This document shows, in pieces, positions 1-34,598 of a stretch of DNA of 34,598 nt. This DNA is from a virus: positions 1 to 34,598 of the IMG/VR virus record IMGVR_UViG_3300031658_002151. One strand, 5' to 3'. The number at the start of each line of letters is the position of its first letter. The first letter of the stretch is position 1. The notes below the pieces were generated by a model that ran no database searches, was not told where the DNA came from, and was given only the letters and a program-made list of their open reading frames with translations. Made by a program: the position numbers and the translations under genes.

Positions 1-1
1 T

Positions 2-457
2 ATTGCAACAGAAGGCTTTACTAATAGCCACATGATGCGCGGGATAGAACTAGAGCCTCAAGCACGAGTGGCTTATGAACTTAAAAACAATTTGTGGGTA
101 ACTGAGATTGCTTTTGTTGACCATCCTGCTATTGCAATGTCTGGTGCTAGTCCTGATGGGTTGGTTGTTAGTGATGGGATGTTAGAAATTAAATGTCCAG
201 CACCTAAAACACACATTAAATATTTACTTGATGGGCGTGTACCAGCCAAATATAAGAATCAAATGGCATGGCAGATGGCGTGTACTGGGCGCAATTGGGT
301 GGACTTTATGTCTTTCTGCCCTGAGTTACCTTGGAATATGCAGTCGTTTATTATTCGCTATGAACGTGATGACGATTTGATTGCAGAATTAGAATCAAAA
401 GTAAATGAATTTAATAATGAAGTTTCAGAAGTGATTAAAAGATTAAAGGGACTTTAA
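2..457 (+). CDS. YqaJ / lambda-exonuclease-like viral recombinase (5' partial)
   Basis: The reading frame is open from base 2, so the start lies outside the window; the ATG at 32 is internal to the conserved region. Family signatures are visible: RGIELEPQAR, then SPDGLV and LEIKCP. These correspond to the PD-(D/E)xK active site (Asp42, Glu52 and Lys54 counted from the ATG at 32). Known members are 5'-3' double-strand exonucleases that make 3' tails for strand annealing. The gene precedes a small protein and SSB, which fits a phage recombination/replication block, but no RecT/Bet-type annealase is seen in the window. Its stop overlaps the next start as TAATG, suggesting translational coupling. 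Confidence 0.88.
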   Translation: MATEGFTNSHMMRGIELEPQARVAYELKNNLWVTEIAFVDHPAIAMSGASPDGLVVSDGMLEIKCPAPKTHIKYLLDGRVPAKYKNQMAWQMACTGRNWVDFMSFCPELPWNMQSFIIRYERDDDLIAELESKVNEFNNEVSEVIKRLKGL

Positions 458-657
458 TGCAGTACGAGAAAATGAATTTGGTTACAAAGCACGGTCAAGT
501 AAAAGGTGCAGACGGAACACTAAGACCCAACTGGGTTAAGGTGGGTGAAACCCATGAAACGCGAAACGGTGGAATCAGCTTTAAGATTGATGTTTTGCCA
601 GTGGATTTTGATGGCTGGATTAATTTAGCTTTACCAAACGAAGAATTTAATTATTAG
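457..657 (+). CDS. Small conserved-looking phage protein, function unknown
   Basis: A 66-aa product with no signal peptide or membrane segment. The sequence looks like a compact beta-rich fold: WVKVGETHE, then GGISFKIDVLPV, then INLALP. It starts inside the stop of the exonuclease (TAATG) and ends 11 bases before the SSB start, so it is clearly part of that operon. I do not recognise the family. Its place between a recombination nuclease and SSB suggests a role in DNA metabolism, but that is inference from position only. Confidence 0.7.
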   Translation: MQYEKMNLVTKHGQVKGADGTLRPNWVKVGETHETRNGGISFKIDVLPVDFDGWINLALPNEEFNY

Positions 658-668
658 GAGATATGAAC

Positions 669-1067
669 ATGAATACATTATCAGCAATAGGAAACTTACC
701 AAGAGATGCAGAGCTTCGCTTCTTACCTGACAGCACACCAGTTTTGAGTTTTAGTGTAGCACTAAACAGCGGTTATGGTGATAAGGCACAGACTGACTGG
801 CTGGATTGCAGTTTATTTGGCAAGCGCGGTGAATCATTAGCACCAATTCTAACAAAAGGAATTAAGGTTGGGGTTACTGGTGAGCTTTCAACCAACAAGT
901 ATAAGACCAAGGAAGGTGAAGAAAAAACTTCATTGCGCTTGCGTGTAAATGCAGTCACGTTGACAGGCAACAAATCAGATGCCAGTGCAACCCCAAAAGC
1001 TACAGTTGCAGAAAAGCCTGATGCTAAATTGCCTGTTGATGGTTTTGAAAACGACATCCCTTTTTAA
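669..1067 (+). CDS. ssb: Single-stranded DNA-binding protein
   Basis: An OB-fold SSB of 132 aa. Visible features are the N-terminal strand (MNTLSAIGNLPRDAELRF), the FSVALN segment, the DWLDCSLFG turn, GVTGELSTNKY, and an acidic tail ending in DIPF, the usual protein-interaction tip. It coats single-stranded DNA during replication and recombination. Two in-frame ATGs exist, at 663 and 669. An AGGAG at 656-660 lies 8 bases before 669 but only 2 bases before 663, so 669 is the better start. It follows the exonuclease and the 66-aa gene in one operon. Confidence 0.92.
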   Translation: MNTLSAIGNLPRDAELRFLPDSTPVLSFSVALNSGYGDKAQTDWLDCSLFGKRGESLAPILTKGIKVGVTGELSTNKYKTKEGEEKTSLRLRVNAVTLTGNKSDASATPKATVAEKPDAKLPVDGFENDIPF

Positions 1068-1085
1068 ACAATTAGAAAGCTTACA

Positions 1086-1526
1086 ATGAAAATTAATACA
1101 ATTGACCCAGATATGTTTATAAGACATTTGCTAGGTATGTGCCAAGAGCCAATGACGTTGGTTGACTTATCAAAAAAAATGCAAATGAGTTATTCAACAG
1201 TGTACAAATACATGAAAATGTTAGAAGAAAATCACAAAGTGAATAAGACTTTAGATAAAAGTACAGGCACAAAAAAGTTTTGGTATCAAACAGCCAATGA
1301 ATTTTCGTCAACTCCTATTAGAAACAAAAGATTTATGAGGGATTTACCAAAGCCCAAGGAGAGTGACGGCCATAAAACTAAGCATAAAATAACAGATGAA
1401 GGTGTGGTTACTAAAAACGGTAGCAGCACTATAGTTCGTGGCTTTGATGGCTATCATCCTGAAAACGATCGCAGTAAAGCTAAAGTTAAATATTACGTTG
1501 GTGGCGGATCACTGGAGATGGTGTAA
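1086..1526 (+). CDS. Winged-helix-type DNA-binding protein, role unknown
   Basis: A 146-aa product. Residues about 20-60 look like a helix-turn-helix/winged-helix unit (MTLVDLSKKMQMSYSTVYKYMKMLEE), followed by a basic, hydrophilic C-terminal part rich in Lys, Asp and Gly. It lies between SSB and the DUF3310 gene and shares TAATG with the latter. The HTH points to DNA binding, perhaps local regulation or a replication accessory role. The target is unknown and I do not recognise a named family. Confidence 0.7.
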   Translation: MKINTIDPDMFIRHLLGMCQEPMTLVDLSKKMQMSYSTVYKYMKMLEENHKVNKTLDKSTGTKKFWYQTANEFSSTPIRNKRFMRDLPKPKESDGHKTKHKITDEGVVTKNGSSTIVRGFDGYHPENDRSKAKVKYYVGGGSLEMV

Positions 1527-1804
1527 TGGGTATAACAGCTAAAGAGTACAATGACCGTGTTAATAATGGTTCAACACTTGTAACAAAAGACAGCGCGTTA
1601 GATAAGCAAGTTGCTGGCACACATTACAAGTCAATGGCCATACAGCCTGTAGAATTTATCACAATGAATAACATTGGATTCTTAGAAGGTAACATTATTA
1701 AATACGTGTGCCGCCATCATGCTAAGAATGGTGTTGACGATATTAAAAAAGCCATTCACTACTGCGAGCTGTTGCTTGAAACTAAGTACGGGGAAAGCAA
1801 ATGA
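1526..1804 (+). CDS. DUF3310 family protein
   Basis: A 92-aa product matching the DUF3310 pattern common in phages: QVAGTHYKSMAIQPVEF, then GNIIKYVCRHHAKNG, then DDIKKAIHYCELLLE. Homologues are sometimes labelled nucleotide-kinase-like, but no biochemical role is firmly established to my knowledge. It starts in the stop of the HTH gene (TAATG), and its own stop overlaps the next start (ATGA). Confidence 0.85.
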   Translation: MGITAKEYNDRVNNGSTLVTKDSALDKQVAGTHYKSMAIQPVEFITMNNIGFLEGNIIKYVCRHHAKNGVDDIKKAIHYCELLLETKYGESK

Positions 1805-2010
1805 TACGCTTTAAAGATATTTGTGATTTAGTAGTTTTATTGGCAATGCTGGGGGGTTTTATTTTTATAGGAGTTTTAATCTGCATACGTTTTAATCAGA
1901 TGGATCAGATGGATAAGAAGGAACCTATCCCAGCAGAGCCAGTTGTTTGTATAGTTAAGTTACAATCTGGCCCAATAGGCACACACAATTTTAAAGGAGT
2001 AGTAAAATGA
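1801..2010 (+). CDS. Small single-pass membrane protein
   Basis: A 69-aa product. It has a short N-terminal polar segment, one strongly hydrophobic helix at about residues 9-29 (LVVLLAMLGGFIFIGVLICI), and a hydrophilic C-terminal tail with KKEPIPAEP. No lipobox is seen. It is coupled to the genes on both sides by ATGA overlaps. The function is unknown; early phage operons often carry such small inner-membrane proteins. Confidence 0.7.
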   Translation: MIRFKDICDLVVLLAMLGGFIFIGVLICIRFNQMDQMDKKEPIPAEPVVCIVKLQSGPIGTHNFKGVVK

Positions 2011-2174
2011 ATGTGTTAAAGGGAATACTTGCACTATGCACATTAGTTGGGGTGTTGTATGTAGGATTTTGGGCAACTAAGAATTTCAGCTACTATTTTA
2101 TGTATGACAGTTTAGTACAAGAAACTATTGCCAAGAATGTAAAAGCGGAATGTTTAATTATAAATAAGGAGTAG
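2007..2174 (+). CDS. Small membrane protein, 55 aa
   Basis: A 55-aa reading frame starting in ATGA overlap with the previous stop, with AAAGGAG at 1993-1999 about 7 bases upstream. Residues about 4-23 form a hydrophobic segment (LKGILALCTLVGVLYVGFW), followed by a polar tail with KNVKAECLIINKE. This is a signal anchor or single-pass topology. The family is not recognised. Operon position and a good ribosome-binding site make it a believable gene despite its size. Confidence 0.68.
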   Translation: MNVLKGILALCTLVGVLYVGFWATKNFSYYFMYDSLVQETIAKNVKAECLIINKE

Positions 2175-2178
2175 TACA

Positions 2179-2328
2179 ATGAAAACAATATTGATAGCAG
2201 TGGCTTTATTAACAACATCAATTGGTGCTTATGCAGCATGCACCACACACACAGTGTACCAAGGTGGTAGAACTACTGTATGTACTACTTGCTGTAACTA
2301 TGGCAACTGTACCACAACCTGTTACTAA
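2179..2328 (+). CDS. Tiny secreted Cys-rich protein
   Basis: A 49-aa product with a clear Sec signal peptide (MKTILIAVALLTTSIGAYA), probable signal peptidase I cleavage after AYA, and a mature part of about 30 residues. The mature part has six cysteines (21, 35, 38, 39, 44, 48), many Thr, and almost no charge. Cys21 sits at the mature end, so a lipoprotein is possible, but YAAC is a poor lipobox. GGAG at 2168-2171 lies upstream. The product would act in the periplasm or outer membrane. The family is not recognised. Confidence 0.68.
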   Translation: MKTILIAVALLTTSIGAYAACTTHTVYQGGRTTVCTTCCNYGNCTTTCY

Positions 2329-2501
2329 TGATTAAACTTGGTCGTATATCGGCAGAAAATATGGCGAAGTTTAACATGAGGCCAACGCATGACGAGCGAT
2401 ACAGGGATGCAAACTTAAAGCGTAGTGAGTTAGAATATGGCAAGGCATACGCAGAAGATGTCAAGCGATACATGGAGCAGATTAAAAAGCAGAAGAAATG
2501 A
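2328..2501 (+). CDS. Small basic helical protein
   Basis: A 57-aa product beginning inside the previous stop (TAATG). It is strongly charged and predicted helical, with many Lys/Arg and Glu (RYRDANLKRSELEYGKAY, then EQIKKQKK at the end). There is no membrane segment or cysteine. It is the last plus-strand gene before the convergent minus-strand block, whose first stop is only 27 bases away. The function is not recognised. Overlap coupling and unbroken coding are the support. Confidence 0.6.
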   Translation: MIKLGRISAENMAKFNMRPTHDERYRDANLKRSELEYGKAYAEDVKRYMEQIKKQKK

Positions 2502-2528
2502 GAATGTCAATATATTACATTAAAATCA

Positions 2529-2702
2529 TTAATGTTCGTAGCGGTCTGTTTCAACATACATGTGCAGGTCTTGGCCCTCTATGGTAATAGTGCCACGATT
2601 GGTATTAAAATATATAATTTCTTCATCAGAATCAATTTCAATACCTTCAAGCTCTGAGCCTAGCATCCTGTTGTACATGTCATACATATCTTTTTCAGCC
2701 AT
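2529..2702 (-). CDS. Small acidic protein, unknown function
   Basis: A 57-aa minus-strand frame, acidic, opening MAEKDMYDMYNRMLG and ending VETDRYEH. It is the last gene of the long leftward transcript and converges with the plus-strand block. Its ATG overlaps a TAA (TAATG) that closes a vestigial copy of the metallophosphoesterase 3' end (2701-2730). This implies that it once directly followed the phosphoesterase gene, before the carbamoyltransferase genes arrived. The family is not recognised. Confidence 0.65.
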   Translation of the reverse strand: MAEKDMYDMYNRMLGSELEGIEIDSDEEIIYFNTNRGTITIEGQDLHMYVETDRYEH

Positions 2703-2730
2703 TAGTAGTTGTACCTTTCTTTTAAGAACC
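2701..2730 (-). repeat. Flanking direct repeat, copy B (vestigial 3' end of phosphoesterase gene)
   Basis: This is 27/30 identical to 4275-4304. Read on the minus strand in the phosphoesterase frame, and including the adjoining Arg codon, it still encodes Arg-Phe-Leu-Lys-Glu-Arg-Tyr-Asn-Tyr-stop, the exact C-terminus of the gene at 4276-5037. All four base differences over these ten codons are synonymous. It overlaps the end of the carbamoyltransferase N-half gene and provides that gene's stop. Confidence 0.85.
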
Positions 2731-3690
2731 TAAATACAATGTAGTTTGCGGTTTTATTGTAGTATCACCAGTAACTATACGATACACCTTGATAGCTAAC
2801 CCAATTGCGTGACCAGCGTCATTTGAAACAGGCTCGCAATATAGATTAATATCATTAGGAAGGCTTTTTCTGTAATAGTAATTTGCAACACAGTTCAGGC
2901 CATACCCACCAGAGACACATACATTTTTACATTTTGATTTATCAATTGCAAGTTTAATCAAGTTTAACACTTTTTCTTGAGACCATGCTTGCACACTTTT
3001 TGCAATCTCATTGTCGTATGAAGACAGCCCCATAGTCTTACCTTCTTCAAATTGTTTAAACCCAAGCTTTTTAGTAACCCTGCTATATGTAGATCCTATT
3101 CCATTTTCTGGAGTATTAAATTCTTGATACAGTTTTTTGCACTTGGTGTAACTAATTTTCCATATACTTTCACGTTCAAATATAGTGTCTGTACAATCTC
3201 CAGCAAGTGACGTGCCTTGCCCATCAACAACTACACATACTGCTTCTTTAAAACCAGAGTTATAAAATGATTGGACCGCATGTATATTATGGTGTGATGC
3301 TAAGTCAATATAAAGTTTAGTTTCAGGCTTTGCAAATTGTGTTAGATATTCACTTACTAAATTCCACCGCTGAATATCAAAATTCTTATATAGCTCAGTT
3401 GATTTGTCGGCAATTATATTAGTAATATGCTTAAGAGCATCTTCATTATATTCTATAATAAGGTTGTCTAAGCCAGGCATGCCAGCATGATTGCCATCTA
3501 TTAAAAGTGCAATGTAATCTACACTAGAAGTGTATTCTTTAATTTTACTTAAGACTTTAAAACTAGAATCATTTATTAAACTATATTTATTGCCTGACAA
3601 TCTTTCTTCTTCTAAAAAGAGCAGAACTTCTCCATCTTTTAATAGGCAGATTGACCCATGATGCGAAATATTAATTCCTAATATGTACAT
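2722..3690 (-). CDS. Carbamoyltransferase (NodU/CmcH/TobZ family), N-terminal half as a separate gene
   Basis: A 322-aa product corresponding to the N-terminal (Kae1-like) two-thirds of O-carbamoyltransferases, which move a carbamoyl group from carbamoyl phosphate via an adenylate to sugar hydroxyls. Motifs in order: GINISHHGSICLLKDGE and EEERLS near the start, SHHNIHA then VVVDGQG, EGKTMGLSSY, VSGGYGLNCVANYYY and NDAGHAIG. It stops right after LYLG, where family members continue into the C-terminal domain. That domain is encoded by the gene just upstream (3690-4211), and the two are coupled by TGATG. The stop comes from repeat copy B. Whether the split protein is active is unknown. Confidence 0.9.
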   Translation of the reverse strand: MYILGINISHHGSICLLKDGEVLLFLEEERLSGNKYSLINDSSFKVLSKIKEYTSSVDYIALLIDGNHAGMPGLDNLIIEYNEDALKHITNIIADKSTELYKNFDIQRWNLVSEYLTQFAKPETKLYIDLASHHNIHAVQSFYNSGFKEAVCVVVDGQGTSLAGDCTDTIFERESIWKISYTKCKKLYQEFNTPENGIGSTYSRVTKKLGFKQFEEGKTMGLSSYDNEIAKSVQAWSQEKVLNLIKLAIDKSKCKNVCVSGGYGLNCVANYYYRKSLPNDINLYCEPVSNDAGHAIGLAIKVYRIVTGDTTIKPQTTLYLGS

Positions 3691-4211
3691 CAGTTTGGAA
3701 CCTTTACCAGCTTACCAGCATCAGGCAAGTAAAGATATTCAATTGCTGAACTGCGAAGTGTGTGCAAGGCATTGTCTATTGTTTCAACCAGCGGATTGCC
3801 AGCTAAATTAAATGATGTGTTAAAAAGCATAGGAACTTTAGTCCTAGAATAAAACTCTGATATTAAATTATACCAATGTTTGTTTTGAGTAGAAGTAACA
3901 GTTTGAATCCTGCATGTGTGATCTACATGGATAACTGCTGGCACTTTTTCTATGGCTATTGGAAATACATTAACTGCATACATCATAAATGGGGACTCTT
4001 CCAAACCTGCCATGTCAAACCATTGATGCGCATGCTCTAACATAACTGATGCTGCAAATGGCCTGAACCATTCCCGTCTTTTAACTACATTTACAATATC
4101 TTTACCTTTAGGATTTCGTGGGTCAAACATTAATGTTCTATTACCCAAGGCTCGTGGCCCCGCTTCTGACCTGCCTTGGAAAAGTGCAACAATATTTTGT
4201 GCTTCAATCAA
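3690..4211 (-). CDS. Carbamoyltransferase, C-terminal domain as a separate upstream gene
   Basis: A 173-aa product carrying the YrdC-like C-terminal carbamoyltransferase domain: ALFQGRSEAGPRALGNR, KRREWFRPFAASV, VIHVDHTCRIQTV and MLFNTSFNLAGNPLVET. It lies upstream of the N-terminal half, so gene order is permuted relative to the protein. The listed start is TTG at 4211 with no good Shine-Dalgarno. The frame is open for 28 more codons up to a TGA at 4296-4298, and that stretch contains further family-like sequence (FDNQLKERETIID) but no ATG. Poor initiation is a real weakness of the split-enzyme idea. Confidence 0.82.
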   Translation of the reverse strand: MIEAQNIVALFQGRSEAGPRALGNRTLMFDPRNPKGKDIVNVVKRREWFRPFAASVMLEHAHQWFDMAGLEESPFMMYAVNVFPIAIEKVPAVIHVDHTCRIQTVTSTQNKHWYNLISEFYSRTKVPMLFNTSFNLAGNPLVETIDNALHTLRSSAIEYLYLPDAGKLVKVPN

Positions 4212-4274
4212 GTCTATAATATCAGAGTATGTAGCATCAATAATTGTTTCTCGTTCTTTAAGTTGATTATCGAA

Positions 4275-4304
4275 ATTAATAGTTGTATCTTTCTTTCAAG
4301 AACC
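4275..4304 (-). repeat. Flanking direct repeat, copy A (live 3' end of phosphoesterase gene)
   Basis: The last codons of the metallophosphoesterase gene, repeated at 2701-2730 with 27 of 30 bases identical. The two copies bracket the carbamoyltransferase pair. The frame of the C-half, read back into this copy, meets a TGA at 4296-4298. This aligns exactly with the TAA at 2722-2724 that ends the N-half in copy B, so both halves share one frame through the repeat. Confidence 0.85.
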
Positions 4305-5037
4305 GAATTGAAACAGCCATTTCATCAAAGCTACCATCATCAACTTCGTGTAGCACATAAAAACCGCGATAGTGCTTGTTGCCCTGCGCGCCCAAGTAAT
4401 CTTCATGGTGTTCATAGCAACTGCCACAGATTATAGAAGTCATTTCTTTACCATCAGCTCGCTTACCGTAGGCAATATTTCTGCCTTGTTGGTGGCCAGC
4501 AAAGCATGACATGTGTTGTTTGTTTAATGTTGCTTGGGCAGTAGTGATAGGCCTTCCCATAACGCCGCTAGTAAAGTAATGCGAGTAGGCGACCCCATTA
4601 ATAACAACAACATCAAGGAAGGGATGAACTTCCCAGTCCTGATATGGAAGGTCATCGGTGGAGATAAGTCCATCAAGCTTTCTGTCTTCATTGATGGCCC
4701 TGTTAATTCTATGCTCGTGATTGCCTAGCGTCATTACTAAGCGAGGCTTATATTTCTTTTTCTTATGTATCTTTGCGTCTTTATTAAACTGAAAGATGGG
4801 CTTTAGGAGAGCATCCATAGCATCTCTGGCAGACCAAATATCTTTCTGGTAGCTACGCCCTTCAAAAGATTTCATACCCCTGTCATACGAGCTTAAAGAT
4901 TCCATGTCTGCAAAGTCGCCAATGCACACAATAACTTCTGGCTTCTTGTCAACAATATAATTACCCAAGCATTTAAGAAATGTAAAATCGCTGCCATCTT
5001 TAGCTTGAACGTCAGGTATTACTAGGTGTGTCGTCAT
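4276..5037 (-). CDS. Calcineurin-like metallophosphoesterase
   Basis: A 253-aa product with the metallophosphoesterase blocks: IPDVQ (Asp9) near the N-terminus, CIGDFAD (Asp41), TLGNHEHR (Asn106, His107) and, near the C-terminus, CFAGHQQGR. Metal-binding Asp, Asn and His residues are in the expected order. The substrate (nucleic acid, nucleotide or phosphoprotein) cannot be told. Similar genes occur downstream of the lysis genes in many podoviruses. Its C-terminus RFLKERYNY lies in a sequence duplicated on the far side of the carbamoyltransferase genes. A short non-coding gap separates it from the endopeptidase gene. Confidence 0.85.
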   Translation of the reverse strand: MTTHLVIPDVQAKDGSDFTFLKCLGNYIVDKKPEVIVCIGDFADMESLSSYDRGMKSFEGRSYQKDIWSARDAMDALLKPIFQFNKDAKIHKKKKYKPRLVMTLGNHEHRINRAINEDRKLDGLISTDDLPYQDWEVHPFLDVVVINGVAYSHYFTSGVMGRPITTAQATLNKQHMSCFAGHQQGRNIAYGKRADGKEMTSIICGSCYEHHEDYLGAQGNKHYRGFYVLHEVDDGSFDEMAVSIRFLKERYNY

Positions 5038-5069
5038 AACTTTAGAAGTTCCCTTCCACTAAGTTACTG

Positions 5070-5501
5070 TTAGTTATACACCTTTGCGCCAGACTTGTCA
5101 ATAACCAGCATTTGCCTTCTAGGTTTTTCACCAGCTTGTGCAAATCCAATGTGAATCCATGAATTAAATTCCAAGATAAGTTGGTCGAACTCAATGCTTG
5201 ATTCTGCTAACGCTTTCATAATCTCAGGAACTGTTCCAAAGCCTTGACAATTGAAGTCAGCAGCCAATCCTTTAAGATGGTACGAAGTATCTTTGCTTCT
5301 TAACTTGCGGTTTAGTTTTAGGCAACGATAGCCACTAGAAATTCTCATTGAATTACTATACAGCTTGGCTCTTACCGCTTCCAATCCATGAGCAAGTATC
5401 TCTAAGTTAGCTAACGCTTCAGGGGTTGGGGTATTGTCAATGCCAAGCCTTGTTGCAGTGTTGCTATCAATTAATTCAGCCAAGCTAAAGTGTGGTGTCA
5501 C
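5070..5501 (-). CDS. M15-family peptidase endolysin
   Basis: A 143-aa product of the peptidase M15A type (D-Ala-D-Ala carboxypeptidase/endopeptidase). It has ISSGYRC, then SYHLKGLAADF, which supplies zinc ligands His75 and Asp82, and SWIHIGF, which supplies His117. Such enzymes cut peptidoglycan cross-links. There is no signal peptide, so it depends on the holin encoded just upstream, whose stop overlaps this start (ATGA). Length is usual for single-domain phage members. Its position after holin supports an endolysin role. Confidence 0.9.
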   Translation of the reverse strand: MTPHFSLAELIDSNTATRLGIDNTPTPEALANLEILAHGLEAVRAKLYSNSMRISSGYRCLKLNRKLRSKDTSYHLKGLAADFNCQGFGTVPEIMKALAESSIEFDQLILEFNSWIHIGFAQAGEKPRRQMLVIDKSGAKVYN

Positions 5502-5890
5502 TTAGTAATACCCTTTAATTTTTCATAGGTTCTTAAACTAGCCATGCCTAACATCCCAAAGGTAAGCTCCATCAATACGTCTGCATTAATCTTTGGTAGG
5601 TCTTGCTCTACACCATTAAGATGCAATATCCAGTCAGCTATTGGGTAGCCAATAAACAGCCAAAAAAATCCGAAGGCACAACTCCATCCTATTGCTGGTC
5701 GCCAACCACTAACAAAAATGTTAGCGTGACTTGCCTCAGTTTTGTTTACTTCTATCTGAGCTAGGTTAAGTTTGTTAGCGTTATCAACAAGTGAACGTTC
5801 GATCTCTTGCTTTGCTTTTGCAGCACCAGCTTTGTCAGGCACAACCCTATCAATGACCGTGCCTATTAATGGAAGTAATATGTTTAACAT
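5498..5890 (-). CDS. Holin, 3TM family
   Basis: A 130-aa product resembling the phage holin_3TMs family. It has an N-terminal hydrophobic/amphipathic segment with LLPLIGTVIDRVVPDKAGA, a helical charged stretch, then FVSGWRPAIGW leading into a membrane helix (CAFGFFWLFIGYPIADWIL), and a third hydrophobic segment near LMELTFGMLGMASL. It would form the inner-membrane lesion that releases the endolysin. It is coupled to the genes on both sides by ATGA or single-base overlap. Confidence 0.87.
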   Translation of the reverse strand: MLNILLPLIGTVIDRVVPDKAGAAKAKQEIERSLVDNANKLNLAQIEVNKTEASHANIFVSGWRPAIGWSCAFGFFWLFIGYPIADWILHLNGVEQDLPKINADVLMELTFGMLGMASLRTYEKLKGITK

Positions 5891-6123
5891 TATTTATCAA
5901 CCTTGTTTTCTAGCTTGTCATAAATTCTGGTAAGCATAGCTTCAAACTTATCAAAACGGGCATCCAAGTCTTCCTTGCGAACATAGCGTGTAGGCAGATC
6001 TACTTCTAAATCTTTCATGTCATTCTTAAGATCTTGCACTGCGTCCCATAGCTGACGGGCAAACCAACCTAGTATAGATAAAACAGTGCCTATAATTATG
6101 TTAAGTATTTCTTGAAATTCCAT
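5890..6123 (-). CDS. Small TM plus coiled-coil protein of the lysis cassette
   Basis: A 77-aa product: an N-terminal transmembrane helix (ILNIIIGTVLSILGWFARQLW) followed by a charged coiled coil (VQDLKNDMKDLEV, then RYVRKEDLDARFDKFEAM). This is the topology of inner-membrane spanins, but comparable proteins next to phage holins also have unassigned roles. It directly precedes the holin gene. No nested Rz1-like lipoprotein frame was noticed. The spanin label is therefore only a possibility; a lysis-cassette membrane protein is what the sequence supports. Confidence 0.65.
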   Translation of the reverse strand: MEFQEILNIIIGTVLSILGWFARQLWDAVQDLKNDMKDLEVDLPTRYVRKEDLDARFDKFEAMLTRIYDKLENKVDK

Positions 6124-6145
6124 GAGTTACTTTCCTAACTTGTTG

Positions 6146-6871
6146 TTATCTTACTTGGGTAAGCATTATATCGGGACCAGATGTACCTAAACATCCATTG
6201 CAGCTGATTAAATGTTTATCACTTTTCAGCAACTGTTTAACCGCTTCTTCATTTAGCTCAACTCCGTCCTCTTGTACTTTATTAACTACTGGGACAAAAC
6301 ATTTATAATACTTCCCATGAGAGATTGTATTACATTTATGAACTTGTGCATAGTCACAATTGTTATATGTTTTTTGTGCGTCCCTATGTATATCAATTAC
6401 CGCATGTATCTTTTTAAACCTTGATGGTATATGGCAATGAAAAATGACATTGTATTCTTTACATTTTTGTTCCGCATACTTCTTAACATAAGCATTATCT
6501 ATATTAGTCCCAGGGTATAATGACAGTACCAATAAATCAATATGTTCCCAGAACTCTGTAGGTTGCCTGTCTAATAGTTGACCATTTGTATGAACTTTTG
6601 TTATATCAGATACGTTATATTTTTTTACTATCTTTAATAGGTCAACAAGTTTCTTGTGTAGTAATGCCTCTCCGCCAGATATTGCAAACTCGCCAGCATG
6701 AAGAAACTTAGACGCTGCTTCTACATCTTTCTCAAAAATATCTACATCAATAAATGATGCCTTTGTTGACTTTAATTCTGACTTAGATAAGCATCCATTG
6801 CAACTTAATGTGCAGTGAGTAACAACTGGGTAAGTTAAATATGGGACGTTAATCATTTTTTTTAAACCCAT
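6146..6871 (-). CDS. Radical SAM protein with SPASM-like auxiliary Fe-S cysteines
   Basis: A 241-aa product with the CX3CX2C cluster motif (Cys20, Cys24, Cys27 in HCTLSCNGC), the SAM-binding AISGGEALL region, and further C-terminal cysteines (CDYAQVHKC, GKYYKCF, then SCNGC at 224-227) resembling a SPASM/twitch auxiliary cluster. Such enzymes do radical chemistry on peptides or sugars; the substrate is unknown. The start overlaps the glycosyltransferase gene by 23 bases. A second ATG (Met6) gives an 8-base overlap and is equally plausible. It lies at the 3' end of the surface-modification island. Confidence 0.83.
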   Translation of the reverse strand: MGLKKMINVPYLTYPVVTHCTLSCNGCLSKSELKSTKASFIDVDIFEKDVEAASKFLHAGEFAISGGEALLHKKLVDLLKIVKKYNVSDITKVHTNGQLLDRQPTEFWEHIDLLVLSLYPGTNIDNAYVKKYAEQKCKEYNVIFHCHIPSRFKKIHAVIDIHRDAQKTYNNCDYAQVHKCNTISHGKYYKCFVPVVNKVQEDGVELNEEAVKQLLKSDKHLISCNGCLGTSGPDIMLTQVR

Positions 6872-7595
6872 AATTTACAGCCATGTTAATTAGCTCTTCT
6901 AGTGATTCTATTTCTTTAATATTTCTTAAGTGAAACACTTGAGACTTCCCCTCATTTTTTGCAAACTCAGTGGCAAATTTTATCTTACGATTTATTTGTT
7001 TAATATTTCTAACAGGATAATGCGCCAAATACATATTACTTATTTCAATAGAGGGTATTCTTTTATCATTGTAATGAATACAATGGCTTCCTAACATAAG
7101 AATTCCATTTACATTTTTAGGAATTATTACTTTGTAGGCATATTCTGGCTCCTTACTTCTTTGATCAGTCATCTCTAAAGGATAATTTTTATGGTCAAGT
7201 TTATTAGGAATATAGCATTTCCATTTAATTAATCCTACATGATTATCTGGTATTGAAAAAAGTTCATCAAAATTTTTCGCATGTATAAATTCGTCCGCGT
7301 CTAAACAAAACAAAAAGTCTGGGGCAAGTTCAGCCGTTTTAATTTTTTCTTTAAAAAGATTAGTTGTTATTAAGTAATCTTTTGTATTGCTGTATTTTGT
7401 ATATACAACCTCCAGTCTTCCCTTGTATTCAATAGACAGCTTTTCAAGTATCTCAATAGAGCCATCAGTTGAATTGTTGTCTATTACCGTGATTGCATCT
7501 AGCTTTGTTAAGTTATGTCTAATACTAGATTCAAGAATATCGGCACTATTACCAGACATCATAATTGCTTTTACAAGATTGTTTTTATTTATCAT
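6849..7595 (-). CDS. GT2-type glycosyltransferase
   Basis: A 248-aa GT-A-fold transferase: an N-terminal nucleotide-binding region (AIMMSGNSADIL, TVIDNNSTDGS), and the metal-binding DADEF motif at residues 99-103. It then has HCIHYND and LAHYPVR, as in the Glyco_tranf_2_4-like group often found in surface polysaccharide loci. No membrane segment is present, so it is probably cytoplasmic. The start overlaps the desaturase gene by 11 bases. Its end contains a run of eight A at the junction with the radical SAM gene. Donor and acceptor are unknown. Confidence 0.82.
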   Translation of the reverse strand: MINKNNLVKAIMMSGNSADILESSIRHNLTKLDAITVIDNNSTDGSIEILEKLSIEYKGRLEVVYTKYSNTKDYLITTNLFKEKIKTAELAPDFLFCLDADEFIHAKNFDELFSIPDNHVGLIKWKCYIPNKLDHKNYPLEMTDQRSKEPEYAYKVIIPKNVNGILMLGSHCIHYNDKRIPSIEISNMYLAHYPVRNIKQINRKIKFATEFAKNEGKSQVFHLRNIKEIESLEELINMAVNYGFKKND

Positions 7596-8370
7596 ATTTT
7601 TTTCTATTTACATTAACAACATTGGTTGCTAATACATTTTTAATAATCCACGCAGAAAGGTCTTGTTCAGTTTCTTTTATTTTATGTGTATATGAATATG
7701 GAAATGCATGATGATTATTATGCAAACCAGTTCCAAGAGTTATCCAATTAACCCACCTTAAATTTGTACTATAGTCTTTAGTGTTAAAGTTTCTGCTTCC
7801 ATATTTATGACATAATATATTAACTAAATGTGCGCTATGGGAACTTAAGGTTACTCCTATAATTAAAAAGTAAAGTGTAAAGTTTAAACTGCACAAAGCA
7901 CATAGTAATAAAAATGTATAGTAAAGTTTAATGTAGTGTTTATTTACAAACAAGTAAAACTTATTACATATTAACCTTTTATTGATTGGAACTTTTGAAT
8001 GATCAATATATTCAGAGTATAGATAACCTTGCCCTATCCAAGTCATAAATGGATGGGTTGTTGGGTGTAATAAATCTTTTGGAGTGTCTGAATGTATATG
8101 ATGCCTGATGTGGACTTGAGAATAACCTATTGGTTCTCCCATTCCAGACATAAAACTACATAGCCATATAAAGTATTCCATAGGTTTGTTGCACTCAAAA
8201 CTAGAATGGCTATAGTATCTATGTAAACCAATAAAGTGTCCAACGATAGCAAGTAAAAAATACGATAATAAAGATACGAAAAGATATAGTGGTTCCCATA
8301 AAATGATTAACCCAATTATAGACCCCAGAGTAAATACTGGTATTTTAAATCTTAATAACTTTTTAATCAT
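7585..8370 (-). CDS. Membrane fatty-acid (acyl-CoA delta-9-type) desaturase
   Basis: A 261-aa integral membrane di-iron desaturase. All three histidine boxes are intact: HRYYSH (His50-His55), HIRHH (His87-His91) and HNNHH (His217-His221). Hydrophobic helices lie at about 12-45, 63-78 and 146-176. The family inserts a cis double bond into acyl chains. Length is near the bacterial minimum. It overlaps the aminotransferase gene by ATGA and the glycosyltransferase by 11 bases, so it is co-translated with sugar-modifying genes. In a phage it could alter host membrane or lipid A acyl chains, which is inference. Confidence 0.9.
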   Translation of the reverse strand: MIKKLLRFKIPVFTLGSIIGLIILWEPLYLFVSLLSYFLLAIVGHFIGLHRYYSHSSFECNKPMEYFIWLCSFMSGMGEPIGYSQVHIRHHIHSDTPKDLLHPTTHPFMTWIGQGYLYSEYIDHSKVPINKRLICNKFYLFVNKHYIKLYYTFLLLCALCSLNFTLYFLIIGVTLSSHSAHLVNILCHKYGSRNFNTKDYSTNLRWVNWITLGTGLHNNHHAFPYSYTHKIKETEQDLSAWIIKNVLATNVVNVNRKKYDK

Positions 8371-9464
8371 TGAAATGCATTAATACGTTCTACTATTTTT
8401 TGAACTTGAGAATCCGTCAACCTTGGATGTAAAGGAATGCTTAGACAATCTTCATTTAGTAATTCACAATTGTCTAATTTAACATTAGTCTGATTATAGA
8501 TAGAATTTAAATGTAAAGGATGAAACCTAAGTGTAGTATAGATTCCTTCATTTAATAAGTATCTAGCTAATTGGTCTCTATTTTTTGCCCTTATGCTATA
8601 TGTAAAATAGGAATGCCTATCCCCATCGTTAGCATTTACTGGGAGGGTAACATTGCGTAACGAGTCCTGATAATACTGCCAAACATCCTTGCGTCTTTGT
8701 TGTAGCTCATTAATCCTATCAAGTTGAGCAAGCGCAATAGAGGCAGATATATTTGTAGGAATCATTTTTATAAACGGTTCACTTATATCATATTCCCACC
8801 ATCTTTCTTTTGTTGAGGATTGAGAAAAGCTAGAAGAACCAACTCCACAATATCTCAGCTTATTTGCCTTCTCTATTAGACTTGGGTTTTTTGCCGCTAA
8901 CCCACCACCTTCTCCAGCAGCCAGATTTTTAACAGAGCCAAAGCTGTATATCCCAACTTCAGAAATGTTGCCACATGGTTGTCCTTTGTACACGCTATCA
9001 ACAGCATGTGCTGCATCTTCTATAATTGGAAGCCCTATTTTTTTAACTTCATCCATATCAACAGGAAGGCCAGCATAGTGAACTACCATAATTGCTGCGG
9101 TTTTATTTGTTATCTTATTTTCAATATGCTCCCTTGTAACATTCATTGTTGTTAAATCAACATCACAAAAAACTGGTTTGTGTCCAGCCATAACTACAGC
9201 ATTGGCGCATGCAATCCATGTAAAACTTGGGATTATAATTTCAGAACATTTTGGCAAATCAAGTAATTTAATTGCCATAAATAAAGCATTTGATCCAGAG
9301 TCCACCATAGCAAATGATGATAAGTTATAAGCATTTTTAAACTTTAATTCAAACTCAGATACTTTTTTACCTAGGGATAGCCATTGGCTTTCAAGACATT
9401 CTGTTACATTGTCAATTTCTTTTTTACCAATGTCAGAACCAAACACAGAAATCATTTCATTCAT
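8367..9464 (-). CDS. DegT/DnrJ/EryC1-family sugar aminotransferase
   Basis: A 365-aa PLP enzyme of full family length. It has FAMVDSGSNAL for phosphate binding, IIPSFTWIACANAV, the PLP-contacting EDAAHA (Asp150), and catalytic Lys179 in YSFGSVKNLAAGEGG. C-terminal LRFHPLHL and LSIPLHP are typical. Members transfer an amino group from glutamate to 3- or 4-keto nucleotide sugars. No dehydratase is seen in the window, so the keto-sugar would come from the host. It lies 4 bases after the acyltransferase gene, which probably acylates its product. Confidence 0.9.
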   Translation of the reverse strand: MNEMISVFGSDIGKKEIDNVTECLESQWLSLGKKVSEFELKFKNAYNLSSFAMVDSGSNALFMAIKLLDLPKCSEIIIPSFTWIACANAVVMAGHKPVFCDVDLTTMNVTREHIENKITNKTAAIMVVHYAGLPVDMDEVKKIGLPIIEDAAHAVDSVYKGQPCGNISEVGIYSFGSVKNLAAGEGGGLAAKNPSLIEKANKLRYCGVGSSSFSQSSTKERWWEYDISEPFIKMIPTNISASIALAQLDRINELQQRRKDVWQYYQDSLRNVTLPVNANDGDRHSYFTYSIRAKNRDQLARYLLNEGIYTTLRFHPLHLNSIYNQTNVKLDNCELLNEDCLSIPLHPRLTDSQVQKIVERINAFQ

Positions 9465-9468
9465 ATAT

Positions 9469-10050
9469 TTACTCTTCTATATTTTTCTTGATTGCCCTAG
9501 CTGGCTTGCCAGCTAAAACTAAATTATCTCCAAATGATTTAGTGACAACTGTGCCAGCACATATTCTACAGTTATTACCAACAGATACCCTAGGGACTAT
9601 AACAGAGCCAGACCCAATTACAACGCAATCTCCGATAGTTACATATTCTGCAATATGAACATTACTTCCCACCCTGCAATAGTCACCAATCTTAGTTCCA
9701 ACATCTATGTTGCTAAATGAATGCACCCAGCTAGCAAAACCTATTTCAGCTAATGCCCCCACTGAACAGTAGTTGTTTAAAAAAGCAGCATCCTTTACTG
9801 TTGAGTAGTTTGAAACCGCCGCAATGTTACTTATAAACTTAACATGGTTTCTGTCTTTATAAAAGTTGTAATACTCTTTTCTAAAGTAAGGGTCGCCATT
9901 AGCAACAAAAACATTTTGGCTTGTGCTTTCCTTTGTATTCTTACGCCCATCCATCGTATCATCGAAGAATATAAATTCATTTTTTTCGTCAGTTGAAATA
10001 TCCTGTACAATCCAAGACATTTTACCTCGGCAGATAACATCAATAAACAT
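9469..10050 (-). CDS. NeuD/PglD-like left-handed beta-helix acyltransferase
   Basis: A 193-aa product. The N-terminal part resembles a PglD_N sugar-binding domain (FIFFDDTMDG). From about residue 75 it shows hexapeptide repeats of the left-handed beta helix (AEIGFASWVHS, NIDVGTKIGDYCRVG, VTIGDCVVIGSGSVIV, VSVGNNCRICAGTVV), ending in LAGKPARAIK. The family transfers acetyl or other acyl groups to amino or hydroxyl groups of sugars. Its position just upstream of the aminotransferase suggests N-acylation of an amino sugar. The exact sugar and acyl donor are unknown. Confidence 0.86.
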   Translation of the reverse strand: MFIDVICRGKMSWIVQDISTDEKNEFIFFDDTMDGRKNTKESTSQNVFVANGDPYFRKEYYNFYKDRNHVKFISNIAAVSNYSTVKDAAFLNNYCSVGALAEIGFASWVHSFSNIDVGTKIGDYCRVGSNVHIAEYVTIGDCVVIGSGSVIVPRVSVGNNCRICAGTVVTKSFGDNLVLAGKPARAIKKNIEE

Positions 10051-10053
10051 TTA

Positions 10054-10572
10054 TTATAAATTTACCTTATCTTGTACATAAATCTCAAAATTATTAAATA
10101 CAATATTTGCTGCCAATTCACAAAAACCTGTGAACTCCTCAAGTGTCATTGGGACTTTTTGATTTTGTTTATTAAGCCAATAGAAATTAATAGGCAGCTT
10201 CCCTGTAATATTTGCGCATGCAGCATACCCAGTTATATGGGCATAAGTATTTTGGTGAAAGTTAAATGTGTGACCCATGTATTGAACATCGGATAAGATG
10301 CTATCCATATATTTTTTATAAATCTTTTCTTTAGGTGTAGGCACTATAACTTCATCAATGACAGCTTCTGTTGGCTCAATAGCTGGAGTATATGAATTGC
10401 TATCAGGAACATACTTCCAGTTAATTGATGGTTTAACATCCATAGAAGTTACATCAATAACATTTAACATATCTTTATTATACTCAGGCAAGTCCCTGCC
10501 CTTGAATGAAGAAATTACAATGTCATCCTTACTTAAAATAATATAGTCATTACCTGCTGTTGTGATTGCCAT
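10054..10572 (-). CDS. DUF4376-like tail-associated protein
   Basis: A 172-aa product. The N-terminal half (NDYIILSKDD, INWKYVPDSNSYTPA) is poorly conserved. The C-terminal half, about 85-172, resembles DUF4376: VQYMGHTFNFHQNTYAHITGYA, then INFYWLNKQNQKVPMTLEEF. Proteins with this domain are encoded next to phage tail fibres. The order here, tail fibre, Gly-rich adhesin, glycosyltransferase, then this gene, fits a tail accessory or assembly role. It could also be a minor tail component. Confidence 0.68.
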   Translation of the reverse strand: MAITTAGNDYIILSKDDIVISSFKGRDLPEYNKDMLNVIDVTSMDVKPSINWKYVPDSNSYTPAIEPTEAVIDEVIVPTPKEKIYKKYMDSILSDVQYMGHTFNFHQNTYAHITGYAACANITGKLPINFYWLNKQNQKVPMTLEEFTGFCELAANIVFNNFEIYVQDKVNL

Positions 10573-10583
10573 CTATATTTCCT

Positions 10584-11303
10584 TTACCATATTTGTCTTG
10601 TTTGTGAATCAATATGACCGACTTTTACATCGCCCCTTACACCAACTTTATAACCAGCATCCCATACTTTTTTAAAGAAGTATGAATCCTGAGTTTCCCC
10701 TGGTTGCCAATCTATATCTTGCTCTGGTTTATGCTCTACTGTTTTAAACCATGGATATTCTATTCTTCTAAACAAGTCCAAATCATATAGTGTAAACCCT
10801 TGTGGAATTAAACAACACTGAGTTATGTTTTCATCTTCGGAAATAGGGGGAACATCCATGTTCCATTCTCCAGTATGTGGGCATCCCCATGCAATTGGAG
10901 CATGCTCAATGCAATCCCTTGATGGCTTTGTCCAATAGACCCCAGAGATCGCCCAATACTTATCACCAGATTGCTCATGCTTTAGGAAAGATTCAACTAA
11001 CTTTATAATTCCATCTGGCGGCGGCAAGTTATCATCTTCCATTGTTAATAAAAACCTAGAAGATGATAACTTTGGGTCATTCAATATGAGCTGGACTCCT
11101 GTATTATACGCATCATCTACTGTGCCGTTTGCCATAAACAACTTTGTGAAATTATGATTGACTGGAGTAATTAATTTAAACCAAGAATCTACAACTTGCA
11201 CATCAACACTACCCCTAGTAGGGATAATGCACACAATAGATTTGTTTTGATATGAATTAAGATTGACGTATGTAGTTAAGTCTTTTTTTATATTCTCATA
11301 CAT
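10584..11303 (-). CDS. GT-A-fold glycosyltransferase
   Basis: A 239-aa product. It has an N-terminal IVCIIPTRG, a DxD-like metal site in LLTMEDDNLPPP (Glu89-Asp91), and a later TQDSYFFKKVWDAGYKVGV with VGHID, the usual acceptor-side and metal-ligand pattern of GT-A enzymes. No signal peptide or membrane helix is seen. It starts only 6 bases after the Gly-rich tail adhesin gene. It could therefore glycosylate the adhesin or another virion protein, or act on host glycans with the other island enzymes; the sequence does not decide. Confidence 0.77.
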   Translation of the reverse strand: MYENIKKDLTTYVNLNSYQNKSIVCIIPTRGSVDVQVVDSWFKLITPVNHNFTKLFMANGTVDDAYNTGVQLILNDPKLSSSRFLLTMEDDNLPPPDGIIKLVESFLKHEQSGDKYWAISGVYWTKPSRDCIEHAPIAWGCPHTGEWNMDVPPISEDENITQCCLIPQGFTLYDLDLFRRIEYPWFKTVEHKPEQDIDWQPGETQDSYFFKKVWDAGYKVGVRGDVKVGHIDSQTRQIW

Positions 11304-11309
11304 AAAATT

Positions 11310-12005
11310 CTACCATTGAATAATTAATAAACCAGATCCGCCATCACCACCAACTCCTGCTGAACCCCCTTTACCAGCTCCGCCTGCCCCAGTATTAGCA
11401 GTAGCAGATGCGCCAGCCCGTCCAGTTGCACCAGCATAATTATAAAATGGTGTTGCTGCACCATTACCACCTAGCGATGAAGTTGTCTTGCTGTTCGCTA
11501 TTGGCCCCCCACCTGTATTACCAGCAAAGGATAGAGGGGTAGTTGTTCTTTCAACCGTTGTAGTTATTTCTTGTGCAGACACATCTAGTGCAGAACCCCC
11601 ACCGCCACCAGAGCCAGCAGTAGAGCCAGATGCATTTGTTCCAGCAACCCCTGGGTTAGCAGAAACGAGCGCACCAAAACTAGACGCTAAATTAGTTGCT
11701 CCAACGGTTACTGTATATGTTGTGCCTGGAACAACATCTGCTCGATAGTTCCAAATAACAGCGGCAGAACCACCACCACCACCACCAGAATAAAATGTAC
11801 TTCCAGAACTGCTGTATTGCGAACCATTACCACCTTTGCCGCCACCGCCAAACATAGTTAATTGAACTCGATATATTCCAGCTGGCGCAACCCATGTGCC
11901 AGACGAGGTAAATGTTTGAGCGTTTTTAAATGTATCGTATGCTGATGATGTTTGATATGTCCCATCTGGGAAATATACTCCATTTTCGTCTAATTTTACT
12001 GACAT
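11310..12005 (-). CDS. Glycine-rich phage tail adhesin
   Basis: A 231-aa product. The short N-terminal module DENGVYFPDGTYQTSSA is common in tail fibre tips. It is followed by FTSSGTWVAPAG and many poly-Gly stretches (FGGGGKGGNG, SGGGGGGSA, GSGGGGGSA, GGAGKGGSAGVGGDGGSG), ending in LLIIQW. This resembles Gly-rich_2-type tail proteins and, in general style, receptor-binding tips built of polyglycine helices. It directly follows the tail-fibre gene. Receptor binding is inferred from family and position. Confidence 0.8.
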   Translation of the reverse strand: MSVKLDENGVYFPDGTYQTSSAYDTFKNAQTFTSSGTWVAPAGIYRVQLTMFGGGGKGGNGSQYSSSGSTFYSGGGGGGSAAVIWNYRADVVPGTTYTVTVGATNLASSFGALVSANPGVAGTNASGSTAGSGGGGGSALDVSAQEITTTVERTTTPLSFAGNTGGGPIANSKTTSSLGGNGAATPFYNYAGATGRAGASATANTGAGGAGKGGSAGVGGDGGSGLLIIQW

Positions 12006-12029
12006 TTTTATTAATCCTTAATTAAGAAA

Positions 12030-13412
12030 TTAAACTGTACCAAATGAAGTAACGCTACCTATTACAGTAAAGTTTCCACTTGAATCCATTTTACCTACAT
12101 TAGTTCCAGCGTAGTTAAAATATAGCGTTGTTCCACTGGGAGTTACATTCCACCCTCCAGCATTTGTAATGCTCCCTGCTGAAGATACTCCCCAAGAAGT
12201 TGCTGTACCATTAGTAGTTAAGAACTTACCTGCGTTGCTTGTCTGGCTTGGAAGAGCATCTCCATCAGCTCCAGCAGGGCCAACCACGGTTGAGTCGGCT
12301 CCAGTAGGTCCTGTAGGCCCTGTAGGCCCTGTGGGTCCTGTAGGTCCTACTACTGTAGAGTCAGCCCCTGTAGCACCTGTAGCACCTGTAGCACCTGTAG
12401 GAAGCCCTAAACTTAGTACACCCGTACCTGAATCGTAACTAGATGTAGCAGAGCCACCAACTGATACTGTAGATGTAGATGTAGTTAAGGTTGTTATCTC
12501 ACTTGCTTTTGTTGTCGCTATGCCAGCTTGTGTTGTAGCTGTAGACGCTGATGTAGATGCCCCAGATGCAGATGCGCTTGCCTCACTAGCTTTAGTTGTA
12601 GCAATTCCTGCTTGAGTAGTAGCTGTAGAAGCACTAGATGCTGCATTTGTTTCAGCAGTTTCTGCATTTGTTTCGGCAGTCTCTGCATTTGTTTCAGCCG
12701 TTTCTGCTGCTGCTTGTGCTGCCTCCGCTGCTGCTTGTGCTGCTCCTGCTGCTGCTGCATCAACTACCAATGACCATTTTGCAACGTCGGTATTTGTACT
12801 GATTGGTAATGCACCACTGGATACATGAGCTGTTGTAGCAAGATAAACGTTACTATTAGTAGTATCTTTAACAATGTCACGATTCTGAAAAGATATACCA
12901 GCAGCCCAGTTTCCACGCCAGTTACCAATAGGGTCCCCAGGAACAGGATCGCCGTTAGCATCAAATGCCAATGTCTTGCCAGCACGAGAAGTGTTGATTG
13001 GCAACGTCATGTTTATCGTAGTGGGGTCAGTAAGAGGAGCTTTAATAGAACGCTCTGCACTCTCAGCAACCTGTTGCACTAGGATTGTCTGAGAATCCAT
13101 TTCATCATTAAGAGTGTTAGCAAAAAAGTCTCCGCCAGTAGTAAAGTCAGTAGTGCGCTCTATAGCTCGTGAACCAACAATAGTAATACGATTAGTATCA
13201 GCAGCTGCAACGACCAATGTAATTGAGCCAGTTCCCAAAGTGGAACTAATTGCTACCGTATAGTCTGTTGTTAATGTTAGAAGTACATCGTCTTGATACA
13301 CATTAATATCTGTGTTGATCAGCACTTCAAACTCAAAAGCATACGGTCCTGCACCAGCTGAACCAGTGTAGACTACTCGTCTTGCTACGTTACTTATTGG
13401 ATAATCTGCCAT
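12030..13412 (-). CDS. Tail fibre with T7-like N-terminus, coiled-coil and collagen-like repeats
   Basis: A 460-aa modular product. Residues 1-130 resemble the T7 tail-fibre attachment domain (YPISNVARRVVYTGSAG, NDEMDSQTI). Residues about 218-305 are an Ala/Thr/Glu-rich coiled coil with ETAETNA units and a duplicated segment (TATTQAGIATTKASE twice). Residues about 340-384 are Gly-X-Y collagen-like repeats (GATGATGATG, GPTGPTGPTG) with two copies of GADSTVVGP. The C-terminal 75 residues are a small tip. It should trimerise and attach to the tail. The low-complexity DNA is prone to length change. Gene 17 position in T7 order. Confidence 0.88.
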   Translation of the reverse strand: MADYPISNVARRVVYTGSAGAGPYAFEFEVLINTDINVYQDDVLLTLTTDYTVAISSTLGTGSITLVVAAADTNRITIVGSRAIERTTDFTTGGDFFANTLNDEMDSQTILVQQVAESAERSIKAPLTDPTTINMTLPINTSRAGKTLAFDANGDPVPGDPIGNWRGNWAAGISFQNRDIVKDTTNSNVYLATTAHVSSGALPISTNTDVAKWSLVVDAAAAGAAQAAAEAAQAAAETAETNAETAETNAETAETNAASSASTATTQAGIATTKASEASASASGASTSASTATTQAGIATTKASEITTLTTSTSTVSVGGSATSSYDSGTGVLSLGLPTGATGATGATGADSTVVGPTGPTGPTGPTGPTGADSTVVGPAGADGDALPSQTSNAGKFLTTNGTATSWGVSSAGSITNAGGWNVTPSGTTLYFNYAGTNVGKMDSSGNFTVIGSVTSFGTV

Positions 13413-13414
13413 TC

Positions 13415-16400
13415 TTAATTTACTCCGCTTGGTCGTTTCAGTGTGCGTTTAATTTCATTAACTTTTTCTTGAATCCTGCGTCTTAAAGCAAATGACTGTT
13501 CGCTGTCACCATTATATAGTTCATACCTTGCCTTTTCAAATGCTATTTGAAATATGCTTTCTACTGCTTTTTCTCTACCATCCGCAGTCCCGTTTATAAA
13601 ATGAGATTTATCTGCAATATTAACAACCTGTTGCTTCAAAGTAAATCCTTTTGAATTTTCTTGGTTAGCAAGTTCTAATAGCTTATCATATTCATCAGCT
13701 GACAATTTAACAGACGCTGGGATTTCTCTTGTTTCCCCATTAATTTCTACTCTAACAGTTTGCTCAAAAGTTTTTGGTGGCTTTTTAGAATCGACTCCAG
13801 CCAATGTCATTATTTCAAATGCTTTATCTTCCTTACCTGCTGAAACCCTCATGCCAGAAATTGAATTTAAATGTTTTTCAGTTTCATTAAATATAGTTTT
13901 AGTTGGTGTTCCGTAGCTTGTGCCAGATGTTAAATCCATTTGCTGCCCATACCCAGCAACAATTCCAGCAATTCCGTTAGGCAAATCAGGGTCAACAGGA
14001 TATTCACGTTTGGTTGGGTCAAGATTTTGAAACAGTTGTTTTCTTAAACCACTCATTGGAACAATAGCGTTCCAGCCGTTATCAACAGCCCACGCCATAG
14101 AATTATTAATTGCATCGGTAAATATTGTTTCAGAAGCAAATAATTTAGGGATGCTTGACCCAAACTCCTGAATACCTTGAAGCATAGGCTGTTCTAAAGC
14201 AACTGAATACATCCCAAGAATTGCAGCAGCAGCAGCTCCAAGCACATCACCTTCTTCTAACTTGTTCACATTTTCTGCGTAAATTGCACCAATCCCAAGA
14301 CAGTAACCAACTGTACTTAATCCAGAATACGATCTAAATAATTTACCTTCATACTCCCCCGTGCCTAAGCTCCAGTTGTTTGATTGCCCAAATTTAGCTT
14401 CAGCAATTTTCATACGGGCTTCATAAGATAAGCCCTCTGAGTTTGAAATATCCTCAACTCTTGAAAAAGGCAATGCCCCTTGTGCCAACCACCTTTCTCT
14501 CTCAGCTTTATCTGAAGGACCAGATCCAGTAGTATTACCTTCTAACGCATAGTTAGCACACATTGCAATTGCCCCTGTGCCAATAGCTACGCGAGAAGTT
14601 GCTAAATCTCTTTTTAGATAATCACCAGAATTTAAATCCTTTAAGATATCATCTTTAGTTTTAATAAGGTTTTTTTGAAAGTCTGAAACATAATCTGGTG
14701 CGCCATCTAACGCTTTATAAAGCGCACTTGGGGCATCATAAAGAACCTTTAATGGAGTTCGATTTACAGCTTGAATAAAATCATTCATTGGAGTAACTAA
14801 GAAAGGCATATGTGCTTTCATCATTACCCCAATTGGATTCTTCATTGACGTAAGTTTGTCTAACACTTCGGTGGTTTTACCAGCAGCAGTGTTAGTGTCA
14901 GGTTTTGATTCAAGTCCCCAATAACGAGCTTCTTGCAAAACGTCATCTGGTGGATTTTCAAATGTTTCTCTGCTGGCTTGAGTAAACGCATCAAAAGCTT
15001 CGTCTTCCGTCTTGCCTAAATCTATTGCTAACTCTTGTGCTGCAATGCCTTTTCGCATAGCAAGGGATTCTAACCCCATTTGGTAATGTACTCCTTTAGT
15101 AAACTCACTCACAGTTAAAACTGAACGTCCACCATAGGCAGATGCAAAGTTATATGAACCAGCCATAAATTTAACTATTGGATTTGATGCTGGGTCAATG
15201 TCAAAAAAATCTGGCCTTACTTGCATATCAAGGCGATTCCGCCCACCAATACCAGATGTTTTGTTTTTCCAAGCATAACTAGCTGCACCAAGTCCATGTT
15301 TAATTCCAGCATGTAAGGATGCAATTTGTGCAATGCTTTCCCCTGCATAAGCTTTATTTTTAGAGCCGATACCAACAAGACCCCTGACGCTTCCAACACC
15401 CCAAGCTCCAAGCGTTTCTGCTGGTCTAAGCGCCACTCTTGGAAGGTCACCTGCAACAATCCTGCCTAACGTTGCTGTGCCTGAAACCATACCGCTAACA
15501 AGTGTGCCAAGCATACCTTGCATTTTTCCAGTAGCAGCAGCATCAATAAGTTTTCTTTGTTTAGCTGGGTTTCCTTCATTAGCTTTATGAACTTTAAAGA
15601 ATCTTTCTATGTCTTCTTTTGATTTGAATACGTCATTTATTTGTTCAAATTCAACACCTGCTACTGGCCTCATTTTTAATATACCAAATGATTGAGCTAA
15701 ATTTGTTCCATATCCTTTTACAGAGCGCAACACTAAGCTATTAAAAGCAATTGCTTTTACTGCTGTCTGATAGTCATCATTAGTAGCAACACCATTAAGA
15801 ACTTTTGTACCAATGTCATTAAGCTGTTTTGCACTCCATTCCTCAGCAAGAACAACCCTGTATGAGTTTTCAGGAGTAACGTTTACATTGCCGCCAGTAA
15901 GCTGTTTAATAAAATCTGAGTCAAATCCTTTGCCTTCTATTTTTTTTGCAATATCGGTATATGATACATTTTTTGTTACAATATTTGCTTGTGAAGCAAT
16001 AGCATCTAAAGCTGGGGCTAAATCGCCAGCCCTAGCTAAGTTAAACACTTGGTCTGGTGGTAATAACTCTTTAGGTAAATTCTCACCTTCAACCACTTTA
16101 GGTAATTTTTTTAATTTTTTCTTTGATTTTTTAATAGCAGAATTTAATTCTTCTGGCGTAATAATGGGTTCTTGGTCTAATTTTTTATTAATGTCAATAG
16201 GTTTAGGCTGCACATTTTCTGTAGCTCCAAGAGTTACTTCCGTCAATGCAAGGTCGTCAGCAGGTTGAGTTGTTGCTTCAATTAATTCTTTAGCTTCGGT
16301 TTGATTTTTAATATCATCTGCCGTTTTTGCAATTTCTAATTTTTCTTTTGCACTAATCTTTTTAATTGTAGGTTGAAGTTTTCTACTTTCCTTAATCACA

Positions 16401-16561
16401 GAAAGTTTTTTTACCATACTAATAGCTGCCTTGCCTACTCCAGCAACTTTTTCGCTCTCACCGGTGAAAACCGATTCTGATTGAGAATAATTCTCTTTAG
16501 GCTCTGGTTCTTCAGAACCAATCATCTCATTAACTTTGGACTTAATTGAATTATCAATCAT
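13415..16561 (-). CDS. Large internal virion (DNA-ejection) protein, gp16-like by position
   Basis: A 1048-aa product. Residues 1-170 are charged and Lys/Glu-rich. The middle is Gly/Ala-rich with hydrophobic stretches (GTLVSGMVSGTATLGRIVAG, GAAAAAILGMYSVAL), as expected for a protein that inserts in membrane during ejection. The C-terminus is basic. I do not see a clear lytic transglycosylase motif. Size and order (after gp14/15-like genes, before the tail fibre) match the large ejectosome protein of T7-like phages. It starts in the stop of the 168-aa gene (TAATG). Confidence 0.72.
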   Translation of the reverse strand: MIDNSIKSKVNEMIGSEEPEPKENYSQSESVFTGESEKVAGVGKAAISMVKKLSVIKESRKLQPTIKKISAKEKLEIAKTADDIKNQTEAKELIEATTQPADDLALTEVTLGATENVQPKPIDINKKLDQEPIITPEELNSAIKKSKKKLKKLPKVVEGENLPKELLPPDQVFNLARAGDLAPALDAIASQANIVTKNVSYTDIAKKIEGKGFDSDFIKQLTGGNVNVTPENSYRVVLAEEWSAKQLNDIGTKVLNGVATNDDYQTAVKAIAFNSLVLRSVKGYGTNLAQSFGILKMRPVAGVEFEQINDVFKSKEDIERFFKVHKANEGNPAKQRKLIDAAATGKMQGMLGTLVSGMVSGTATLGRIVAGDLPRVALRPAETLGAWGVGSVRGLVGIGSKNKAYAGESIAQIASLHAGIKHGLGAASYAWKNKTSGIGGRNRLDMQVRPDFFDIDPASNPIVKFMAGSYNFASAYGGRSVLTVSEFTKGVHYQMGLESLAMRKGIAAQELAIDLGKTEDEAFDAFTQASRETFENPPDDVLQEARYWGLESKPDTNTAAGKTTEVLDKLTSMKNPIGVMMKAHMPFLVTPMNDFIQAVNRTPLKVLYDAPSALYKALDGAPDYVSDFQKNLIKTKDDILKDLNSGDYLKRDLATSRVAIGTGAIAMCANYALEGNTTGSGPSDKAERERWLAQGALPFSRVEDISNSEGLSYEARMKIAEAKFGQSNNWSLGTGEYEGKLFRSYSGLSTVGYCLGIGAIYAENVNKLEEGDVLGAAAAAILGMYSVALEQPMLQGIQEFGSSIPKLFASETIFTDAINNSMAWAVDNGWNAIVPMSGLRKQLFQNLDPTKREYPVDPDLPNGIAGIVAGYGQQMDLTSGTSYGTPTKTIFNETEKHLNSISGMRVSAGKEDKAFEIMTLAGVDSKKPPKTFEQTVRVEINGETREIPASVKLSADEYDKLLELANQENSKGFTLKQQVVNIADKSHFINGTADGREKAVESIFQIAFEKARYELYNGDSEQSFALRRRIQEKVNEIKRTLKRPSGVN

Positions 16562-17067
16562 TATTTAACCTTTAATTTTTTAGCTACTTTAGCTGTTTTT
16601 TTTACAGCTGTTGTTACCGCAGGTAGGGGAGCAATAAATTCTCCAAGCAACTCTGCATTTTCTGATTCTGGTTCTGGCAATCCAACGGTATCTTCTAAAA
16701 ACGTTTTAATATCCATAGCTGTTGGAAGCCCTGTTGATTTTTCAGTGCCAGCTATAAACGCATCCCACTTGCTTTTACCTTCTGGCGTTTGTACAATTTC
16801 AGCGACTCCCCGAGCTATCATAATTAAATCCCCTGGTAAGCCTACAGTTCCTTGAACAGCCCCTTTCCCTGTTGCATAAACAGCGTCTACAGGGTCTTCT
16901 TCAAAATCACTTTGAACTCCAGCCATGCCATCAGATACTACTTCAGTAACTACCTGCCCAATATCGCCTATGCCAATTGCGTCTGACATAGCATTAGTTT
17001 TCTCTTCAGTTACTCTTGGTTGCAGAGATTCTAAATAGCCATCAATAATATCTTGTTCTAAACTCAT
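16561..17067 (-). CDS. Putative internal virion or ejection accessory protein
   Basis: A 168-aa product, acidic in its N-terminal two-thirds and ending in a Lys-rich tail (VKKTAKVAKKLKVK). A central GAVQGTVGLPGDLIMIARGVAEIV stretch is Gly/hydrophobic. It lies between two ejection-protein genes and shares TAATG with the larger one, so it is probably packaged or helps their assembly. The N-terminus (DIIDGYLESL) is similar in tone to the N-terminus of its larger neighbour. The family is not recognised. Confidence 0.6.
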   Translation of the reverse strand: MSLEQDIIDGYLESLQPRVTEEKTNAMSDAIGIGDIGQVVTEVVSDGMAGVQSDFEEDPVDAVYATGKGAVQGTVGLPGDLIMIARGVAEIVQTPEGKSKWDAFIAGTEKSTGLPTAMDIKTFLEDTVGLPEPESENAELLGEFIAPLPAVTTAVKKTAKVAKKLKVK

Positions 17068-17081
17068 ATAATCTTATGCTT

Positions 17082-18830
17082 TCATTTAACCAGTTCTGGA
17101 TGTTTCTCTATAAGTTCTTGATATCCCATGCGGGTTATTACTCTTGCTGCTTGATACTTTTTATACGTAGCTGTTAAAGACAATACTTTGGTAGACTTAA
17201 AGTCTTGCTTTTCTAACCACGCGTCAAACCCACCATTGTCAGGGTTAAATCTTTCTTGTGCCAATTCAGTAAACTTACTGTACTGATTTGTTAAAGCGTC
17301 AGAGTAGGCAGTTGTTGTTTTTCTCTCTTCAATTAAATCATTTAATGCATCCGTTCTTGAGTTGTAAACAAAACTTCCATCTTTATTAGTTAGTTCTAAT
17401 TTTTTTCCCAAGCCGTTTCTGTAAAATAAATTGTTTTTTCTTGTTTCTTCAGACTTCATATAAGGGTCAACATCTAGACCTGATACTTGAATTAACTTTT
17501 TTTCAGATTCTTTATAATCCGCATTCCCAATTTTCGGATATAGTGCAGATAATTTAGCTAAAGGAATTTTATCTCCATACCTGTCAATCATTTGGGATAT
17601 AGATGTTATGCGCCCATTAGCAATATCGCTTCTTGCCGTGTTCAATAAAATTTCTTGTTGGTTTGACAATACAACTGCTTTAGGCGTTGGATTCATTATT
17701 TCATCAAATTGCGTTTGAGTAAGGTGTCCCGCTATAAATAATTGTTCTGCGACTTTTCTAGCTTCGGCTCGTGGGTATTCATTACTTACCAATTTAGCTA
17801 CCTGAACCCTAGCAACTTCTTCTTCAGCTTCTTTGTTAATTGCTTTTGTTTGATTAAACGCAGAGTAATCGTTTATTAATTTACTATGGACTTCTTTTCT
17901 TATGGCATTTTTTTCATCTTGTGGATATTCCTTCCATAGCTCTGAAGCCTCACCTAAGTCCCCGTCATCAAGCCTTTCCATTGTTGCGTTAAAGTCTGGC
18001 AAACCAGATTCTAATTTAGGTGCATATCCATCTGCAAAGATAATTTCTTCAAATTTGTTAGCAATTGTTGTGTCCCATGCTTTATTAAACTTGTCTAATT
18101 GACCGATAGCAAAATCTTCACCACCACCTAACGCTTGCTCAAATACTCTTAGCCCTAGCGATATTTTAGATTCTTTTAACATTTCAGGCTCTAATGTAGT
18201 ATTTATCATTGCCTTTGCAGAATCAATAGAATAATCAAAATTCTCTTCAGATAAAACTTTGTTATATGCAAACGTTCTTTTTTCTAACGTTTTTAATGAT
18301 TCTTTAAAAAATGTATTTGCAGTTACAGCCATTGACTGTTTGAAGCTAACAGCTTCTTCTGGAGATAGCTCTGCTAATGGTTTTGAAAACCCGCTGACAA
18401 TAGAATCAAATTTACTGCTAATTACATTAACGTCATTAATTTGACCAAGAGTAACCTGTGATTGAATTGAAGATAATGCTTGTTGAGCTGTAATTTCAAG
18501 CTCTGACCGTAGTTGCTTTCCTTGAATTTTACGATAAGTGTCTTGATATATTTCACCGCCACCAACTTGATTTAATAAATCCGAAACACTTTCACCACGC
18601 TGATTTGCTTGTTGGATTTGCTCTAATGTTAATGGCTGAATAATAGCATTTTTAATTGCGTCTTCTTCTGCTTGCTTTCCCATTTTTTCAAATGCAAAAG
18701 ATGATATTTTGTCAAGCCCTTTTGTCATTGCTTGGGATGTGCGAAAAGCCTCTTTTACATTAGCAAAATCAAGCTGTGGCATATCAGGGGTAACCCTGCC
18801 TGTTTGTTGGTACTTAGGTAACCCAGCCAT
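17082..18830 (-). CDS. Internal virion protein, gp15-like by position
   Basis: A 582-aa, mostly helical product rich in Gln, Ala, Glu and Lys with no signal or clear membrane segment (for example QAMTKGLDKISSFAFEKMGK, then KTLEKRTFAYNKVLSEE). Such long helical proteins form the inner core and ejection tube in T7-like virions. Gene order (after the gp14-like gene and sharing its boundary base, before the gp16-like gene) supports this. Direct motif evidence is weak. Confidence 0.72.
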   Translation of the reverse strand: MAGLPKYQQTGRVTPDMPQLDFANVKEAFRTSQAMTKGLDKISSFAFEKMGKQAEEDAIKNAIIQPLTLEQIQQANQRGESVSDLLNQVGGGEIYQDTYRKIQGKQLRSELEITAQQALSSIQSQVTLGQINDVNVISSKFDSIVSGFSKPLAELSPEEAVSFKQSMAVTANTFFKESLKTLEKRTFAYNKVLSEENFDYSIDSAKAMINTTLEPEMLKESKISLGLRVFEQALGGGEDFAIGQLDKFNKAWDTTIANKFEEIIFADGYAPKLESGLPDFNATMERLDDGDLGEASELWKEYPQDEKNAIRKEVHSKLINDYSAFNQTKAINKEAEEEVARVQVAKLVSNEYPRAEARKVAEQLFIAGHLTQTQFDEIMNPTPKAVVLSNQQEILLNTARSDIANGRITSISQMIDRYGDKIPLAKLSALYPKIGNADYKESEKKLIQVSGLDVDPYMKSEETRKNNLFYRNGLGKKLELTNKDGSFVYNSRTDALNDLIEERKTTTAYSDALTNQYSKFTELAQERFNPDNGGFDAWLEKQDFKSTKVLSLTATYKKYQAARVITRMGYQELIEKHPELVK

Positions 18831-19372
18831 TAAGTAATGCCTTTCCAGTAATCTGTTGTCTGGAAGTTTGAAGGCACAGGTTTTACTGCGTCAACTGAAC
18901 CAGATGCGGTTTGCCCGTAAGAGTAGGCAGCAGTTCCTAATTTAGCAATAGCATCAAAATAAGAGCTGGATCTAGCTTGCTTCCCAGCAGCTTTGTATAT
19001 TGATGATTGAGAATCCCCAAATGAAATTGCAGCTGCGCTAGACTGATTCATAATTTGAATATCTCTACCAGCCACTTTTTTATTTCTTTCTTGTATGAGT
19101 TTTGTAGAACCACTAAAGCCTTGCGCTCCACCAGCAAACCCTTTGGCTGCTGCTGTTGCATTTGTTTGAATCATACGCTCAAACAACATATTTGCTTGTT
19201 GCTCATATTGCAAAGCATCACGACTAGCTTTTAATTTAGCTTGTTGTGCTTGCAATTTATACATTTCATTTTGAGATTTGCCTTGTTGTATTGAACCAAA
19301 AGCAGATAAAGCAGATGAACCCATTGCTATATAAGGAGCTGCTGCTGTTATGAAAGGAATTGCTGCTGCCAT
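18830..19372 (-). CDS. Internal virion protein, gp14-like
   Basis: A 180-aa product opening with a hydrophobic Ala-rich stretch (AAAIPFITAAAPYIAMGSSALSAFGSI). A Gln/Lys-rich helix follows (KLQAQQAKLKASRDALQYEQQANMLF), then Ser/Ala-rich sequence. This hydrophobic N-terminus plus long helix is characteristic of T7 gp14-type ejection proteins that enter the outer membrane. It sits just after tail tube protein B in transcription order, as in T7-like phages. Confidence 0.78.
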   Translation of the reverse strand: MAAAIPFITAAAPYIAMGSSALSAFGSIQQGKSQNEMYKLQAQQAKLKASRDALQYEQQANMLFERMIQTNATAAAKGFAGGAQGFSGSTKLIQERNKKVAGRDIQIMNQSSAAAISFGDSQSSIYKAAGKQARSSSYFDAIAKLGTAAYSYGQTASGSVDAVKPVPSNFQTTDYWKGIT

Positions 19373-19373
19373 A

Positions 19374-21365
19374 TTAAGTCCCCCGATTGACCGCTATTTT
19401 ATATTCCATACCAAGTAAAGTAAACTTTAATGGAAGGGATTGTGTAACTGTAATTCTAGCATCAGTGCTATAGCCTAGTATGCCATGGATAACTTTAGTT
19501 CCTGTAAAATCTGGAATAATTGAATCTAACATGCCAGCCGTATCAAATGTTCTAAATGGCACAAGTTTACCATTAATCTCCATGTGCTGGGTATTTAAAA
19601 CCATAGCATTAACTTCAACAATACGTTTCTTAAAGCCAATCCTAGTGCCAGCTCTCATGTCCATTTCAACTGGCATCGTTCTAGCTTCAACCATAATTGG
19701 CAGCCCAGCCTCAAAGCTAGCAGTAGATGCCCTAGGGATGCTCACAGCACCTCCAGAAGCGACAATCTCATTTGATTGAACCAATTCATCCAATAAAAGA
19801 TTTACGGTCTCTCCTGCGACTTGTGGAGCTGATACAGATGATACAGCACCTCCTGTTGTAGCGCAGTCTGTCAACAATCCTTTTTCAAACTTTTCTATGT
19901 AGTATTGGTCAACGTCTTCAATTGTGCGTTTTACAACAGTATAGATGTCATCAATATCAATTCCAACTTCAGTAAATTGGCCATTAGTTGTAATAAACTC
20001 TGAAGGGGCAATAACATTCTGAGAACGTATAAGCGAAAAGGCTGCTATAGTTCCATCTAGCTCATTAACAATAAACAACAAATCGTTTTCGTCTGTGTTA
20101 ATACCACGTCTAAGTGCAATGCGTTTTGGATTTTTAAGCAAATGTCCAGCTAGTAATGAAATCTTACTTGTCAAATATGTTAATGCAGTATCGTTGTACG
20201 CCACTTCATTTAACATTTTACCCTGGCGATGAATAAACATAACGCCAGACTCTAGCTGTTGAACTCTAATGCCAGGCTTGCTACCATTCCTACCAGCAGT
20301 TGCTAAGAAAAACGCAGATGGAGTAATTGGTTCTAGACCTTGTTGCGGTACAAAGAACTCACTACCTGTAGTAAATACCTGCAAATCTTTTGTAGATATC
20401 ATGTCAGTAATAGCATTGTAAGTATTAGTATCTAACGTTGCCTCTACCGCGTCATCATCAAAGCCTTCTGTTCCTTCAAAGTCAAAAAACAACCCTACTT
20501 TAGAACCCCATATAGTAGACGGTCTTGATTTGCTGCCACCAAAATATAAACGGCCCTGATGGAATGTTACTGTTCTTGGATAGCCTTTAGTAGCAGACCA
20601 TACTGCTTCATATCCAGTCTCTAAGTCCCAGTCTCCATTAGCAATGGCCGATGTACTAAAGAACGGAAACTCTGTTACTACGTTTACCTGGGTAGCACTT
20701 TTGTACTCAATAATCTTTGCCCTACCTTGTGGAGATGCATTGATGTATTGTCCAACATGTCCTGCAATAAAAACACCACTAGATGCGTTAATTGTTACCT
20801 TGCCTGAAACAGCAGTGGGTGTAATTGTTCCTGCTGGATTAGCAGTTGTTACAGTAAACGCATATTTAGGCACACTAGCAAATACTAATGTACTTGCTGT
20901 CCATGTTGCGTCAGACCCACCACGAACTATTTTAATGGGGGCAATGTCTTCATGTACAACAATTAATGTATCAGCGGATTGTGTCCAACAAATCTCGTTT
21001 AAAGATGCTGCTGGCAAAGTTAATGCAAGGTAATTGTTACCGCTTCCGTTAATGTCTTCAACTAAAGCACCATTTTTAAATACGTGCATACGGTTATGAG
21101 TAAAGCACAACATGTAACTGTCAACAGTAGAAAACTCAAACGATACCAACCTTGACCCATTAGCAGCTGATTCGGCTCCAGTGTTTGGAAGTGCTGTTAA
21201 ATAGCGGGTGCCAGGTCTGCGAGTAATTCCGCCTTGTGGCTGACATATAATGTTGGTAGCTTTTTCTAGGGAGTTTCCGTAAGTTGCTAAGTCAACGCGA
21301 GCGCGTAGCAACGGGTCTAGCTCACCGCTAGTAAAGTTTGTCTGCACTGTGACAAATCGAGCCAT
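19374..21365 (-). CDS. Tail tubular protein B (T7 gp12-like nozzle)
   Basis: A 663-aa product with the recognisable N-terminus of podoviral tail nozzle proteins: VQTNFTSGELDPLLRARVDL, then ATNIICQPQGGITRRPGTRYL. Downstream VTFHQGRLYFGG and the long beta-rich body fit the propeller-like nozzle. It joins the adaptor to the tail tip and interacts with fibres. It follows tail protein A with no spacer. Length is typical. Confidence 0.92.
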   Translation of the reverse strand: MARFVTVQTNFTSGELDPLLRARVDLATYGNSLEKATNIICQPQGGITRRPGTRYLTALPNTGAESAANGSRLVSFEFSTVDSYMLCFTHNRMHVFKNGALVEDINGSGNNYLALTLPAASLNEICWTQSADTLIVVHEDIAPIKIVRGGSDATWTASTLVFASVPKYAFTVTTANPAGTITPTAVSGKVTINASSGVFIAGHVGQYINASPQGRAKIIEYKSATQVNVVTEFPFFSTSAIANGDWDLETGYEAVWSATKGYPRTVTFHQGRLYFGGSKSRPSTIWGSKVGLFFDFEGTEGFDDDAVEATLDTNTYNAITDMISTKDLQVFTTGSEFFVPQQGLEPITPSAFFLATAGRNGSKPGIRVQQLESGVMFIHRQGKMLNEVAYNDTALTYLTSKISLLAGHLLKNPKRIALRRGINTDENDLLFIVNELDGTIAAFSLIRSQNVIAPSEFITTNGQFTEVGIDIDDIYTVVKRTIEDVDQYYIEKFEKGLLTDCATTGGAVSSVSAPQVAGETVNLLLDELVQSNEIVASGGAVSIPRASTASFEAGLPIMVEARTMPVEMDMRAGTRIGFKKRIVEVNAMVLNTQHMEINGKLVPFRTFDTAGMLDSIIPDFTGTKVIHGILGYSTDARITVTQSLPLKFTLLGMEYKIAVNRGT

Positions 21366-21980
21366 TTAATTCCTTACTTGAGTAAGTGAAAAGTCTTTGA
21401 TACTATTTACTGGCTGGTTCATCCCGTCAATGTTCATTGCTGTACGCATATATCCACCACGGCTATTGTCGCCTGGCGTACCAACCGCTATAACTCTCCA
21501 GTAATTAGCCTTGTCTAACTGGTCAGTAATAGGGTATGCAATGTGCGCTGCGGTTAGATATTTAAGAAGCTGTACAAACCATACTGGCATCTCAGATTCA
21601 GGAACTGAGTATTGATAATCAGCGTAAATAACTTCTTGGTTAGTTAATAACTTAGAACCCATAATACGGTAAGCCGTAATTGGAACTTGATTTAATCCGC
21701 CTGAGTTATACACAGCTCTTGGCGCACCAAGTCTATCTGCTGGCATTTGGTACTCATACTTATATTCGTTTGTTGGGGTTGTTACTAGTCTTGCTAATTG
21801 CGTTTTTTTAAAAGAAAAACTCCATGGATAAACCATAAGAGCTTGATCTCTAAGATCTGGGTATAGTCGGTCACAGACAGATGCTTCGTCAGTGCCTTCG
21901 GTAAAAGATGAAATTGGTTTAGCACCGAGCATCAATAATGCGTCAGAGCAAATTGATAAAGCTGAGTTTCCGCTTGCCAT
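21366..21980 (-). CDS. Tail tubular protein A (T7 gp11-like adaptor)
   Basis: A 204-aa product with typical adaptor features: ALSICSDALLMLGAKPISSF, then DLRDQALMVYPWSFSFKKTQLARL, later YLTAAHIAYPITD. It forms the ring between portal and nozzle. It is the first gene after the terminator-like hairpin at 22002-22030 and is followed directly by tail protein B. Confidence 0.92.
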   Translation of the reverse strand: MASGNSALSICSDALLMLGAKPISSFTEGTDEASVCDRLYPDLRDQALMVYPWSFSFKKTQLARLVTTPTNEYKYEYQMPADRLGAPRAVYNSGGLNQVPITAYRIMGSKLLTNQEVIYADYQYSVPESEMPVWFVQLLKYLTAAHIAYPITDQLDKANYWRVIAVGTPGDNSRGGYMRTAMNIDGMNQPVNSIKDFSLTQVRN

Positions 21981-22001
21981 ATTAACCTTTACATATAAGA
22001 G

Positions 22002-22030
22002 TAGCTACCCCACGTTATGCAGGGTAGCTA
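22002..22030 (-). terminator. Strong stem-loop between capsid and tail genes
   Basis: Perfect 9-bp inverted repeat TAGCTACCC/GGGTAGCTA with an 11-base loop. On the minus strand it is followed by CTCTTATAT, a weak U-tract. It lies between the capsid/decoration genes and tail gene A, the site of terminator T-phi in T7. It could partly terminate or stabilise capsid mRNA. Confidence 0.6.
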
Positions 22031-22045
22031 AATTACAACTATTAC

Positions 22046-22324
22046 TTAGTCAGAATCTGTGTTAGCCAATACTGTACCATTATTTACGTCTACAACGCCA
22101 GCAGCGTTAGAAAGAACGTAATATAATGCTGCAACAGCAGTAGTGCCTGTTGATGTTACACCGTAGATTAAATCGCCTACACTTAGCTGGCCAGATAAAG
22201 CGTTAAAGTAGCCAGCTGTGTTGACATCCGCAAGTGCGTCTGTTGTTGTGTAAGCATACATTGCTGGTGAATTACCAGCTTTAGATGCCGCGATGGTTGA
22301 AAAACCAGTTGATGAATAAGCCAT
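22046..22324 (-). CDS. Probable capsid decoration or minor head protein
   Basis: A 92-aa product, Ala/Thr/Val-rich and beta-predicted (FSTIAASKAGNSPAMYAY, LSVGDLIYGVTSTGTTAVAALYYV). It starts 13 bases after the major capsid gene with GGAGAAT near its start. Small Ala/Thr-rich proteins at this place in podoviruses are often head decoration or cement proteins. The role is inferred from position and composition. Confidence 0.65.
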   Translation of the reverse strand: MAYSSTGFSTIAASKAGNSPAMYAYTTTDALADVNTAGYFNALSGQLSVGDLIYGVTSTGTTAVAALYYVLSNAAGVVDVNNGTVLANTDSD

Positions 22325-22337
22325 TTATCTATTCTCC

Positions 22338-23180
22338 TTAAGATTCACGAGCAACAATAGACACAATGCCTTCAGCGTCAATAGTTGTTGCGCCAGCAGA
22401 AAACATAGATGCTACCAAGAATGATGTTTTTTCTGGTACATAGTTGATTTCTGTTTTTGGTGCAATACCTTCGCCGTAGCCAATAGCATCTTTATGGAAA
22501 GCAAAAGATGTACGGTCTGATGAACCGTCAATTGCTAAACCACCTTCATCACGATCGCCAATTACATGGAATTTAAAGCCTAAGAATGTATCTAGCTCGC
22601 CATTTACTAATGCTTTAACTGTGTTAAAGTCAGAAGATGTAACAGCTGTTTCAGCTAACAAAGCTTGCAAACCATTTGAATGAATAATCATGTGACGGTC
22701 AGTTGGAGGAACGTTGTTCTTGTCCATTAAACCTTTTGTTTGGCGTAGTTTAGCTACGTTCATGTTGGTATCAGTACCACCAACGTCGTTGCCAACAGCT
22801 AGTGATGTGCCTGATGCAGCTAACGCAGCAAGAACTAATTGGTCTTGACGACGGCCAATAGCATTGCCTAAAACTTGAACAAGCTCTGAACGTTCATCAA
22901 AGTTTACTTTTTGTTGACTGAAGATGTCGCTGTATTCAGCAGCAATCCAGTCTTCTAATGTTAATGTTACGTTTGAAAAGCCAACGTTTAATGGCGTAAC
23001 ATCTGTTTGACCAATGCGAGGTGTAGCAACGCCACGACCAACTTTTGGGAATTTAACTGTAGAACCTTCGACTCCACGACGCTGACGTACAGCACCTACC
23101 AATTGAGCTTTACCTTGGTATGCTTGCTTAACTTCTGCGTCAAAGAGGGTGGTAAATGCGCTTGACAATGCAATACTCAT
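22338..23180 (-). CDS. Major capsid protein (HK97 fold)
   Basis: A 280-aa product with the features of podoviral major capsid proteins: an N-terminal helix (FTTLFDAEVKQAYQGKAQL), VKFPKVGRGVATPR, LEDWIAAEYSDIFSQQKVNFDERSEL, a central GRRQDQLVLAAL, the RHMIIHSNGLQALL spine region, and C-terminal INYVPEKTSFLVASMFSAGA. It follows the scaffold gene but after an unusually long 295-bp non-coding leader, and has a good GGAG ribosome-binding site. It should be the most abundant late protein. Confidence 0.93.
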   Translation of the reverse strand: MSIALSSAFTTLFDAEVKQAYQGKAQLVGAVRQRRGVEGSTVKFPKVGRGVATPRIGQTDVTPLNVGFSNVTLTLEDWIAAEYSDIFSQQKVNFDERSELVQVLGNAIGRRQDQLVLAALAASGTSLAVGNDVGGTDTNMNVAKLRQTKGLMDKNNVPPTDRHMIIHSNGLQALLAETAVTSSDFNTVKALVNGELDTFLGFKFHVIGDRDEGGLAIDGSSDRTSFAFHKDAIGYGEGIAPKTEINYVPEKTSFLVASMFSAGATTIDAEGIVSIVARES

Positions 23181-23301
23181 TTTTGTATCTCCTGTAACGG
23201 TTTAATATAAAGTTTTTTTGTGCTGTGGTATGCCGCGGAGCGGGCCATTGCTTGCTAATTACGTTAGCCATACGTCAAGTTATCTTGCATTGTGGGTCAC
23301 G

Positions 23302-23335
23302 AATGTGATATGCCACACTGAGTTTATATCACATT
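23302..23335. promoter_or_regulatory. 10-bp perfect dyad overlapping the capsid promoter
   Basis: AATGTGATAT, a 14-base spacer, then ATATCACATT. The right arm overlaps the putative -10 box and the left arm lies just past the predicted start, so as DNA it would make a good operator. Part of it can also form a competing RNA hairpin with TGTGG/CCACA and TCAC/GTGA at 23291-23317. Confidence 0.45.
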
Positions 23336-23351
23336 ATTATATATAATGCAA
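23323..23351 (-). promoter_or_regulatory. Candidate sigma70-type promoter for the capsid gene
   Basis: On the minus strand TTGCAT (23351-23346), a 17-base spacer, then TATAAA (23328-23323). The -10 is good (5/6) and the -35 weak (3/6). It lies 143 bases upstream of the capsid ATG, in line with a separate strong transcript for capsid. Confidence 0.4.
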
Positions 23352-23475
23352 TAGTATTTTAATATTTATATAAAATACTTGTGTTAGTGCGCTAGGGACA
23401 TGTTTTCAGCCTAACCCTAGCGGCCTCTTGCGAGGTCTTCAAGCAGATGCTTTCGCAGAGCTGTAACTCTATTTA

Positions 23476-24246
23476 TTAATCTCCGTACACTTGATTAAAC
23501 AGTCGTTCTACTTTTTGTCGGTAAGCTGGGTCTGTTTGATATTTAGGATCTGCTACCATGGAGTTAAGCTCAGTTTTAGATGGCGCGCCATCAATAGGAG
23601 CTGAATTTGTAGGAATTCTACCTTCATAAGTTTCACGCAATTTCATTAATGCTTTAATGCCATTTGCAGTCCCCCCCATAATTTTGAATTCTTCAAAGTC
23701 ATCTTTACCCCAAATGCCTTTATTAACTAATCCTGTACCCCATTCTGTCATGCCTTTTATCATGCTGTCAGCGTTAGGGCCTAATGATTTTTTCTCAGCA
23801 GCAGCGTCAAACTGTATTTGCTCTTGTTTCTGGCCAGTCATTTCAACAATAGGGCCAACTAATCCATCCAATGCCGCTTGACTTAATCCATATTCTTTTG
23901 CCCATGCGGCAACGTGGCCACGAACAGGGTCATCTTCTGGAGTGCTTGAAAATGATGACATGTCATAATTGCCATCTTCGGGGGTTTTGTGATTCCCTTG
24001 ACTAATTTGTTTCCGCAAGTCTGTCCATGATTTAGCCATAGCTTCCATGTCTGGAGTTGCATCGTCTTTTTTCCAAAAGTTTTCTGGAAGCCACTCTGGT
24101 CTTTCTGCTGGTGTTTCGATTGGGTCTTCTTTTAAATGACTAATGTCATTAGATGTTTCGATTTCCTCAGTTGATTCACTTGTAATATTATCCAATAAGC
24201 CTTCAACGGGTTGCTCTCCGTCTTGGGGTTGGTTAGTTTCATCCAT
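23476..24246 (-). CDS. Capsid scaffolding protein
   Basis: A 256-aa product, very acidic at the N-terminus (DGEQPVEGLLDNITSESTEE). It then has ERPEWLPENFWKKDD, a signature frequent in podoviral scaffold/capsid-assembly proteins, and a charged helical C-terminus ending VERLFNQVYGD, where scaffolds bind capsid protein. Position between portal and capsid genes is standard. Its start shares a base with the stop of the 89-aa gene. Confidence 0.88.
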   Translation of the reverse strand: MDETNQPQDGEQPVEGLLDNITSESTEEIETSNDISHLKEDPIETPAERPEWLPENFWKKDDATPDMEAMAKSWTDLRKQISQGNHKTPEDGNYDMSSFSSTPEDDPVRGHVAAWAKEYGLSQAALDGLVGPIVEMTGQKQEQIQFDAAAEKKSLGPNADSMIKGMTEWGTGLVNKGIWGKDDFEEFKIMGGTANGIKALMKLRETYEGRIPTNSAPIDGAPSKTELNSMVADPKYQTDPAYRQKVERLFNQVYGD

Positions 24247-24515
24247 TATTTATTTTCCTTCGCTAATTTAATACGATTTTCTAAATCCCGTACTACACTA
24301 CATTGACCCTCGCGATAAAACGCATAACTTGGGTCAGCTCCTGGTACGGCAACAGGGTGTTCTATAATGGTCTGGCGTAACCAAGCCATTAATTTTTTAC
24401 CTTCTTCTGATGATGCAAGTACGCGAAAACATAATTTATTTAAGTCTTCTCGCCTTTGCATTTCATCACGAACGTCTGTTTGTTGGGTTTCTAATCCTTC
24501 CCATCCTTCACTCAT
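24246..24515 (-). CDS. Bbp19-like small phage protein
   Basis: An 89-aa product, charged and helical. NKLCFRVLASSEEGKKLMAWL and AFYREGQCSVVRDLENRI fit the Bbp19-like family found between portal and scaffold genes in many podoviruses. No function is established to my knowledge. It overlaps the genes on both sides by a single base. Confidence 0.72.
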   Translation of the reverse strand: MSEGWEGLETQQTDVRDEMQRREDLNKLCFRVLASSEEGKKLMAWLRQTIIEHPVAVPGADPSYAFYREGQCSVVRDLENRIKLAKENK

Positions 24516-26098
24516 TACATTACGCCCCCTTGTTTGATGGCTTGTTCAGCTACTTGTCCAGCAAGTTCTGGCTGTTCTTGTGCCATTTGTTGAGCTTGTT
24601 GTGCCATTTGCTCCTTCATTATCTGACGCTCTGCTTGTGAGTTTCTAACAGATTGTGGTATAGCCATTTTGTCTGCAACTAAATCTAATAGCATATCTGT
24701 CTTAAGCATCATCTGACCTTCGGGACCAGCTTGCTGTGCAATTTGGGCGTATTGCAAAATGTTTTGTACATCATCCATGTTTTGTGACATAGCTAATGGT
24801 GAAACGGGAGTTACTTTAATTTCAAGACCATTAACACGCAACGGCAAATCAATAATGCCACGTTCATCCATAATCTGTAGAATTTTCTCTACTAATGGAA
24901 CCATTGTTTCGTTTATTAAACGGCCAAACGCAGAGCCTAAGTTTTGTGATAATTGTTTCATACGTTCAATAACTTCAGTAGCAGAGCGTGCCGACATATT
25001 ATCTGGTGGTAATGACTCGTCCAATAAAATGGATTTAATGTTCATGCGCAAATCATTCATAATAATTTGAGATACATTAAAATCACCTGCTCGTGGCAAC
25101 GCTTTTAAGGATTCGCCTTGTGGGCCACCGTTACGTGCAACAGGAATAATTACACCTGGTGCAATGGTAACTGTATTAGGATTAAGAACCCCATCATCAG
25201 CAGCTGTATAAACGCCAGCAATAGCAAGTGAGGCGTTCTTTAGCACTAACTCAAGCACTTTGTTTAGTGTTTTAATATCTGGCAGTGCTGTAATTAACGG
25301 ACCGCGGCCATAAATTTCACCAGCAACTTTCATGTAACGAGATACAACCCACGGGCTAAATTTCATTCTGCGGTAGACGATCTCTGCTTTAGATTCTTTG
25401 TGAATAACATGGTAACAATAGTCGCCACGTTTAGCATCAAAGACGGTAGCTTCAACAAACTCAACATCTTCTGTAGGCTTGTTGTCTATTTTCTTTTGTA
25501 GGTCTGCTGGAACTTTAGCGTCTGACCATTGCTGGTTAATAGACTCGCCTTTTAAACGCATACGTCTGTATACATTGTCAACTTGACCGTTTGCACCTTC
25601 TTCAAATGCAACAAGGAATTGCGGTACAGGGATAAAGTTAATTGGAGTTATGTCATCACCTGGTTGAACCATCATTACAGATGTGCCAACACAAAGGTCT
25701 AGCAATGCTTCACCAACGGCAATATCAAAGTTTGATTGCTTAATAGTAGCAAACATTTTTTCTGTATAGACGTCTAATGCTGCTTGCGCTTCTTCTTTAC
25801 GGTCAGTAGGTATATCTGTGCCAGCTTCAAGACGACACCATTTTGTCTGAGGAGGAAAAATGCCAGACTGCATACGGTTTGCAAATCGTTGCGTAGAATT
25901 AATAGCCGTCGCGTCAAACACACGATTCATTTTTTTACTGCCGCCTACTTTACCATCGTAGTATCCGTCATACAGATTCCGTTGTGGTAACGCAAACTCA
26001 TAAGCCTCGTCATACAGTGAACGAAAGTCCTCTTTTTTTGTTAGAGCAATTTCGTGTCGTTTTAATACATCTTCTGGTTTCAATCTCATTTCAGCCAT
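24515..26098 (-). CDS. Portal / head-to-tail connector (T7 gp8-like)
   Basis: A 527-aa product with clear Head-tail_con family features: YEFALPQRNLYDG, then DATAINSTQRFANRMQSGIFPPQTKW, SVMMVQPGDD, SPWVVSRYMKVAGEIYGRGP, and MSARSATEVIERMKQL toward the C-terminus, followed by a Gln-rich tail (EQMAQQAQQMAQEQPELAGQ). It forms the twelve-fold portal for DNA packaging and ejection. Full length for the family. Confidence 0.93.
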   Translation of the reverse strand: MAEMRLKPEDVLKRHEIALTKKEDFRSLYDEAYEFALPQRNLYDGYYDGKVGGSKKMNRVFDATAINSTQRFANRMQSGIFPPQTKWCRLEAGTDIPTDRKEEAQAALDVYTEKMFATIKQSNFDIAVGEALLDLCVGTSVMMVQPGDDITPINFIPVPQFLVAFEEGANGQVDNVYRRMRLKGESINQQWSDAKVPADLQKKIDNKPTEDVEFVEATVFDAKRGDYCYHVIHKESKAEIVYRRMKFSPWVVSRYMKVAGEIYGRGPLITALPDIKTLNKVLELVLKNASLAIAGVYTAADDGVLNPNTVTIAPGVIIPVARNGGPQGESLKALPRAGDFNVSQIIMNDLRMNIKSILLDESLPPDNMSARSATEVIERMKQLSQNLGSAFGRLINETMVPLVEKILQIMDERGIIDLPLRVNGLEIKVTPVSPLAMSQNMDDVQNILQYAQIAQQAGPEGQMMLKTDMLLDLVADKMAIPQSVRNSQAERQIMKEQMAQQAQQMAQEQPELAGQVAEQAIKQGGVM

Positions 26099-26664
26099 TA
26101 CATTCCACCTTTTTTCCCAAGCATTGTTTTTTTACTTAAAAGATCATCACCACCAAGTATTGGGCCTTTAGATAATGATGATGTTGCAGGAGAAGAAGCC
26201 CCAGACAATAATCCACTAGCCGACCTTGTTATACGTTTTTTCCGTGCAGAAAGTTCACCAGACTGCCTTTGTAAATCTTCAACTTGTTTTTTAGACGACC
26301 CTGTAATCTTGCTTAATGTGCTAGATGTCACATCTTTAAACGTATCAACATTTCTGTAATCAACGCCTTCTTTTGGTTTTTGTCCAAATCCCATTGATGG
26401 AAGTGTTTGACCACCCATCGAAGGAGTAGCGTCTCTAAATTGATCCCCATCCATGCCCATTGACTTGATCTGTAATTTTGAGCCAGACTTTTCTTGAAAA
26501 TTTGTTTTATTTATTTGAGAGCTTAATTGGTTGCTCCACCAAGACTGAGGTCTAAAAGTCCCAATACCGCCAGCAGCCTTTAATGTTTCTGCTTCTGCAA
26601 TTTTATTAGGGGCAATAAGTCCAAGTTTTTTTGCTTCATTAAAATCAATATTTTTTTCGGCCAT
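26098..26664 (-). CDS. Hypothetical virion-cluster protein
   Basis: A 188-aa product, polar and low in hydrophobics, with a Gly/Met-rich centre (SMGMDGDQF, SMGGQTLPSMGFGQKP), a basic stretch (ARKKRITRSASGLLSG) and the end SKKTMLGKKGGM. It is probably largely disordered. It lies between a short coiled-coil protein and portal, sharing a base with the portal start. I recognise no family; a minor head protein is plausible by position. Confidence 0.6.
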   Translation of the reverse strand: MAEKNIDFNEAKKLGLIAPNKIAEAETLKAAGGIGTFRPQSWWSNQLSSQINKTNFQEKSGSKLQIKSMGMDGDQFRDATPSMGGQTLPSMGFGQKPKEGVDYRNVDTFKDVTSSTLSKITGSSKKQVEDLQRQSGELSARKKRITRSASGLLSGASSPATSSLSKGPILGGDDLLSKKTMLGKKGGM

Positions 26665-26666
26665 GA

Positions 26667-26903
26667 TTAAGCCCCTAATGTTTCGTCGTCCAGTCCTTCT
26701 TCTGGACTTAAGCGGTCTTCTGACAATAGCATGCGGCTACCACCACGAGTGCGTGCCATTTTGCGAGAAGCTTCTGAAGCAGCCATATCTCGCTTATCTG
26801 TTTCAGCTTGTGCGCGTAACTTTTCTGTTTCACGCCGTTGCTGCTCCATCTGCGCTTTTGCTGCACTTGTATCAGGTTTACTACCACCAATTAATCCACC
26901 CAT
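26667..26903 (-). CDS. Small coiled-coil head-cluster protein
   Basis: A 78-aa product: MGGLIGGSKPDTSAAKAQ, then a Gln/Glu/Arg-rich helix (EQQRRETEKLRAQAETDK), a basic RTRGGSRMLL, and an acidic end. Similar short proteins lie near the portal gene of T7-like phages. It starts two bases after the gp13-like gene with GGAGAT upstream. The function is unknown. Confidence 0.65.
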   Translation of the reverse strand: MGGLIGGSKPDTSAAKAQMEQQRRETEKLRAQAETDKRDMAASEASRKMARTRGGSRMLLSEDRLSPEEGLDDETLGA

Positions 26904-26905
26904 TA

Positions 26906-27397
26906 CTATCTCCTAACCATTAAGTCATAATCATATTTATCCATACTATACTGCTTCATAGTGCATTCAGATATAAACCCGATAGCTCTAGCCCACTTTA
27001 TAGCCCTTAAGTCTGTAGTTTTAACAGTTATTTGCAATCTATGCAAGTCCATAGATAGCTTGCAGATATCAGTAAATGCAATTCCTACCTTAGTTGTTGC
27101 AATTGGCCTACGTCTGGCGGTGTCTCCGATAACAGACCACATCTCTCCAACGCCATCCCAGAGCTTGCAACAGCCAAATACGGCAACAGGCTCTCCATGT
27201 AAAAGGCAGGTAACAGCAAATCCATGGTTAGATTGATTATCTAGCATCTTTCTAACGCCAACCATCTTTTGTGTTGACAGTCCAGAAAACTCTCCACCTT
27301 CTATTGCAAAGGCATCCTCAATGTAGAACTTAGAAAAAGTAACTCCATTTACTCTCGGAAGATGCTCATTAATATTATCAAGTATCGAATACATCAA
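26906..27397 (-). CDS. T7 gp13-like (GNAT-fold) internal/head protein
   Basis: A 163-aa product with acetyltransferase-like layout: FAVTCLLHGEPVAVFGCCKLWDGVGEMW (beta strands), then TDICKLSMDLHRLQITVKTTDLRAIKWARAIGF, a typical GNAT C-terminal segment. This matches the phage gp13/DUF2833-type family, which is needed for virion assembly and may not be an active enzyme. It overlaps the terminase large subunit gene by 20 bases. Confidence 0.75.
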   Translation of the reverse strand: MMYSILDNINEHLPRVNGVTFSKFYIEDAFAIEGGEFSGLSTQKMVGVRKMLDNQSNHGFAVTCLLHGEPVAVFGCCKLWDGVGEMWSVIGDTARRRPIATTKVGIAFTDICKLSMDLHRLQITVKTTDLRAIKWARAIGFISECTMKQYSMDKYDYDLMVRR

Positions 27398-28934
27398 AGT
27401 CAGTCATCACCGTTCTAGCCACTATTGGCTTACTACTTGAAAGAGGGCTGCGGGTCATACGCTTATGTTCGCCGCCGCCAAGCATTAAATACCCAAAGGC
27501 ATCCCCAACGTGGGAGTGTTCGTTTTTGTTTGGCATATCTCTAAAGCGTTCTTGCCCTGCACCAACAGATACGCGTTTAAAATGATAGCCGCCAGCAAGA
27601 GATTTCCTTAACATCTTGCAAGACCTGTTTACAATAAGACCTGGCTTGCCACTAATCAGCCGTTGCATAGGTGCAGCAGCACCTTCACGACGCACCTTAA
27701 AGTCATTAGAGTGTGTAGGCTGTGCGCGAAGTCCTAGTGTTCTTAAGTAATCAAACGCGGTAACCTCATAAATTGCATCACGCTGCATACCAGCTGGATC
27801 GCCCCACATCATAATCTGGGCTTTGCTGTATTTAGCATTAAGCTCCGCAAGTAGCTGCTGACCAAATCGTTCAAGGCCCATGTCTTCAGTAACAATCTCA
27901 TGCAGTACAACCCACCTGTTGTTAGGCAGTCTCTGACCAATTACGGCCGCTGGCGTTAAACCAAAGTCAACACCAATTTGTAATGGGAGTGATTCGTCAT
28001 ACTCAACATCAGCACACATCAGGTTGTCATCATATTCGGGCCATACAGGTCTACCTTCTTGCACGTAGGTGTATTTGCCTTCTGCGTAGCAGCGAATCCA
28101 GTCCAGGTTTTTACCACCAAGCATTTGCTGGTAGTATCCATTAGGTAAGTTAGTTAAGTTTTCTGCTTTAGGGTTAATCTTCCACCATCGACCAGATGCA
28201 AAGATGTGGTCATTAGCTTCAGGGTTGTCAGGTAAATCGCCTGGATCAACTTCAATTACGCCACTTGGCTGGTTAAAGAATGTCCATGCGTAGTTGCCTG
28301 TAACCTTTTCTTTTTCAGCTACTCTATGCCACCAATGGTCATCATCCATAGGGTTGGTGTCCATGAACACGCCATGCCATTTAGCCCCGCCATCACGTTT
28401 ACTAGGGTAACGTCCAACCCTGTGGGTTAGTCCATCAATTACAGCTTTAGGTAACTCACGCGCTTCATTAACAAATGCGCCAGTTAGTTCTAACGATAGC
28501 AATTTACGAACGTCTTTAGGTTGGTCAAGCGCAAGGAATAGAACCTCGCAATCAATTCCAGCAGCATCACCTTTAGCTGGTAAGCGTATGTGGTGAGTAA
28601 TGGGTGGTGTCCATAACATAGGGCCAAACGTACCTTCAGGAAAAAGGTCAAGCCATGTCTTAATGGTTGTTGTCTTTAGCATAGGATAACTGTTACGAAC
28701 TACTGCCCACCTAGAGTATCTAACGTTATCAATAGGAGATGCAGTCTGCTCTAATGCTTTAATAAATATTTTTGCACAGCAAGCATAGGATTTGCCACTA
28801 CCTACTGGCCCCATTAGCCCCTGAACAAAGTCATTATTTTGTAAAAACTTGTAAACCTCTGGTGATTTACTAAAGTTTAGAGTAATGCCATCAAAAGATA
28901 CTTCCTTGGTGCTGCGTTCTTTAGTCTTCGCCAT
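27378..28934 (-). CDS. Terminase large subunit
   Basis: A 518-aa packaging motor. The ATPase Walker A is GPVGSGKS at residues 42-49. LELTGAFVNEARELP forms the region with the acidic Walker B/coupling residues, and VFMDTNPMDDDHWW follows. The nuclease domain begins at QIGVDFGLTPAAVIGQR, an RNase H-like catalytic Asp. HVGDAFGYLMLGGGEH near the C-terminus supplies another acidic residue. It follows TerS with a short overlap. Confidence 0.93.
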   Translation of the reverse strand: MAKTKERSTKEVSFDGITLNFSKSPEVYKFLQNNDFVQGLMGPVGSGKSYACCAKIFIKALEQTASPIDNVRYSRWAVVRNSYPMLKTTTIKTWLDLFPEGTFGPMLWTPPITHHIRLPAKGDAAGIDCEVLFLALDQPKDVRKLLSLELTGAFVNEARELPKAVIDGLTHRVGRYPSKRDGGAKWHGVFMDTNPMDDDHWWHRVAEKEKVTGNYAWTFFNQPSGVIEVDPGDLPDNPEANDHIFASGRWWKINPKAENLTNLPNGYYQQMLGGKNLDWIRCYAEGKYTYVQEGRPVWPEYDDNLMCADVEYDESLPLQIGVDFGLTPAAVIGQRLPNNRWVVLHEIVTEDMGLERFGQQLLAELNAKYSKAQIMMWGDPAGMQRDAIYEVTAFDYLRTLGLRAQPTHSNDFKVRREGAAAPMQRLISGKPGLIVNRSCKMLRKSLAGGYHFKRVSVGAGQERFRDMPNKNEHSHVGDAFGYLMLGGGEHKRMTRSPLSSSKPIVARTVMTDFDVFDT

Positions 28935-29382
28935 CTTCTGCCTCTACGTCTATAGGTTCTGGTGCTACAATATTGACACCAATCACCGATGGTTTATCTG
29001 ATTCTTGCTGTTGGTCAAGCAATCCAGAAGCTTTTGCTAGTAAACGTAGTACGCCAATCTTGTCAAACAGCTCAATATCTAGTGTCGCTGTAGGATTACC
29101 TTCTTTGTCATACCTTGTGGTTGACTTAATGCTCTTAATCGCTTGCAGTGCGTGTTCAGGAATGTCCTTTGAAGCTTTGACTTTAATGTTACCATCTTCA
29201 TCCCAGCTCATAATGTCTGTCAGGTTTGTGTTAGCCATGGTCAGCAACGCATAAGACACAGCCTCACGGTTAGCCTCTAGTGTTGCAGAACGCTCTAGCG
29301 TCTTCTGGATAGTACGAACGCCACCATAGTTTTTAAGTGATGGTATTCGTTTAATCTTTCGCTTGTCTTCTTTTTCAGCCAT
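28921..29382 (-). CDS. Terminase small subunit
   Basis: A 153-aa product directly upstream of TerL and overlapping it by 14 bases. It has a basic N-terminus (KEDKRKIKRIPSLKNYGG), helical TLEANREAVSYALLTMANTNLTDI, and FDKIGVLRLLAKASGLL as seen in phage TerS oligomerisation regions, then an acidic tail. It recognises the packaging site. The label rests on this pattern plus position. Confidence 0.78.
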   Translation of the reverse strand: MAEKEDKRKIKRIPSLKNYGGVRTIQKTLERSATLEANREAVSYALLTMANTNLTDIMSWDEDGNIKVKASKDIPEHALQAIKSIKSTTRYDKEGNPTATLDIELFDKIGVLRLLAKASGLLDQQQESDKPSVIGVNIVAPEPIDVEAEDGED

Positions 29383-29725
29383 TTATTTCCTCTATCACTA
29401 CAACAGCAGCACCACCTTTACAGGCTGCACCACGGACTATATGCAAATCATCTACCTGCGAATCGTCTTCATATACTCCAGCATCCATGAGGGCATCCAA
29501 AATAGCCTTAAGGAGATTATCAATATCAAAAACACGACGGCTACGAGGGCATATAACAATGTCCATGCGAAGCCTAGCAATGCCAAGCTTAGGAACTGAG
29601 TTGTTAATGACATATTCTTGGACAGCCGTTTTAAAAGCCATACCAGCCTTTGAAATAAAACGTCGTTTTCCATTTGCCCTCCAATAAGTATTTACGGATG
29701 GTGGATAAGGTAAGGTGAGTATCAT
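29375..29725 (-). CDS. RusA-like Holliday junction resolvase
   Basis: A 116-aa product with the RusA pattern: LPYPPSVNTYWR at the N-terminus, then RVFDIDNLLKAILDALMDAGVYEDDSQV, giving catalytic Asp67, Asp69 and Asp87/88. It cuts four-way junctions, likely clearing branched DNA before packaging; phages often place it next to terminase. It overlaps TerS by 8 bases and the RHH gene by 4. Confidence 0.9.
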   Translation of the reverse strand: MILTLPYPPSVNTYWRANGKRRFISKAGMAFKTAVQEYVINNSVPKLGIARLRMDIVICPRSRRVFDIDNLLKAILDALMDAGVYEDDSQVDDLHIVRGAACKGGAAVVVIEEING

Positions 29726-29907
29726 ACGTTAAGAGAATCAATTCTGTCGTTGAGATCGACATTGTTATACTCTTTAAGATAAACCTTCAATGCTTGGTTA
29801 ATAATATGTGCGCGAGGCATCTCTTTGTCCTCATGTGCAGCATCTAACAAAGCCCTTGTCTTTGGTGTTAATCTAACTAAAAAGCTTCTGTATTTATCAG
29901 CAGCCAT
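29722..29907 (-). CDS. Ribbon-helix-helix DNA-binding protein
   Basis: A 61-aa product with Arc/MetJ-like RHH form: a beta strand FLVRLTPKTRALLDAAHE, followed by helices MPRAHIINQALKVYLKEY. GAGGGG lies about 6 bases before the start. Probably a dimeric repressor acting on a nearby promoter, perhaps that of the packaging/structural operon. The target is unknown. Confidence 0.78.
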   Translation of the reverse strand: MAADKYRSFLVRLTPKTRALLDAAHEDKEMPRAHIINQALKVYLKEYNNVDLNDRIDSLNV

Positions 29908-30031
29908 AGTCTTCCCCTCTTAAATCATCTTTAATTGGTGCGCTAAAGTATTCACTAATTACTGGACGCAATACAAATCCAGCAGTAAAGAAGCCAACAC
30001 TAATAATAGCTGTTGTAATCAAGTCTAACAT
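29897..30031 (-). CDS. Small membrane protein, 44 aa
   Basis: A 44-aa frame with one membrane helix (LITTAIISVGFFTAGFVL) and a short polar tail (SEYFSAPIKDDLRGEDYGC). AGG lies about 11 bases upstream. It overlaps the RHH gene start by 11 bases, which argues for a coupled real gene. It would be the first gene of the leftward virion operon. The family is not recognised. Confidence 0.6.
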   Translation of the reverse strand: MLDLITTAIISVGFFTAGFVLRPVISEYFSAPIKDDLRGEDYGC

Positions 30032-30610
30032 TATATGTAACCTATATCTAACGTATAACGCAGTCTATCATAAGTCCTTGCAATAATGCAATAGGCGTGT
30101 ATAATAATTAATACGGGGCCATTACCCAGCCCTTGCAAATGTAGCTACGACAGATGCAGATAAACAAATTGAACCGCAGGGTACTCCTTTCAAGGTCAGG
30201 AAGCTGACAAGACAATCGGGGCCGTGAGCTGTGGGTTCTCCTAGAGAGAATAAATTAGATAAACGAGAGTAGCCACCTTAGGGTGTTTTCCAAATAAAAT
30301 CCTTTTTTATTCGGGTTTGGTTCTATACACTCTTAAAATGATGATGAAACTTCCAAAACAAATACCAGTTAGTAAGAAAATAATCTGGCATCCAATAAAG
30401 TTCCCACCAGTTAATCTCTATACGGTTCCAAAAAACTAGCGAAAAATTGCTTCAGGTCCCCCTACGGTAGGCGGTGGGGTGGGGGGGCAAAGGGGTGCTT
30501 CTTCTGAGAGGGCATACGATACTCTTTCTTCTAGGCACTACCGTGATTAATTAAATTCTACTGATACCCCCAAGCTAGATATGCCTTTTGCGTTCTCACC
30601 GGTATGAGGC
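30032..30610. other. 579-bp non-coding region upstream of the packaging genes
   Basis: No convincing gene is found. It contains several short dyads: TTGCA/TGCAA near 30079, GGGC/GCCC near 30116-30132, GTCAG-GAAG-CTGAC near 30197, an AT-rich AATAAAA/TTTTATT pair at 30293-30311, and GGTAT/ATACC at 30601-30617 at the end of the HTH gene. It also has a very G-rich tract at 30470-30495. A length of non-coding DNA beside TerS/TerL suggests a packaging site, genome end or origin, but no such motif can be named. Confidence 0.5.
30470..30495 (+). other. G-rich tract with G-quadruplex potential
   Basis: The plus strand carries GGCGG, then G4, T, G7, CAAA, G4. This gives four runs of at least three G with loops of one to four bases, a formal quadruplex motif. 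It is preceded by a C-rich/palindromic CCTACGGTAGG at 30461-30471. It is the most G-rich stretch of an otherwise AT-rich window. Confidence 0.55.
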
Positions 30611-31225
30611 CTATACCTTAAACGCTTCTACTACTTCTGATTCAGTTACACCGTTAGTGATTAGATGTTCCAGCTTCAGCAGATCTGCATCATTCTTTAC
30701 ATACTGTGATACAGCTAGTAGAGCCTGATCAAATGTTAGACCTGTATCAATAACCGCTTGCTTGTTATCTCTTGCCTTTGCTTCTACTTTAATGGCTTCT
30801 TTCTTTGCTACTCTTCTCATAGTTTCTGCCTCTCGATTGATGATTGATTCTATTGATATACCGCTTCTGCTCTCTTGCGTTCTTAAGTCTATGTCTTCAT
30901 CATAGATAACACGCTTTAATGATCCACGTAAAGCCGTATAACCTTTTCTTACTTGCTCGAAATATCCAAGCTTCTCTAGCTTCTTAAGTGTTCTTGATAC
31001 AGCTGGCGTGCTAACGCCACGTAGCTTAGCAATTGTGCTATGCGCCACGAAAGTAAAGCCGTTAGGGCTACAGTAGCTGCATAATGCTATCAAGTTGACG
31101 TAATCACCTCTTGTAAGTCTTTTGTCGTGCATTGCCCTTAGTGGTATGACACTAAAACGCCTCGCGTCGGGTTTCTTTTCTTTTAAGTCTATGCTTGGCT
31201 TTGCTGGTATCTTGAACGGTGTCAT
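30611..31225 (-). CDS. Winged-helix regulator or replication-initiation-like protein
   Basis: A 204-aa product. Residues about 35-95 form a winged HTH: RLTRGDYVNLIALCSYCSPNGFTFVAHSTIAKLRGVSTPAVSRTLKKLEKLGYF, with recognition helix around TPAVSRTLKKLEK. The C-terminal half is charged and helical. It is transcribed away from the early plus-strand genes, so it may regulate the divergent promoters at 31226-31340. Similar HTH layouts also occur in plasmid/phage initiators, so the role is open. Confidence 0.75.
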   Translation of the reverse strand: MTPFKIPAKPSIDLKEKKPDARRFSVIPLRAMHDKRLTRGDYVNLIALCSYCSPNGFTFVAHSTIAKLRGVSTPAVSRTLKKLEKLGYFEQVRKGYTALRGSLKRVIYDEDIDLRTQESRSGISIESIINREAETMRRVAKKEAIKVEAKARDNKQAVIDTGLTFDQALLAVSQYVKNDADLLKLEHLITNGVTESEVVEAFKV

Positions 31226-31259
31226 ATATTACATTTTAACATTTAATTGTAATTAGTTG

Positions 31260-31288
31260 TTGACACCCCCATTCAATGGGTTTAATCT
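31260..31288 (+). promoter_or_regulatory. Candidate early promoter with a perfect -35 box
   Basis: TTGACA at 31260-31265, a 17-base spacer, then TAATCT at 31283-31288 as a weak -10 (3/6). It points toward the early gene ladder that starts at 31341. The weak -10 suggests dependence on an activator or tight control. Confidence 0.5.
31268..31280. promoter_or_regulatory. Palindromic operator candidate in the promoter spacer
   Basis: Perfect 6+1+6 dyad CCCATT-C-AATGGG lying between the -35 and -10 boxes, a classic repressor position. Candidate binders are the wHTH protein (30611-31225) or the RHH protein (29722-29907). Confidence 0.5.
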
Positions 31289-31293
31289 TTAGT

Positions 31294-31310
31294 TATTCCA
31301 AAGCGGAATA
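31294..31310. promoter_or_regulatory. Second dyad just downstream of the early promoter
   Basis: TATTCC-AAAGC-GGAATA, a perfect 6-bp inverted repeat starting 6 bases after the putative -10, near the expected transcription start. Could be a second operator or a small 5' hairpin. Confidence 0.4.
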
Positions 31311-31340
31311 CACAATTTAAAACACTATAAAGGGTTTATC

Positions 31341-31508
31341 ATGATAGCAAGAATCGGAAGTTTACGAAAAGCAACGGGTTTCAAATTTGAACTTACTATT
31401 CACCCAACACCTAACAACTGGAACCCAGTACAGACATATCGTTTCATTTCTAAAAAAGAAGCAAAAGCAAAAGCAAAAGAATTAAACGCACAAGCTTACA
31501 ATTATTAA
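31341..31508 (+). CDS. Small basic early protein, paralogue 1 (AYNY family)
   Basis: A 55-aa product, basic, with RKATGFKFELTI, a repeated EAKAKAKEL helix and the terminal AQAYNY. AAAGGG lies 6 bases before the ATG. It is about 43% identical by eye (23 of 54 ungapped positions) to the next gene, 31589-31759, and both end in AYNY, so they arose by tandem duplication. First gene of the early ladder. Small basic early products of phages often act on host nucleic acids or enzymes; here that is inference. Confidence 0.7.
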   Translation: MIARIGSLRKATGFKFELTIHPTPNNWNPVQTYRFISKKEAKAKAKELNAQAYNY

Positions 31509-31588
31509 TCATCTAATAAAGCCTAATAACATGGGCTTTGTTGGGCTGATTAAGCCACTACGATAAACTAAACAATGGGGTAATTATT
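31509..31588 (+). repeat. Two-hairpin intergenic element, copy 1
   Basis: Hairpin 1: AAAGCC (31518-31523) with GGCTTT (31534-31539). Hairpin 2: GGCT (31544-31547) with AGCC (31553-31556). Then a conserved tail ending in CAATGGGG before the next ATG, which supplies the ribosome-binding site. Confidence 0.75.
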
Positions 31589-31759
31589 ATGACAATCGCT
31601 AAAATCTACAACGCTCGTAAGAATACAGGCTTTAAACACCAATTATGTATTTATAAGTCTGAAACAAATAAAGAGGTTATTTGGAATGAATTCTTTGTTA
31701 AGAAAGTTGATGCAAAGAAACGTGCTAAGAAAATGGGTGCATTAGCTTACAATTATTAA
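31589..31759 (+). CDS. Small basic early protein, paralogue 2 (AYNY family)
   Basis: A 56-aa product, Lys-rich: IAKIYNARKNTGFKHQL, then FFVKKVDAKKRAKKMG and the end ALAYNY. It is related along its full length to 31341-31508 without gaps after an extra N-terminal residue. GGGG lies 9 bases before the ATG within the upstream repeat tail. No known domain. Keeping two diverged copies suggests both have a use. Confidence 0.7.
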   Translation: MTIAKIYNARKNTGFKHQLCIYKSETNKEVIWNEFFVKKVDAKKRAKKMGALAYNY

Positions 31760-31843
31760 TCATCTAACAAAGCCTGATTAAACGGGTTTTATTGGGCTGA
31801 CTAAGCCACTACGACAAACAACACAATATAGGATTACATTATC
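31760..31843 (+). repeat. Two-hairpin intergenic element, copy 2
   Basis: Hairpin 1: AAAGCC (31769-31774) with GGTTTT (31785-31790), keeping pairing through one G-U. Hairpin 2: GGCT (31795-31798) with AGCC (31804-31807). The tail contains CACAAT then TAGGAT before the next start. Confidence 0.75.
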
Positions 31844-32158
31844 ATGACTGAATTAAACGCAAACCTTACACTTAGCGACTTTCGCACCTTATGGGCTACC
31901 AGTAGTAGAAAAGACTCTTTCAGCTATGAGGCTTTAGAGTTTATTTATGATTATTTAACTGAGTTTGAGTGTGACATAACAGACATTATAGCCATTGATT
32001 GTGATATGGTTGAACAAAGCGCAAAAGATATTGCGATTGATTACAACATAAAAATTCCCGCTGGTGACGACCTAAGAGCCACGGTTATAGAACACTTAGA
32101 AGAAAACACTACAATTGTAGGCATTAGTGGTGATATTATTACTTATTATGCTTTTTAA
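31844..32158 (+). CDS. Acidic early protein, widespread phage type, function unknown
   Basis: A 104-aa product with 21 Asp/Glu and 6 Lys/Arg, net charge about -15. The layout FSYEALEFIYDYLTEFECD, then DIIAIDCDMVEQSAKDIA, and the ending EENTTIVGISGDIITYYAF resembles a family common in phages and plasmids with no established function that I know. It is in the early block where T7 has Ocr, and its acidity invites comparison, but no sequence similarity to Ocr is seen. TAGGAT precedes the start. Confidence 0.72.
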   Translation: MTELNANLTLSDFRTLWATSSRKDSFSYEALEFIYDYLTEFECDITDIIAIDCDMVEQSAKDIAIDYNIKIPAGDDLRATVIEHLEENTTIVGISGDIITYYAF

Positions 32159-32239
32159 CTAGACTGATAAAGCCTTCTAACGCGGGCTTTGTCGGGCTGA
32201 TTAAGCCATACGATAAACTACACAATGAGGGGTTACAAA
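32159..32239 (+). repeat. Two-hairpin intergenic element, copy 3
   Basis: Hairpin 1: AAAGCC (32169-32174) with GGCTTT (32185-32190). Hairpin 2: GGCT (32195-32198) with AGCC (32204-32207). The tail CACAATGAGGGG holds a decoy ATG at 32225; the GAGGGG serves the true start at 32240. Confidence 0.75.
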
Positions 32240-32524
32240 ATGAGAGTTATAGAAGCCAAAATGATTAATGCGGTAAATTCACGCGAGAACTTCGCACTTG
32301 CTAACACTAGCGTTCATTATATTAAAGATTGTAATTACAGTGAGGTGTATCTACATAGCCACATGATAGCAATTAAATACCATGATACTGATACTTTAGA
32401 GGTGAACACGAAAACTTTATTTGATTGGCCTACTGTTACCACTAAATCACGTTTACGCGCTCTTGGTGCTAATGTTACAACTAAAAAAGGCATTATTTAC
32501 CTTGATGGCGTAGAGTTAATATAG
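32240..32524 (+). CDS. Conserved-looking small phage protein
   Basis: A 94-aa product: MRVIEAKMINAVNSRENF, then TSVHYIKDCNYSEVYLHSHMIAI, and TVTTKSRLRALGANVTTKKGI near the end. The TTKSRLRALGA stretch recurs in phage proteins of unknown function. An ATG five codons upstream (32225) is in frame, but it belongs to the repeated CACAATG tail seen before other genes; GAGGGG at 32227-32232 fits 32240 much better. The role is unknown. Confidence 0.72.
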   Translation: MRVIEAKMINAVNSRENFALANTSVHYIKDCNYSEVYLHSHMIAIKYHDTDTLEVNTKTLFDWPTVTTKSRLRALGANVTTKKGIIYLDGVELI

Positions 32525-32608
32525 GAGCATAATTATCTTTCAATGCCTTTAACAGGGCATTGTGGGGCTATTTAAGCCAATATACAAATTATAAAGGGAT
32601 TACATATC
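32525..32608 (+). repeat. Two-hairpin intergenic element, copy 4 (compensated stem)
   Basis: Hairpin 1 uses different bases but still pairs perfectly: CAATGCC (32541-32547) with GGCATTG (32556-32562). Hairpin 2: GGCT (32566-32569) with AGCC (32575-32578). The tail ends AAAGGGATT before the ATG at 32609. Confidence 0.75.
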
Positions 32609-32887
32609 ATGATTAAAACTACACAAAGCAACATTGACACTTTACTGTTAAAGTACGGGGCTAAAACTAGCCATGTCGATTCACTTTTACAATCTAAAGC
32701 AGATGGATATATTGGAGATTGTTTTAAAGAATCAGACAAGCCTGTTTATAATTTTGATATTGTAAGCATTAAAACGGGAAAGGGGTTTGCAAACTTAGGT
32801 AGTGACATATACAAGAAAATACCGCACGCACTATTACTGGAAATAACTGGCATGTACTACGAAACCAATACGCGTATTTACCATTAA
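32609..32887 (+). CDS. Hypothetical early protein, 92 aa
   Basis: A soluble 92-aa product with N-terminal helix QSNIDTLLLKYGAKTSHVDSLL, then YNFDIVSIKTGKGFANLGSD and HALLLEITGMYYETN. No signal peptide, membrane helix or known motif is seen. AAAGGG lies 11 bases before the start, provided by repeat copy 4. The family is not recognised. Confidence 0.65.
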   Translation: MIKTTQSNIDTLLLKYGAKTSHVDSLLQSKADGYIGDCFKESDKPVYNFDIVSIKTGKGFANLGSDIYKKIPHALLLEITGMYYETNTRIYH

Positions 32888-32922
32888 GCAGATGATTCAG
32901 CCAAACAATATAAAGGGAAGTT

Positions 32923-33015
32923 ATGAAAGACTTAGCAGGTATTATATATTTTTTACTACTTATTGTTGTAATACAAACGGCAACAATAGTCTTATTACTT
33001 AACAATACAATTTAA
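32923..33015 (+). CDS. Tiny membrane protein, 30 aa
   Basis: A 30-aa frame that is almost wholly one hydrophobic helix (IIYFLLLIVVIQTATIVLLL) between short polar ends. AAAGGGAAG ends 3 bases before the ATG. The spacer before it (32888-32922) holds only the tail part of the repeat element (CAGCC, then ACAATATAAAGGG). Size and simple sequence keep confidence modest, but the ribosome-binding context equals that of its neighbours. Confidence 0.55.
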   Translation: MKDLAGIIYFLLLIVVIQTATIVLLLNNTI

Positions 33016-33034
33016 CTACAATGGAGTAATTACG

Positions 33035-33136
33035 ATGAAACATGATTATGCTTTATATGGTATATTGGTAATACTTATTTGGCTCTGTGTAGACGCATTA
33101 AACTACGCGTTATTAAACTCACCAATGCTAAAATAA
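33035..33136 (+). CDS. Tiny membrane protein, 33 aa
   Basis: A 33-aa frame with a hydrophobic helix (ALYGILVILIWLCVDAL) and short ends. It is preceded by TACAATGGAGTAATTACG, the same tail module found before other early genes, with GGAG about 9 bases before the ATG. It follows the 30-aa membrane frame by 19 bases. The function is unknown; the pair could act together in the inner membrane. Confidence 0.55.
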   Translation: MKHDYALYGILVILIWLCVDALNYALLNSPMLK

Positions 33137-33215
33137 CTTTCTAATAAGGCCTTCTAAAGAGGGTCTTATCGGGCAGGTTAAGCCGAACGATTAACTACAC
33201 AATGGAGATATTATA
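33137..33215 (+). repeat. Two-hairpin intergenic element, copy 5
   Basis: Hairpin 1: ATAAGGCC (33144-33151) with GGTCTTAT (33162-33169), eight pairs including one G-U. Hairpin 2 is shorter: GGC (33172-33174) with GCC (33182-33184). The tail CTACACAATGGAG leads to the ATG at 33216. Confidence 0.75.
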
Positions 33216-33437
33216 ATGCTATACCAAACTAAGATAGATAACGTTGAATTAGATGTTTATTATGACATCTTAAAAACCCCATGTAAGAACGAAGCAGGTC
33301 AACGCCAAACAGTTTACGATATTGATTTTAATAGTATCGAAACCACTGGCGATACCGTTAATCTAATGTCAATCATGAGCGAACACATTTTAATGATGAT
33401 TGAAACTGAAATAATAGACTATGAGAGAAATAGATAA
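33216..33437 (+). CDS. Hypothetical early protein, 73 aa
   Basis: A 73-aa acidic soluble product: YQTKIDNVELDVYYDIL, then VYDIDFNSIETTGDTVNL and a helical end (IMSEHILMMIETEIIDYERNR). GGAG lies about 9 bases upstream. The N-terminal beta pattern followed by a helix resembles small phage proteins of unknown role. No motif is recognised. Confidence 0.65.
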   Translation: MLYQTKIDNVELDVYYDILKTPCKNEAGQRQTVYDIDFNSIETTGDTVNLMSIMSEHILMMIETEIIDYERNR

Positions 33438-33454
33438 TTAACCTATGCCATCAT

Positions 33455-33489
33455 ATAGCCACCAACGTTTAATCGCGTTAGGTGGCTAT
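33455..33489 (+). terminator. Strong hairpin before the replication genes
   Basis: Perfect 9-bp stem ATAGCCACC/GGTGGCTAT with a 17-base loop that can add AACG/CGTT. It is not followed by a U-run, so it may be a processing site or partial terminator between early genes and the O-like gene. Its position matches that of the two-hairpin elements, but the sequence is unrelated. Confidence 0.5.
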
Positions 33490-33524
33490 TCTGTGCATTT
33501 GAACACTATATAGAAAGGCAAGCC

Positions 33525-34199
33525 ATGCACTACTATTCACACAATATAGCAGACTATCGAAAAGATACGGTCCATTTAACGCCAATTGAGCATTTTATAT
33601 ATCGCTCTTTAATTGATTGGTACTACCTTGACGAAAAACCAATACCATTGGAAACCGAAACGGTTTTAAGGCGAGTAGGTTTAGATTCTAAAATGTTAAA
33701 AGACTTAGAAAATGTCTTAAATGATTTTTTTACAAAGTCCAAAGATGGGTATCATCAAAAAAGAATTGATATGGAGATACGAGAGTACAATCTAAAAGCA
33801 GCTTCAAACCGTACCAATGGAAAGCTAGGCGGAAGGCCGAAGAAAACCCAAGTGGTTATCGAAAATAACCCAAGCCTAACCGAACGCAAAGGCAACCATA
33901 AACCATTAACCATTAACCATAAACCATTAACCATTAACCAAACATCAAAATCTAGTGCAAAAGCCGCCATTGATAATGGCTTTGATATATTTTGGAATTC
34001 TTATCCTAGAAAAATAGGAAAAGATAAGGCGAGGACGCTGTGGAAAAGTAAAAAGCCAAATTTGGAAATTGTGCTAAAAGCAATTACTTGGCAAGTTAAT
34101 TCTAAAAGCTGGCAGGATGGGTTCATACCTAACCCGTCAACATATTTGAATCAAGGTCGCTGGAAAGATGAACAACCAGATGAAGGGAAACCATTTTGA
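33525..34199 (+). CDS. DUF1376-type replication initiator (lambda O / YdaU-like)
   Basis: A 224-aa product. Residues 1-90 match DUF1376: YYSHNIADYRKDTVHLTPIEHFIYRSLIDWYYLDEKPIP, then GYHQKRIDMEI. The middle is a basic, repeat-bearing linker (KLGGRPKKTQ, then NHKPLTI twice). The C-terminal 80 residues (IFWNSYPRKIGKDKARTLWKS, FIPNPSTYLNQGRWKDE) occur in phage replication proteins. It probably binds the origin, which by analogy with lambda O may lie inside the gene. AGAAAGG precedes the start. The next gene overlaps by TTGA. Confidence 0.85.
   Translation: MHYYSHNIADYRKDTVHLTPIEHFIYRSLIDWYYLDEKPIPLETETVLRRVGLDSKMLKDLENVLNDFFTKSKDGYHQKRIDMEIREYNLKAASNRTNGKLGGRPKKTQVVIENNPSLTERKGNHKPLTINHKPLTINQTSKSSAKAAIDNGFDIFWNSYPRKIGKDKARTLWKSKKPNLEIVLKAITWQVNSKSWQDGFIPNPSTYLNQGRWKDEQPDEGKPF
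33895..33936 (+). repeat. Iteron-like 7-bp repeats inside the O-like gene
   Basis: Six tandem copies of ACCATWA, arranged as two identical 21-bp units. They encode the repeated NHKPLTI linker. Upstream at 33854-33870 is a GGTTAT/ATAACC dyad. Likely initiator-binding iterons, but protein-linker duplication is the alternative. Confidence 0.65.
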
Positions 34200-34598
34200 T
34201 ATACGATGAAGACGCAAAAGATTTTAGTGAAATGCTAGACGCTGTTTGGGGTTCGTATGGGCGCAAACAACCTGATAAACCAACTAAACGATACTGGTTT
34301 GACAAGCTTATGAAATACCCTCTAGGTGATGTTGGCAAGGCGTTTGATAAATACGTTAATTCTAATCGTGAGTTGCCACAGATCATGGACATTGACAAAC
34401 TTTGCAAGCCAGCGCATTTTGCCATTACTCATGAGCCAGTTGTTATTGACTACGCTAAGAGTAAAGAGAAAGCTAGCAATGTTAAAAAGCTAATGGAAAG
34501 CAGCATGAATTCAGACAAGAAGGGCAAGGAATGGGCAGATAAGATTCTAGCGAACCCACAAAACTATCCGTCAATTTCAATTAACTATGCAAGACAAG
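34196..34598 (+). CDS. P-like replication protein / helicase-loader candidate (3' partial)
   Basis: The frame opens with TTG at 34196, overlapping the O-like stop as TTGA, and runs off the window end after 134 codons. AAGGG at 34183-34187 lies 8 bases upstream, supporting the TTG start. Visible sequence includes MLDAVWGSYGRKQPDKPTKRYW, LGDVGKAFDKYVNSNRELPQIMDI and LCKPAHF, a layout shared with phage proteins encoded after O-like initiators and thought to load the host helicase. No ATPase motif is visible in this part. Confidence 0.7.
   Translation, partial: MIYDEDAKDFSEMLDAVWGSYGRKQPDKPTKRYWFDKLMKYPLGDVGKAFDKYVNSNRELPQIMDIDKLCKPAHFAITHEPVVIDYAKSKEKASNVKKLMESSMNSDKKGKEWADKILANPQNYPSISINYARQ

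Follow-up and report, generated by a model that had tools for sequence, protein, structure and literature searches.

A split C-then-N carbamoyltransferase in a marine phage: probable origin from an out-of-phase monomer

Background

Class III O-carbamoyltransferases (the CmcH/NodU type; PF02543 and PF16861) such as TobZ, GdmN, NovN, and VtdB are single chains, in which a Kae1-like N domain precedes a YrdC-like C domain. Carbamoyl-AMP is formed by the YrdC-like half, and its carbamoyl group is then passed on by the Kae1-like half (PMC6022934, PMC9633730). In GdmN, the iron ligands are H133, H137, D156, and D333, while H27 is the general base (PMC9633730). A hydroxymethylcytosine carbamoyltransferase known from phage contigs also belongs to the carbamoyltransferase family (PMC8670742).

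In the phage locus described here, the same two domains are carried by two chains, and the gene for the C half comes first. The pair is probably a working two-subunit O-carbamoyltransferase, and it probably entered its present position as an out-of-phase N-C monomer.

Layout of the locus

The DNA analyzed, termed the window, is an entire IMG/VR virus record of 34,598 bases, classed as linear. It belongs to a marine phage and contains genes for a podovirus-type tail, a head-tail adaptor, and internal virion proteins. Positions 1–457 encode a RecE-like exonuclease whose 5′ part apparently runs off the contig (the version in the relative L162 has 204 amino acids), so that some sequence is probably missing from this end of the record.

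Four genes follow one another on the minus strand. The first is a calcineurin-like phosphoesterase, termed P (4276–5037; PF00149, E 2.2e-4). It is followed by an ORF with the Carbam_trans_C domain (3690–4280; PF16861, E 1.4e-56), which is the YrdC-like, carbamoyl-adenylate-forming half, and by an ORF of 322 amino acids with an ATG start and the Carbam_trans_N domain (2722–3690; PF02543, E 4.7e-23), which is the Kae1-like transferase half. The last is a 57-amino acid gene termed S (2529–2702). In a Pfam search of the two carbamoyltransferase ORFs, Carbam_trans_N was found only in 3690–2722 and Carbam_trans_C only in the upstream ORF; the scores of the pair, 82.6 bits against a cut-off of 24 and 191.1 against a cut-off of 27, establish both domains. 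No further Carbam_trans_C match was found in the 34,598-base record. The stop codon of C and the start codon of N share one base in the sequence TGATG (3688–3692), and an AAAGG lies about 10 nucleotides upstream of it, within C.

A preliminary description of this DNA had recognized a split, order-reversed carbamoyltransferase with its halves joined by TGATG, and had held that it is not a nonsense-split gene. All three points stand, as C precedes N in separate frames and each domain is present once. The pair therefore has neither the single-chain N-then-C architecture of TobZ nor that of a single-chain circularly permuted protein.

Between the tail-fibre and lysis genes lies a low-GC (0.32) block (6146–10050) with radical SAM, GT2, fatty-acid desaturase, DegT aminotransferase, and hexapeptide-transferase genes. 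The close relative L162 lacks this block and has other genes in its place. A link between the pair and these neighboring genes was considered and rejected, since practically no homologues of them occur beside other carbamoyltransferases (379 loci). A thymidylate-synthase-like gene was not found in the annotated parts of the window.

The insertion site

Three relatives (L162, L163, and L164) have an empty site, at which S directly follows P. P is 90% identical in these relatives, and several genes common to L162 and the window are 97–99.6% identical. No Carbam_trans_C match was found in the contigs of the three, which are fragments.

In the window, the pair is flanked by a 33-bp direct repeat at 2701–2733 and 4275–4307 on the minus strand, with 29 of 33 positions identical (88%) and a longest exact run of fewer than nine bases. 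By comparison, the best match in 30 whole-window shuffles reached 22/33, and the next-best real match on the same strand reached 20/33. The repeat consists of the 3′ end of P and the leader of S, and is duplicated on both sides of a 1.57-kb insert. Its right copy (AAAAGAAAGGTACAACTACTAATGG), which holds the native leader and ATG of S and also supplies the stop codon of the N half, is identical to the empty site of L162. The left copy, which encodes the last codons of P (RFLKERYNY, then the stop) and is joined to the C-half linker, differs from the right copy at synonymous positions of P.

The two ends of the insert fall at one point of the inter-domain linker, to within about 4 residues. The N half ends within this linker as TTLYLGS followed by the stop, with the junction after YLG, and the C half begins with NFDNQLKERETI (NFDNQLK), while the fused protein of L006 reads YYG-PKP-SYDIQLK across the same point.

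Insertion of an out-of-phase monomer is favored for the window by the empty site, by the duplicated flank, and by the breakpoints that coincide in the linker. A circular or tandem-duplicated N-C gene would have been opened in the inter-domain linker, and a fragment of one unit length would then have entered the P/S junction. The coincidence of the two breakpoints would follow from the entry of one such monomer in one step. The linker is presumably the sole interior opening phase that leaves both domains intact; opening within either domain would destroy the enzyme, and selection may therefore explain the phase. The circle and tandem duplication suggested in the preliminary description fit this anatomy, while the recurrence of the C-N order in other phages was outside its knowledge. 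Two normal full-length genes at this place, which it had set against its reading, were not seen, and the near relatives have no carbamoyltransferase at the site.

A possible donor form for permuted monomers exists in L030 (3917–8723), where two fused carbamoyltransferase genes lie in tandem. No second genome with the exact insertion of the window was found.

Distribution of C-then-N pairs

About 300 viral loci, and then 159 more, were scanned with profiles of both domains. The majority of these loci have a fused N-C gene. C-then-N pairs are found in the cultured cyanophages S-RIM44, Sf-FP1, and Sf-CH3, in the marine virus AG-345-D19, and in about 20 IMG/VR contigs, so the order seen in the window is not unique. 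The genes of these pairs overlap by 13, 4, or 1 bases, with one or two pairs merely abutting, and the 1-base overlap of the window pair recurs in L223–L227. Split N chains in the main C-N clade stop at the linker, as does the N half of the window. Among the classified loci, none has C and N joined in that order in a single ORF.

Of the best 80 bacterial and archaeal loci, which are not an exhaustive set, 79 have only fused N-C genes, one has an N|C split in native order, and none has a C-N pair. Splits near the same linker in native N-then-C order were observed in a bacterial MAG (L358:645–2480) and in a viral contig (L422:2965–4603). In addition, three overlapping genes in the order N-C-N occur in seven loci of the ~300-locus set (L269, L277, L278, and L281–L284). 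The two N domains of these loci form sister clades, and one activating domain lies between two transferase domains.

Both S-RIM44 genes are labeled only “putative carbamoyltransferase” in GenBank. A search of open literature yielded no account of phage carbamoyltransferases that are split or permuted.

Origins of the C-N order

In one case, the route to the C-N order can be followed at a single locus. The L228 locus reads thyX-[N-C]-[N]-radical SAM-phoH, and that of AG-345-D19 (L215) reads thyX-C-N-radical SAM-phoH. The [N-C][N] arrangement of L228 recurs in L382, L389, L390, and L396; in each of these five loci (in L228 at 2939–5388), the fused N-C gene is immediately followed by a C-less Kae1-like gene without a linker. 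In the trees, the second N of L228-type loci is the sister of the AG-345-D19 N (100/100), and the fused C of L228 is the sister of the AG-345-D19 C (97/93). Therefore, loss of the first N domain is the best-supported route in AG-345-D19, and its C-N order is not a circular permutation.

The window pair falls elsewhere in the trees. Its N half is placed among fused N domains (97/99; second tree 97/96), apart from the main N-only clades, on a long branch (1.4–2.1) that could reflect relaxed constraint. Its C half lies beside the fused L006 (82/83), which is also the best combined relative of the two halves. Two different paralogues as parents of the halves are not favored, as both halves fall with fused enzymes. 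On bootstrap trees of the N domain, three changes are required to account for the C-N form. The AU test rejects a group of AG-345-D19 with the S-RIM44 clade (p 0.0018) and, in N, a group of AG-345-D19 with the window (p 0.00017). The C-N order has arisen independently at least twice in phages, and a third origin is likely.

It is rather doubtful that the window pair itself arose from a tandem [N-C][N-only] arrangement by loss of the first N, in which case C and N would derive from different paralogues and no strict permutation would have occurred. The sister placements in AG-345-D19 and L228-type loci support such a course in general, and N-only genes behind fused ones are common. However, the N half of the window lies among fused N domains, its union with L215 is rejected as given above, and its union with the second N of L228-type loci is marginal (AU p 0.060). 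Moreover, an empty site with a duplicated flank and breakpoints that meet in the linker would be left unexplained. The similar proposal in the preliminary description, that a first copy lost its N half and a second its C half, comes close to what AG-345-D19 shows against L228 and L382, but the window favors insertion.

Acquisition of the pair ready-made from an S-RIM44-like C-N lineage, with one common origin for both, is unlikely, although a union of the window and the S-RIM44 clade is not rejected by the AU test (N, p 0.23; C, p 0.23; concatenated halves, p 0.145). The two also share the N end in the linker, and the window overlap of 1 bp is that of L223–L227. Nevertheless, the best trees and the bootstraps separate them, placing both halves of the window with fused enzymes and calling for the three changes mentioned above. 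In addition, the C half of the window has the whole linker, which is missing in most S-RIM44-like C genes.

Integrity of the two halves

Neither half has the look of a degenerating gene. Alignments were made of 61 fused N domains and 35 fused C domains, and of the columns with at least 97% invariance the window retains 24 of 25 in the N half and 48 of 49 in the C half. All of the metal ligands (His, His, Asp, Asp) and the catalytic His of the Kae1-like domain are present in N, where H133, H137, D156, and D291, together with H10, align with H133, H137, D156, D333, and H27 of GdmN. In the C half, both the motif and the fold of the YrdC-like domain are present. AlphaFold models of the N and C halves (pLDDT 88.2 and 91.8, pTM 0.89 each) are confident, with each half modeled as a separate domain. 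Among solved structures, the best matches to the N-half model are the carbamoyltransferases TobZ, GdmN, NovN, and VtdB, and the C-half model is predicted to share the fold of VtdB, GdmN, and TobZ (TM 0.82–0.88 by query length), and also of NovN.

The working-enzyme reading is weakest at the start of C. Between 4295 and 3690 the C frame is open but has no ATG or GTG start, and the first ATG, GTG, or TTG codon is the TTG at 4211. The preliminary description had assigned C only a TTG start. This codon is indeed the first of its kind, but homology to fused relatives reaches about 4274 (“NFDNQLKERETIIDATYSDII”), and the C half is therefore longer than a TTG start implies. The candidate starts are ATT at 4280, which follows a copy of the leader of S, ATT at 4244 or 4241, and TTG at 4211. 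In the AlphaFold model, a start at 4211 would leave the protein without its first predicted strand and the greater part of its first helix. With no ATG or GTG, and with TTG 4211 costing this first strand and helix, expression of C is not assured. A frameshift fusion of P to C was also considered and is not favored, as C lies in the +1 frame relative to P and no convincing slippery site was apparent by inspection.

The preliminary description had allowed that the pair may be decaying, and the C half without an ATG start, the long N branch, and a shortened N domain would fit a remnant of inserted carbamoyltransferase fragments without function. Such decay is nonetheless very improbable: neither frame has stops, frameshifts, or a loss of invariant residues as expected of a pseudogene, the catalytic residues are kept, and the ATG of N is coupled to the stop of C. 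The flanking repeat has diverged at 4 of 33 sites, and the frames have therefore survived for some time. An assembly artefact, which a single metagenomic contig with repeats flanking the segment might suggest, is very improbable, since the repeats differ (88%), the same architecture occurs in sequenced isolates, and the reading frames are intact at both insert junctions.

Proposed function

The pair most likely acts as a two-subunit O-carbamoyltransferase. The C-half protein would make carbamoyl-AMP from carbamoyl phosphate and ATP, and the metal-binding N-half protein would transfer the carbamoyl group to an acceptor hydroxyl. Because carbamoyl-AMP is labile and is channeled in the fused enzyme, the two chains are expected to associate, and they probably form a heteromer that restores a TobZ-like channel. 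C may be translated from a non-AUG start adjoining the duplicated S-type leader, and the TGATG overlap may couple its translation to that of N; coupled expression is suggested by the short overlaps that nearly all C-N pairs share.

The acceptor may be a surface or tail glycan, or a modified base. The existence of a phage-type family member that modifies hydroxymethylcytosine (PMC8670742) makes the split forms candidates for base or glycan modification.

A broader interpretation is offered more tentatively, namely that phages have repeatedly turned the fused enzyme into a two-component system, in which a separate carbamoyl-AMP subunit serves different transferases in trans, and that the window reached this state through an out-of-phase monomer. 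In such systems, a small activating subunit would stand ahead of one or more Kae1-like acceptor-specific subunits, as in the C-N, N-C-N, and [N-C][N] clusters. Given the instability of carbamoyl-AMP and the internal channel in TobZ, a naturally split enzyme in reversed order raises the questions of whether split chains can rebuild the channel and whether the activating half can be shared. The fused, tandem, and split relatives provide material for the study of gene fission and domain reordering in phages, including one set at a single locus (AG-345-D19 and L228) and one with an empty-site relative.

Comparison with known systems

HypF resembles the window pair in that its YrdC-like domain precedes the Kae1-like domain, with the same chemistry via carbamoyl-AMP (PMC6022934). 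However, HypF is one chain with additional acylphosphatase and zinc-finger domains, neither of which was found by Pfam in the two window ORFs, and its fold match is much weaker. TsaC/Sua5 with TsaD/Kae1, which act in t6A synthesis, likewise have the activating and transferring domains on separate proteins, but they use another substrate, and the window is clearly nearer to TobZ and GdmN in sequence and fold.

Among phages, the S-RIM44 and Sf-FP1 pairs, in which “carbamoyltransferase” is annotated twice, also have the C gene first with an overlapping N gene second, and N ends at the linker. Unlike the window pair, they lie between thyX and phoH, and their C starts later, with an ATG. Their split probably has a separate origin. 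AG-345-D19 has the C-N order with an ATGA overlap; it differs in its probable loss of a first N, in an N truncated before the linker, and in the radical SAM gene that follows. Finally, TobZ, GdmN, NovN, and VtdB have in common with the window pair the two domains, the metal ligands, the GRSEAGPRALGNR and NTSFN motifs, and the predicted folds.
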